Shown here in pieces: positions 1 through 49,636 of a stretch of DNA of 49,636 bases. Under the pieces are notes generated by a model. The model was not told the DNA's origin. It searched no databases and was given only the letters and a program-made list of their open reading frames with translations. A program made the position numbers and the translations under genes. Within the stretch, counting starts at the first letter, position 1, and each line of letters begins with the position of its first letter. The DNA comes from Magnetococcales bacterium. Lineage in GTDB: Bacteria; Pseudomonadota; Magnetococcia; Magnetococcales; Magnetaquicoccaceae. Location of the stretch: the NCBI GenBank assembly GCA_015232825.1, contig JADFYY010000005.1, positions 1-49,636 on the forward strand, given 5' to 3'.

Positions 1-2
1 TG

Positions 3-185
3 TCTGAATGCAAAGAATTTTTTCCAGAGTTTGCCAATAAGCGGGTGATCGGTGCTATGGCAGGAATCGTGGTTAACGAGAATGCAGATTTGTTTGCTAT
101 GAGAAAAGGACTATTTGTCATCTTGCAAACGGGTGAAATCGTCAAACTGATCAACAAGCCTAGTTTCGTGCCGAAAAGTTGGTGA
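3..185 (+). CDS. DUF3782-like protein, C-terminal 60 residues (left edge)
   Basis: The reading frame is open from the left edge to the TGA at 183-185, so only the C-terminus is present. It reads through a V-I-G-A-M-A-G-I-V-V segment, then A-M-R-K-G-L-F-V-I, and ends P-K-S-W. That pattern (a glycine-rich strand, then a KGLF/RQGLFVI strand, then a basic end) resembles the C-terminus of DUF3782 proteins, a PD-(D/E)XK-nuclease-fold family of unknown role common in filamentous and magnetotactic bacteria. The catalytic core would lie to the left of the window and cannot be judged. The assignment rests on pattern memory only. The gene converges on the nucleoside transporter with a 34-bp gap. Confidence 0.5.
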   Translation, partial: SECKEFFPEFANKRVIGAMAGIVVNENADLFAMRKGLFVILQTGEIVKLINKPSFVPKSW

Positions 186-219
186 TGGCGAAAGTGACGA
201 CTTTCAAGAGGGGCGAGGT

Positions 220-1464
220 TTACATCAAGATGCCCACGACTGCCCCAGTCATAAGCGTGGCCAATGTCCCAGACAAAATGGACTTCATGCCAAGGGCGAC
301 GATTGCCTCGCGGCGGGAGGGGGCCATGGTTCCTAGACCGCCGATCATGATTCCAAGGCTGCCAAAATTGGCAAATCCGCATAGGGCATAGGTCATGATC
401 AAACGACTTCTGGGAGAGAGGGCTTCATCGGGCATTTGTGCAAGATTAAGGTAGGCGATAAATTCGTTCAGGACTGTTTTGGTTCCCATGAGCTGCCCTG
501 CAGTCGGGGCTTCGTTCCAGGGAATCCCCATGAGCCATACCACCGGAGCCATGCCCCAACCCAATAGCCGCTCCAGGGTCACGGGTGCCCCATTGATCTC
601 AGGCAATACTCCTCCCAAAATGCGATTGGTCAAGGCCACAAGGGCCACCAAAACCACAAGCATGGCGATAATATGGATCAGCAGTTGTACCCCCTCGGCA
701 ACACCACGGGTGATGGCGTCCATGGCTGAAGCATCGATGCGCGCGGGTGAATACTCCCCTTCGGTGGGTGACCCTTCCTCTGGAATCAGAATGAGAGCAG
801 TCATAATGGCCGCCGGGGCACTGATGATGGAGGCGACAAAAATATGGCCCATGGCGTTTGGCAGTGTTGGTCCGAGAATTCCGGCATACAGGGCCATCAT
901 GGTTCCAGCAATGGTGGCCATACCGCAGGTCATGAGGGCAAAGAGTTCACTGCGGGACATGCGTTCCAGATAAGGTTTAATCAGCAGAGGAGCCTCCACC
1001 ATGCCCAGAAAAATGCTGGCAGACGCCCCAAACCCTAAGGCCCCTCCCACTCCCATGGTGCGATGCAGGATTATCGAGAAAAAATTGACCACCCAAGGTA
1101 AAACGCGCCAATGAAAAAGCAGAGAGGAAATCGCACTGATCACCAGCACCAAAGGTAGGGCATTCAAGGCCAGTATAAAACTTTTTTCTGGATGTTCTAT
1201 CTTGAAAGGGGGTTCCCCACCACCCAGATAGCCAAAAACGAAAGCTGTTCCTGCGCGGGTTGCATTCTGGACTACCTCAACCGCATCATTGAGAAATATA
1301 AAAAAATTTTGAAATACCGGTACGGAAAGTAACAGCCAAGCAAGGCCGATTTGCAGAAAAACTCCTGTAGCGACGACTCGCAAAGAGACCGCTTTGCGTC
1401 GTTCTGAAAAAGTCCAGGTTATTAATAATAAAATAAAAAAACCGAAAAGACTATGAAGGTTCAT
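220..1464 (-). CDS. CNT-family nucleoside transporter (NupC-like)
   Basis: This is a polytopic inner-membrane protein of 414 residues, close to E. coli NupC (400). The hydrophobic N-terminus is followed by a loop with FVFGYLGGG and then the conserved nucleoside-binding core (LPLVLVISAISSLLFHW, GASASIFLGMVEAPLLIKPYL, the MTCGMATIAGTMMALYAGIL helix, and MGTKTVLNEFIAYLNL followed by ALCGFANFGSLGIMIGG). These are hallmark motifs of the concentrative nucleoside transporter family, which imports nucleosides with H+ or Na+. I chose the ATG at 1464 because GGAG lies six bases upstream; an in-frame ATG at 1476 has no visible ribosome-binding site. The gene appears monocistronic. Substrate preference cannot be read from sequence. 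Confidence 0.93.
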   Translation of the reverse strand: MNLHSLFGFFILLLITWTFSERRKAVSLRVVATGVFLQIGLAWLLLSVPVFQNFFIFLNDAVEVVQNATRAGTAFVFGYLGGGEPPFKIEHPEKSFILALNALPLVLVISAISSLLFHWRVLPWVVNFFSIILHRTMGVGGALGFGASASIFLGMVEAPLLIKPYLERMSRSELFALMTCGMATIAGTMMALYAGILGPTLPNAMGHIFVASIISAPAAIMTALILIPEEGSPTEGEYSPARIDASAMDAITRGVAEGVQLLIHIIAMLVVLVALVALTNRILGGVLPEINGAPVTLERLLGWGMAPVVWLMGIPWNEAPTAGQLMGTKTVLNEFIAYLNLAQMPDEALSPRSRLIMTYALCGFANFGSLGIMIGGLGTMAPSRREAIVALGMKSILSGTLATLMTGAVVGILM

Positions 1465-1752
1465 AAAGGACTCCATGGCAATAGGATAATTTCATGATTC
1501 TTTGAATGTTTTTTCACCCATCGACATCCTGTACTAGATTTTTGAAAGATATCATATTAACTTATTAAAAGAAAAGAGAATCAGGTTAATCGTCATGATC
1601 GGAAATGGTCAAATCCGTCAGTGTTTTCACTTTTCCTTTGACTTTTTGTACGAAGGGCACCATGTTTACAATAAAATCAACTGTGTTTCGGGTGATTATC
1701 CTCCCCGAAATGTGTGCAACGTCTTAGGTGGGTCATACGGGAAATAAAGGCC

Positions 1753-2190
1753 ATGATCAGTCAATTCCATGCTAAACTGTTCGACTCAATGAAGGATGTC
1801 GGAGAACCCAGATTCAATCTTGCCCATGAGCGATTGTTTAACATGATTGTGGATGCGGACGAAATATTGGGGCGAGCGGTCACTGCTGAACGTACACTTG
1901 TGCAGGAAGATTGGGAGGCCTTGTCAGGGGTGTGTGACGCATTGGCCATGTATTCAAAACAGCATTTTGCCGAGGAAGAGGAGTTTCTTTTTAAACAGGG
2001 ATATCCAGATCTTGATCGCCACAGGGTTGCCCACCATAGTTTGATCGAGGAGTTGAATAGCTTTCAGAAGAAAGTGATTCAACGAGATGAGATGGATTTA
2101 AAAGAATTGCGACGCTGGATGTTAGAGTGGTTATTGCATCATGTCAATCATGAGGATTATGCATATGCCGTCTACTTATTTAAAAAATAA
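1753..2190 (+). CDS. Hemerythrin-domain protein
   Basis: A small, soluble all-helical protein of 145 residues starting at the ATG at 1753 (purine-rich AAAGG just upstream). The frame opens further upstream at 1714 without a convincing start. It carries the diiron ligand set of bacteriohemerythrins in order: an early H-E pair (A-H-E-R-L-F-N), H-F-A-E-E-E-E-F, Y-P-D then H-R-V-A-H-H, and a final H-H-V-N-H-E-D-Y. Such proteins bind O2 reversibly or sense it, and some handle iron or nitric oxide. It is the first gene of a likely three-gene operon; only four bases separate it from the SUMF1 lipoprotein, which precedes a multiheme cytochrome. A redox or oxygen role is inferred from this company. 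Confidence 0.9.
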   Translation: MISQFHAKLFDSMKDVGEPRFNLAHERLFNMIVDADEILGRAVTAERTLVQEDWEALSGVCDALAMYSKQHFAEEEEFLFKQGYPDLDRHRVAHHSLIEELNSFQKKVIQRDEMDLKELRRWMLEWLLHHVNHEDYAYAVYLFKK

Positions 2191-2194
2191 TCTT

Positions 2195-2992
2195 ATGGTA
2201 TTCAGCCAGATAGGTGGCAGGGTCGTTTTTCTTCTGCTTCTGCTCGTGGTGCTGCCTGGATGTCCCACTCAACCAATGCTGGCTGTTCAAGCCATGGGTA
2301 CGGCCAAGGGATTGAACATGGAGTTTGTTGCGATTCCTGGTGGAGTTTTTGAGATGGGCTGTGGCTCTTGGCAAAAGGATTGTGACGAGGATGAAAAACC
2401 GACACGCAAGGTTACATTGGGGCCATATGAAATCGGGAAGTATGAGGTCACGCAAAAACAATGGCTTGACACGATGGGAAGCAATCCATCCGAGTTCCTG
2501 ATGTGCGGGAAAGAGTGTCCGGTGGAACAGGTCTCTTGGAAAGAGATCCAGATTTTTATTGGAAAGCTCAATGGGCTCGGTTATGGAAAGTTTCGTTTGC
2601 CGACCGAGGCGGAATGGGAGTATGCGTGCCGGTCGGGTGGCAAACCAGAGCCGTATTGTGGCGGTACTTCGGTGGATGAAGTGGCATGGTATGATGTGAA
2701 AGCAAAATCTCCCACATCGCCGGTTGGACAGAAACGTCCTAACGGGCTTGGTTTGTATGATATGAGCGGTAATGTGTGGGAGTGGGTGGCGGATCGATAT
2801 TGCATTGCGGATGACAATGAGGAGAGTGAATGGATTAACCCAATTTGCGAGGATGCGACCAGCGGACAGTATGTGTTGCGTGGCGGTTCTTGGTTCAATT
2901 CGGCCCAGGATGTTCGTTCCACTGGGCGTAATCGGAATTCGCCAGATTACAAGAATGTCAATTTAGGATTTCGGCTTGTTCGTCTGCCATGA
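2195..2992 (+). CDS. SUMF1/FGE-fold lipoprotein, probably not a sulfatase activator
   Basis: A 265-residue exported protein. The start at 2195 gives a short N-region, a run of hydrophobic residues and a lipobox L-P-G-C with Cys23, so it should be lipid-anchored. The rest is an FGE/SUMF1 fold: FVAIPGGVFEMGCG, KYEVTQKQW, PVEQVSWKE, RLPTEAEWEYACR, GLYDMSGNVWEWVADRY, LRGGSWF and a final NLGFRLV. True formylglycine-generating enzymes have active-site cysteines in the stretch after GGS. Here that stretch reads F-N-S-A-Q-D-V-R-S-T-G-R with no cysteine, so enzymatic activity is unlikely and a binding or structural role is more probable. The frame is open from 2141 but that start lies inside the hemerythrin gene. 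The stop overlaps the next start (ATGA). Confidence 0.88.
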   Translation: MVFSQIGGRVVFLLLLLVVLPGCPTQPMLAVQAMGTAKGLNMEFVAIPGGVFEMGCGSWQKDCDEDEKPTRKVTLGPYEIGKYEVTQKQWLDTMGSNPSEFLMCGKECPVEQVSWKEIQIFIGKLNGLGYGKFRLPTEAEWEYACRSGGKPEPYCGGTSVDEVAWYDVKAKSPTSPVGQKRPNGLGLYDMSGNVWEWVADRYCIADDNEESEWINPICEDATSGQYVLRGGSWFNSAQDVRSTGRNRNSPDYKNVNLGFRLVRLP

Positions 2993-3774
2993 AGACCTTG
3001 TTTAATCCCTGGCTTTTTTTTTCCGGGATGTTGATCCTGACAGGATTCACGGCTTGGGCCAGCAAGAGTGGGGGAGGCCATTTGGTGGACAGCACATGCC
3101 AGGAGTGCCATTTGTCAGCCAAGGTGGAACCGGACAAGGCCAGACTGCTTGTTGCCAGTCAGGAGAAGCTGTGTGGTGGTTGTCATCCTAAGGCCATTCA
3201 AATGAGTCACCCCTCTGGATTTATTCCGAAACGCTCCTTGTCTGAGAATTATCCTCTGGACTGGAAAGGGGAGTTGACCTGTTCATCTTGTCATCAGATC
3301 CATGGAAGTCAGCCGGGTTTGCCACGCAGTTCTGACAAGGGAGTTGAATTGTGTCACGCCTGTCATGATGAAGCCTTTTTTACCAAGCTGCCAGAGTTGG
3401 GCAAGGACAAGTCACGTTTGGTGCATCTGAATGTACCACCTGCGGCATCGACCGCATTGGTTTTGGAAGAATTGTCCAGGCAGTGCATGGAGTGTCACTC
3501 AGATAAAGGAGGCAGCGCACAGCTTCGGGTTGGGTTGAATTCCAAAGGGATCATGCGTCACATGGAAAACTCTTTGAGTCATCCAATCGGTAAGGTTTAT
3601 GCCTTGGCTCCGTTGAGTGGATATCGGCCAGTCGATGCGCTTCCGAAAAATATTGTGTTGCAAGATGGCAAGGTTGGATGCGTCTCTTGTCATGAAAAAT
3701 ACAATAAAAAACAGCATGGTGGCGTGATTGTCACGGATCATGACTCAATTTGCAATGCTTGTCATGTTCAGTAG
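2989..3774 (+). CDS. Periplasmic heptaheme c-type cytochrome
   Basis: The protein has 261 residues with an N-terminal signal peptide (MKTLFNPWLFF...TAWA, cleavage likely before SKSGG). Seven CXXCH haem-attachment motifs are visible: CQECH, CGGCH, CSSCH, CHACH, CMECH, CVSCH and CNACH, mostly arranged in pairs as in the doubled-CXXCH family. Several extra histidines (MSHPSG, LSHPIG, KQHGG, DHD) could be distal haem ligands. It should be an electron-carrying periplasmic cytochrome. The start codon overlaps the stop of the SUMF1 lipoprotein gene, so the two are translationally coupled and probably function together at the outer face of the inner membrane or at the outer membrane. The electron donor and acceptor cannot be told from sequence. 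Confidence 0.93.
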   Translation: MKTLFNPWLFFSGMLILTGFTAWASKSGGGHLVDSTCQECHLSAKVEPDKARLLVASQEKLCGGCHPKAIQMSHPSGFIPKRSLSENYPLDWKGELTCSSCHQIHGSQPGLPRSSDKGVELCHACHDEAFFTKLPELGKDKSRLVHLNVPPAASTALVLEELSRQCMECHSDKGGSAQLRVGLNSKGIMRHMENSLSHPIGKVYALAPLSGYRPVDALPKNIVLQDGKVGCVSCHEKYNKKQHGGVIVTDHDSICNACHVQ

Positions 3775-3790
3775 GCAAGAGTTTGAATGT

Positions 3791-4534
3791 TTAACAGGTT
3801 CCCAACACATCGTTCTCACTCAAGACGAAACACTCAAACAGTCCAGCTTGCGGGGTCGCAAACCACCATCTCTCACCGCTGGTGACTACCTGATATTGGG
3901 TCTTGGAGGAGGCTGTGCGTAAATCAAACAGATTCACCGAGAAGTCCGCAGCCTCGCTTAATGTCTTGGCCAGCGACCACAATGCAACCACATCGGCGTT
4001 TTCTTCTAGCAGGATGGCCAATTCCAATTCAGAATGCGGGTCAAGCTGTTCTTTGCAGGCATAAACAGCCACGACCTCTGGCAAAGTCTCGATGATTTTT
4101 TGTAGCATTCGCTCTTGATCTTTGCCGCGCAATAAGGGTTCAGGGTCATAACCCAAGGATGGCCAGGAGTGCCAGATTTTTTCCATTTCTTGTGTGACCG
4201 AGTCATATTTTTGTAGCTCGTCGGATTCATCAGAGGCGAGAGTTTCACCAGATATTGACAGTTCATCAACCAAAAGAATCAGGCGTGCTTGACTGCCATA
4301 AAGATTGCGTAGAGGCAAAGGCAAGCAAATATGCCCTTCTGGGGAGATGTCGGCACAAATTTCAATGGCTTGCATGGTATCGTACTCCACTTTTTGTGAT
4401 TTATTCGAGTTTATATTTTCTTGCAATTTTTTTGCCAACATCATTAATGTGCGAATGGCTGTCTGTGAAGAATTAATTTCCTTGAATTCTCGACCAATGG
4501 TGGGATAATTTTGTAAGAAATGGTTTGTATTCAT
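3791..4534 (-). CDS. Degenerate nucleotidyltransferase-fold (MntA-like) protein
   Basis: A 247-residue protein of unknown function in two parts. Around residues 53-90 there is a short beta-rich segment (M-Q-A-I-E-I...I-S-P-E-G-H-I-C-L-P-L-P-L then A-R-L-I-L-L-V-D-E) like the AbrB/antitoxin-type leaders seen in many small addiction modules. The C-terminal third resembles MNT nucleotidyltransferases of HEPN/MNT pairs (V-V-A-V-Y..., E-L-E-L-A-I-L-L, V-N-L-F-D-L-R-T-A-S, ending F-E-C-F-V-L-S-E-N). The catalytic signature is lost: the GS-x-x-RG loop reads A-C-K-E-Q-L-D and the D-x-D pair is E-L-E, so adenylyl transfer is unlikely. No HEPN partner is adjacent. The ATG at 4534 lacks a ribosome site; an internal ATG at 4378 has GGAG nine bases upstream and could be the true start, giving 195 residues. 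Confidence 0.55.
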   Translation of the reverse strand: MNTNHFLQNYPTIGREFKEINSSQTAIRTLMMLAKKLQENINSNKSQKVEYDTMQAIEICADISPEGHICLPLPLRNLYGSQARLILLVDELSISGETLASDESDELQKYDSVTQEMEKIWHSWPSLGYDPEPLLRGKDQERMLQKIIETLPEVVAVYACKEQLDPHSELELAILLEENADVVALWSLAKTLSEAADFSVNLFDLRTASSKTQYQVVTSGERWWFATPQAGLFECFVLSENDVLGTC

Positions 4535-4578
4535 TATTGTTTCTAAACGCTGATCACATCCAAGGGGAGGGTTGGTTT

Positions 4579-5871
4579 ATGGCAGAAAAGGTTTTTTTAC
4601 CAGATTCACCGCCACTCAAGGCTTGGAATCTCCTGATTCTGCTTGCCACCATCTGGTATGCTTGGACAATCCCTCTTTTTCTAGTGCAACACATTGGAAT
4701 TCCAGGATGGTCCTATTACGTGGATCAGATGCTGACCGGGATATTTCTCTTAGACATTTTAATCAATTTCCGCACAGCCTTCACGCATAACGGTGAATTG
4801 ACAACCCGTCTTGATGTCATTCGTAGCCACTATTTGCGCGGTCAATTCCCTTTGGATCTGGTGGCCACCGTGCCTTGGGACTTCTTTTGCATCTATTTGG
4901 GCTACCATGAATCGGCTGCACTGCTGACCTTGGTTCGTCTGTTGCGTATAATTCGTCTGCCACAACTCTTGCGCGTCAACCGAAGTGAGCTGTTGCCTAG
5001 TCAGGGTGAACGACTCCTTGGGATGATCTTCTGGGTGCTGATCATCACCAGTTGGTGTGCGTGTATTTGGATGATGATTAATGTTATTCCAAAAGATGAA
5101 GATATAACAACATTTATAATTAAGGCCTATTATTGGACTGTAACAACCATGGCCTCTGTGGGATATGGAGACATCACCCCAACCACGAATATCACCCGCA
5201 TCTATGCCATGTTTGTCATGTTGTTGGGTGTGGCTTTGTATGCCTTCATTATTGGTCACATTTCGAGTGTGATTGTCAATGTGAATGTGTTCCGTAAGAA
5301 AAATATGGAAAAACTGGAGCAATTGACCGCTTTTATGCGTCAGTATGAAATGCCGCAAAAAATCCAACAAGATATTTTCAGCTTTTATCGTCATTACTTG
5401 CTAGAACACAGTGCGGGTGGTGAAGAATTGATGCGTATCTTGCCCGTTAAGTTAAGCGAACGGATCAATCAACATGTCAACATTTATCTCTTGCGACGCG
5501 GTCCTTTGTTCAAAAAGGCCAGTGAGGAGTTGCTGGAGGCTTTGGGCAAGCATTTGACTGCGGAAATGTTTTTGCCTGGAGAGGAGATCATTCGCATTGG
5601 CGATGTTGGTCGCGAAATGTACATTTTGGTGCATGGCGTGGTGGCCGTGACCAATGACCAGGGGGAATTGCTGGCCAAATTGCGCACCAAAGATGTCTTT
5701 GGTGAAATCGCCCTATTGCATGACACGGTACGCATGGCTAATATTCGCGCGATTACCGCATGCAATACATTGAAATTGGATAAAAAAGATTTTGACGAGG
5801 TGATGGCTGCTTTCCCGGAATTTCGTAAGGAATTAAAAAAGATTCAGTCCCATCGGGCCATGAGTCAGTAA
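4579..5871 (+). CDS. Cyclic-nucleotide-gated voltage-sensor K+ channel
   Basis: A 430-residue inner-membrane ion channel starting at the ATG at 4579, which has AAGGGGAGGG eight bases upstream. The frame also extends to 4525 without a ribosome site, overlapping the divergent gene. Six membrane segments are followed by a cytoplasmic tail. The S4-like helix carries spaced arginines (R120, R123, R126 within LVRLLRIIRLPQLLR). The pore loop has the potassium filter T-T-M-A-S-V-G-Y-G-D, with GYGD at 195-198. After a C-linker, residues about 325-420 form a cyclic-nucleotide-binding domain with the F-G-E-I-A-L-L phosphate cassette and nearby R-M-A-N-I-R. It should be a K+ channel opened by cAMP or cGMP. 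It converges on the CapA gene. Confidence 0.92.
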   Translation: MAEKVFLPDSPPLKAWNLLILLATIWYAWTIPLFLVQHIGIPGWSYYVDQMLTGIFLLDILINFRTAFTHNGELTTRLDVIRSHYLRGQFPLDLVATVPWDFFCIYLGYHESAALLTLVRLLRIIRLPQLLRVNRSELLPSQGERLLGMIFWVLIITSWCACIWMMINVIPKDEDITTFIIKAYYWTVTTMASVGYGDITPTTNITRIYAMFVMLLGVALYAFIIGHISSVIVNVNVFRKKNMEKLEQLTAFMRQYEMPQKIQQDIFSFYRHYLLEHSAGGEELMRILPVKLSERINQHVNIYLLRRGPLFKKASEELLEALGKHLTAEMFLPGEEIIRIGDVGREMYILVHGVVAVTNDQGELLAKLRTKDVFGEIALLHDTVRMANIRAITACNTLKLDKKDFDEVMAAFPEFRKELKKIQSHRAMSQ

Positions 5872-5886
5872 AACCCAGGCTTCGTA

Positions 5887-7260
5887 CTATTTCACATCAT
5901 CCGCCTTACAGGCCGGTGACTGGTGATCCCGTGGGAGATCCTGACTAAAAAAGGCCCGATTCTCTACGGGCAGAACCTTGAGCAGATGGGTCAATCCCGC
6001 ATGGGCTTGACCCGCCTGCAATGGCATGAGCGTTATTTCATGGGCCGTCCAGGTCATGAAGGCTGGAATGAACTGCACACGCTGAATGTTTACGGTCGTA
6101 CTGTTTTTGATCAAGTCTAGCAGTAGAACCATGACGGATTGTTGGCTGGTTCCATGTTGCCCGTTGATAAAATTGCCCAATGAATAGAGAATAAAGGTCT
6201 CTCTGCCATCTTTGGTGAGATATTTCTCTATGGGTTGCGGGGTGTGGGGATGACTGCCTAGGATGGCCAAAGCACCACTTTCCAGCATTTCTTTGGCAAA
6301 TTGAACCTGTTCGGCCTGTAGAGTGATGGCGTTCTCCTTGCCCCAATGGGGAGTGATCAAGACCGCATCCACCTCATCTTTCAATCTGGCAACCAGTTGT
6401 TTGATCTCGTGGGCTTGCTTGAAACAATGGAGTACTTGTTGATTGCGGTCAGGGGCGTTGGTGCCGTAAGTGCAGGCAAGCCAAGCCACGCTCAAGCCGT
6501 TGCGTCGGACAATGGTTTGCCAAGGGTATGGGGGGGCGGTCCATTGGATTCCTGATTCTACGCTGTGGTCGATTTCCAAAAATCCTTGTTTCAGTGTGCG
6601 GTTGCTGCAAGTCAGAATCCATGGCTTGCGATTGACCAGATTATGGATGTCATAACTGCAGGATAGTCCGGCCTTGCCCCATTTTTGATAATCCGAACGT
6701 CGAAAGCCGGTGTGTTGGAGGCCTGATTTTTCCAGAGCGTCGATGGTGCGATCAATACCCAGACTTCCTCGGTCTAGTGCGTGGTTGTTGCCGGTGGAGA
6801 CGACGTCAAAGCCACTTTTGACCAGATCATCGAGCAAGCGGAAGGGGTAGTTGAATTGTGGATAAGAGGTGTAGACTTTGTTGTCAAAGTTTGCTCCTGG
6901 ATCTTCGACCTGCCGACCATAGACATCCACTCCTTTGGCCACCGGTCCTTCCAGATTGGCGTAGGCCATATCCGCTTGTTGAAAATAGGGGGTGAATGCG
7001 CGCCATAGTGAGGCAAAGGATTGGGTGTGAGCGGCTTGTTTTTGCAGTGGGGCGTGCAGTAAGATGTCACCGACAGCCACAATTCGATACCGTTGACCGG
7101 GTTGGCATGTCGGATTGAAATGAATTCCTTGGGGAGTACGAAAGATTCCCGGTTCCTCGACCAAGGATGAGGTGCTATTGTGAATCTCCTTGTCGGCCAT
7201 GGCCTGAAGTGCTGTGCCTGCTACAAGAAGAAAAATGGTAATTGTGGTATATAATTTCAA
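5887..7260 (-). CDS. CapA-family (metallophosphoesterase-fold) exported protein
   Basis: A 457-residue protein with an N-terminal signal peptide (MKLYTTITIFLLVAGTALQAMA). Motifs of the CapA/PgsA family are all present: A-V-G-D-I-L-L at the start of the domain, M-A-Y-A-N-L-E-G-P, V-V-S-T-G-N-N-H-A-L-D, V-L-I-T-P-H-W-G-K-E, G-S-H-P-H-T-P-Q-P, and Y-S-L-G-N-F-I. In Bacillus this family takes part in poly-gamma-glutamate capsule production or release, but most homologues have unknown substrates and no other pgs/cap genes lie nearby. The only start that gives the signal peptide is the TTG at 7260; no ribosome site is evident. It diverges from the AAA ATPase gene, and the two share a 5' region of under 100 bp. 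Confidence 0.85.
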   Translation of the reverse strand: MKLYTTITIFLLVAGTALQAMADKEIHNSTSSLVEEPGIFRTPQGIHFNPTCQPGQRYRIVAVGDILLHAPLQKQAAHTQSFASLWRAFTPYFQQADMAYANLEGPVAKGVDVYGRQVEDPGANFDNKVYTSYPQFNYPFRLLDDLVKSGFDVVSTGNNHALDRGSLGIDRTIDALEKSGLQHTGFRRSDYQKWGKAGLSCSYDIHNLVNRKPWILTCSNRTLKQGFLEIDHSVESGIQWTAPPYPWQTIVRRNGLSVAWLACTYGTNAPDRNQQVLHCFKQAHEIKQLVARLKDEVDAVLITPHWGKENAITLQAEQVQFAKEMLESGALAILGSHPHTPQPIEKYLTKDGRETFILYSLGNFINGQHGTSQQSVMVLLLDLIKNSTTVNIQRVQFIPAFMTWTAHEITLMPLQAGQAHAGLTHLLKVLPVENRAFFSQDLPRDHQSPACKADDVK

Positions 7261-7353
7261 TTGAATCGCGTCAACAGTGATGGGTTGAAGACCCTTGTTT
7301 GTAGCAGTGATTGTATTGTTTGTCCATGTAACAATGATTTCGGGGCATCTTTC

Positions 7354-8604
7354 ATGTTAAATCGCATCCTTTTTAATCAATTCAGAAGTTATCAAAAAGC
7401 CATCTTGCATTTGGCCCCTCTGACTTTGCTCCTTGGAGCGGGTGGTTCCGGCAAGAGCAATGCTATCGAGGGGGTACGTTTGCTCTCCTGGATGGCACAA
7501 GGGAAGGGGCATATTCAGAAGTCCAACCCATTGGTGCGAGGGCGTTTGCACGATCTTGCTTATCACACCTCAAGCCGTTTTGGTCTGGCTTGTTCGGGAA
7601 CCTCCCCGCAATCAGAACTGCAAATGGGATTGATGATCGAGATCCGTGAGGACGCAGGGTTGCATCTGGTGTATGAACATTTGAAGGAAAACGACAAGGG
7701 TGACCCGTTCTATCAGGCGGTTCAGGGGAAGAACGGGGATCTTTTGGTGGAATATAATCCATTTGATGCCAACCGAAAAAAACCAAGAATATCTCTTGAC
7801 GACCAAAATGCCCTTTTTACTCAACTCGATAGTCCGGCTAAGCTGCATCCTGACCGAATAGAGGCGCGGGAACGCATCCCGGTGGCCGCTGGCCTGATTC
7901 GTCATTGGTTGTCCAATATTTTGTTTCTCGATCCTGTTTTGGCAGGAATGCGCGGCTATCGTTATAAAAATGAACGTCAATTGCTGGCAGATGGCAGCAA
8001 TCTCTCCAGCGTTTTGTTTCATCTGTGGGGGGGGGACAAGGCGGAAGAGGAGTTGACCCTGGCGGAACGGGCCAATCGGACCATTATTTTGAATTTTATT
8101 CGTATTATGCCTGGGCAAGAGCATGCTTTCATTGATTTTCTTACCGCGCCTAGGGGTGAGGTCATTGTGAGGATCCGGGAAACCTATGATGGGCAAACAC
8201 GCGCATTTGATGCCTCTTTGTTTCCTGACACCACCTTGCGTCTGCTCGCCATGGCTGCTGCTTTGCTGAGTTGTCCGGTTGCGTGCATGGTGGTGATCGA
8301 AGATATTGATAATACCATCACACCAAGTCAATCCGCCAAACTGCTGGAGCAAATCGCTGCCTTGGCGGAAAGTCGTTCTTTGCGCGTTTTGTTGACTGGT
8401 CACAATCCAGCGACGCTTGAGGCCTTGCCCGACAACGCGCTGGTCCATACTCTGTTGTGTTATCGGGACTGCAAAAACGGCTCCAGTCGTCTGGTACGTC
8501 TTCAGGATATATCTGACCATCCTGGTCGCATCGCGCAAGGCCCAATTAGCCATCTTATGACGGCTGGCGTGTTGGAACGCTTTGCAAACCTTCGTTTAAC
8601 GTAA
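7354..8604 (+). CDS. RecF/OLD-like AAA family ATPase
   Basis: A 416-residue soluble ATPase of the SMC/RecF-like AAA_21 group. Near the N-terminus it has I-L-F-N-Q-F-R-S-Y and then the Walker A loop G-A-G-G-S-G-K-S-N. The C-terminal part has a Walker B strand A-C-M-V-V-I-E-D-I-D-N followed by the switch L-L-T-G-H-N-P-A-T-L. I chose the ATG at 7354, where the protein matches the family start (M-L-N-R-I-L-F); the frame is open back to a TTG at 7261. Relatives often sit beside a DUF4276/RloB-like nuclease in phage-defence pairs, but here the gene stands alone between capA and the cold-shock gene, so its role is unknown. DNA- or RNA-linked ATP hydrolysis is an inference from the fold. Confidence 0.82.
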   Translation: MLNRILFNQFRSYQKAILHLAPLTLLLGAGGSGKSNAIEGVRLLSWMAQGKGHIQKSNPLVRGRLHDLAYHTSSRFGLACSGTSPQSELQMGLMIEIREDAGLHLVYEHLKENDKGDPFYQAVQGKNGDLLVEYNPFDANRKKPRISLDDQNALFTQLDSPAKLHPDRIEARERIPVAAGLIRHWLSNILFLDPVLAGMRGYRYKNERQLLADGSNLSSVLFHLWGGDKAEEELTLAERANRTIILNFIRIMPGQEHAFIDFLTAPRGEVIVRIRETYDGQTRAFDASLFPDTTLRLLAMAAALLSCPVACMVVIEDIDNTITPSQSAKLLEQIAALAESRSLRVLLTGHNPATLEALPDNALVHTLLCYRDCKNGSSRLVRLQDISDHPGRIAQGPISHLMTAGVLERFANLRLT

Positions 8605-8774
8605 ACCTGTTTAAAAAAAAATATGCCCATAAAAATAATTTTCTTGTGACTTGTCGAACTCCTTCGTATCGTATTAAGAAGAGGGGATAAGCAGGGGGGG
8701 ACGATTGAAACAGTTTACTCCATTATCCTAAATTTATATGCGGTTCAGAATCGGTCATCAGGAGTTTAAAAGCA

Positions 8775-8987
8775 ATGTCGCAAATAGTACGGGGTTCGGT
8801 CAAATGGTTTAACAATTCAAAAGGGTTTGGTTTCCTTGCCCCAGAGGATGGCAGCGAAGATGTTTTTGTCCATTTTTCAGCCATTAAATCCGAAGGATTC
8901 AAATCGTTGGAAGAAGGTCAGAAGGTGAAATTCGAGGTGGTGCGCGGACAGAAAGGTCTGCAAGCCGCCAATGTCGAAGCGGCCTGA
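8775..8987 (+). CDS. Cold-shock-domain protein (CspA family)
   Basis: A 70-residue single cold-shock domain of typical length. Both nucleic-acid-binding motifs are intact: RNP1 as K-G-F-G-F and RNP2 as D-V-F-V-H-F, preceded by the V-K-W-F-N strand. It binds single-stranded RNA or DNA in the cytoplasm and acts as an RNA chaperone. A GGAG sits about ten bases before the ATG. The 170-bp upstream region is long for this window and may give an extended leader, as in many csp genes, though I cannot identify a cold-shock box. A strong intrinsic terminator follows within 30 bp, so the gene is monocistronic. Confidence 0.96.
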
Positions 8988-9013
8988 TCGTCTCCTGACA
9001 ACCCAATAAAAAA

Positions 9014-9050
9014 ATCGCCCGAAATCTTTGGTTTCGGGCGATTTTTTTTT
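9014..9050 (+). terminator. Intrinsic terminator of the cold-shock gene
   Basis: A perfect 11-bp stem (9014-9024 with 9032-9042; ATCGCCCGAAA against TTTCGGGCGAT) with a 7-base loop is followed by a run of T to 9050. The A tract just upstream of the stem makes it potentially active on both strands. It isolates csp from the hemerythrin-kinase operon that begins at 9125. Confidence 0.95.
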
Positions 9051-9124
9051 GTGTGGCGGACGGTCTCGGAGTAAACTATCCAAAGCATCCGTCAACTCTT
9101 TGCGCGTGGCAAGGAAAACAAACC

Positions 9125-9547
9125 ATGGAGACCCCTCCCATTATCATCTGGAAGTCCCATTTGAGTGTTCAGGTGGCCAGCATCGATGAGGATCATAAAA
9201 AGTTGATCAAAATGATCAACCGCCTCTTCGGTGCGATTTTGTCTGTTGATCCTGAACAGGTTCTTTGGGATATCTTGGCTGAATTGACCGAGTATGTCGT
9301 CGTTCATTTCAAGCGTGAAGAGGAATACATGCGTCGGTTTGATTATCCAGACTTGGTGGTTCACCTGGAAGATCATCAACGGTTGATTGCGGCGACCAGA
9401 CAATTCAAGCTCAATTTGGAATCCGGTCTGGACAGGACTCTTCTTAAAGCAGAAGTTGAAAACTCTTTGCGTGACTGGTTGGTGAACCATATCCTGGGCA
9501 TGGATCATCTTCTGGGGCAATTTTTGAATCAACAAGGCATTCGGTAA
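9125..9547 (+). CDS. Bacteriohemerythrin
   Basis: A 140-residue single-domain protein. The ligand pattern is canonical: W-K...V-A-S-I-D-E-D-H-K-K-L, then H-F-K-R-E-E-E-Y-M, Y-P-D, H-L-E-D-H-Q, and H-I-L-G-M-D-H. It should hold a carboxylate-bridged diiron centre that binds O2. The ATG at 9125 has AAGGA nine bases upstream; the frame opens at 9053 inside the terminator tail, which is not a plausible start. The stop codon directly abuts the ATG of the following 1150-residue hybrid kinase (TAA then ATG with no gap), so both are made from one message. An oxygen input to that kinase, which itself lacks a haem or diiron motif, is a reasonable inference. Confidence 0.92.
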   Translation: METPPIIIWKSHLSVQVASIDEDHKKLIKMINRLFGAILSVDPEQVLWDILAELTEYVVVHFKREEEYMRRFDYPDLVVHLEDHQRLIAATRQFKLNLESGLDRTLLKAEVENSLRDWLVNHILGMDHLLGQFLNQQGIR

Positions 9548-12500
9548 ATGTTTTTTTTAAAGGATCTTTTTATAAAATTTAGCCATTGGCGCATGGGGAG
9601 GATGCTTCAGGAGAGGTTGGCGGAGTTGCAGTTTCAGAAGTCCGCCATGGACCGGCACGCCATTATTTCGGCTACAGATGTCAAGGGTGATATTTTTTAT
9701 GTCAATGATTTATTCGTGGCCATTTCTGGTTATTCCAGAGAGGAGTTGATCGGCAAAAATCATCGCATTATCAATTCTGGTTACCATCCAAAGGAGTATT
9801 TCAAGGAACTTTGGCGTACCATCTCTTCAGGGCAGGTGTGGCATGGAGAGGTCAAGAATCGCAAAAAGGGGGGTGGATATTATTGGGTTAGTGCCACCAT
9901 CGTCCCTTTCATTGGGCCGCATGGAAAACCCGTGCGATATTATTCCCTGCGTACCGACATCACCCGTCAAAAGGAGATGGAGGAGGCAATGGCGCGGCAA
10001 AGCTGTTTTATTCAAGGAATTGCCAATACCATGGGTGAAGGGGTGTTTGCCTTGGACAAGGAGGGTCATTGTACCTATCTGAATGCCACTGGTGAACAAT
10101 TGCTTGGCTGGCCATTGGCTGAAATGGCGCACATCTCCCTCCTTGACTTGATCTGCGGACACCAACTTCCCTTCCAGACGGGTCAAAAGTTGCGTTCAGA
10201 TGATTTTTATTTTACTCGTCGTAATGGCGACCGTTTTCCAGTCAGGCTGGCGGTGGATTCTCTGTTGGATCATCATGGGCAGGTGGTTGGGTCTGTGTGG
10301 GTGTTTCAGGACATCTCCGAAAAAAAACGCAGTGAATCCTTGATCCTGGCCTCGGAAGAGAAATTTCGTACTCTGTTCGAGGCCACTGGGGAGGGGGTTT
10401 TGTTGCTTGGGCGGGATGGCTTGATGGATTGCAATGACAAGGCTGTGGAACTTTTTGGTTGTCAGAATCATGAGGATTTGTTGCGGCGACAGATTCAGGA
10501 GTTCTGGCCAGAGAGACAACCGGATGGGGACTCTTCGATAAGGTTGGCAGAATTCTGGCGAAACAAAGCTTTTGAGGAGGGCTCAGTCTCTTTTGAATGG
10601 CTGTATTGCATGGCCAACGGGAGGGGAGAGTTTCCGGCTGAGGTTTTGCTCAATGCCTTGGCCTTGGAGGGGCAGCCCGCATTGCAGATTGTGGTGCGTG
10701 ACATTACCGCACGCAAGGAGATGGAGGCGCAGTTACATGCGGCCAAGGATGCGGCTGAGGCGGCCAGTCGGGCTAAGGGGGAGTTTCTGGCCAATATGAG
10801 CCATGAAATTCGTACTCCCATGAATGCCATCATCGGTTTGAGCCATCTGTGTCTGCAAACGCCGCTTACCGCTAGACAAAAGGATTACATCCACAAAGTT
10901 CACAACTCTGCCATCTCTTTACTGCGCATTATCAACGATATTCTGGACTTCTCCAAGATCGAGGCTGGAAGGCTGGATATAGAGAGTATCGACTTTACCT
11001 TGGAAGAGGTGTTGGGCAATTTGGCGTCTATTGTCTCCATGAAGGCCCATGAGAAGAATCTGGAGTGCTTGATTGAAACCGCTGCAGATATCCCCCACAG
11101 TCTGGTGGGTGATCCTTTGCGCTTGGGACAGGTTCTGCTCAATCTGACCAATAATGCCATCAAGTTCACGGAAAGCGGTGAAGTGGCAATAATTACTAAA
11201 GTAACCGATATAGACGATAAAAGTATTCGTCTGCACTTTACCATACGGGATACTGGCATTGGTATGACGCCAGAGCAGCAGGTCGGATTGTTTCAGGCGT
11301 TTTCCCAAGCTGATTCCACCATTACCCGCAAGTTTGGCGGTACGGGTTTGGGGTTGGCCATTTCCAAACAGTTGATTGGGTTGATGGGCGGTTCTGTATG
11401 GGTGGAAAGTACCCCTGGAGTGGGCTCTAAATTCATGTTCGATGTTTGTCTGGGGATATCGAGTCGGGTCAATGAGAGGGAGTTGATTCCATCCATCGAT
11501 CTGCGTGGTATGAAGGTATTGGCGGTGGATGACAATGAAAGTGCCCTCACGGTACTTGCCGACTATTTAAGTTCGTTCACCTTTCGAGTGACCAAGGTGC
11601 GAGATGGCAAAGAGGCGATGATTGCACTTCAGAAAGCAGAGTTGGTTGGAGACCCTTATGAGTTGGTGGTGATGGATTACATGATGCCAGAGTTGGATGG
11701 CATCACGGTCGCGGATAGGATCCGTCATTCATTGAATCTCACTCGTCCACCCTTGATCATCATGGCCACGGCGTATGGTGACGATCATGTGATCAAGCGT
11801 GCAATACTCGATAGTGGTATTCATGGCTTTTTGATCAAGCCAATCAACCAAAGCCTGTTGTTTGATACCGTTATGGAGGTGTTTGGCCGGTCTGCACCAG
11901 ATGAACACAAAAGCCGGGATATGCGCCATAGCGGTGGTACGGATTTTCAAGCCGTGTTGTCGGGAGCCAGAATATTATTGGTTGAAGATAACGAAATCAA
12001 TCAACAAGTGGCGCGGGAGTTGTTGGAGAAGGTCAATATTACGGTGCTTATGGCTGAAAATGGCCAAAGGGCCGTGGAAATGGTCGAGGTTCACTCTTTG
12101 GATGGCGTGTTGATGGATGTGCAGATGCCGGTCATGGACGGCATGACGGCAACGCGCCAAATTCGTCAGGATGCGCGTTTTGCCGCCTTGCCGATCCTCG
12201 CCATGACGGCTAATGCCATGTCTTCTGACCGTGATCTCTGCTTAGAAGCAGGCATGCAAGATCATATTGCCAAACCGATTGATCCTGATAAGCTGTATGA
12301 CATTTTATGTCGGTGGATCAAACCGGCCAATCCTCAACCTGTGCCGACAGGTGAGGTGGAGGCTCCCCCTTTGGTTCTGCCAGAGATTTTGGGTATGGAT
12401 ACGCAGGCGGGGTTGAGACGTATGAGTGGGAACCTCGTCGCATACCTGAAATTGCTGGGCCGTTTTCAGAATAACCAAGGTAAAGCGTGTGACGCGATTC

Positions 12501-13000
12501 GTCAGGCTTTGGAGAATCAGGATTTTGACACAGCAGAACGGTTGGCCCACACTTTAAAAGGGGTTTCGGCTACCATTGGGGCCGTAGCCTTGCAAGAGAA
12601 GGCTGGTCAGTTGGAGTTGGCTATGCGAAAATCGCGCAAAAGAGATCGGATCGACCCGTTGTTGCAAGATACTTCTTTGGAATTGATCAGGATCTGTGTC
12701 GCTTTGGATCAGGTGCTGCCTGAAAAAGCGGTCGATCTCCCCCAAGTTTCTTTTGTGGAGGAGACCAAGGAGAGGATTGAGAGGCGTAACGAATTACTGG
12801 GTATGGCATTTCGTCAACTGATGATTTATGATGTTGAAGTGGAAAACACCTTGAGGAAAATACGTACCGTTTCTGGATCCAAAGAGATGTTCGAGTGGTT
12901 GAAGTTGTTGGATGGGCAGGTGGCTAATTATAATTTTGACGCGGCTATCGAAACGTTACAGCAGTGTGCTGCATCTGTTGGTTTGGAATTGACCGAATAA
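9548..13000 (+). CDS. Hybrid histidine kinase, PAS3-HisKA-HATPase-REC2-Hpt
   Basis: A 1150-residue cytoplasmic or peripherally attached kinase with no clear membrane spans. Domains in order: PAS (about 40-140; I-S-G-Y-S-R-E-E-L-I-G-K-N), PAS (150-255), PAS (275-385), HisKA with H419 in M-S-H-E-I-R-T-P-M-N, HATPase_c (520-635; N-L-T-N-N-A-I-K-F and G-T-G-L-G-L-A-I), REC1 with D710, REC2 with D857, and Hpt with H1001 in A-H-T-L-K-G. A further helical segment (1080-1150) ending Y-N-F-D-A-A-I-E-T-L recurs in other kinases of this window. The layout supports an internal His-Asp-His relay like BarA or EvgS. The first PAS and the abutting hemerythrin suggest redox input. No dedicated response regulator with an output domain follows directly; a REC-phosphatase lies 0.6 kb downstream beyond a Uma2 gene. 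Confidence 0.93.
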   Translation: MFFLKDLFIKFSHWRMGRMLQERLAELQFQKSAMDRHAIISATDVKGDIFYVNDLFVAISGYSREELIGKNHRIINSGYHPKEYFKELWRTISSGQVWHGEVKNRKKGGGYYWVSATIVPFIGPHGKPVRYYSLRTDITRQKEMEEAMARQSCFIQGIANTMGEGVFALDKEGHCTYLNATGEQLLGWPLAEMAHISLLDLICGHQLPFQTGQKLRSDDFYFTRRNGDRFPVRLAVDSLLDHHGQVVGSVWVFQDISEKKRSESLILASEEKFRTLFEATGEGVLLLGRDGLMDCNDKAVELFGCQNHEDLLRRQIQEFWPERQPDGDSSIRLAEFWRNKAFEEGSVSFEWLYCMANGRGEFPAEVLLNALALEGQPALQIVVRDITARKEMEAQLHAAKDAAEAASRAKGEFLANMSHEIRTPMNAIIGLSHLCLQTPLTARQKDYIHKVHNSAISLLRIINDILDFSKIEAGRLDIESIDFTLEEVLGNLASIVSMKAHEKNLECLIETAADIPHSLVGDPLRLGQVLLNLTNNAIKFTESGEVAIITKVTDIDDKSIRLHFTIRDTGIGMTPEQQVGLFQAFSQADSTITRKFGGTGLGLAISKQLIGLMGGSVWVESTPGVGSKFMFDVCLGISSRVNERELIPSIDLRGMKVLAVDDNESALTVLADYLSSFTFRVTKVRDGKEAMIALQKAELVGDPYELVVMDYMMPELDGITVADRIRHSLNLTRPPLIIMATAYGDDHVIKRAILDSGIHGFLIKPINQSLLFDTVMEVFGRSAPDEHKSRDMRHSGGTDFQAVLSGARILLVEDNEINQQVARELLEKVNITVLMAENGQRAVEMVEVHSLDGVLMDVQMPVMDGMTATRQIRQDARFAALPILAMTANAMSSDRDLCLEAGMQDHIAKPIDPDKLYDILCRWIKPANPQPVPTGEVEAPPLVLPEILGMDTQAGLRRMSGNLVAYLKLLGRFQNNQGKACDAIRQALENQDFDTAERLAHTLKGVSATIGAVALQEKAGQLELAMRKSRKRDRIDPLLQDTSLELIRICVALDQVLPEKAVDLPQVSFVEETKERIERRNELLGMAFRQLMIYDVEVENTLRKIRTVSGSKEMFEWLKLLDGQVANYNFDAAIETLQQCAASVGLELTE

Positions 13001-13027
13001 TTTGAATGCAAAAAGAAGGATATAGCC

Positions 13028-13645
13028 ATGGCTCTGCAAGCGATTGACGGCATAATAAGCGAGGAAGACTACTTGATAGGAGAGCTTGAGAGTGAAATAA
13101 AGCATGAGTACATTGACGGTCAAGTTTATGCGATGGCGGGAGTTAGTAGGAACCATAGCATTTTAGCAAATACCATTAGTATGGAATTCGGAATCCACTT
13201 AAAAGGAAAACCGTGTAACACTCATCAGTCTGACTTTAAAGTAAAGGTAGGTACAAAATATTTTTACCCAGACATCGTTGTTGAATGTGAAAAAGGCGGA
13301 GACGATTATTACACGGAATCACCCGTGATCATTGTTGAAGTGATATCACCATCAACTCGGATAAGAGATGAAATTACTAAGCTTAGAGCTTATCAGATTA
13401 TCCCATCATTGATTGAATATGTTCTGGTGAGCCAAGATATTGTTCGTGTAATGGTATTGAAGAGGATTAGCGGTGATATTTGGGGTAACAAAATCTATGC
13501 TCTGGGTGACTCAATCTTTTTTGAATCGATTGGATTAACTCTTTCAGTAGAGGAAATCTATGATCGGGTTGATAATGAGGATATGCAAGAATATCTGAAA
13601 AAAAAGGGGGAGGAACAATATTGGGTGGATGGAGTACGAGCTTGA
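13028..13645 (+). CDS. Uma2-family PD-(D/E)XK protein (DUF820)
   Basis: A 205-residue protein with the Uma2 pattern: E-H-E-Y-I-D-G-Q-V-Y-A-M-A-G at the N-terminus, then Y-P-D-I-V-V-E-C and S-P-V-I-I-V-E-V-I-S-P-S-T with R-D-E-I-T-K-L-R-A-Y. The D and E-x-V residues correspond to the nuclease-fold metal site, so a restriction-endonuclease-like activity is possible, but the family has no settled function. The ATG at 13028 has GAAGGA upstream. The gene is visibly richer in A+T than both neighbours and sits between a hybrid kinase and its likely response regulator, which suggests later insertion. Its stop overlaps the next start. Confidence 0.88.
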   Translation: MALQAIDGIISEEDYLIGELESEIKHEYIDGQVYAMAGVSRNHSILANTISMEFGIHLKGKPCNTHQSDFKVKVGTKYFYPDIVVECEKGGDDYYTESPVIIVEVISPSTRIRDEITKLRAYQIIPSLIEYVLVSQDIVRVMVLKRISGDIWGNKIYALGDSIFFESIGLTLSVEEIYDRVDNEDMQEYLKKKGEEQYWVDGVRA

Positions 13646-14778
13646 ATAATAATAATACTAGCAAGCCGATTATTCTTGTTGTTGATGACATTCCTGAGAA
13701 TATCGACGTATTGAAGGGTGCCTTGATGCGGGATTATACGGTTAGACCCGCGCCCAATGGCCTGATTGCCCTGAAGGCGGCCCATATTTCTCCCCATCCA
13801 GATCTGGTGCTGTTGGATATCATGATGCCGGAAATGAATGGCTATGAGGTTTGTCGCAGACTTAAAGCCGATGAGGTAACCCAGCATATTCCGGTGATTT
13901 TTGTCTCTGCCAAGTCTGAAGAGGAGGATGAGTTGGAAGGACTACGATTGGGGGCCGTGGATTATATCACCAAGCCATTCAGTATTCCCATCATTCATGC
14001 CCGCATCAAAACCCATTTGGCTCTACGATCCGCCAGTCTACAGTTGGAAGAGTACAATCAACGTCTTTTGCGCGAACGGGGATTGATTGCGGAGATTATT
14101 CTCAAGATGCGGGATGCGGATACGTTTGATGGGCGCAATGTACGGCATTTGGTCTCTCCGGTTGAGGAGACAGCCGGGGATATGCTTTTTTCGATCTTCA
14201 CCCCGAATGGACGACAGTTCATCATGCTGGGGGATTTCACGGGACATGGTCTTTCTGCGGCCATTGGTGGGCCTCTGGTGACCCATATTTTTAACGATCT
14301 GGCAGGGCATGAGGCTTCTGGCAGTGAAATTATTCATGAGATCAACAAGCATCTCTGCGCCCGTCTGCCAACCGGCATTTTTTTTGCGGCGGCCCTGATC
14401 GAAATTTCATCAGATCGCCAGTACGCTTTTGTTTGGAATGCCGCTTTGCCAGAGGGTCTGTTGATTCGGCAGGGTGGCATTCTGGATCGTTTTGAATCCG
14501 CGCTTCCGCCTTTGGGGATTGTCAAGGAACTAAAAATCGCTGCAGCTACCCATCGGGTCTCTTTGGAAAAGGGGGATCGTTTTTACTTGTTTTCCGATGG
14601 CATCATCGAGGCGGTGAATGGAGCGAGAGAGGTGTTCGGGATGGAGCGACTGGAGACCTTTTTGTTGGAGGTCGCCAGTTCAGGGGATAGTTTGGATGGT
14701 TTGATGACCCTTTTAGCCGAACATGTCGGTTCCACAACTCATGAAGATGACATCACGCTCGTTGAAGTCAGGGCCTGA
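13642..14778 (+). CDS. Response regulator with PP2C/SpoIIE phosphatase output
   Basis: The protein is 378 residues with a receiver domain first (I-I-L-V-V-D-D-I-P, D59 in V-L-L-D-I-M-M-P-E-M-N-G, and the D-Y-I-T-K-P-F lysine), a short coiled linker, and then a SpoIIE-type PP2C phosphatase domain (G-D-M-L-F-S, M-L-G-D-F-T-G-H-G-L-S-A, Y-L-F-S-D-G-I-I-E-A). Metal-binding aspartates are present. RsbU/HsbR-type proteins of this design dephosphorylate an anti-sigma antagonist when the receiver is phosphorylated; no STAS or RsbW partner is in the window. I place the start at the TTG at 13642, which overlaps the Uma2 stop (TTGA) and has GGAG seven bases upstream; the frame opens at 13621. Confidence 0.88.
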   Translation: MNNNNTSKPIILVVDDIPENIDVLKGALMRDYTVRPAPNGLIALKAAHISPHPDLVLLDIMMPEMNGYEVCRRLKADEVTQHIPVIFVSAKSEEEDELEGLRLGAVDYITKPFSIPIIHARIKTHLALRSASLQLEEYNQRLLRERGLIAEIILKMRDADTFDGRNVRHLVSPVEETAGDMLFSIFTPNGRQFIMLGDFTGHGLSAAIGGPLVTHIFNDLAGHEASGSEIIHEINKHLCARLPTGIFFAAALIEISSDRQYAFVWNAALPEGLLIRQGGILDRFESALPPLGIVKELKIAAATHRVSLEKGDRFYLFSDGIIEAVNGAREVFGMERLETFLLEVASSGDSLDGLMTLLAEHVGSTTHEDDITLVEVRA

Positions 14779-14820
14779 CTGAAGGAAAAGGGGGGTGAAA
14801 AAATTTTATTGGCTTTTTGG

Positions 14821-14851
14821 TTGAAAAGGGATTGAATTTTTCATGTACAAT
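14821..14851 (+). promoter_or_regulatory. Possible promoter before the binding-protein/kinase operon
   Basis: TTGAAA at 14821-14826 and TACAAT at 14846-14851 are separated by 19 bases, about 85 bp before the binding-protein start. The boxes are good but the spacing is long for sigma-70, so this is tentative. The gap itself (14779-14935) shows no terminator hairpin. Confidence 0.3.
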
Positions 14852-14935
14852 CGTTAATTTATTGCAGGAGAAGTTCAGCTTTGCCAAGGGGGGTGTATGT
14901 TCACATTAACAAAAATTATGGTGAGGGGCAAAAGT

Positions 14936-15952
14936 ATGAAAATTAATAAACGAATTCGCTCAATTTTGGTCGTAGCAGTTATTGTGGAACTGTTTTCTTT
15001 CACTGCTTGGGGCGGGCAGGATGATATTGATTTTGCGTTGCAAGGGCCCGCTTTTACACCAGGAAAGCCGAATCCGGCTCTTGTCTCACCAGAGTGGATC
15101 AAACAGGGCATTGTCTATCCCAGTGGCGTGAAGGCCGATCTGAGGGTTGAAATGGACCAGAATCTTTATGGTGCCTTGACCCCCATTGTGGAAAATTATG
15201 CCAAGGAAAACAAACTGGTGATTCAGGTCAACAAGGGAACCTGTGGCACCAGTTCCGGTCCTTTATCCAAAAAAGAGTCGGATATGGCGGGATTTTGTTG
15301 CTCTCCAGCCCCCTTTGATCGTCTTCCTGGCATTGTATTTCATACGATTGGGATCGTTCCGACTGTTTTTATCACCCATCCAAACAACCCGATCACGAAT
15401 GTCAGTTTTGGGGAAGTGCAAAAAATATACAGCGGCGAGATTCGCGAGTGGAAAGAACTCTCCGATCCACAAGCCAAAACGTTACAAGGCACGATCCGTC
15501 CTGTGGCACGACTGCATTGTGAAACCCGTCCTGGACACTGGCGCGACATTTTGGATAACAAAAACCTCTTTTTACAACAGACCCATTTTGTTAGCTCGAT
15601 TCCAGACATGGTGGATGCGGTTGCGGCCAATCCGAATGGTTTTGGTTGGGTTTCGCGTTGGGTGGTGGAGGACGCTGCCAACAAGGGACGAGTCAAGTGG
15701 TTGAAATTAAATGGTGTGGATGCAGATGATACCCAAGCAGTCGCGAGTGGAAAATATCCCTATTTCAAGGTGATGGATATGACCACCTGGGAGGGAACCC
15801 CAGCCAATCCAAAGGCAAACCAGTTGATTGATTCCCTGCTGAATCATTTTGATTCCGTGCAGCAAAAGGCGTTTATCGTGCATGCCACGCAATTGCGTCA
15901 GAACGGTTGGTTGTTTGAAGGCAATGAACTGATTGGTAAACCGACCAAATGA
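14936..15952 (+). CDS. PstS-like periplasmic substrate-binding protein
   Basis: A 338-residue exported protein with a signal peptide (MKINKRIRSILVVAVIVELF...TAWG). The body matches the PstS-like phosphate/anion-binding fold: L-T-P-I-V-E-N-Y-A-K-E-N, G-T-C-G-T-S-S-G-P, D-M-A-G-F-C-C-S-P, a hydrophobic strand I-V-P-T-V-F-I, N-P-I-T-N-V-S-F-G-E-V-Q-K-I-Y-S-G, and G-F-G-W-V-S near the second lobe. Unlike typical pst loci, no permease or ATPase genes follow. The next gene, overlapping by ATGA, is a membrane hybrid kinase with a periplasmic domain, so this is likely a ligand sensor subunit for the kinase. The start at 14936 has GAGGGG upstream; an in-frame ATG at 14897 is the alternative. Ligand identity is unknown. 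Confidence 0.82.
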   Translation: MKINKRIRSILVVAVIVELFSFTAWGGQDDIDFALQGPAFTPGKPNPALVSPEWIKQGIVYPSGVKADLRVEMDQNLYGALTPIVENYAKENKLVIQVNKGTCGTSSGPLSKKESDMAGFCCSPAPFDRLPGIVFHTIGIVPTVFITHPNNPITNVSFGEVQKIYSGEIREWKELSDPQAKTLQGTIRPVARLHCETRPGHWRDILDNKNLFLQQTHFVSSIPDMVDAVAANPNGFGWVSRWVVEDAANKGRVKWLKLNGVDADDTQAVASGKYPYFKVMDMTTWEGTPANPKANQLIDSLLNHFDSVQQKAFIVHATQLRQNGWLFEGNELIGKPTK

Positions 15953-18900
15953 CCTTCTCCTTTCCAAGATTAACACTGGCCATCAAGACAGTCTTTTTCG
16001 GCATATTGATCAGTCTGGTGGTCGGTGTGATTTTGGATTATTTCCTTTCCAATATTTTTTTGCATCAGACCTCAATCGCCCTCAACGCTGAACTCAGCCG
16101 TGAAATTCGCTCGGTACGTTTTCGTTTAAAACAGTACAAGAGCCAAATTCCTGCAACAATGGCTCTCCTGGCAGAAAACAAAAGAATGATTCCCTTCGTG
16201 GTCGGTCAGAAGATGGCGCAGGAGGGCCTTATACGCCACAAGCGGCTTCCTCCTTGGCTGCCGTTGGTGGGAGTCTGGCAGAATATGCATGCGGAACTCA
16301 TCTTGCTGTTGAATGCGAATGGGGAGGCGCGAGAGTTCTATTTTCCAGATAAAAAAGGGGTCGATCTTCCGCGTTGGTTGCAAGAATCCTTGCCGTTGAT
16401 CTTTGCCAAGAGTCTTGGCCAATTGCTGGTAAGCGAACAGGATGGGTTGATTCGACTCATCAATACAACGCCTGTGCGTGATTCGGATGGCAAGGTGGTG
16501 GCCCATCTGATGATGATGAGTTCCTTTAATGATCATCTGCTGGAGTCCCTTTTTCCTTTTACAGGATCCGATGATCTCGGCGTTGCGATTGTTGAAGACT
16601 CTCCATCGCGTGTGGTGGCGGATAACCTGCCAGATTCGTTGCAACCGAGTATGCAGGCCGGTCAGAAAGATCAACACGGCATATTGAATGAGGATGGTGA
16701 TTATTTGCTGATTGGCAAGGATTATGACGATGATGGCGATACGGAGTCTCGCATCAAAGTATCCGTTTTTGTCAGCAAAAAACGTGCAGCCCTATTCAGC
16801 GAGCAACTGCTGTCTGTGGAACGCAAGATGCAATTTGCCTTGGCAGCCGTATTGGTGCTGGCTTTTCTGGTCATGGCTTTGCGAAAGGTGAAGCAGATTC
16901 GCGAGTTGACCTTTCGGATGCTTGGTCTCTCCCAAAAAGAGCTTGGGTTTACCTTGAATGTCCATGCGAAGGGAGATGAGTTGGCTATTTTGGAAGATTC
17001 CTTTACCAAGCTTTGGGAAAAGAATCGTTGGACTCATAACTCAAGAAATAATATCAACAAGATACTCCGGTCTGGACTGGAAACTCGTTCCCTAAAGGAG
17101 GAGTTGCAGAAAGATATCGTCTTGGCTCTGGAAGGGTTTAGTGATTTTACTGTGGGGATGGGGGCGATCTTTTTGGTGGATGAGGCCACTCAGGAACTGG
17201 TGATGGTGGCCAGTGTTGGCATGCCCCAGGAGTTATTGAAAAAATGTGATCGGGTTGCCCAGGGGGGGTGCCTTTGTGGTCGCGCATGGGAATCCAGGCA
17301 ACAGATTTTTGCCGATTGTATTGATGAACGTTATGACAACAAGGTTGAGGAAATTCTTCCCCATGGCACCTATTCTCTTCCCATCCTGATCGATAGAGCC
17401 GTGATTGGCGTTTTAGTGGTCTATACGCGAGATGCGCACCCGCATCAGGCCGATGAAGAAGAGTACCTCTGGACCGTTGTCCACACCTTGGCCGGGAGAA
17501 TTGAACGGCACAGAACAGACCAACAGTTGGCTAAAGCCAAGGAGAATGCCGAAAAGGCCAATCTTTCCAAAAGCGAATTTCTTGCCAATATGAGCCATGA
17601 AATTCGTACCCCGATGAACGCCATTACCGGATTGGGTTATTTATTGCTGAAAACCGGGTTGACCAAAAAACAGCGGGATTATATGGAGAAGATTCAATAT
17701 TCTTCGCGCTCTTTGCTTGGCATTTTGAATGATATTCTCGATTTTTCCAAGATTGAGGCCAATAAGTTGGTGTTGGAAGAGGTGGAATTCAGTCTGGAAA
17801 CGGTTCTTGGTAATGTGACCGACTTGATTGTGGCTAAGGCGGCTGACAAGGGGGTTGAGTTTTTTCATTTTATTAATCCCTCCTTGCCAAAAACTTTGAT
17901 TGGAGATCCGTTGCGGCTTGGACAGATTTTGCTTAATCTGGCTACGAATGCGGTTAAGTTTACAGAAAATGGTGAGATCCTCATCACGGTGGAGGAGGAC
18001 CATGCCGACGAGGAGTCGATTTGGTTGAAGTGTTCGGTGCAGGATCAAGGCATTGGTCTCACGGAGGAACAGGTCGGCAAATTGTTTAAGGCGTTTGCGC
18101 AAGCGGACAGTTCCACCACCCGCAAGTATGGTGGAACCGGTCTGGGATTGACCATTTGTGAACGTCTGGTTGGTATGATGGATGGTCAAATCAGCGTCAG
18201 CAGCGAGTTCGGCAAAGGGAGTATTTTTAGCTTCACCGCCCGTTTTGGTCGTGTGGTCAATCCCGTTGATGTGGTCAGGGCTCTGCCTACCCTGGATCGG
18301 ACACGGGTTTTAGTGGTGGATGATAGCGAAACCTCTTGTATGATTTTTCGTGAATTATTACTCTCTTTTTCTGCGCATGTACAGGTGGCTACATTGACCT
18401 CTGGGCAGGAGGCCATCGATGAACTGCAAAGGGCGCAACGATCTGGGGAACCCTCTTATGATCTGATCTTGATGGATTGGCAGATGCCAGGTATGGACGG
18501 GATCGAAACGGTGGAGCGGATCAAGGCGGATCTCCAGTTGGTGAAGCAACCGGCCATCATTATGGTGACGGCCTTTGCCAGGGAAGAGATTCTGGAACAG
18601 GTGGAAAAATGCAACCTAGATGGTTTTCTTGCCAAGCCGGTTTCGCCTTCGGCCTTGCTCAATTCCATTATGGAAGTTTTTCAAATGGATAATCCAGGTG
18701 CCACGTCCAAGGTGGTTGAGTCGAGTGAGCTGGAAGAGCGGTTGAAAGCGAGCATACGGGGTGCGCGGATTTTGCTGGTGGATGACAATGAAATTAATCA
18801 ACAAGTTGGTCGTGAGATTCTGGAGGAGCTTGGTTTGCGGGTTGTTGTGACCAATAGCGGTCGTCAGGCGTTGGCATTGATTGAGCAGGAGACTTTTGAT

Positions 18901-19803
18901 CTGGTCTTCATGGACATTCAGATGCCAGATTTGGATGGTTATCAGACAACGGAATTGATTCGAGCCAATGGTAAAAATCAGGATTTACCGATTGTTGCCA
19001 TGACCGCGCATGCCATGGTGGGGGAACGGGAAAAATGTTTGGCGCGCGGTATGAATGATCACGTTGCTAAGCCTATTGAGGTCAATAAGTTATATGAATG
19101 TCTCCAGAGATGGATTCAACCGGGTGAACGGGAACCTCTCCCTGAATCTGTAGATCATGGAACAGATTTTCAATTGCCCGCCGATTTGCCAGGGATTCAG
19201 GTAGCCGCAGCCTTGCAACGAGTGAAGGGCAACAAGGAGCTTTTGGCCAAGTTGATTGTCCATTTTGGTGATTCTGCATCGGGGGTGATCAGTCAGATCC
19301 GCGATAAGATTCAGCTTGGCGAGCGTGAATCGGCAGCCAAGATGGCTCATACCATCAAGGGGATTGCCGGGAATATTTCGGCGGTCGCGTTGTATGAGAG
19401 CGTTTTGGAACTGGAGTCTGCCCTCAAGAGAGGAGAGGATAACCGGTTGCTTGATGGCCATTTGGAACATTTTGAAATAGAATTGGCTAGAGTGATGCGG
19501 TCTGTGGCCCTTTTGCGGGAGCTGTTATTGGTTAAGCCAAGGCCTGTGGAAACCGATGAAGAGGTGAGTGCGCTGGATTTGGAAAAGGTGACTCCAGTGC
19601 TTTTGGACCTGCGGTCACTGTTGGAATCGCATAATCTGCAGGCCAGAAAAGCCATTGGACCGTTGCGTGATCTTTTGCGTGGGAATCCTTTGCTGTCGCA
19701 TCTGGACCAACTGGAGGGACACATGAACAAATTGGATTTTTCCAGTGCTACTAAGGTTTTGAATGAAATCTTGCAAATGCAGGGCATAAATCCAGGGGGG
19801 TGA
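15949..19803 (+). CDS. Membrane hybrid histidine kinase, GAF-HisKA-HATPase-REC2-Hpt
   Basis: A 1284-residue inner-membrane sensor. TM1 (about 13-35) and TM2 (about 291-310) flank a 250-residue periplasmic domain that resembles a Cache-type sensor in predicted layout. After a HAMP-like linker comes a GAF domain (365-515), then HisKA with H550 (M-S-H-E-I-R-T-P-M-N), HATPase (650-765), REC1 with D843, REC2 with D989 and Hpt with H1134 (A-H-T-I-K-G), and a final helical module (1210-1284) also found in sister kinases. Its ATG overlaps the stop of the binding-protein gene, so the two are co-translated and probably sense one periplasmic ligand. It is the first of four kinases in a row and its Hpt could feed the stand-alone receivers of the next genes. 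Confidence 0.93.
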   Translation: MTFSFPRLTLAIKTVFFGILISLVVGVILDYFLSNIFLHQTSIALNAELSREIRSVRFRLKQYKSQIPATMALLAENKRMIPFVVGQKMAQEGLIRHKRLPPWLPLVGVWQNMHAELILLLNANGEAREFYFPDKKGVDLPRWLQESLPLIFAKSLGQLLVSEQDGLIRLINTTPVRDSDGKVVAHLMMMSSFNDHLLESLFPFTGSDDLGVAIVEDSPSRVVADNLPDSLQPSMQAGQKDQHGILNEDGDYLLIGKDYDDDGDTESRIKVSVFVSKKRAALFSEQLLSVERKMQFALAAVLVLAFLVMALRKVKQIRELTFRMLGLSQKELGFTLNVHAKGDELAILEDSFTKLWEKNRWTHNSRNNINKILRSGLETRSLKEELQKDIVLALEGFSDFTVGMGAIFLVDEATQELVMVASVGMPQELLKKCDRVAQGGCLCGRAWESRQQIFADCIDERYDNKVEEILPHGTYSLPILIDRAVIGVLVVYTRDAHPHQADEEEYLWTVVHTLAGRIERHRTDQQLAKAKENAEKANLSKSEFLANMSHEIRTPMNAITGLGYLLLKTGLTKKQRDYMEKIQYSSRSLLGILNDILDFSKIEANKLVLEEVEFSLETVLGNVTDLIVAKAADKGVEFFHFINPSLPKTLIGDPLRLGQILLNLATNAVKFTENGEILITVEEDHADEESIWLKCSVQDQGIGLTEEQVGKLFKAFAQADSSTTRKYGGTGLGLTICERLVGMMDGQISVSSEFGKGSIFSFTARFGRVVNPVDVVRALPTLDRTRVLVVDDSETSCMIFRELLLSFSAHVQVATLTSGQEAIDELQRAQRSGEPSYDLILMDWQMPGMDGIETVERIKADLQLVKQPAIIMVTAFAREEILEQVEKCNLDGFLAKPVSPSALLNSIMEVFQMDNPGATSKVVESSELEERLKASIRGARILLVDDNEINQQVGREILEELGLRVVVTNSGRQALALIEQETFDLVFMDIQMPDLDGYQTTELIRANGKNQDLPIVAMTAHAMVGEREKCLARGMNDHVAKPIEVNKLYECLQRWIQPGEREPLPESVDHGTDFQLPADLPGIQVAAALQRVKGNKELLAKLIVHFGDSASGVISQIRDKIQLGERESAAKMAHTIKGIAGNISAVALYESVLELESALKRGEDNRLLDGHLEHFEIELARVMRSVALLRELLLVKPRPVETDEEVSALDLEKVTPVLLDLRSLLESHNLQARKAIGPLRDLLRGNPLLSHLDQLEGHMNKLDFSSATKVLNEILQMQGINPGG

Positions 19804-19807
19804 AAAA

Positions 19808-22800
19808 GTGGGGATGGATTCGCATTGTCCGGTCATTTTAGTTGTGGATGATGAACCGGTCAATATTGAGGTATTGAACGCAGTCTTGCAAGATGATTAT
19901 AACGTCCTGTTTGCCACCAATGGTTTGGATGCGCTACAGATTGCCGCGACCCATCGGCCAGACTTGATCTTGCTTGATATCATGCTACCAGAGATGGATG
20001 GGCGTGAGGTTTTGTCTCGACTCCAAGCCGATGTCAACTTGTGTGATATTCCGGTGATCTTTGTCACGGCCATGAGCGGGGAGGGAGAGGAGGCCGCAGG
20101 ATTGGAATTGGGTGCGGTCGATTATATGACCAAACCGATCAATCCGGCTGTGGTCCATCTTAGAGTCAAAAATCAACTGGAACTCAAACAACACCGCACC
20201 CGACTCGAAGAGATCGTCAAGGTGCGCACCGCCGAATTGATTCACGCCCGCGATGAAGCCCGCGAACAAGAAGAGTTGCTCTGGACGGTCTTTGCCTCCT
20301 CACTGGATGTTTTCATCATGATTGATGAACAGGGCAAGGTGCTTGAGTTCAACCCAGCGGCGGAAAAATTGTTCGGATTTACCCGGTCGCAGGTGATCGG
20401 GCAGGAGGTGGTGGATTTTATTGTTCCGCCAGAATGGCGGGAGGCGCATCGTCAGGCACTGGTTAGGTTCAAGAAGCAGTTTGACACCGGGGAGTGGACC
20501 CCGATTAGACGGCGAGTGACCTTCGACGGTTTGCGCGCCGATGGCAAGCTTGTTGACTTGGAAATTGCCATCTCATCGATTGTATCGCAAGGACGACCCA
20601 TTTATACCGCTTTTATGCGAGATATCACCAGTTATAAACAGGTGATGCTCTCCTTGAATGCCGCTTTAGGAACCGCTGAGGACTCTTTCCGTGCCAAGGA
20701 TCTTTTTCTGGCCAACATGAGCCATGAAATCCGTACCCCGATGAACGGCGTATTGGGTATGATCGACTTGGCTCTTGGGGTCGAACTGTCAGACAAGGCT
20801 CGTAATTTTCTCTCTCAGGCCAAATCATCGTCGCATATTTTATTGCGGGTGATTAACGATATTTTGGATTATTCCAAGATGGAGGCTGGCAGGCTGATCA
20901 TGGAATCGGTGGATTTTTATCTGGGGGATGTCTTAGAAGATGCCATCAACTTGTTCCGGCAGGTGGCCATTGATAAGGATCTGGAGTTGGTGGTTTCCGC
21001 CCCTCCCCAATCGATTGGTGTTTTAGTTGGTGATCGTTTGCGTATTCAGCAGGTTCTGGTTAACCTCGTTGGGAATGCCGTTAAATTTACGCGGGCAGGG
21101 GATATTTGTCTCAAGGCGGTTTTGGTCGAACAGACCGAAGAGATGGTGCGTATTGAGTTTTCCATTAAGGATACTGGCATTGGGATTAGCGATGAACAGG
21201 TCGCTTTGCTGTTTACCCCTTTTGTGCAGGCTGACAGCAGCGTTACCCGGAAATTCGGTGGAACTGGGCTTGGTCTGACCATTTGTAAGCGTCTGGTGGA
21301 GATGATGGGCGGTAAGATCTGGGTGAACAGTACACCTGGCAAAGGGAGCCGGTTCTCTTTCACTGTGGTTTTGGGACGCAACCATCAGACGGTACCCTAT
21401 TCGCCCATTGTTCCAGAAGACCTCAAAGGCCTTAAAACATTGGTGGTTGAGGACAATGTGGAAGCTCAGTTGGTGGCCATGGACATGCTCCAACATCTTG
21501 GCATGGAAACGACTTGTGTCGATTCTGGTGAACACTGTTTGGAGACGTTAAAATTGGCCGCAGATCAGGGATCGCCTTTTGACTTGATTTTGTTGGATTG
21601 GCAGCTGCCGGGCCTGAATGGTCTTGCCGTCGCCAAGGTGATTATGGAGTGGGCCACGCGACCGAAAATCATCATTATGACCGCTTTCGGCAAAGAGGAG
21701 ATCATTCAAGATGCCAATCGACAAGGCGTGGATGCCTGTTTGATCAAGCCAATGACCCCCTCTTTGTTGCTGGATACCATTTTGGATGTTTTCGGAAAAA
21801 CGGTCACCAAAATTTATGATGCCAATTTGCATGGCGTTGAAAGGGTGGAAGTGATTCGCAGGGTTGGAGGTGCGCAGGTATTGTTGGTTGAAGATAATCT
21901 GATCAACCAGCATGTGGCTCAGGAGATGTTGGATAGCGTCGGCGTGGTCACAACGTTGGCCAATAATGGTCAGGAGGCCATTCAGATATTAAGCAACCAG
22001 AAATTTGAACTGGTGTTCATGGATGTGCAGATGCCGGTGATGGATGGTTATAAGGCCACCCGCAAGCTACGTTCTATGGAAATGTTTCAGGATTTGCCAA
22101 TTATTGCCATGACCGCTCACGCCTTGGCTGGCGATAGGGAGAACTGTCTGGCCGCTGGCATGAATGATTATCTGCCAAAACCCATTGACATCAACCAACT
22201 CTTCCAGATTCTGGTTAAATGGATCAACCCGCAGCACAATCCGGTGAATGTGAGTGCCTTGCTGGCCAAGGCCGCAGAGAATCAACAGAGTCAGATGAGT
22301 ATGGGTGATTGGCCTGGTATCCAGGTTCAAGATGCCTTGGTGCGGTTGGGATCCTCTTTGGATTTCTACAAAACCATGTGGTGGGATTTTATGCGTGATC
22401 ATCAGCAGGTGGTGGAGGAGATTCGGACCGCTTTGTTTGTGGTGGGAGATGATGAGATGGGTCGAAGTCGGGCCCATACCTTGAAAGGGGTTGCGGGGAA
22501 TTTGGGGGCTAGGGAATTGTCCTTGGCTGCTAGTGCCTTGGAACAAAGCATTCATGCCAAAATGCGTCATGAATGGGGGGGGCTGTTGGAGAAATTGGAG
22601 CGTGCCATGAAACAGGTGAAAGAGTCCGTGGCCACCTTGGGTCAGACGGTTCATTCTGCTGACGAATTGACCACCTCAATGGAAAACGTGGATCGGGAGG
22701 CTGTGGCATTGCATCTGACGACCATGACCGCTTGGCTCAAGAAAGGCAACGTCAAGGCCGGTGAAAGCCTGGAGCCTTTGCATAAGTTGTTAGTTGGAAC

Positions 22801-22924
22801 GGATCTTCAGGTGGAGGTGTCAAAACTGGAAAGGGCGATGGATCAGTTTGCTTTTGACGAGGCGATTCATCACCTGGAAACCCTTGCCAATGTCTTGCAT
22901 GTGTCTATTGGAGAACAGAGATGA
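19808..22924 (+). CDS. Cytoplasmic hybrid kinase, REC-PAS-HisKA-HATPase-REC2-Hpt
   Basis: The protein has 1038 residues and no membrane spans. An N-terminal receiver (D57, L-L-D-I-M-L-P-E-M-D-G) is joined by a coiled helix to a PAS domain (155-275), then HisKA with H306, HATPase (405-520), REC2 with D597, REC3 with D739, Hpt with H890, and the C-terminal helical module (960-1035). The N-terminal receiver means it can be switched by an upstream kinase, probably the membrane kinase whose gene ends four bases earlier. I keep the GTG at 19808 because the G-rich stretch GGGGGG lies a proper distance upstream; an ATG at 19814 would shorten it by two residues. Its stop overlaps the next start (ATGA). 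Confidence 0.92.
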   Translation: MGMDSHCPVILVVDDEPVNIEVLNAVLQDDYNVLFATNGLDALQIAATHRPDLILLDIMLPEMDGREVLSRLQADVNLCDIPVIFVTAMSGEGEEAAGLELGAVDYMTKPINPAVVHLRVKNQLELKQHRTRLEEIVKVRTAELIHARDEAREQEELLWTVFASSLDVFIMIDEQGKVLEFNPAAEKLFGFTRSQVIGQEVVDFIVPPEWREAHRQALVRFKKQFDTGEWTPIRRRVTFDGLRADGKLVDLEIAISSIVSQGRPIYTAFMRDITSYKQVMLSLNAALGTAEDSFRAKDLFLANMSHEIRTPMNGVLGMIDLALGVELSDKARNFLSQAKSSSHILLRVINDILDYSKMEAGRLIMESVDFYLGDVLEDAINLFRQVAIDKDLELVVSAPPQSIGVLVGDRLRIQQVLVNLVGNAVKFTRAGDICLKAVLVEQTEEMVRIEFSIKDTGIGISDEQVALLFTPFVQADSSVTRKFGGTGLGLTICKRLVEMMGGKIWVNSTPGKGSRFSFTVVLGRNHQTVPYSPIVPEDLKGLKTLVVEDNVEAQLVAMDMLQHLGMETTCVDSGEHCLETLKLAADQGSPFDLILLDWQLPGLNGLAVAKVIMEWATRPKIIIMTAFGKEEIIQDANRQGVDACLIKPMTPSLLLDTILDVFGKTVTKIYDANLHGVERVEVIRRVGGAQVLLVEDNLINQHVAQEMLDSVGVVTTLANNGQEAIQILSNQKFELVFMDVQMPVMDGYKATRKLRSMEMFQDLPIIAMTAHALAGDRENCLAAGMNDYLPKPIDINQLFQILVKWINPQHNPVNVSALLAKAAENQQSQMSMGDWPGIQVQDALVRLGSSLDFYKTMWWDFMRDHQQVVEEIRTALFVVGDDEMGRSRAHTLKGVAGNLGARELSLAASALEQSIHAKMRHEWGGLLEKLERAMKQVKESVATLGQTVHSADELTTSMENVDREAVALHLTTMTAWLKKGNVKAGESLEPLHKLLVGTDLQVEVSKLERAMDQFAFDEAIHHLETLANVLHVSIGEQR

Positions 22925-24093
22925 ATGAAGAGATTGGAAAACCAAAAATCTTGATCGTCGATGATACACCAATCAATTTAAAATTATTGGTGAATGCTCT
23001 GAGTGCCAATTATGAGATTCTGGTTGCCACGAATGGGGAGAATGCCCTGAGGTTGGCAGAGACGGAACAACCGGATTTGATCCTTTTGGATATTATGATG
23101 CCAGAGATGGATGGATATGAAGTGTGTCGCCGGTTGAAGGCACATCCAACATTGCAAGCGATTCCGGTCATTTTTGTGACCGCTATGGAGGCCGAGGCTG
23201 CCGAGACCAAGGGGTTCATGCTTGGGGCGGTGGATTATGTGGTCAAGCCATTTAATGTCAATATTGTCAGCCTGCGCATCAAAAATCAATTGGAACTGCA
23301 ACAGTATCGTCAACATCTGGAAAAACTGGTCGAACAACGCACGGCGGAATTGGAGAAATCCAAAACATCCGCTGAATCTGGAAATCGCGCCAAACGGGAT
23401 TTTCTTATGATCATCAGTCATGAACTGCGCACTCCGCTTAACCAGATCATCGGGTATTCCGACTTGCTGGAACCCTTGCTGACGGAAGGTGAGAGCAAAA
23501 AGTTTCTTGGCAATATCACGAAAGCGGGATCATCGTTGTTGCAATTGATCGAAAATACGATTGCTTTTGTTTCCATGGAGCATGCAACCAAACGGGCGGA
23601 TTGCTCCCCTTTTTATTTGCGCGATTTTCTGGATCAATTGCAGCAGGAGTTTGCGGCGGATGCTTTGAAGAAGGGTATTCAACTGGTTTGGTCGGTTGAT
23701 GAGTCGATCCCAGATTATGTGGAAGGCGATGAAAAGCGTTTAAAATTTGCCATGCAACAACTGATCGGCAATGCAATCAAATTCACCCATGAGGGAGCTG
23801 TTTCCTTGGAAGTTCTTCCCGCCCCAGAGCGGGATCCACCAGAGCCGCCTGATACCGTGTTGTTTAAGGTGAAAGATTCCGGTATTGGGATTGCCGAGGA
23901 GTCTAATGAAACCATTTTTAAATGTTTTACACAAATTGAACCCGTGACGACACGCAAATATGGTGGGATTGGTTTGGGTTTGTCTATTGTCAAACGGTGT
24001 GTGGAACTCATGGATGGGCGGTTTTGGCATCAGAGTCAGCTTGGTAAGGGGAGTGTGTTCGCCTTCACGGTCCATTTGCCACCTGCTGGATAA
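22921..24093 (+). CDS. Receiver-histidine kinase, REC-HisKA-HATPase
   Basis: A 390-residue cytoplasmic kinase. The receiver carries D57 (I-L-L-D-I-M-M-P-E-M-D-G) and the conserved K-P-F lysine, followed by a coiled helix rich in Q, R and E, HisKA with H167 ([10 protein letters not shown]), and an HATPase_c domain with N-A-I-K-F, D-S-G-I-G-I and G-I-G-L-G-L-S. It lacks an Hpt, extra receivers and the C-terminal module of its neighbours. D57 and H167 occupy exactly the same positions as in the next gene, so the two look like a tandem duplication. The ATG overlaps the upstream stop, implying coupled translation in the kinase operon. Confidence 0.92.
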   Translation: MNEEIGKPKILIVDDTPINLKLLVNALSANYEILVATNGENALRLAETEQPDLILLDIMMPEMDGYEVCRRLKAHPTLQAIPVIFVTAMEAEAAETKGFMLGAVDYVVKPFNVNIVSLRIKNQLELQQYRQHLEKLVEQRTAELEKSKTSAESGNRAKRDFLMIISHELRTPLNQIIGYSDLLEPLLTEGESKKFLGNITKAGSSLLQLIENTIAFVSMEHATKRADCSPFYLRDFLDQLQQEFAADALKKGIQLVWSVDESIPDYVEGDEKRLKFAMQQLIGNAIKFTHEGAVSLEVLPAPERDPPEPPDTVLFKVKDSGIGIAEESNETIFKCFTQIEPVTTRKYGGIGLGLSIVKRCVELMDGRFWHQSQLGKGSVFAFTVHLPPAG

Positions 24094-24100
24094 ATTCCTT

Positions 24101-25570
24101 ATGGATAAAAACCATAACAATTCAACCATCCTTATCGTTGATGATGTGCCAATCAATATCAGGATGATTGCCTCTTTGTTGATCGGTCCGTATACACTTC
24201 TTGTCGCTAGTAATGGTCGTGATGCCATCGAGATTGCATCAAATAAGCCTGTGGATATTATTTTGCTGGATATCCAGATGCCCGAAATGGACGGGTATGA
24301 AGTCTGTAGTTTCCTGAAGAGTAATCCCGCCACATCGGACATCCCGATCATTTTTTTGACCGCCATGAACGAAACAGCCGATGAGGTCAAAGGATTGGCT
24401 TTGGGGGCGGTGGATTACATTCGCAAGCCACCCAATCCACAATTATTGCGTACCCGGATCAGCAATCAGTTGGAAATCATGATGCACCGGAATCACCTGG
24501 AAAGGTTGGTGCAAGAGAGAACCCGTGATCTGGAACATGCCAAACGGTTGCTTGCTTCCGCCAATCAGGCCAAGGCCGATTTTCTGGCGGTGATCAGCCA
24601 TGAAATGCGCACGCCGCTGAATAGTGTTATTGTTTTTTCTGATTTATTGTTGAACTCAAATCTTGCGTCAAAAGATCGGGATAATGTTCAACATATTCGC
24701 GAATCTGGTAGAGATTTATTGGATAATATCAATGAGATTTTGGATTTTGTCAATTTAGATCCCAACTCTTTCACTCTGAACACGACGCCATTCACTCTTG
24801 TAACTCTGATCGAAGAAGTGGTGAATCTTCTGGCAAAAGAGGCGGAATTGAAAGGAGTAGCTGTTTTGTTTCAGGTGGATGAGTTGGTTCCAGAATCTGT
24901 TGTGGGAGACCTGCGTCGTTTGGGGCAGGTGTTGCGTCATTTGCTCGGCAACGCGATCAAGTTTACTCGCGCAGGTCAGGTCATATTGAAGGTTTCGTCT
25001 GAGATTGAACCGGGTCAGGACAAAGCGCGGTTTACATTTAGGGTGGAAGATACGGGATGTGGCATCCCGCCAGACAAACAGCACATGATTTTTCAGCAAT
25101 TCACCCAGAGCGACGCCTCTCTGACCAGACGGCATGGGGGGGTTGGTCTTGGGTTGGCGATTTGTAAAAAATTGGTTGAAATGATGTCAGGGGAGTTGAA
25201 ACTGGTTCGTTCCGATTCATCTGGAACGGTCATTCTGTGCTGTGTAAACCTGGAAATACAAACCATTGCAACCAAGGTGAAAGGGAGGACAACTCCAGAA
25301 ACACCTGTGGAAAGGCCGCCAAGTGCCATGATTGTGGACCGGGATGCGGTGGAGCAACAGGTGACAATCATGGCGAGATGGCTGAAAAAAGGGAATCTTA
25401 AAGCGAATGAAAGCCTGGAGCCTTTGCGCAAGTTGTTGGTCGGAACCGCTTTGCAGGTAGAATTTTTTAAACTCGAACAGGCCATGGATCAGTTTTCTTT
25501 TAATGTGGCGCAAGATCACCTGGAAACCATTGCTCGGTTTTTGCGTCGTGAAAATCTCGATGCTCCTTGA
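24101..25570 (+). CDS. Receiver-histidine kinase with C-terminal helical module
   Basis: A 489-residue cytoplasmic kinase starting at the ATG seven bases after the previous stop. The frame is open further upstream (to 23960) but that lies within the preceding gene. Order: REC with D57, coiled linker, HisKA with H167 (I-S-H-E-M-R-T-P-L-N), HATPase (N-A-I-K-F, D-T-G-C-G-I, G-V-G-L-G-L-A-I), and directly after it the roughly 70-residue helical module (415-485) that in sister kinases follows an Hpt domain. No Hpt is present here. The last 610 bp (24961-25570) reappear almost unchanged at 27178-27787. It is the last gene of the operon and converges on the diguanylate cyclase. Confidence 0.92.
   Translation: MDKNHNNSTILIVDDVPINIRMIASLLIGPYTLLVASNGRDAIEIASNKPVDIILLDIQMPEMDGYEVCSFLKSNPATSDIPIIFLTAMNETADEVKGLALGAVDYIRKPPNPQLLRTRISNQLEIMMHRNHLERLVQERTRDLEHAKRLLASANQAKADFLAVISHEMRTPLNSVIVFSDLLLNSNLASKDRDNVQHIRESGRDLLDNINEILDFVNLDPNSFTLNTTPFTLVTLIEEVVNLLAKEAELKGVAVLFQVDELVPESVVGDLRRLGQVLRHLLGNAIKFTRAGQVILKVSSEIEPGQDKARFTFRVEDTGCGIPPDKQHMIFQQFTQSDASLTRRHGGVGLGLAICKKLVEMMSGELKLVRSDSSGTVILCCVNLEIQTIATKVKGRTTPETPVERPPSAMIVDRDAVEQQVTIMARWLKKGNLKANESLEPLRKLLVGTALQVEFFKLEQAMDQFSFNVAQDHLETIARFLRRENLDAP
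24961..25570 (+). repeat. Direct repeat, copy 1 (3' part of kinase gene)
   Basis: This segment is the intact source copy of a 610-bp direct repeat whose partner is 27178-27787 (constant offset 2217 bp, no gaps). I see only a handful of single-base differences until the last 25 bp, where the two ends diverge. The repeat begins abruptly inside the HATPase coding region. Confidence 0.95.
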
Positions 25571-25575
25571 TTCAG

Positions 25576-26742
25576 TCATCTTGAGGCATCGGAACTTTCC
25601 TCTGGATTGGGTTTTGCCAATAGTAGTTTTACCTTGTCCGTTTGATCGCAGATCCAGTATCCAGGTACTTTTTTGGATTCGGATTTTGACAAGTACATGA
25701 GTTTATCCGCAGATTTTACCATTTCGTCCACGGATGGAAAATTTTTCGGACCAACTTGGCTGATCCCGATGCTGAAGGAGACTGGATATTGTCCGGCCTT
25801 GTCTTCAAAGCGTTGCACAAGACGACGGCACACCTCCTGGGCTTGTTCAATCTGACAGGAGGGTAGAATGACGCAAAATTCGTCACCTCCATAGCGACAG
25901 CAGGTGTCAATCTCGCGCATTGTTGCCAACAGAGACTCACCGACATGAGCGAGAACCAAATCGCCAGTACGATGTCCTTGTGTATCGTTAATCTTTTTAA
26001 AGCCATTCAGGTCAAAATAAAGCAGTGTAATTGATTCTTCACGACGTTTGGCTATCGACAAGTCAGAGCGTAAATGATCAAAAAATGCACGCTGGTTTAA
26101 AAGTCCGGTCAGGCCATCCATGCGGGACAAGTCCTTGAGTTCTTGGGTGCGTTTGGCAATTGTGATCTCCAGATCCTGGGCATACTGTTCCAGATCCATC
26201 TGGGCAACTTCCACGGCGGCCACCAATGCGCCTGTATAGGTTTCAAAAACCAGATGAACGTCAAACATCAACAGTTTCGATAGGCTGATTTTGCGTGCTT
26301 CTGCTTCAATGCGGGAACAACTGCCATCCTTGCACTGCGCTTCTATAATTTCGTTAAGTAATATTATCAGTCGATTGACAGCCTGCATATAGAGCGATGG
26401 GGATACGCCAATACGTTTGTGGACCTTGCCAACGCGCAAACGGGTGTTTATATAAATCGCATCATAGGTGCCACTGAAAAGTTCTTGGATATAGTTTCTC
26501 ATGGAATTTTTCAGGCGGGAGAGGGTGTCGGCATCGCCAATCACCAATTGAATTTCTGAAAATTCCAATTGTTGCTTGTAAAGTCTTTCAACGATGAGTT
26601 CCAGGTTTTCATCGATGAAAGGTTTGGCGGAAAGCATGTTGCGTTGATCTTCATCGTTGATGCCAAAAAGACGTTTTCGTTCTTCTATGCGCCTTTCGGT
26701 CATTTTAAGTTGTTCCGAGAGGGTGAGTTCTGCAAGATGCAT
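25576..26742 (-). CDS. Globin-coupled diguanylate cyclase
   Basis: A 388-residue protein making cyclic di-GMP. The N-terminal 160 residues are a globin-coupled sensor: an all-helical region with R-L-R-V-G-K-V-H-K-R-I-G-V, where H108 is the likely proximal haem ligand, so the input is O2 or another gas. A linker helix (165-200) leads to a GGDEF domain with the active motif G-G-D-E-F at 285-289 and an inhibitory R-E-I-D at 276-279, correctly five residues before it. Catalysis and product inhibition should both work. I start at the ATG at 26742 with AGGAG six bases upstream; the frame extends to 26790 without a ribosome site. It stands alone and converges on the kinase operon. Confidence 0.92.
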   Translation of the reverse strand: MHLAELTLSEQLKMTERRIEERKRLFGINDEDQRNMLSAKPFIDENLELIVERLYKQQLEFSEIQLVIGDADTLSRLKNSMRNYIQELFSGTYDAIYINTRLRVGKVHKRIGVSPSLYMQAVNRLIILLNEIIEAQCKDGSCSRIEAEARKISLSKLLMFDVHLVFETYTGALVAAVEVAQMDLEQYAQDLEITIAKRTQELKDLSRMDGLTGLLNQRAFFDHLRSDLSIAKRREESITLLYFDLNGFKKINDTQGHRTGDLVLAHVGESLLATMREIDTCCRYGGDEFCVILPSCQIEQAQEVCRRLVQRFEDKAGQYPVSFSIGISQVGPKNFPSVDEMVKSADKLMYLSKSESKKVPGYWICDQTDKVKLLLAKPNPEESSDASR

Positions 26743-26819
26743 TTTTTGCTCCTGATGTTTGAGGATGGTTTCATCGGCATTCAGTATCATGGCAATGATA
26801 AAGAATTAGATATTGAAGA

Positions 26820-27068
26820 TCAATGTGGAAAAAATTGTTTTAGAATGAGCGTAATAATGCCGCCAACCGTAATTGCTGTTCCCCATTTGAGAGGAGCCAG
26901 TTCGGCTGCCATGCGTAGTTCAAGCTCTTTTAAGTCGCGCCTGACATCTAAGATATCCCCCCCTAGTGGCCATCTCTTTCAACTGGGCTTCCTTGAAGGC
27001 ATCAGAAATCGCTTCAGCTTGTTTTTCTTCCACGCTTTAAGCGTATCAAATGCAACGGCAGCGGTCAT
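26820..27068 (-). pseudogene. Frameshifted DUF1640-like coiled-coil protein gene
   Basis: Read on the - strand, the ATG at 27068 starts M-T-A-A-V-A-F-D-T-L-K. The frame then breaks, continues in another frame as V-E-E-K-Q-A-E-A-I-S-D-A-F-K-E-A-Q, breaks again at a run of seven G (C on +, 26956-26962 area), and finishes in a third frame as R-R-D-L-K-E-L-E-L-R-M-A-A-E-L-A-P-L-K-W-G followed by a hydrophobic tail V-G-G-I-I-T-L-I-L-K and a stop at 26820. This is the layout of small DUF1640-type proteins (coiled coil plus C-terminal membrane anchor). Removing one G from the homopolymer would mend the second break; the first looks like a deletion. The piece is part of the duplicated mosaic. Confidence 0.65.
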
Positions 27069-27127
27069 AATCGATTCTCCATGTCTGATGTTGATGACAT
27101 CAATAAAAATAACACAATTTTTCACCA

Positions 27128-27179
27128 GACGGCATTATTTTTTTAGATGTTTAAATCCGATTGATCAGCGACAGGATGT
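27128..27179 (-). pseudogene. Duplicated 3' end of cheB
   Basis: About 50 bp here match 28950-29004, which holds the last codons of cheB and its downstream sequence; the core ATCCGATTGATCAGCGACAG is identical, with a few mismatches and a 5-base gap upstream. The match ends exactly where the kinase fragment begins, so this is the right end of a duplicated unit. Confidence 0.8.
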
Positions 27180-27787
27180 TTACTCGCGCAGGTCAGGTCA
27201 TATTGAAAGTTTCGTCTGTGATTGAACCGGGTCAGGACAAAGCGCGGTTTACATTTAGGGTGGAAGATACGGGATGTGGCATCCCGCCAGACAAACAGCA
27301 CATGATTTTTCAGCAATTTACCCAGAGCGACGCCTCTCTGACCAGACGGCGTGGGGGGTTTGGTCTTGGGTTGGCGATTTGTAAAAAATTGGTTGAAATG
27401 ATGTCAGGGGAGTTGAAACTGGTTCGTTCCGATTCATCTGGAACGGTCATTCTGTGCTGTGTAAACCTGGAAATACAAACCATTGCAACCAAGGTGAAAG
27501 GGAGGACAACTCCAGAAACACCTGTGGAAAGGCCGCCAAGTGCCATGATTGTGGACCGGGATGCGGTGGAGCAACAGGTGACAATCATGGCGAGATGGCT
27601 GAAAAAAGGGAATCTTAAAGCGAATGAAAGCCTGGAGCCTTTGCGCAAGTTGTTGGTCGGAACCGCTTTGCAGGTAGAATTTTTTAAACTCGAACAGGCC
27701 ATGGATCAGTTTTCTTTTAATGTGGCACAAGATCACCTGGAAACCATTGCTCGGTTTTTGCGTCGTGATGATTCTAATGCGCCTTGA
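27178..27787 (+). pseudogene. Kinase 3' fragment, copy 2 of the direct repeat
   Basis: Near-identical to 24961-25570 and in the same frame to the stop. It encodes the G1/G2 half of an HATPase domain and the helical module but has no receiver, HisKA or N-box, and no start signal, so it cannot be a kinase. Visible amino-acid changes are few (for example the R-H-G-G-V stretch of copy 1 is R-R-G-G-F here). The frame is open from 27161, but those extra codons are cheB-derived. It is a dead remnant or, at most, a short product of unknown use. Confidence 0.9.
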
Positions 27788-27843
27788 TCCCGACAACCGT
27801 AATTACTGTTTCCTATTTGAGAGGAGCCAGTTCGGCTGCCACT
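27788..27843 (-). pseudogene. Second DUF1640 fragment
   Basis: About 55 bp match 26857-26911 of the broken DUF1640 gene with five or so mismatches (core GAGGAGCCAGTTCGGCTGCC identical). It directly follows the kinase fragment stop. Only the A-E-L-A-P region of the protein is represented. The stretch from 27843 to 27948 shows nothing further that I can identify apart from the ribosome site of the next gene. Confidence 0.75.
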
Positions 27844-27948
27844 CCTACTGACGGTTTTTGGTTGCTTTTGCAACCTGCCTTGTGGTCGAATATGTCGGCT
27901 CACAAGGCCGATTTTGATGATCACTGCAATTGATAGGGGGTCGTTTTT

Positions 27949-28926
27949 ATGATCAAACTGGCCCAGCCACATGATCGGCTATTCACAGCACTGATGTCCA
28001 CCCCAGAGACTGCGGGTGCCTTGCTGCGTGAATATATGCCCAAGGAGATCGTGGCAGTGCTTACGCCAGAAGACCCGGAGTTGGTGCAGGGATCATTTAT
28101 CAACGAGGAGTTGCGTCCATATTACTCGGATCGAATGTTTCGCGCTAAAACTTTGAGCGGTAGGAGCGTCTATTTCTATACCTTGATGGAGCATAAAAGC
28201 TATCTGGATCGAAAGGTTGGGCAGCAGCTTCACCGTGGAATCAGCAGGTTTATAGAGCAGAAAGAACAGGAAAACCCGGAATGGACTCTTCTGCCAGCTA
28301 TCGTGCCCTTCGTTTTGTATCACGGCGCACAAGAGTGGACTATTCCAAATGAGTTCCTGGCACTGGTGGATGCGGATGAGGCATTGAGGCCATGGCTGAT
28401 GAATTTTTCATTTATTGTCGCAAATTTAGGACCGATTCCTGATAATCGGTTGGCGAGGAATGCGCGTCTGAAGGCGGGTTTGATGGCATTAAAATACGGC
28501 ACTCGTGATCCAAAAACACAAAATGAAGCGTTGTGGGCTATCGTGGCTGCTTTGGAAGAAGCACCAGAACTATTGGTTCCAGTAATGCTTTATCTTTTGA
28601 CAACCTTTCAAGACCTGGATGAAAGCGATGTGCGTGAAATCGTGATCCGGGTTTGTCCACAGGAGACCACTGAAATGATATCTGTCTTTGCACGTAACAT
28701 TGTTGAACAGCACAAAAATGAATGGCGGCAGGAGGGCTTTGAGAGTGGAGAGCAGCGAGGCAAGTTGGAAGAGAGAATAGAAATGCTGATTGACCTCCTT
28801 CAAGAGCGTTTTGGATCGGTGCCAGATTGGGTCCGCTCCAGGTTGGCCGAGGCGGATTTGAACACTCTGAAAGGGTGGAGCAAGAAAATTTTTGGTGCCG
28901 AAAAAATTGAGCAGATATTCCAGTAG
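27949..28926 (+). CDS. Rpn-family recombination-promoting nuclease
   Basis: A 325-residue protein of the Rpn/YhgA (PD-(D/E)XK) family. Key features are the opening P-H-D-R-L-F-T-A-L, L-L-R-E-Y-M-P, S-F-I-N-E-E-L-R-P-Y-Y-S-D-R-M-F, then Y-T-L-M-E-H-K-S, with D and E-x-K as the likely metal-site residues, and the family core P-A-I-V-P-F-V-L-Y-H-G. E. coli Rpn proteins are Ca2+-stimulated DNA endonucleases that raise RecA-independent recombination. The C-terminal third is helical and charged (E-Q-R-G-K-L-E-E-R-I-E-M-L). AGGGGG lies eight bases before the ATG at 27949. It lies inside a locally duplicated and deleted region, between kinase debris and cheB. Confidence 0.88.
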   Translation: MIKLAQPHDRLFTALMSTPETAGALLREYMPKEIVAVLTPEDPELVQGSFINEELRPYYSDRMFRAKTLSGRSVYFYTLMEHKSYLDRKVGQQLHRGISRFIEQKEQENPEWTLLPAIVPFVLYHGAQEWTIPNEFLALVDADEALRPWLMNFSFIVANLGPIPDNRLARNARLKAGLMALKYGTRDPKTQNEALWAIVAALEEAPELLVPVMLYLLTTFQDLDESDVREIVIRVCPQETTEMISVFARNIVEQHKNEWRQEGFESGEQRGKLEERIEMLIDLLQERFGSVPDWVRSRLAEADLNTLKGWSKKIFGAEKIEQIFQ

Positions 28927-28970
28927 GCATTGGAGCAGATTGACTTCTAGGTCGTTATTTTTTCAGATGT

Positions 28971-30032
28971 TTATCCTGAAATCCGATTGATCAGCGACAG
29001 GATGTGATCAGGAATCCTCTCCAATGAGAGGATCGTCTCAACGGCATTCAGTGCTAGGGCCTCACCGGGCATCCCAAAGACGATGGAGCTTTCCCGGTCT
29101 TGCGCAAACGTATGACACCCCGCATTGCGCATGGCCAACAGTCCATACACCCCATCGTTGCCCATGCCGGTCAAGATTCCCCCGACTGACCGGTGGGGCG
29201 CAACCGTGGCCAACGAATTGAATAATGGATTCCCAGACGGGCGAAAACGGTTGACAGGCGGGGTTTCGCATAACTGAACTTGCAGTTGGCCTGCCTCGGA
29301 ACCAATAGTTAAATGGTGATTATCTGGGGCAAAAAATACCGTGCCGGGTCGCAATAGTTCACCATTTTCAGCCAGTTTGATGGTCAATTTGCTGGAAATC
29401 GCCAACCATTTAACCAATCCGCCGATAAATCCAGGTGAGATGTGCTGTACCACGACAATGGGAAAGGGTAAATTTTGTGGCAAGGCCGCAAAAATGGTGT
29501 GTAATGCCTGTGGTCCTCCCGTGGAACAGGCCAAGGCCAATACTTGGCAGGATGTTTTTTGGGTTCCTTTGGTTGGAATCGGGACGGGGAACGAAGTGGG
29601 GGAGGTGTGAACACGACGAATGCGACGGACCAGTTTGACTCCAGCCATGGTGCGAATGGTCTCTACAATCGTGCTGCGGATCATGGAAAAATTGGGACTT
29701 TGTAAGCCAGCCGGTTTCTCGATTACGGCTAGGGCACCCTCTTCAATGGCGCGAAAGGTAATGCGCAACTCCTCGTCATTGACGCTCGATGAGATGACCA
29801 CAATGGGTACAGGACGGGTCGCCATGATGTGTTGAGTCGCCGCAAAACCATCAAAAATGGGCATGCGGATGTCCATGGTGATGAGATCCGGTTGCAGGGC
29901 TTCGGCCATTTTGACCCCTTCCGCACCGTTTCTGGCACATCCGACAACCGTCATGTCCGCTTCCTGATTGAAAATGGCAGAAAGTAGGGTGGAGGTGACA
30001 AGTGAATCTTCGATAATCAAGATGCGAATCAA
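28971..30032 (-). CDS. cheB: CheB, chemoreceptor methylesterase/deamidase
   Basis: A 353-residue protein with a receiver domain (I-L-I-I-E-D-S, phospho-acceptor D54 in I-T-M-D-I-R-M-P) and a C-terminal methylesterase domain. The catalytic triad is visible: S170 in A-C-S-T-G-G-P, H197 in V-V-Q-H-I-S-P-G-F, and D293 in G-I-L-T-G-M-G-N-D-G. It removes methyl groups from the MCP encoded two genes upstream and would be activated by CheA. I start at the TTG at 30032, 13 bases after the CheA stop with GGGGA upstream; the frame continues to 30092 only by running back over cheA. It is the last gene of the chemosensory operon. The distal 3' end has a duplicated scrap at 27128. Confidence 0.92.
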   Translation of the reverse strand: MIRILIIEDSLVTSTLLSAIFNQEADMTVVGCARNGAEGVKMAEALQPDLITMDIRMPIFDGFAATQHIMATRPVPIVVISSSVNDEELRITFRAIEEGALAVIEKPAGLQSPNFSMIRSTIVETIRTMAGVKLVRRIRRVHTSPTSFPVPIPTKGTQKTSCQVLALACSTGGPQALHTIFAALPQNLPFPIVVVQHISPGFIGGLVKWLAISSKLTIKLAENGELLRPGTVFFAPDNHHLTIGSEAGQLQVQLCETPPVNRFRPSGNPLFNSLATVAPHRSVGGILTGMGNDGVYGLLAMRNAGCHTFAQDRESSIVFGMPGEALALNAVETILSLERIPDHILSLINRISG

Positions 30033-30045
30033 AAGGATCCCCCAA

Positions 30046-32283
30046 TTAGACGATGAGCTGTTCGACGACTTCCAGTAATGCCTTGGTTTCAAACTGACCC
30101 TTGATGATGTAGGCGTCGGCCCCGACCGCTACTCCCTGTTGTTGATCCTCGACACTCCCCAACGAAGAGACCATGATCACCGGAATTTCTCGGTGTGCCT
30201 CACTGGTTTTGATCAATCGGGTTAACTGAAATCCATCCATGATGGGCATTTGGATGTCGGTAACTACAAGATGACAGGAGTTTTTTTGCAGGATCTCCCA
30301 TCCCTCCAGGCCGTTGGTGGCCAACTGCACTTCATATCCGGCGTTGGTGAGGATGTTGTTCTCCAAGGTTCGAGTGGTAATGGAATCATCCACCACCAGA
30401 ATGCGTTTTACTGCAGGTTTGATGCCATCGATCTCTAACGGGTCAAATGTGGTCTGCGCGTTGTGACGTACTGCCGCCTCCACCAAGGCTGTTGGGTCCA
30501 ATACAAGGGCAACGCGACCGTTCCCGGTTATGGTTCCACCCGCGATAAGGGGGGCGGCGTATAACGGTGGCGGTAGTTTTTTGATCACCATCTCTCGATC
30601 TGCCAAGGCATCGTCCACCAGAAATGCGATCTTGTGCCAACCGTTGGAAACCACAACGACAGGGGCGGCCTTGGAGAAAAAATGGGTGGGGTTTGGCTGT
30701 AACCCCAGGATTACGGCAAGCGATACCAACGGGATGATGGTGTTGTCTAGGTTGATTGCGTCACGATTTTCGACACGGATTTTTAATGTTGGCGAAAGTT
30801 GCACGATGCGTTCAACATTGTTGCAGGGAATGACCATGATTTGCTCGGCTACTTGGATCAACAATCCTCTTTCTGTGGCAATGGACAATGGGAGGTCTAG
30901 AATGAACGTGGTGCCGTAGCCAACGGCGGTTTCTACCTGAACGCTCCCCTGGATGGTGCGCAGATTGGTCAGTACCACATCCAGCCCAACCCCGCGTCCT
31001 GAAACCGTGGTGAGCAGGTCGCGAGTGGTGAATCCAGGACGGAAAATGAGGTTCAACATCTGTTCCCGATCCAGATTGTGGCAGGCTTGTGGCTCGATGA
31101 TTCCCTTGCGCAGGGCGGTTTGGAGGATCTCTTCTGCATCCATCCCTCCCCCGTCCTCTTGAAGTGCTATGCGAATGCGGTGTCCGGTTTGCTTGAAGGA
31201 GAGAGAAATGCGACCGGCTTCTGGCTTTCCTTTGGCCAGACGCAAAGCTGGCGTTTCAATGCCATGATCCAAGGCATTGCGTAACAGGTGATTCAACGGG
31301 TCTCGCAACACCCTGAGTACATTGCGATCCATAATCAGATGATCCCCTTCGATTTCCAACGTGGCCTTTTTGCCAAGATCTTGTGCTAGATCACGCACCA
31401 GACGGGGCAATGGTCGAGTCAAGGTGGTGGCTTTGACCATACGCATCTGTCGGATTTCATCACGCATGGAACGGGTCAGAATTTGCATCTCTTTGCCAGC
31501 AGTGATCAGTTTTTGTCGTAATAAGGTCGTCATGGCGTGGATTTCATCGATGGCCTCCCGGCAACGCGAAGGAATCCCATTCTGCGTATTCATCCATTCG
31601 GTGACGATCTCCACATGTTCCAGAATCCGATGAGTTTTTTGTCTGGGGTCGATCATTTCGCCAAGGGTGATATGGATTTCGTCGTTTAAGGCACCTAGAC
31701 GTTCTAAGTTATCTGCGTCCAGATGAATGACCTCTTTTTCTGGCAGGGATTCAACTGGCGCAATGGGTGGGGGTCGCCAGCGTAGGACCGGTTTTGGTTC
31801 ATCTATGACCAATGGCGCGACATCCTCTTGGAGAGTTTTTTGCGCGGTTGCGACAATTGGGGTGGCCTGGATGGTGTCGGTTAGGGTAATCAAACGGTTG
31901 CCAAGGGTTTCGACCTGTTGGGCGGAGATTTCATGCCCTGCAAGGAACTGTTCAAACGCCTGACGCATGAAGTCCAATGTGGCCAAAGCCGCGTCGATGG
32001 CATCGGTCATGGGGAGATCCGGTCGCTTTTTTAGTACGGAAAAGAGCGATTCCATGCGGTGGCTAATGTCAGCGATTGCGGTAACCCCAACCCCGCGTGA
32101 GGCACCTTTGATGCTGTGTGCCGCCCGAAAAATTTCTTCGAGAATTTTATTGCGACCCGGTACGGAGAGATTTTTCTCTAACTGTAGCAGCAGATCGGCA
32201 ATCGCTAAGAGTTTCTCATCCAGTTCAATGCGAAATACGGCGATTAGTTCTTTTTGCAGTGCTGCATCCAGGTCATTGAACAT
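30046..32283 (-). CDS. cheA: CheA-receiver fusion (WspE-like histidine kinase)
   Basis: The central kinase of a chemosensory array, 745 residues. An N-terminal Hpt has H56 in R-A-A-H-S-I-K-G. The dimerisation and HATPase region shows H-L-L-R-N-A-L-D-H-G-I-E and G-R-G-V-G-L-D-V-V. It is followed by a CheW-like regulatory domain and a C-terminal receiver with D676 (V-V-T-D-I-Q-M-P-I-M-D-G). The CheA-REC layout and length match WspE and FrzE-like kinases of alternative-function (ACF) systems rather than flagellar CheA. The ATG at 32283 lies four bases after the MCP stop with AAGG upstream; a TTG at 32340 would overlap the MCP gene. The phosphoryl group probably goes to its own receiver, to CheB, or to another regulator. 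Confidence 0.92.
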   Translation of the reverse strand: MFNDLDAALQKELIAVFRIELDEKLLAIADLLLQLEKNLSVPGRNKILEEIFRAAHSIKGASRGVGVTAIADISHRMESLFSVLKKRPDLPMTDAIDAALATLDFMRQAFEQFLAGHEISAQQVETLGNRLITLTDTIQATPIVATAQKTLQEDVAPLVIDEPKPVLRWRPPPIAPVESLPEKEVIHLDADNLERLGALNDEIHITLGEMIDPRQKTHRILEHVEIVTEWMNTQNGIPSRCREAIDEIHAMTTLLRQKLITAGKEMQILTRSMRDEIRQMRMVKATTLTRPLPRLVRDLAQDLGKKATLEIEGDHLIMDRNVLRVLRDPLNHLLRNALDHGIETPALRLAKGKPEAGRISLSFKQTGHRIRIALQEDGGGMDAEEILQTALRKGIIEPQACHNLDREQMLNLIFRPGFTTRDLLTTVSGRGVGLDVVLTNLRTIQGSVQVETAVGYGTTFILDLPLSIATERGLLIQVAEQIMVIPCNNVERIVQLSPTLKIRVENRDAINLDNTIIPLVSLAVILGLQPNPTHFFSKAAPVVVVSNGWHKIAFLVDDALADREMVIKKLPPPLYAAPLIAGGTITGNGRVALVLDPTALVEAAVRHNAQTTFDPLEIDGIKPAVKRILVVDDSITTRTLENNILTNAGYEVQLATNGLEGWEILQKNSCHLVVTDIQMPIMDGFQLTRLIKTSEAHREIPVIMVSSLGSVEDQQQGVAVGADAYIIKGQFETKALLEVVEQLIV

Positions 32284-32287
32284 GATA

Positions 32288-34489
32288 TCAGACCTTGTAG
32301 AAGCGATTGCTTTCCTGGAGTCTTGCAGAAAGTTTTCCAAGATTTTCAGTTGCTTGTACGGTCTGACGTGTGGAGGTGACCGATTGAGTGGTCACTTGGT
32401 TGATTTCATTCATTGCCGCACCAATTTGATCAATTCCTGCGGACTCCTGACGCACGGCGGCTACGATTTGCTGCCCGGAAATGGCGGCCTCTTTCAGCAG
32501 TTCCAATAAGTTTTGCACGACTGCTCCCGCCTGTTTGGTCAAAGCGGCCCCCTGATCCACCTCCTTGCTCCCCTCTTCGGTGGCCATGACAGCTCTGTCC
32601 GTGGCATGACGAATCTCCTCAAGGATGCGCTGTACCTGTGAGGTGAATTGTTGGGATTGCTCGGCAAGATTCTTGACTTCATCCGCAACAACCGCAAACC
32701 CTTTGCCCGCATCTCCAGCCTTGGCCGCTTCAATGGAGGCGTTCAAAGCAAGCATTTTAGATTGCTGAGCAAGGTTGTTGACGGCCATGGTGATTTCGCT
32801 GATGCGGCTGGTCTTGTCAGACAGGGCCAGAATGGTTGTGGCAATGGCTCCCACTTTGCTGCGAATGGCGTCCATAGAGAGTAAGGTCTGTTTGGCCGCA
32901 TGATTGCCTTTTTCTCCTTCGCTGCGGGCCGTTTCGGCAATGCGTCCCATGGCTTGTGCCTTTTCTAGGGTTTGGGAGGCAACCGCACGGATCTCTTCCA
33001 AGGTGGTGGTGGTTTCGTTGATCGCGGCGGCCTGTTGCGACGCGCCTGATGAGTGGGCTTGCGCGGCATCTTGAACCTGGGTAAGGGCCGAGGAGAGGGA
33101 TTGAATCGCCTCTTCGGTCTGGCGTGTCATGGTGGCCAAACTGGTGATCATCTGATTGAGGTTTTTGCCTAGGTTTGCCAGTTCATCCTCCCCTTGGGCG
33201 TCAACTCGAATGGTCAAATCACCATTGGAAACTTGGGTCAGGGCATTTTTCAACATTTGTATCCGTTGTCTGAACTGTTCTGAGGTTTGTCGTTCCAGTT
33301 CAGCAGCGGCTTTTTCTTGTAGCGCGTTCTGTTCGATGCGTCTGGCCATTTCGTTGAAGGATGACGCAATCTGTCCCAATTCGTCATGGAAGGTCACGGG
33401 CAGACGTATATCTAACTGGCCTGAGGAGAATAACTTCATGGTCTCCACGACTCTTTTTGTATGCGTTGTCAGATGACGGGTAATGAGTAGAACGATTAAT
33501 AAGGTGAAGGTAATTGCAGAGGTGTTTAATGAAATAAATGTAATTATTTCATGGCGATGTGCGGTTAGTTCTTGTTCTATCTGGGTTTGGATCCTCTCCA
33601 CCAGATAATCTTCAATCTCTTTGTAGCGGTCAATTTTACAGGTTATTAAATCAAACCAACGGCTTGGATCGATATTGAGTTCCGTGATGGCGGTGCCATT
33701 GAAAAGATTTTTCTGAATCCGATCCACTTCAACAACACACTCGGCATCCATTTTTTTGTTGAAAAGGATTCGATACTCGTCACCACCTAAATTAAGAAAA
33801 CGGTTGATGAATGTAATTTGCTTGGTGTTGAGTTGTACCAGTTCCACCAGTTTTCGTCTGGACAACTCTTTGCGTTGCAGAGGGGGTCCGGTTTCTGCCC
33901 GTTCCAGGCCCAAAAGCTCCTTGCTTTGCAGAAGCATGACGTAAGTTTGTAGATGGTTTTGCAGGTTGTTTTGCCCTTCGTTGATTGTGGAGTCATCCAG
34001 AAGATGGATCAAAAGGGCGTTCAGATCCGTGTAGTAGCGGATTGCGGCTGTTTCGTCGATGGTCAGCGTGTCGATGGTTTGACGTATGGGTTTAAGTTGT
34101 TCCATCATTGTCAAGGCTTGTTGAATATTCTTGTCAAAACTTCCAGAATATTGTTTTCCTTGTAACTGTTTGAAAGAGTCGCGTAACAGCGTGATTTTTT
34201 GGTCTGTGGTATCGCGGGTCGTCTGGAGTTCCGTTGCAAAGGTACTCCCTTTGGCAGAGAGAAAAGTGGTTGTTCGGCCACGTTCTTTTTGCGTGGCATG
34301 GATGGTCTCGCCGATTTGGACTGAAACCGATGCCAGATTGACCAGACGTTCCAAGGCCCGGATGTTCGATTGGATCTCTATGTATCCTGAAAAGGTGTAA
34401 TAGATCAGACTGATAATCGGTGGCATCAACATGATTGCCAGTTTGGTGATGATGCCGAAATTGCCAATGCCAAACATTCGTCCAAACAT
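32288..34489 (-). CDS. Methyl-accepting chemotaxis protein with NIT sensor domain
   Basis: A 733-residue transmembrane receptor. TM1 lies at about 10-30. The periplasmic region carries the nitrate/nitrite-sensing (NIT) pattern: [15 protein letters not shown] near the start and [12 protein letters not shown] later. TM2 lies at about 315-340, then a HAMP domain (Y...[14 protein letters not shown]), a second HAMP-like stretch, and the MCP signalling domain with its hairpin [19 protein letters not shown]. It forms the receptor of the che operon between CheW and CheA. Nitrate or nitrite is the family ligand; whether it is bound here is untested. The ATG at 34489 is the first start; ATG at 34477 is an alternative. 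Confidence 0.92.
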
Positions 34490-34505
34490 GATGTATACGG
34501 ATCCC

Positions 34506-35042
34506 TCAACGGTTTTTGTTGGTGTTTGCTATGTCGGTCAGGAGAATATCCACGTTTAATACAGCGATACGTCCTTGATGAATGCCGTGGATATGGGGGG
34601 AGCCGGAATAGATGGAGATGGTCAATTGATCGGGTTGGTAAAGCTCTTTTCCTTCCACCGATTCCACCAGTATACCAGCACTCATGCCCGCGCCATGCAC
34701 CACGACAATTCGAGTCTCGTTTGACAGGATTAATTTTTGTTTAAAAAATAAATAGTTGACATCAATAATTGCTAGAAGTTGACCATGGAGGTTGATCAGA
34801 CCCGCGATGAGTGCCGGGGTATTCGGCACTGGGGTAATAAACCCTGGAAGAATGATCTCTTCGATAAAGCGGTAAGGGATGCCATAATGGGCCTCCGTGC
34901 CAAGAAGCACATGCAGCAAGGGTTCTGTCTGGATGTTTGGTGTGGCGTCCTGATTGGTACGCGCCAACAGTTGCGCCCGTTGGTGGAGAATGGCGCGTTC
35001 TTCGGGTGAGTCTGGCAGACGTGGAGGACGGGGAAGGGTCAC
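34506..35042 (-). CDS. cheW: CheW coupling protein with N-terminal extension (WspD-like)
   Basis: A 178-residue adaptor linking receptor to CheA. The CheW beta-barrel begins near residue 45 ([15 protein letters not shown]), with [16 protein letters not shown] and a [13 protein letters not shown] strand. The first 40 residues form a charged helix ([15 protein letters not shown]) typical of WspD rather than of flagellar CheW. It starts at a GTG at 35042 with GAGG a few bases upstream. It lies 24 bp downstream of the coiled-coil gene and 16 bp ahead of the MCP, so all appear to be one transcript. Confidence 0.88.
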
Positions 35043-35066
35043 GGTTTCCTCAATTTTTGGTAAAGT

Positions 35067-35690
35067 TTACAGCAAAGCAAACGACCGCATCACCGACGCC
35101 AATTTTTCATCCTCTCTGGCCAATGCTCGCAAGGCCTCCAGGAGAGAATGGAGGTGATCCTTAGCGTTTTTTGTATCTTGAGTTAATTGTATTTGTTGAT
35201 TTTCAATGGTGTTCAGTTTTTCTTGCAGGGGTTTGATCATGGTGCGTCGATCCCAAGCAATATAGCCAAATAGGGTGACAATCAAGGTGATCAAGGTGCC
35301 GAACATGGCCAACATGGTTTGATGGTTGTTGTCCATGCGTTTGTTGAAGTCCATTCGTAACTCGTCTAGCCGCTTGTTGAGGTTTTGGTTCCCCTCGTCA
35401 ATCCTCTTATCGAGATTCTGATACATCTCATCGATTCGTTTGTTGAGATTTAGATTGACCTCGTCGATTCGTTTGTTGAGACTTAAATTCACCTCTTCGA
35501 TCCGTTTGCTGAGATTTTGTTGCATATCATCCATGTGTTTTTCAAGATTTTTTTGTCCCTGCTTGAGTTCTGTCAGGGATTCAATAATCTCTCGATCTGT
35601 CAGACGAGGGGCAACCTCTAGGGCAAAAGCTGGAGATGCTGAGTGATACAGAATAAATAATATAAGGATTGATTGAATGTATTTTATCAT
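35067..35690 (-). CDS. Exported hendecad-repeat coiled-coil protein with C-terminal TM
   Basis: A 207-residue protein I cannot assign to a named family. From the ATG at 35690 it has a signal-like N-terminus (M-I-K-Y-I-Q-S-I-L-I-L-F...S-P-A-F-A). Residues 50-126 consist of seven consecutive 11-residue units of the type N-K-R-I-D-E-V-N-L-N-L, a right-handed or hendecad coiled coil. A membrane helix follows (T-L-I-T-L-I-V-T-L-F-G-Y-I-A-W) and then a short charged tail with another helix. The long rod would lie outside the cytoplasm. It is the first gene of the CheW-MCP-CheA-CheB transcript, 24 bp before CheW, so a link to that array is inferred. The frame opens at 35813 but the longer start would lose the signal peptide. 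Confidence 0.75.
   Translation of the reverse strand: MIKYIQSILILFILYHSASPAFALEVAPRLTDREIIESLTELKQGQKNLEKHMDDMQQNLSKRIEEVNLSLNKRIDEVNLNLNKRIDEMYQNLDKRIDEGNQNLNKRLDELRMDFNKRMDNNHQTMLAMFGTLITLIVTLFGYIAWDRRTMIKPLQEKLNTIENQQIQLTQDTKNAKDHLHSLLEALRALAREDEKLASVMRSFALL
35313..35543 (-). repeat. 33-bp tandem coding repeats (7 units)
   Basis: Seven imperfect 33-bp units encode the 11-residue repeats of the coiled-coil protein. The best-conserved core, seen on + as TCGATTCGTTTGTTGAGA, recurs at 33-bp intervals. Tandem coding repeats of this kind can change copy number by slippage without frameshift. Confidence 0.9.
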
Positions 35691-35948
35691 GTGAAGGTTC
35701 TCGTGTTTCAATGGGAATAGCCAAACATCCTTTGGAAACTTAACGTTTTTTTGGGAAAAAGTCAAAAGGAAATTAACCCCATCATTGAAGATGGTGTGAC
35801 GAATAATGGGCATGATCGGGTCTTTGTTGATTATTAAAAAATAACCTTAATGAGAGGTCGGTTACGATTATATTGTATTGAATTGATTAATTTTTTTCTC
35901 TTTAGTGTTGCGCATGCAATTTTTTTTATTTATAACAAATTATAAAAG

Positions 35949-35977
35949 TTGAATATTTTATCGACTTACAGTATAGT
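35949..35977 (+). promoter_or_regulatory. Probable sigma-70 promoter
   Basis: TTGAAT (35949-35954) and TATAGT (35972-35977) are 17 bases apart in an AT-rich spacer and would fire rightward into the broken gene at 36076. The rest of 35814-35948 is AT-rich spacer with no other feature that I can name. Confidence 0.5.
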
Positions 35978-36075
35978 TTGTTTGCTGCATAGGCGAAGAT
36001 CGATTTCAATTGTGCGGTATTTCGGTACGCTGATTAATAAATCAGTATTCAAAACTACTTTGGGGGATAATGATC

Positions 36076-36270
36076 ATGGCTCTACTAATCACGCTTCACT
36101 GCTACTCAGGTCGTGAGAATCCACATTGGATTCTGAAAGGCAAAGATGAGTAGACTTTGCGTCAACAGCTTGAACAAATGGATACCTTGCCATCCCGACT
36201 CCTGGAACGTTGGTTGCTGAATACTTCAGGCAAAAAAATAGCGTCTGAGATCCAAAAATGGTTATTGTGA
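36076..36270 (+). pseudogene. Probable dead gene with in-frame TAG
   Basis: An ATG at 36076 with GGGGG nine bases upstream opens M-A-L-L-I-T-L-H-C-Y-S-G-R-E-N-P-H-W-I-L. The Y-S-G-R-x-N-P-x-W-x-L opening is one I associate with a family of uncharacterised bacterial proteins. A TAG at 36151-36153 interrupts the frame, which then continues T-L-R-Q-Q-L-E-Q-M-D...L-L-E-R-W-L-L-N-T-S-G to a TGA at about 36270. No good frame continues the protein beyond that. I take it as a decayed gene, though a chance frame cannot be ruled out. From 36270 to 36545 I see only the hairpin at 36337 and the leader of the HEPN gene. Confidence 0.35.
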
Positions 36271-36336
36271 TCGTGCCATCGGCAGATTCATAGCCATCCC
36301 CTTGGCTTGGCATCAGCAGAGACAAGTGACCGCACC

Positions 36337-36370
36337 TGCACTCTGTCTCACCATAATGGTGCAGAGTGCA
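36337..36370. other. Long inverted repeat (bulged hairpin)
   Basis: TGCACTCTG (36337-36345) pairs with CAGAGTGCA (36362-36370) and CACCAT (36349-36354) with ATGGTG (36356-36361), leaving a one-base loop and a three-base bulge. No T-run follows on either strand, so it is not a standard terminator. Confidence 0.6.
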
Positions 36371-36545
36371 TTCTAGCTCTACGCCCCAATGCTGATCCTC
36401 ATGTTCTTTAATATCGATGACGTAAAAACCAGTTTTGGCAGAAAAAAGATTTGCGGTGGATGCCAGTGGCTGAATGTGGTATCGTAAGGCCTCATATTAA
36501 TTGAGTCGCAGCCTGCCAGACCACCCGCTATCGGGAAGGGAAAAG

Positions 36546-36935
36546 ATGAATGTCGAGCAACAGGTGACATACTGGCGCACGGGTTCCGATGAAGATTGGG
36601 ATATGGTCGAGATCGCCTTGGAAAAGGGGAAAATCCGCCATGGGTTATTCTTCCTTCATCTGGCCATAGAAAAATTGCTCAAAGCTCACATATGCCGTGT
36701 GACAGGAGGATACCCACCCAAGATTCATGACCTTATCCGTTTGACCAAACAAGCGGAATTGGATGTTTCCGAGGCATGGCTATTACTCCTGGGCAGGATG
36801 AATGCCTTTTGCTTGATCGGTCGATATCCAGGCAATCCGACGGCGCAAAATATTTCCATTGATGTCGCCTATCGTTACCTACACGATGCGCAGGAGGTCA
36901 GAGCGTGGCTGCAACAGACATTGTTCTCACCATAA
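36546..36935 (+). CDS. HEPN-domain protein of a HEPN/MNT pair
   Basis: A 129-residue helical protein starting at the ATG at 36546 (GGGAAGGG upstream; the frame opens at 36501). It shows the HEPN signature of the COG1895/COG2250 group: H-L-A-I-E-K-L-L-K-A-H, G-Y-P-P-K-I-H-D-L-I-R-L, and I-G-R-Y-P-G-N near the end. The R-x4-6-H ribonuclease motif of HepT toxins is not evident, so it may be a non-catalytic member that works with its nucleotidyltransferase partner. Its 3' end overlaps the partner gene by 31 bp. The pair is opposite in strand to the chemosensory genes on both sides, which suggests insertion. Confidence 0.85.
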   Translation: MNVEQQVTYWRTGSDEDWDMVEIALEKGKIRHGLFFLHLAIEKLLKAHICRVTGGYPPKIHDLIRLTKQAELDVSEAWLLLLGRMNAFCLIGRYPGNPTAQNISIDVAYRYLHDAQEVRAWLQQTLFSP

Positions 36936-37231
36936 AGAGCTATCTGCACCGTTTGGAGGAGCGGGGTATGCCTGTTGCCTTTGGGGTGCTGTACGGCTCC
37001 TTTGCACGGGGTGATGCGCACGCCGATAGCGATGTCGATCTGGTGGTGGTCTCCCCCCGTTTTGACAATCCTGACTCCTGGTCAGACACAGAACTGCTGT
37101 GGGAAACCACCGTATTCACTGATAGTCGCATCGAACCAGTGGGGGTGGGTGCCAGACAATGGGAGGAGGATGGAGTCATCCCCTTGATTGAAATCGCCCG
37201 CTGTGAAGGACAAATCATTTTGCTGAACTGA
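36905..37231 (+). CDS. MNT-type nucleotidyltransferase of a HEPN/MNT pair
   Basis: The protein has 108 residues with the complete minimal nucleotidyltransferase signature: G-V-L-Y-G-S-F-A-R-G, then H-A-D-S-D-V-D-L-V-V-V, giving GS, RG and D-x-D for metal and nucleotide binding. It should transfer AMP or another nucleotide to a partner. In type VII HepT/MntA modules the MntA-like protein adenylylates the HEPN toxin. The start is a GTG at 36905 with a perfect AGGAGG seven bases upstream, inside the HEPN gene, so expression is coupled. Unlike the degenerate relative at 3791-4534, catalytic residues are intact here. Confidence 0.9.
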   Translation: MAATDIVLTIKSYLHRLEERGMPVAFGVLYGSFARGDAHADSDVDLVVVSPRFDNPDSWSDTELLWETTVFTDSRIEPVGVGARQWEEDGVIPLIEIARCEGQIILLN

Positions 37232-37289
37232 TTCGGGTGGAAAGGTCTCTAAGAATTTGAGATGCGCGATAGATGACTTGAGGCAGGGG

Positions 37290-38720
37290 TCACAATGGCG
37301 GTCTTTTGGCATACAGAGCGATTTCTGCCTGTAGAATAAGGGCGAAACGTTCCATTGTGGTGTTGGCCGCATTGTGAATCCGCCAGTGGGGAGGGTTTTT
37401 TTCTGCGAATGCCAGGGCGTTTTGCAGACTTTTGAGGCCTGGAGCAACCCGATTGGTTTGTCGTAACAGCAGACCCAAATGGAAGTGGCATTCCAGAAAT
37501 TTTCGGTCTAGAAAAAGGGCTTTTCTGAAAGAGGCTTCGGCTTCGTTCAGGCGGTCTGCTTCCAGTAGGGCCAATCCTAAAATCAGATAGAGATGCTTGT
37601 CCGTGGATTCCAGAGCCATGCTCTGGTGACACAAGTCGATGGTTTGGTTGGCATCTCCCATGTTGGCTAAGATTTTGGCTTTGTATTGCAGAATTTTGGC
37701 GGTTTTTTGTTGATCAATGGGCAATCGGTTGATGATCTCCAAGGCCGGATGCCACTCTTCGGCCCCCATCAATTGGATGAGTTGTGATTTTGAATCAATA
37801 GGGTGTTGTAGTGCTTCGGCTTTTTGATAGGCAATTGCATGCGGTATCGGTTCTAAGCAAGGCTTGGCTTCGATTATTTTAGAATTTTGACGTTGAAAAT
37901 AGTTGTAACGATCGTGTATATGGATTCGACAACCGGGGATTTGATTCTGAAGCAGATCTGCAACTCCCAAGATCAACCAACCACCTGGAACCAAGCACTC
38001 TGCTAGTTTTGCAGCGGCTTTGGCGGTCGTCTTTTGGTCAAAATAAATAAAGACATTGCGGCATAGAATGAGGTCCATGGCCTCGGTTTTGTTCAAGGTC
38101 GTGGGAAAGGCATCCTCAATGAGGTTCAAATAGGTAAATTGCATCATGGAGCGCAGAGAATCGCGTGTTCGCCATTTGCTGCCTATGGGCTGGAAAAAAC
38201 GGTCCCGATGCCAAGCCGTCGTGGAGCGGAAGGACCACTCCTGGTACAACCCGGAAATGGCTTGACGCAAGGCCTCGACGTTGATGTCCGTTCCCATCAG
38301 GTGAATGTGCCATTGTGACAGATCGGGCAGAAGTTCATGCAGTAGAATGGCCAAGGTTACGGTCTCTTGACCCGCCGAACATCCAGCACTCCAAATGCGC
38401 AATGATCGAGACCCCTCTTGCCGCTTGGCCGCGATAATCTGGGGTAAACAGACGGTACGCAAGAAATCCATCTGTTCAGCATCGCGGAAAAAATAACTTT
38501 CGCCAATGGTGATCCGGTTGACGAGAAATTCCATGACTGGCTCATTGGGTGAACAGTTTTGCAATAAATCCAACAAGGCTGCATGGGTGGGGATGGAAAA
38601 GTGTTCCAGAGCCTCTTGCAGGGTCTTCGCAAGATTGGCTTGCTGATGCTCCTTGATGACGATTCCTGTACGCTGTCCAATGATTTGTTGTGCCCGGTGC
38701 AGATCTTGGAGGGTGATCAT
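37290..38720 (-). CDS. cheR: CheR methyltransferase with TPR tail (WspC-like)
   Basis: A 476-residue protein. The N-terminal all-helical part and the SAM-dependent methyltransferase domain match CheR: G-E-S-Y-F-F-R-D, I-W-S-A-G-C-S-A-G-Q-E, G-T-D-I-N-V-E-A-L, D-L-I-L-C-R-N-V-F-I-Y-F, and G-G-W-L-I-L-G. After about residue 280 a linker leads to TPR-like helices (L-I-L-G-L-A-L-L-E-A-D-R-L-N-E-A-E-A-S-F and H-F-H-L-G-L-L-L-R-Q-T-N). CheR methylates receptor glutamates using S-adenosylmethionine. TPR-tailed CheR is typical of Wsp/Frz/ACF systems. The ATG at 38720 overlaps the CheW stop (ATGA); the frame extends to 38831 inside cheW. It is the last gene before the inserted islet. Confidence 0.92.
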   Translation of the reverse strand: MITLQDLHRAQQIIGQRTGIVIKEHQQANLAKTLQEALEHFSIPTHAALLDLLQNCSPNEPVMEFLVNRITIGESYFFRDAEQMDFLRTVCLPQIIAAKRQEGSRSLRIWSAGCSAGQETVTLAILLHELLPDLSQWHIHLMGTDINVEALRQAISGLYQEWSFRSTTAWHRDRFFQPIGSKWRTRDSLRSMMQFTYLNLIEDAFPTTLNKTEAMDLILCRNVFIYFDQKTTAKAAAKLAECLVPGGWLILGVADLLQNQIPGCRIHIHDRYNYFQRQNSKIIEAKPCLEPIPHAIAYQKAEALQHPIDSKSQLIQLMGAEEWHPALEIINRLPIDQQKTAKILQYKAKILANMGDANQTIDLCHQSMALESTDKHLYLILGLALLEADRLNEAEASFRKALFLDRKFLECHFHLGLLLRQTNRVAPGLKSLQNALAFAEKNPPHWRIHNAANTTMERFALILQAEIALYAKRPPL

Positions 38721-39205
38721 GTCAGCAGTGGCAACGAGGCGATGAGTTGAGACATCGCTTCTTGGGAAAAAGTCTCTTCTTCTCCCAATTGAATTTCTAA
38801 GAGGCGGGCCGGATCCAAAACCAGAATGCAACCATTCGCTTCGGTTCGGGCAACCCCTAGAAAAGGAGGGCCGTCATGGGTAAAAAGTTCGGTCTGCATA
38901 AGGTCGCCTTGGATTATCTCGCATACCCCTGGAAGATCCTCAACAATTAATCCAGCTTGTTTTCCTTTCCAGGTTATCACCACCATGGGGGTGGTCAGAA
39001 GATAGGGGGATGGTTGGCCCAGCCCAAGCCTAAGCTTGAGATCCATGACCGGAACACCCTTCCCAGCCAGTTCCAGAAGCCCAATAAACCAAGGAGGGGC
39101 TTTCGGGATTTCTCGCATTTGGGCCAATGGGACAATGCGCACGACATGTTCTAGGAAAATTCCAAAATGAATCGTATGTGTGGCTATTAACAGTATTTTA
39201 TTCAT
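38717..39205 (-). CDS. cheW: CheW-like coupling protein (WspB-like)
   Basis: A 162-residue CheW-domain protein: I-H-F-G-I-F-L-E-H-V-V-R-I-V-P, W-F-I-G-L-L-E-L-A-G-K-G-V-P-V-M-D-L, K-Q-A-G-L-I-V-E-D-L, and a C-terminal L-D-P-A-R-L-L. It is the second CheW of the window and lacks the N-terminal extension of the other, matching the two-CheW layout of Wsp. Its start overlaps the stop of the upstream kinase by eight bases, and its stop overlaps cheR, so kinase, CheW and CheR are translated as a unit. Confidence 0.85.
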   Translation of the reverse strand: MNKILLIATHTIHFGIFLEHVVRIVPLAQMREIPKAPPWFIGLLELAGKGVPVMDLKLRLGLGQPSPYLLTTPMVVITWKGKQAGLIVEDLPGVCEIIQGDLMQTELFTHDGPPFLGVARTEANGCILVLDPARLLEIQLGEEETFSQEAMSQLIASLPLLT

Positions 39206-41432
39206 TGGGTAAACCTGGACCTAAAATCTCTTTGAGTGTTTCTTGTAGCTCACTTAATATCAATGGTTTGGTTAGATAACGGAGAAATCCTGCCTGTTTG
39301 CCTCGTTCGATATCTTCGGGAGAGGCAAAGCCGCTCAAGGCGATGGCGGGAATGGTGCTGGTCTCAGGCAGCTCGTTTAAGCGGGACAAGGCTTGGAAAC
39401 CATCCATGCCGGGCAGTTGAATGTCCATGATGACAAGGTCAGGGGTGTGATTCTTGGCCAGTTCAATCCCTTCTTCGGCATTCTTGGCATGAAGCAGCTT
39501 GAGTTGTGGCATACGGTTGATGATTTCTTGCATGAGATGCGCATTTGACGGGTTGTCCTCAACATACAGAAGAATGCGTGGCCCGGAAAATTCTGCTGTT
39601 TGGGGGGAGGGGGGAATGGTTTCGCTCCTTTGGCAGAGGGAATGGTTGGCAATGGGAAAGGAGATCCAAAAACGACTCCCTTTTCCCATTTCGGAGTCAA
39701 AGCCGATTGTGCCGTTCATCATTTCCACGAGGCCTTTGGAAATGTTCAGCCCGATGCCGGTTCCTTCAATACCAGCGGCTTCGGCTCCAAAACGGTTGAA
39801 TGGTTTGAAGACTTGACTCCATTCTTCTTTGGGAATGCCTGATCCTGTGTCTGAAATACTGATCTCCAGCCTGTTCTCTTGGGTTATGCGGTGCGAGATG
39901 GTCACATATCCCCCTTTGCGGTTGAATTTGACCGCATTGGAGAGCAGATTGATCAAGACCTGCTTAAGCCGTAAGGGATCAGCATAAATCCAAGAAAAGG
40001 GTCTCTCTTCACTGGTATTGGTCAGGGATACGAAACGTTTCAACGCCAAGGGGCGGGTCATGGCAATACAGTTTTGTACGATGGGTTTTGGGTCGAGTAC
40101 CTCCATCTCTGGGGCGATTTTGCCAGATTCGATGCGGGCCACATCCAGCAGTCCATTGATCAATTCCAGCAAGTGACGACCACTTGAAAAGATTTGTATC
40201 ACGGACTCTTTTTGGTTGCCGGTGAGTGGTTCTAGGGGATTGTGTTCCAATAATTGACTAAACCCGATCACGGCATTGAGGGGGGTGCGTAGCTCATGGC
40301 TCATGCGGGAGAGAAATTCGGATTTGGCCTTGTTGGCCAGGATGGCTTCTTCTTTGGCCCTGGTCAACGCCTCGGCAATCTGTTTGCGTTCGGTGATGTC
40401 ACGAATGACACCCACAGTGCCAACGAAATGGTCTTGTCGGGTGTTGCGATTGACTTGGTAGATACCCGCGCTGTTGACTTCAAAACAGTGCAACTCCCCA
40501 AAAAGCATGGAGGCTTCTTCTTCGGTCTTTTTGTTGACATTGGGGGTTAAACGCACTTCCAAGCCACTGGTTCTTCTGAGACCGGTTCTTTTTTCATCAA
40601 ACAGCTTGGGTGCGGGTCTGTCGCCTTGAGCGTGACCAAGGAATCTGGGTAAGACCTTGTTGCGGGAGACCCGTTCGACCTCGTCGGGGGCGATCAAAAG
40701 GCTGAAATGTTTGCCGATGAGTTCATCCGGTTCATAACCGAGTTTGCGGATGCTGTGGTTGACAAAGATAAAGCTTCCTTGTTCATCAATACGATAAATA
40801 ATGTCGGGTACTGTCTGAACCAAGGAACGAAAACGGTTTTCTGAGGCCTCCAAATCCTGGGTGCGTTCGGTCAATTGTTCGTTGATGATGCGCAGTTGGG
40901 TTTGAATCTCTTCGAGTTGAGTATTGCGGCGCACCATGTTGTCGTAAATGGAAACCAGGAAATTCAAGATTTGATTGCGATTGGAGCGAATCGAATATTC
41001 ATGATCGTGGAGAACGTAGGTCAACGGTGGATCAGGCGGGATGAGAGAGTTCCGTTTTTGGTAGAGATCCGCCACAGTGAAAAGGATTTCGGCCTCCTCG
41101 AATGGTTTGATGATGTAACTGTCAGCCATGGCCTCTAGGCCAAGCAGGATGTCTTCTGTTTCGGAGAGACCAGAGAGCAGTATGACGGGAATGTGACGGG
41201 TTTTGGGATCGTTTTTGATCCGCCAGCACATCTCATAACCGTCCATAATCGGCATGCGGATATCGCTGATGATCATGGAGGGTTCAGCAAGGGCAATGCT
41301 TTTTAATCCCTCTTCGCCATTTTTTGCCAAAGTGACGCCATATCCTGCCTTTTCCAGGGTTCCTTTTAACAGCAAAAGCTGGGTTGTGCTGTCTTCGACA
41401 ACCAGTATGGGGGAGATGGGCGTGTGGGTCAT
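39198..41432 (-). CDS. REC-PAS-HisKA-HATPase-REC hybrid kinase
   Basis: The protein has 744 residues and no membrane spans. An N-terminal receiver (D57, [12 protein letters not shown]) is followed by a coiled helix, a PAS domain (about 205-350; [12 protein letters not shown]), HisKA with H379 ([10 protein letters not shown]), HATPase ([17 protein letters not shown]), and a C-terminal receiver with D670 ([11 protein letters not shown]). It occupies the position of a regulator gene at the head of a Wsp-like cluster, overlapping CheW, so its N-terminal receiver may be the output target of CheA. Its ATG overlaps the ilvD stop (ATGA). Confidence 0.92.
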
Positions 41433-43273
41433 TTTGGCATGATCTGCTCCAAGTCACGCACTGCGCCCTTGGCTGCTGAAGAGGTTAGAGCGGCATAGGC
41501 CTGCAGGGCGGCTGAGACGGGTCGAATGCGTTCTTGGGGCGCAAACCGGGTAATGGCCGCACGTCGCTGCGCCAGAATGTCGTCAGAGAGTGCCAGATGA
41601 ATGGTGCGGTTGGGGATATCGATCTCAATGCGGTCTCCTTCCTCGACCAAGGCGATGACCCCTCCTTCCGCCGCTTCTGGGGAGACGTGACCAATGGATA
41701 ACCCAGAGGTGCCGCCAGAAAAACGACCATCTGTGATCAAGGCGCAGACCTTGCCCAATCCCTTGGATTTCAAATAACTGGTGGGATAGAGCATCTCTTG
41801 CATGCCTGGCCCCCCCTTAGGCCCTTCATAGCGGATGAGTACCACATCTCCCGCATGGATCCGGTCGCCTAAGATGGCCTCGCAGGCGGTCTCCTGACTA
41901 TGAAAGATGCGAGCCGGGCCAGAGAACTTCCAGATGGATGGATCCACCCCAGCGGTTTTGACAATGCATCCATCCATCGCCAAATTGCCGAACAAAACGG
42001 CCAGACCGCCATCTTGGGAATAGGCATGGGCTCCGTCGCGGATGCAGCCGTTGATTCGGTCTAAGTCCAGGGAGGGCCAACGGGCGGATTGGCTGAAGGG
42101 TAGGATGGTGGTTTTTCCGCCTGGGGCGGCCAGATGACGCTGTTTGGCCTCTGCGGTGACGTTGGGTGAGGCGATATCCTCGACATTCAGGGCCTCTTTG
42201 AGGGTTGGGGCATAAACTGTGCCGCATTCATCATGGAGTAAACCGATCCGTTGCAACTCTCCTAAAATGGCGGGAATGCCGCCAGCGCGGTGGACATCCT
42301 CCATATGAAATAATTGGGTAGAGGGGGCCACCTTGCACAAACATGGTACACGGCGCGACAATCGGTCGATGTCGCTCATGGTGAAAGGGACGTCTCCTTC
42401 GTGGGCAGCGGCTAAGAGATGAAGAACCGTATTGGTGGATCCCCCCATGGCGATGTCGAGAGACATGGCGTTTTCAAACGCGGCAAATGTGGCGATGGAA
42501 CGGGGCAGGATTGAGGTATCCTCTTGTTCATAATAGCGTTTGCACAGAGTGACGATCCGCTTCCCGGCCTCTTGAAACAACCCCTTGCGGTCAGCGTGGG
42601 TGGCCAGCAGGGTGCCATTGCCCGGTAGGGCCAAACCCAATGATTCCATGAGACAGTTCATGGAGTTGGCGGTAAAGAGTCCAGAGCAGGAACCGCAGGT
42701 TGGACAGGAGGAGCGTTCGATAGCGGTCAAATCTTCGTTTGAAACCAAAGAGTCCCCTGCCGCGATCATGGAGTCAACCAGATCCAGTTTTCTGGTGGAG
42801 CCGTCGCTCAACTGGGCCTTGCCAGCCTCCATGGGGCCACCAGAGACAAAAATCGCGGGAATGTTCAACCGCATGGCAGCCATGAGCATGCCAGGCGTGA
42901 TCTTGTCGCAGTTGGAAATGCACACCATGGCGTCCGCAGCATGGGCATTGACCATGTATTCCACGCTGTCGGCGATGATTTCCCGCGAGGGTAGGGAGTA
43001 GAGCATGCCCCCATGGCCCATGGCAATGCCGTCATCGATGGCGATGGTGTTGAACTCCTTGGCAATACCACCGGCTGCGCGGATCTGTTCTGCAACCAGT
43101 TCTCCCATCTCCTTGAGGTGAACATGGCCTGGAACAAACTGGGTGAAGGAGTTGGCAATGGCGATGATGGGACGACCAAATTCCGCTTCAGTAACGCCAG
43201 TGGCGCGCCACAAGGCGCGGGCCCCGGCCATGTTGCGTCCATGGGTGGAAATGCGGGAGCGGTAGGTGGGCAT
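41429..43273 (-). CDS. ilvD: Dihydroxy-acid dehydratase
   Basis: The third common enzyme of valine, leucine and isoleucine synthesis, dehydrating 2,3-dihydroxy-3-methyl-acids to 2-keto acids. At 614 residues it matches the long E. coli-type IlvD. Iron-sulfur ligand cysteines are in place: S-N-C-D-K-I-T-P-G and [10 protein letters not shown], and [23 protein letters not shown] and [10 protein letters not shown] are conserved. The ATG at 43273 has AGGAG eight bases upstream; the frame opens at 43300. No other ilv gene is nearby. Its stop overlaps the start of a hybrid kinase, so the biosynthetic gene leads a signalling transcript. Confidence 0.96.
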
Positions 43274-43308
43274 GGGTGAGACTCCTGGCTGAAAGTGCAA
43301 TCAATAGA

Positions 43309-43337
43309 TTGTCAATGGGTTCATTGTAGTGAATAAT
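43309..43337 (+). promoter_or_regulatory. Probable sigma-70 promoter for the YciO/NtrC genes
   Basis: TTGTCA (43309-43314) and AATAAT (43332-43337) are 17 bases apart, each one base from consensus, in the 113-bp gap between divergent ilvD and the YciO gene. Transcription would begin about 45 bp before the ATG at 43387. Confidence 0.6.
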
Positions 43338-43386
43338 ACACCAGTTTGAGATTTTTGATGGTTCGCTTTCAAGGGAAAATAGACTT

Positions 43387-44004
43387 ATGGCTCAATTTAT
43401 CAGTATTCATCCTAAAAATCCACAGCAACGACTCATTGTACAGGTTGCGGAGATCTTGCAACAAGGGGGGATCATTGTCTATCCCACGGACACGACTTAT
43501 GGCTTGGGGTGTGGCATTTCCAATCGCAAGGGCGTGGAAAGAATTATGCGCATCAAGCAGATGGCTAACTCCCATCAGCTTTCCATTTTGGTTTCGGATC
43601 TCTCCGATATTGCCAACTACGCCCGTGTGGACAATGCCACCTATCGCCTGTTGAAGCGATTCCTGCCTGGTCCATACACCTTTATTCTGGAGGCAACCCG
43701 CGAGGTTCCTAAGTCCATTTTGCCCAAGCGCAAGACCATTGGCTTGCGCATTCCCGATCATCCCCTCTGCTTGGCCTTGTTGCGGGCGTGTGGTGAACCT
43801 CTGCTCTCCACCTCGATGCGGTTTGCGGGAGAGACGGAAATCATGAGCGATCCCGATTTGATCCATTCCCGAACCGATCATCTGGTGGATTTGGTCATTG
43901 ATGCCGGTCCTTTGCCCGCATCACCCTCTACGGTGGTTGATCTGACTGGACCTGCGCCGGTGGTGTTGCGTGTCGGGGCTGGTGACCCGGATGTGTTTGT
44001 CTGA
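43387..44004 (+). CDS. YciO/Sua5/YrdC-family protein
   Basis: The protein has 205 residues with the YrdC fold: G-G-I-I-V-Y-P-T-D-T-T-Y-G-L-G-C, R-I-M-R-I-K-Q, P-G-P-Y-T-F-I-L, K-T-I-G-L-R-I-P-D-H-P and S-P-S-T-V-V-D. The family makes L-threonylcarbamoyladenylate for tRNA t6A formation (TsaC/Sua5) or, for the YciO branch, has related activity with an unclear role. The K-R-K-T-I-G-L-R-I-P pattern and overall length fit the YciO branch better. It is followed after 30 bp by the NtrC-type regulator and may be co-transcribed with it. Confidence 0.9.
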   Translation: MAQFISIHPKNPQQRLIVQVAEILQQGGIIVYPTDTTYGLGCGISNRKGVERIMRIKQMANSHQLSILVSDLSDIANYARVDNATYRLLKRFLPGPYTFILEATREVPKSILPKRKTIGLRIPDHPLCLALLRACGEPLLSTSMRFAGETEIMSDPDLIHSRTDHLVDLVIDAGPLPASPSTVVDLTGPAPVVLRVGAGDPDVFV

Positions 44005-44034
44005 AATGGACTTTTTATCGAGAGAAGCTTTTTA

Positions 44035-45483
44035 ATGATCGACACTCATTATCCAGAGATGTCATCCTCTAGCATCAGGCCTCCTGTCTTGCTTGTGGAT
44101 GACGAGGAACATGTACTCAACAGTCTGAGCCTTTTTTTGCGTAGCTCAGGCATCAATGATGTGATTAACGTGCAGGATGCGCGTGACTTGATGCCATTGA
44201 TGTTGCGTCAAAAGCCTATAACGGTCATTCTGGATTTGTTTATGCCCAATCTCTCTGGGTTTGAGCTTTTGCCGGAAATCGTCCGCTATTTTCCCGAAGT
44301 TCCGGTGATCGTTGTCACCGCCACCCATGAGGTGGAGACGGCGGTACTCTGTATGCGGGAAGGGGCTTTTGATTATCTGCTCAAACCCATCGAGAAAACT
44401 CGTTTTGTCACCAGCGTTCGTCGCGCTGTGGATACTTATTTGCTACGCCAGGAGGTCCATTCGCTCAAAAGCTATTTGATTCACGGTGGATTGAATCATC
44501 AGGAGGCATTCAGTCGTATTCTGACCAATTCTAATCAGATTAAAGGGATTTTTCGCTATATCGAGGCGGTGGCCTGTAGCGGGGAGACGATTTTAGTCAC
44601 TGGCGAAACCGGTGTTGGCAAAGGGTTGTTGGCAGAGGCCATCCATCGGGTCAGTGGGCGTACCGGGGAGTTTGTCTCGATCAATGTGGCTGGATTGGAT
44701 GATACCCTCCTTTCCGATACCTTGTTTGGACATCGCAAAGGGGCTTTTTCGGGCGCGGAAGCCAACCGGGATGGTTTGGTTGGGCGTGCGGCTGGGGGTA
44801 CTCTGTTTTTGGATGAAATTGGTGACTTGAAGCCTGCTTCCCAGGTCAAATTGTTGCGTCTTCTTCAGGAACAAAGTTATTATCCGTTGGGCTCCGATGT
44901 CCCAAAATTGAGCAGTGCCCGTATTGTTGCCGCCACCAATAATGATTTACGCAAGATGATTACTACGGGAGAGTTCCGGCAGGATCTTTTTTATCGTCTT
45001 ACCTCCCACCGTATTGAAATTCCGCCACTGCGGGAACGGCCAGAAGACATCCCCTTGCTGCTAGGATATTTTATTCAGGATGCGGCTAGGGTCATGAACA
45101 AGGCCATACCCAATACGCCCACGCAACTTTTAGGCTTGCTTTCCGCCTATCATTTTCCTGGTAATGTGCGGGAGTTGCGTGCATTGGTATACGATGCTGT
45201 GGCACGCCATTCCGGTGGTCCAACTCTTGCCATGGACAGTTTTCATCAAGCCATTCGCGCAAGCAGCAAGCCAGCCGTTGAATTGGCGGTTGAGACCAAT
45301 GGATCCCCTAACCCCACCCTTTTCTCTTCCGGTCCATTTCCATCCTTGAAAGAGGGGATTGACGCCATTGTGATGGAAGCGATGCGACGAGCCAATAACA
45401 ATCAAGGGATAGCGGCCACCTTGCTTGGCATTACCCGCCAATCCCTGAACCGACGTGTCGTCAATATGCGTTCCAAACAATGA
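44035..45483 (+). CDS. NtrC-type sigma-54-dependent response regulator
   Basis: A 482-residue activator. The receiver has D67 (V-I-L-D-L-F-M-P) and the conserved lysine (Y-L-L-K-P-I). The AAA+ domain has Walker A G-E-T-G-V-G-K-G, the sigma-54 contact loop as G-A-F-S-G-A instead of the usual GAFTGA, Walker B T-L-F-L-D-E-I-G-D-L, the R-finger region F-R-Q-D-L-F-Y-R-L, and G-N-V-R-E-L-R. A Fis-type helix-turn-helix closes the protein (Q-G-I-A-A-T-L-L-G-I-T-R-Q-S-L-N-R-R). It is the only DNA-binding response regulator in the window. A cognate kinase is not adjacent, and its target genes are unknown. Confidence 0.93.
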   Translation: MIDTHYPEMSSSSIRPPVLLVDDEEHVLNSLSLFLRSSGINDVINVQDARDLMPLMLRQKPITVILDLFMPNLSGFELLPEIVRYFPEVPVIVVTATHEVETAVLCMREGAFDYLLKPIEKTRFVTSVRRAVDTYLLRQEVHSLKSYLIHGGLNHQEAFSRILTNSNQIKGIFRYIEAVACSGETILVTGETGVGKGLLAEAIHRVSGRTGEFVSINVAGLDDTLLSDTLFGHRKGAFSGAEANRDGLVGRAAGGTLFLDEIGDLKPASQVKLLRLLQEQSYYPLGSDVPKLSSARIVAATNNDLRKMITTGEFRQDLFYRLTSHRIEIPPLRERPEDIPLLLGYFIQDAARVMNKAIPNTPTQLLGLLSAYHFPGNVRELRALVYDAVARHSGGPTLAMDSFHQAIRASSKPAVELAVETNGSPNPTLFSSGPFPSLKEGIDAIVMEAMRRANNNQGIAATLLGITRQSLNRRVVNMRSKQ

Positions 45484-46407
45484 TCATCCTGGAATGAATA
45501 TCCCGGCCCCACGAATGGCGCGTACCAGTTCATCGGTAGAGGATTCCAGAGTGGCAACCGCTTCTTTAAAGGATTTGTTGGCAGCCTGTTTTTCCGCCTG
45601 AGCGCGTAACTCTTTGGCGCGGGAGACCAGTGGTTCAGTCGCCTGTTTGACGGAATCTCCCTTGTTTTGCAAAAGCATGGTGACCAGCATCTGGTGGGTG
45701 TCGTTGCGGTCTATTTCGTAATGATACTCTTCTTCCTTGTTTTTGAAATTCAATGAACGGACCAGCGTATCCCCGCGCCGTAATTTTTCGATTCCCATTT
45801 TGGCCAGGATATACCCTTCATCCAGTCGGGAGCGGGCCTGGGGGAGCTTGCCATCCTGGTGGAGTTTTGTGGCCTCATCCATGGCTTTTTGAATTTCAAC
45901 GTTGGTCTCCTGACCCCGTCCTTTTTCTGTGCTGATGCGTGTATGGGCTTCTTGGAGTACCTTGACACTGGCCAATCGTCGATCAAAGTCCTGCAATTGT
46001 TTTTCCCGTTCTGAGGCCCCACCATCGGCTTTGCGCATGGCCTCAAACATGGCTTGCGAGGCTTGGGCTAGGGATTTTTTCGCCGCATCATAATCTTGCC
46101 GTTGAAAAGCGGCTTTGCCTTCCCGCAACTGAGCCAGAGCCTTTTCTCGCAACGCTGTGGCCTCTGGATTGTTGGCCGCCTGAATCCGTTGCGCCCCTGT
46201 GGAGGTGTTGAGTAGGGTGTTCAGAGATTCCATGCGTTGGGCAATTTGTGCGGGATTAGTACTCCATTTGTTGGTTTGTTCTCCACCACCACTGCCAGCC
46301 GTTTTTGGGACTGATACGGGTTCATTGGCCTGGGATTCTTGTATAGAGTAACCACCAGACAAGATCAGTATGCCCAAAAGTGCCATCCTGGCAGACACTA
46401 TTTTCAT
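45484..46407 (-). CDS. Exported helical-repeat protein of unknown function
   Basis: A 307-residue protein I do not recognise by name. From the ATG at 46407 (AAGGA six bases upstream) it begins with a signal peptide (M-K-I-V-S-A-R-M-A-L-L-G-I-L-I-L-S-G-G). The mature part is almost wholly helical, rich in Q, A, E and K. It has TPR-like stretches (L-R-E-G-K-A-A-F-Q-R-Q-D-Y-D-A-A-K-K-S-L and D-G-K-L-P-Q-A-R-S-R-L-D-E-G-Y) and a distinctive Y-E-I-D-R-N-D-T-H-Q-M-L-V block. It is probably periplasmic. It follows the PiT gene on the same strand after 61 bp containing a hairpin, so a link to phosphate uptake is possible but unproven. It converges on the NtrC gene with no gap. Confidence 0.7.
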   Translation of the reverse strand: MKIVSARMALLGILILSGGYSIQESQANEPVSVPKTAGSGGGEQTNKWSTNPAQIAQRMESLNTLLNTSTGAQRIQAANNPEATALREKALAQLREGKAAFQRQDYDAAKKSLAQASQAMFEAMRKADGGASEREKQLQDFDRRLASVKVLQEAHTRISTEKGRGQETNVEIQKAMDEATKLHQDGKLPQARSRLDEGYILAKMGIEKLRRGDTLVRSLNFKNKEEEYHYEIDRNDTHQMLVTMLLQNKGDSVKQATEPLVSRAKELRAQAEKQAANKSFKEAVATLESSTDELVRAIRGAGIFIPG

Positions 46408-46433
46408 CAATCAACCGTCCTTTGTTTAATATT

Positions 46434-46456
46434 GGTGGAGGCTTTTGGCCTCCACC
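46434..46456 (-). terminator. Hairpin between PiT and exported-protein genes
   Basis: A perfect 9-bp stem (46434-46442 with 46448-46456; GGTGGAGGC against GCCTCCACC) encloses a 5-base loop, right after the PiT stop in the transcribed direction. No T-run follows on the - strand, so it may be a weak terminator, a processing site or a 3' stabiliser rather than a full stop. Confidence 0.45.
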
Positions 46457-46468
46457 GGATCCGTGAGA

Positions 46469-47512
46469 TCAGTAGACGAGTTTGGCAAACAGCCAGTAGG
46501 TGGCAGCGGAAACTAAGCCAGAACCGGGGATGGTAATTACCCAAGTGCTGACGATTTCTGAGGCCTTGGCCCAACGAACCGCTTTGGGTCTGTCGGAAGT
46601 ACCCACGCCCATGATGGCCGAGCTGGCAACGTGGGTGGTGGAGACTGGCGCACCCCAGAGGGCTGCTCCAAAGATCAGTGTACCAGCTGTGAGCTGAGCG
46701 GAAAAGGCATGCTGAGGACGCACTTTGTAGATACCGAAACCAACTGTCCGTACAATACGCCACCCTCCAGAGAGGATCCCCAAGGTGATGAAGCCTGCAC
46801 AGGCCACAATGACCCAGAAAGGAACTTCAAATTTGGGCAGTGCCCCACCAAGAACCAGACACAACGTGATGATACCCATGCTTTTTTGCGCGTCATTGGA
46901 ACCATGGGAAAAGGCTAGGCTGGCTGCACTGAAGAATTGGAACCGTTTCAACCAAGTATTGGCCTTGGGTGAGAACGGGGTTAACAAGAATCCGACCAGA
47001 TTGTTGAACAGGTAGCCGACCACAAATCCAAGAATCGGTGAGAGGATCAGTGACAGGATCACTTTGTTCACACCGGTCATTTTTCCGGTTTCAGCGAACT
47101 CCTTGAACCCCCAAAGCACATGGTCAGCACCGGCGGCCATGATGACAGCCCCCATCAACCCACCCACCAAGGCATGAGAAGAAGAAGAGGGTAAACCGAC
47201 CCACCAAGTGAGAAGGTTCCAGAAGATGGCCCCAAAAATTCCCCAGAGTAGCACGATAATGGAGATGTTGGCTGGCAAATCCCCGATGGTGATGAATTTG
47301 CCAATGGTGTTGGCCACAGCCGTTCCGGCTAGCATGGGGCCGAGCATTTCAAAAGTGGCCACGACGAGGACCGATTGGATGGGGGTCATGGCCCGTGAAG
47401 CGATAATGGTGCCGATGATGTTGGAGGCATCATGAAAACCATTAGTGTAGTCGAAAATTAGTACAACAACTATTGTTGTCCACATCAGTGTATGAATGAG
47501 ATGGGTATCCAT
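46469..47512 (-). CDS. PiT-family inorganic phosphate transporter
   Basis: A 347-residue multi-span inner-membrane carrier. Both duplicated PiT signatures are present: F-D-Y-T-N-G-F-H-D-A-S-N near the N-terminus and A-F-S-H-G-S-N-D-A-Q-K in the middle, with the flanking G-L-P-S-S-S-S-H-A-L-V-G-G and G-A-P-V-S-T-T-H-V-A-S-S-A-I repeats. PiT carriers import phosphate, often as a metal-phosphate complex, driven by the proton gradient. GGAG lies just before the ATG at 47512. Two DUF47 proteins, the usual partners of PiT, are encoded immediately upstream, so the three form one operon. Confidence 0.95.
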   Translation of the reverse strand: MDTHLIHTLMWTTIVVVLIFDYTNGFHDASNIIGTIIASRAMTPIQSVLVVATFEMLGPMLAGTAVANTIGKFITIGDLPANISIIVLLWGIFGAIFWNLLTWWVGLPSSSSHALVGGLMGAVIMAAGADHVLWGFKEFAETGKMTGVNKVILSLILSPILGFVVGYLFNNLVGFLLTPFSPKANTWLKRFQFFSAASLAFSHGSNDAQKSMGIITLCLVLGGALPKFEVPFWVIVACAGFITLGILSGGWRIVRTVGFGIYKVRPQHAFSAQLTAGTLIFGAALWGAPVSTTHVASSAIMGVGTSDRPKAVRWAKASEIVSTWVITIPGSGLVSAATYWLFAKLVY

Positions 47513-47588
47513 TTGACTCCGTAGTGCGCCGAGTGATAGGTTTGACTTGCCTGAATGGCGAGGATATTGGCTCCCCGCCTAATAAAAA

Positions 47589-48284
47589 TCAGGCGACCTG
47601 AATCACGATGTCGTGGAGGACTTTGCCAGCATTCTTCATGTCGATGGCGGCATCGAAGAGATGACGGTAGATTTCGCGGCGTTTGAAAATATCGAGGACA
47701 TACTCCATGGCTTCGGCCTCTGCGCCAGCTTGTTTATCCTGCATCTTTTTGACAAAGGCATCACCTTGGAAGAGTTGGGCGAGGGCCGCGCGGAAGGTTT
47801 TTTCAATTTGCTTGCGGGCTTGAGTAACCAACTGGGCATCTTTGTCTGCTTCAGCGGGAGAGGAAGCGAGTTTTTTGTAACCGGATCCCAGAGTCTCCAC
47901 GGCATTGCGCAGGGCGGCGACCATTTCGGTGATGGGCTTGTCGGTTTTGATGTTCAGCGCAGCCATTTCAGAGACGATGTTGTTGGCATAGTTGATGATG
48001 CAGTCCACGGTGGTATAGGCGCGATAGATGTCTTCGCGGTCCATGGGGGTGGCGAAGGCGTTCTTCAAGACATCCAGGTTGCGCTGGCGCATGGCTTCGG
48101 CATCCACTTCCAGTTTGGCAATCTGGTCTGCGCGGGACTTATTGCCGGTTTGGACGTACTCTTCCAGCAGTGCGGCGGCCTGATTGGCCAGTTCGCATTG
48201 CTCCAGAATCAATCCGTAAAAATTGGGCATACGGGGGAAAACACGATTGGTCAATTTTGAAAATGTGGTGCTGGATCCAGACAT
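47589..48284 (-). CDS. DUF47/PhoU-like PiT accessory protein (TIGR00153 type)
   Basis: A 231-residue all-helical protein of the DUF47 family, distant from PhoU. Characteristic parts are F-P-R-M-P-N-F-Y-G-L-I-L-E-Q-C near the N-terminus and the C-terminal F-K-R-R-E-I-Y-R-H-L-F-D-A-A-I-D-M-K-N-A-G-K-V-L, which holds the likely metal-binding E/D residues. The family is thought to modulate PiT phosphate uptake. AGGAG is eight bases before the ATG at 48284. It lies between a second DUF47-like gene and the PiT gene. Confidence 0.88.
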   Translation of the reverse strand: MSGSSTTFSKLTNRVFPRMPNFYGLILEQCELANQAAALLEEYVQTGNKSRADQIAKLEVDAEAMRQRNLDVLKNAFATPMDREDIYRAYTTVDCIINYANNIVSEMAALNIKTDKPITEMVAALRNAVETLGSGYKKLASSPAEADKDAQLVTQARKQIEKTFRAALAQLFQGDAFVKKMQDKQAGAEAEAMEYVLDIFKRREIYRHLFDAAIDMKNAGKVLHDIVIQVA

Positions 48285-48317
48285 GTTAACATCTCCTCAG
48301 TTGTTTTTTGGTTGGTA

Positions 48318-49007
48318 TTAATGGTTAATGGTTTGTTTATTCATGGGGGCCTTTCTCATAAAAACAATGGCCAGCCAAGCTGCGATCTCTTCTGCCTTGT
48401 TGGCTGGTTCATCCACCTTTTCCGAGAAGCGGCGCAGGTGCATTTTTCTGTCTAGGGAGAGATCCTGGGAAAAAATTTTCTTCACCAGGGCCAGGGCGAG
48501 TTTGTCAGCCTCTTTTTCGTAAAAGGCCACTTTGCTCAAGTATTCCCCTACTTTTTCCGTCTCATAAAAATAGACTCGTCCTGCTTCTACACAGGTTTCT
48601 ACGGCCAGGGAAACCATGTGGCACAACTCTCCAATATTCGGGTGCAATATTTCTAAGAAGTCCGGCCCTTCCACATGGAACTCTTCCAGATTTCTCACCA
48701 GTATTCTTTGCAGACGACTGAACTGTTCAAGTAACTGCAAGACATCGCCCCGCAATTCAGGCACAATCAGTTGGGTACGCAGTTGAGACTCGATAAAGCG
48801 ACTCAAGACGTCCATCTCCCTTTCATGATGCAAAGACAACTGCATGCGTGCTTGAAAGCGTACCCCGTCCATACCTTCTTCTAGGTAAAACCCGACTCCA
48901 CTTCGAAAAAGTATATTGGCTTCGGATAGCAAATTGAGAAACTCTTCAATCTGTTTTTCCAGGTTCATATTCTTTCCAAACAGCAGGAAAGATTGGTTGG
49001 GCGTCAT
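48318..49007 (-). CDS. Second DUF47/PhoU-like protein
   Basis: A 229-residue helical protein, divergent from its neighbour but of the same type: L-S-L-H-H-E-R-E-M-D-V-L-S-R-F-I-E-S-Q-L near residue 60, and near the C-terminus Y-E-K-E-A-D-K-L-A-L-A-L-V-K-K-I-F followed by F-S-E-K-V-D-E-P-A-N-K-A-E-E-I-A. These E-x-x-x-D helices are those that bind metal clusters in PhoU and DUF47 proteins. It is the first gene of the PiT operon, 33 bp before the other DUF47 gene. The start is uncertain: ATG at 49007 is chosen; ATG at 48968 has GGAAAG just upstream and would give 216 residues. Confidence 0.8.
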   Translation of the reverse strand: MTPNQSFLLFGKNMNLEKQIEEFLNLLSEANILFRSGVGFYLEEGMDGVRFQARMQLSLHHEREMDVLSRFIESQLRTQLIVPELRGDVLQLLEQFSRLQRILVRNLEEFHVEGPDFLEILHPNIGELCHMVSLAVETCVEAGRVYFYETEKVGEYLSKVAFYEKEADKLALALVKKIFSQDLSLDRKMHLRRFSEKVDEPANKAEEIAAWLAIVFMRKAPMNKQTINH

Positions 49008-49105
49008 TGCTTTCTCTTTAGGCAAAGGGTTTGGGTTTGAGTTTTTTTTTCAAGCTTGTATTTATCTATAACAAGAAGTGGGCCATTTTTTTTTAATACA
49101 GTAAA

Positions 49106-49133
49106 TCAATTTAATTTCAATAGGTTAAATTGA
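49106..49133. promoter_or_regulatory. Inverted repeat upstream of the DUF47-PiT operon
   Basis: TCAATTTAA (49106-49114) and TTAAATTGA (49125-49133) form a perfect 9-bp inverted repeat with a 10-base spacer, about 100 bp before the DUF47 start. It could be an operator; nothing in the window says which regulator would bind. Confidence 0.4.
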
Positions 49134-49163
49134 GTTTTAGCAGGAATGATTGTTTGATTTTGG

Positions 49164-49378
49164 GTGCAGCAAAACACGCTATTGATAATCGTCTTTAAGC
49201 AAAGTTCGGGGTGATTTTATGCGAAGTCTGGTAGGTGTGCAGCAAAGTGCGCCATTTATTATTGTGATTTACTTGTTGATTTTTAATAAATTTCACCAGA
49301 TTGGTCGTTCTTGCTTTCGTTAATGGTTATTATCTTGCTCTGGTGCAGCAAAATGATGGTGTGCAGTAAAAGCTGCAC
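49164..49378 (+). repeat. Dispersed GTGCAGCAAA motif (4 direct copies, 1 inverted)
   Basis: GTGCAGCAAA occurs at 49164, 49237 and 49343, and as GTGCAGTAAAA at 49361. The last is followed by CTGCAC (49373-49378), giving the palindrome GTGCAG-N6-CTGCAC. The copies lie in the 0.5-kb AT-rich gap between the DUF47 operon and the gene entering from the right edge. Spacing is irregular (73, 106 and 18 bp), so this is neither a CRISPR nor a regular iteron array. Nothing else is seen in 49026-49538 except the inverted repeat at 49106 and the promoter at 49453. Confidence 0.7.
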
Positions 49379-49452
49379 CCGTCCGATTATGGCCTGTTAT
49401 TGTCGAGGGGGTCAGAGGGCGGGTTTCCAATTTTATTATCATGCTTTTTTGC

Positions 49453-49482
49453 TTGCATTTTTTGTATTTTATTAGATATAAT
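49453..49482 (+). promoter_or_regulatory. Probable sigma-70 promoter for the right-edge gene
   Basis: TTGCAT (49453-49458) and a perfect TATAAT (49477-49482) are 18 bases apart, about 60 bp before the ATG of the right-edge gene. Confidence 0.55.
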
Positions 49483-49538
49483 CAATTTTATGGAATGCAT
49501 GTTGGATTTTAGCAATAACTTAAAATAATGAGTAAGAG

Positions 49539-49636
49539 ATGATGGACCTGTTCGCATTGGCTAAAAATAATGACAGTAATTTGTCCAACCAGTTTGCGGT
49601 TTACTCAACTGGCGATGATCCTCAGGCTGCGGCCAT
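49539..49636 (+). CDS. Unrecognised gene, first 32 residues (right edge)
   Basis: Tandem ATGs at 49539 and 49542 open a frame that runs to the window end without a stop: M-M-D-L-F-A-L-A-K-N-N, then S-N-Q-F-A-V-Y-S and D-D-P-Q-A-A-A. I cannot assign a family from 32 residues. A good promoter lies 60 bp upstream, which supports a real gene. Confidence 0.5.
   Translation, partial: MMDLFALAKNNDSNLSNQFAVYSTGDDPQAAA

Follow-up and report, generated by a model that had tools for sequence, protein, structure and literature searches.

A partly supported case of local tandem duplication by short-homology joining between a kinase gene and cheB in a Magnetococcales genome

In a Salmonella survey, confirmed duplications carry short direct repeats, for which the survey applied its own cut-off of 8-12 bases (PMC3411829). 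The spontaneous short-homology events described there are local direct duplications and deletions whose joints have neither IS elements nor long repeats, and the locus analysed here is similar in all these respects. It differs in that the Salmonella repeats are longer, partly through the survey cut-off, whereas 2 bases are involved here and the units have since been altered internally. Replicative rearrangements of the MMBIR/FoSTeS type, as presented in a human PLP1 study (PMC6902434), exhibit multiple joints, each with a minimal overlap, and small variants nearby. Such joints and variants are also seen here, but this locus is bacterial, extends over a few kilobases and has all its pieces in direct orientation, and a single-event origin is only a reading of it. 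The third comparison is with tandem direct duplications of rpn regions, reported in a preprint (PMC10327210). A direct duplication at an rpn-bearing locus, with no defined element ends, is common to both, but here rpn is single at the locus and its neighbours are duplicated. No paper on tandem duplication in Magnetococcales was found within the limited literature collection searched. The rearrangement between the kinase gene and cheB is real, clear and of an ordinary, well-known kind. It can be read as a trace of a short-homology duplication, and the sole point beyond the ordinary is that its pieces appear to have aged unequally.

The window, that is the whole stretch of DNA analysed, is the entire contig C226 of 49,636 bases from a draft genome of 270 contigs that is 77% complete. 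According to domain searches, a kinase gene with receiver, HisKA and HATPase domains is located at 24101 to 25570 on the plus strand. Its open reading frame as called begins at 23960, within the preceding gene, and therefore an in-frame ATG at 24101, read from the sequence, is the likelier start. An intact gene on the minus strand, at 25576 to 26790, specifies Protoglobin (E 2.1e-31) and GGDEF (E 7.5e-39) domains in one protein. This is the architecture of globin-coupled diguanylate cyclases, and the product is a putative oxygen-sensor-type cyclase. It is followed by copy 1 of a DUF1640-like pseudogene (D), on the minus strand with approximate limits of 26824 and 27103 and a broken frame. The rpn gene (27949 to 28926, plus strand) contains a Transposase_31 domain (PF04754) with an E value of 5.9e-44, above the curated cut-off, and is a member of a dispersed family by domain and genome searches; cheB was identified by domain search at 28971 to 30092 on the minus strand. 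The name DUF1640, given in the initial annotation, holds only by way of intact relatives in the genus. Three out of three match PF07798, formerly called DUF1640, with E values from 9.5e-8 to 4.3e-7 and scores of 30.4-32.5 bits, all just below the curated cut-off of 33.5. The two pieces of the pseudogene in the window, however, had no match to PF07798 at E<=1.

Repeat pairs were sought by self-comparison of positions 22000 to 31000. Three direct pairs were recovered, and the coordinates of the duplicated pieces in the initial annotation proved to be right. They define three scraps arranged head to tail at 27135 to 27841, derived from the cheB 3' end, the kinase 3' end and the DUF1640-like pseudogene. 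The first, scrap c (27135 to 27179, minus strand), matches the cheB 3' end and bases downstream of it at 28955 to 29005 on the same strand. In this pair, 44/45 aligned bases are identical; the copies differ by a single substitution and a gap of 6 bases (E 1.2e-8 by self-BLAST within 9 kb). The kinase 3' end is represented by a block of 611 bp (R) on the plus strand, copy 1 at 24961 to 25571 and copy 2 at 27178 to 27788. The two are identical at 598/611 positions without gaps, and copy 2 is open to a stop at 27785-27787. The third scrap, D copy 2 (27787 to 27841, minus strand), is identical to 26857-26911 at 50/55 positions (91%), and a gapped version of 68 bp gave an E value of 2.3e-13. Scraps, order, orientation and joints are observed directly. 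On either side of the new joint the kinase 3' end, the DUF1640-like sequence and the cheB 3' end are present, all direct, an order that fits one tandem unit as proposed before. For three randomly placed scraps, our own rough arithmetic gives 1/6 for the order and 1/8 for the set of orientations as a guide to chance.

The claim that the cheB scrap is joined straight to the kinase copy agrees with the sequence. At this joint, designated J1, c and R overlap by GT (27178 to 27179), and at J2 R and D overlap by AT (27787 to 27788); neither joint is assigned to a strand. J1 is a novel joint without long homology, the 2 bases at 27178-27179 being all that is common. An overlap of at least 2 bases has a chance of about 0.16 for random sequence by our own arithmetic and is unremarkable. 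These joints also bear on a possible assembly error, either copies mis-linked across a 367-bp identical run within R or a chimeric joint. Typical short reads are shorter than 367 bp, so that the run is long relative to them, and the draft state of the genome points in the same direction. On the other hand, the sequence right at J1 and J2 is unique, and these joints are therefore not products of repeat collapse. In addition, an alternative linking with the same joints would leave a separate circle of 2.2 kb without a replication gene, which would be unlikely to persist. An assembly error is considered very improbable.

When the genome itself was searched with 27100-27900, five places were detected: the query, its three partners and a stretch of a kinase paralogue at 22688-22887 with 73% identity to the query. 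A further comparable copy of R or c was not found in this genome, 77% of which is covered. Among the matches listed from 48 genomes of the order, a second long match to the R block outside the window was absent. For the D scrap, the neighbouring copy is identical at 91%, and the next-best matches to this part reach 70-71% (G003, G008 and G007, out of 11 genus genomes). From these searches, the scraps are not a dispersed element.

With moderate confidence, the arrangement is best explained by a local tandem duplication through illegitimate joining, with units that later changed and an R interior that was homogenised. The unit copied head to tail would extend from 24961, in the middle of the kinase HATPase domain, to about 29005 at the cheB 3' end. 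As just 2 bases are shared at the new joint (27178/27179), it would result from illegitimate joining, and this would probably have happened without Ku-type end joining. Ku (PF02735) was detected in none of 11 genus genomes, five of which have a completeness of 90% or more, and this makes classical end joining unlikely. Slippage, sister-strand mis-joining and template switching remain as candidate mechanisms. Unit 2 would now be without the cyclase and the greater part of the DUF1640-like gene; for rpn, a loss in unit 1 and a gain in unit 2 are equally simple. The identical interior of the two 611-bp kinase copies is most likely due to RecA-type exchange between them, while their edges and the DUF1640-like scrap would have drifted. 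Duplication as the origin and the mode of joining are what we infer from the scraps: ends and order match one repeated unit. Since each unit lacks or has added internal parts, contiguity of that unit is deduced as well. A point against a tandem duplication is that it needs two to three internal parts to have been lost or gained separately while the core of R changed at only 6/591 positions. Overall, the earlier interpretation as a tandem duplication is partly supported.

The alternative for rpn follows from its distribution. The initial annotation had assumed that unit 1 lost rpn; the gene is indeed present in unit 2 only, but loss from unit 1 is not required, rpn being a dispersed multicopy gene. 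At the protein level, this genome has 33 places at E<=1e-5, many of which are fragments, and of 48 genomes of the order, 43 gave a match to PF04754 at E<=1e-10. Compared to a copy on contig C144, the rpn DNA is similar over 27928 to 28825 (89%), and similarity to the copy on contig C27 begins at 27917. The similarity to other copies reaches to about 20-30 bases 5' of the rpn start codon. Given this limit and the dispersed nature of the family, a later gain of rpn by unit 2 is no less simple an assumption than its loss from unit 1.

Searches for relatives covered 61 genomes for cheB, 11 for the DNA of the region, 11 for the cyclase and 48 for the kinase DNA, own genome counted. The relatives compared are distant ones from other species, for which six cheB loci and six kinase loci were fetched. 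The order kinase-GGDEF-DUF1640-rpn-cheB, proposed earlier as ancestral, is absent from all six cheB stretches and all six kinase stretches examined in these distant relatives. We infer an ancestral order nevertheless, rather than reading it off, because the relatives compared included no strain of the same species. The closest cheB genes among the matches listed, with 69% protein identity, belong to G001 and G002 of the same genus. In both, the order cheA-cheB is kept and the DNA 3' of cheB is different. Neither the cyclase nor rpn was found near cheB in the six stretches (E<=1e-20, more than 35% identity). In G034 (locus L031), a generic hybrid-kinase region and cheB are about 2.6 kb apart, and a looser listing contained a protoglobin-like match near receptors in G028 (locus L028). 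No cheB was found near the kinase relatives in six stretches, two of which ended early at contig ends. Among the matches listed for the cyclase, the relative in G003 ends 120 bases from the end of its contig, on the side of the kinase-side neighbour. A contig scan with the kinase, from which the own genome may be left out, yielded distant kinases only.

Comparison of the copies revealed divergence that is distributed unevenly, and this too is observed directly. The 13 differences in the 611 bases of R consist of six in the first 591 (the core) and seven in the last 20 (the tail), and they concentrate toward the block ends. Taking all sites as equally mutable, and with regions that were picked once differences had been seen, c plus the R core differ at 7/636 positions and the R tail plus D at 12/73 (Fisher p 1.7e-8). 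If D alone is compared with c plus the R core, p is 0.0014; if the R tail is taken as one event, p is 0.0002. The interior of R contains the identical run of 367 bases (p 0.006 with 8 events). Scrap c (1/45 plus the gap) is far less changed than D (5/55), both being short. The initial annotation had regarded the kinase copies as nearly identical and either the event as recent or the copies as being homogenised. Near-identity is correct, but this significantly uneven divergence counts against one recent duplication followed by uniform drift. The pattern could be due to gene conversion or to error-prone template switching. Interior gene conversion accounts for R, but not for the contrast between c and D; errors at the junctions or pieces of differing age account for both.

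Pieces of differing age would be expected if two diverged versions of the locus, kinase-GGDEF-DUF1640-like-cheB and kinase-DUF1640 scrap-rpn-cheB, had been combined by integration or unequal exchange between strains. In that case the differences between the units would be older than the joint, in line with a young c plus R core and an old R tail plus D, and the missing of different parts in each unit would also be accounted for. However, neither was encountered among the relatives compared, and the joint between cheB and kinase still requires an illegitimate step. Such a combination appears quite improbable.

Errors at the junctions are part of another possibility, one replicative template-switching event, MMBIR/FoSTeS-like, in which the joints were made together. 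Replication would have skipped forward to the cheB end, gone back to the kinase, on to the DUF1640-like gene and forward again; the apparent losses of the units would be skips, and the extra differences errors near switches. Indeed, 15 difference events, obtained by merging adjacent differences as a matter of judgement, lie closer to J1 or J2 than expected from uniform placement (mean 52 bases, p 1.2e-4). Later deletions are not required, and the failure to detect Ku in the 11 genus genomes is also in favour. Small variants beside joints are known from human replicative rearrangements, according to the PLP1 study (PMC6902434), but this analogy is no bacterial test. Moreover, 9% is a high proportion of changes for a 55-bp piece altered in a single event, gene conversion of the interior predicts the same crowding, and 2-base overlaps also arise by chance. 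A single template-switching event is given a minor chance. An extended version, in which a single switch in a genus that looks Ku-less made the whole patchwork and left the Protoglobin-GGDEF gene in a pop-out arrangement beside the chemotaxis operon, is assigned a small chance; if true, cells could lose this cyclase gene by one crossover.

It was also considered that the Rpn nuclease made the breaks and that rpn loci generally gather local duplicated scraps. Published work links Rpn to recombination (PMC5350276, PMC10327210). Off-target Rpn cutting was suggested in 2017 as a source of substrate for microhomology-mediated assembly (PMC5350276), and rpn arrays were attributed to tandem direct duplications in a 2023 preprint (PMC10327210). 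In a first sample of 40 rpn loci and 40 GGDEF-control loci from genus genomes, separated direct repeats were present at 7/40 rpn loci and 0/40 controls (p 0.012). The criterion direct and separated had been set post hoc, after a first look that gave 8/40 versus 0/40 by hand, the 7/40 being obtained on the same loci with a wider rpn mask; with repeats on either strand, the counts are 10/40 and 6/40. Of the 40 rpn loci in the first sample, four were drawn from the rpn protein list of the own genome or compared with it. The window's own rpn locus was excluded from both samples. Loci in both were taken from listed matches and are non-random, many being truncated by contig ends; controls were GGDEF loci in the first sample and cheB or kinase-type loci in the second, and some rpn-like homology is also present in 6/40 and 6/30 of them. 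In the preset replication, with 30 loci of each kind taken from other genera, such repeats were present at 5/30 rpn loci and 7/30 controls (p 0.75). Enrichment of local separated direct repeats at rpn loci was not supported, and the role proposed for Rpn is extremely improbable.

The intact globin-coupled cyclase gene is flanked by the two R copies, direct repeats of 611 bp, and its loss by one crossover is thus a testable prediction. Such an exchange between the copies would remove 2217 bases, the Protoglobin-GGDEF gene among them, and the kinase gene that remains would be full-length, its last residues slightly changed. Templates were also sought for the sequences adjoining the repeat copies. 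For 27842-27930, 28915-28960 and 27050-27134, the window gave just short matches at chance level, and the best match to 27842-27948 outside the window had an E value of 0.016 among 11 genomes. Directly behind the D scrap, the segment 27842 to 27927, found by sequence search and assigned to neither strand, has two predicted hairpins.

The 200-bp stretch 22688-22887 is 73% alike to 25334-25533 and 27551-27750. The three are located near the 3' ends of two adjacent kinase genes and in the scrap of a kinase 3' end (27178-27788). Judged from its sequence, this stretch is a predicted C-terminal domain common to both kinases, which has no Pfam match of its own.

Between the DUF1640-like scrap and rpn, the segment 27842-27927 contains two predicted hairpins, and folding of 27842-27948 as DNA gave a z of -4.15. 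A convincing second copy of the segment was not found in a search of 11 genomes of the genus, the best match having an E value of 0.016. Many of the 33 places with rpn in the genome to which the contig belongs are C-terminal-only pieces of 55-100 residues, which may be either RpnS-like genes in their own right or remnants of disrupted copies. Arrays of rpn are present in two relatives, G003 (L233:4986-6843), where 917 bp are identical between two rpn copies, and G004 (L245:1-2593), where the tandem unit is 1.25 kb long with 99.6% identity.

In a third relative, G028, a protoglobin-like stretch immediately precedes a chemoreceptor signalling region inside a chemotaxis cluster (L028:2824-4308). 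The protoglobin-like stretch shows 31% identity to residues 35-190 of the Protoglobin-GGDEF cyclase of the window, and together with the signalling region it could possibly constitute an oxygen-sensing receptor.

Two ORFs overlapping each other were detected at 36501-37231, one for a HEPN protein (PF05168, E value 1.4e-11) and the other for a nucleotidyltransferase (PF01909, E value 1.1e-9; PADLOC PDC-S09, E value 8e-10). The arrangement looks like a pair of the HEPN-MNT type.
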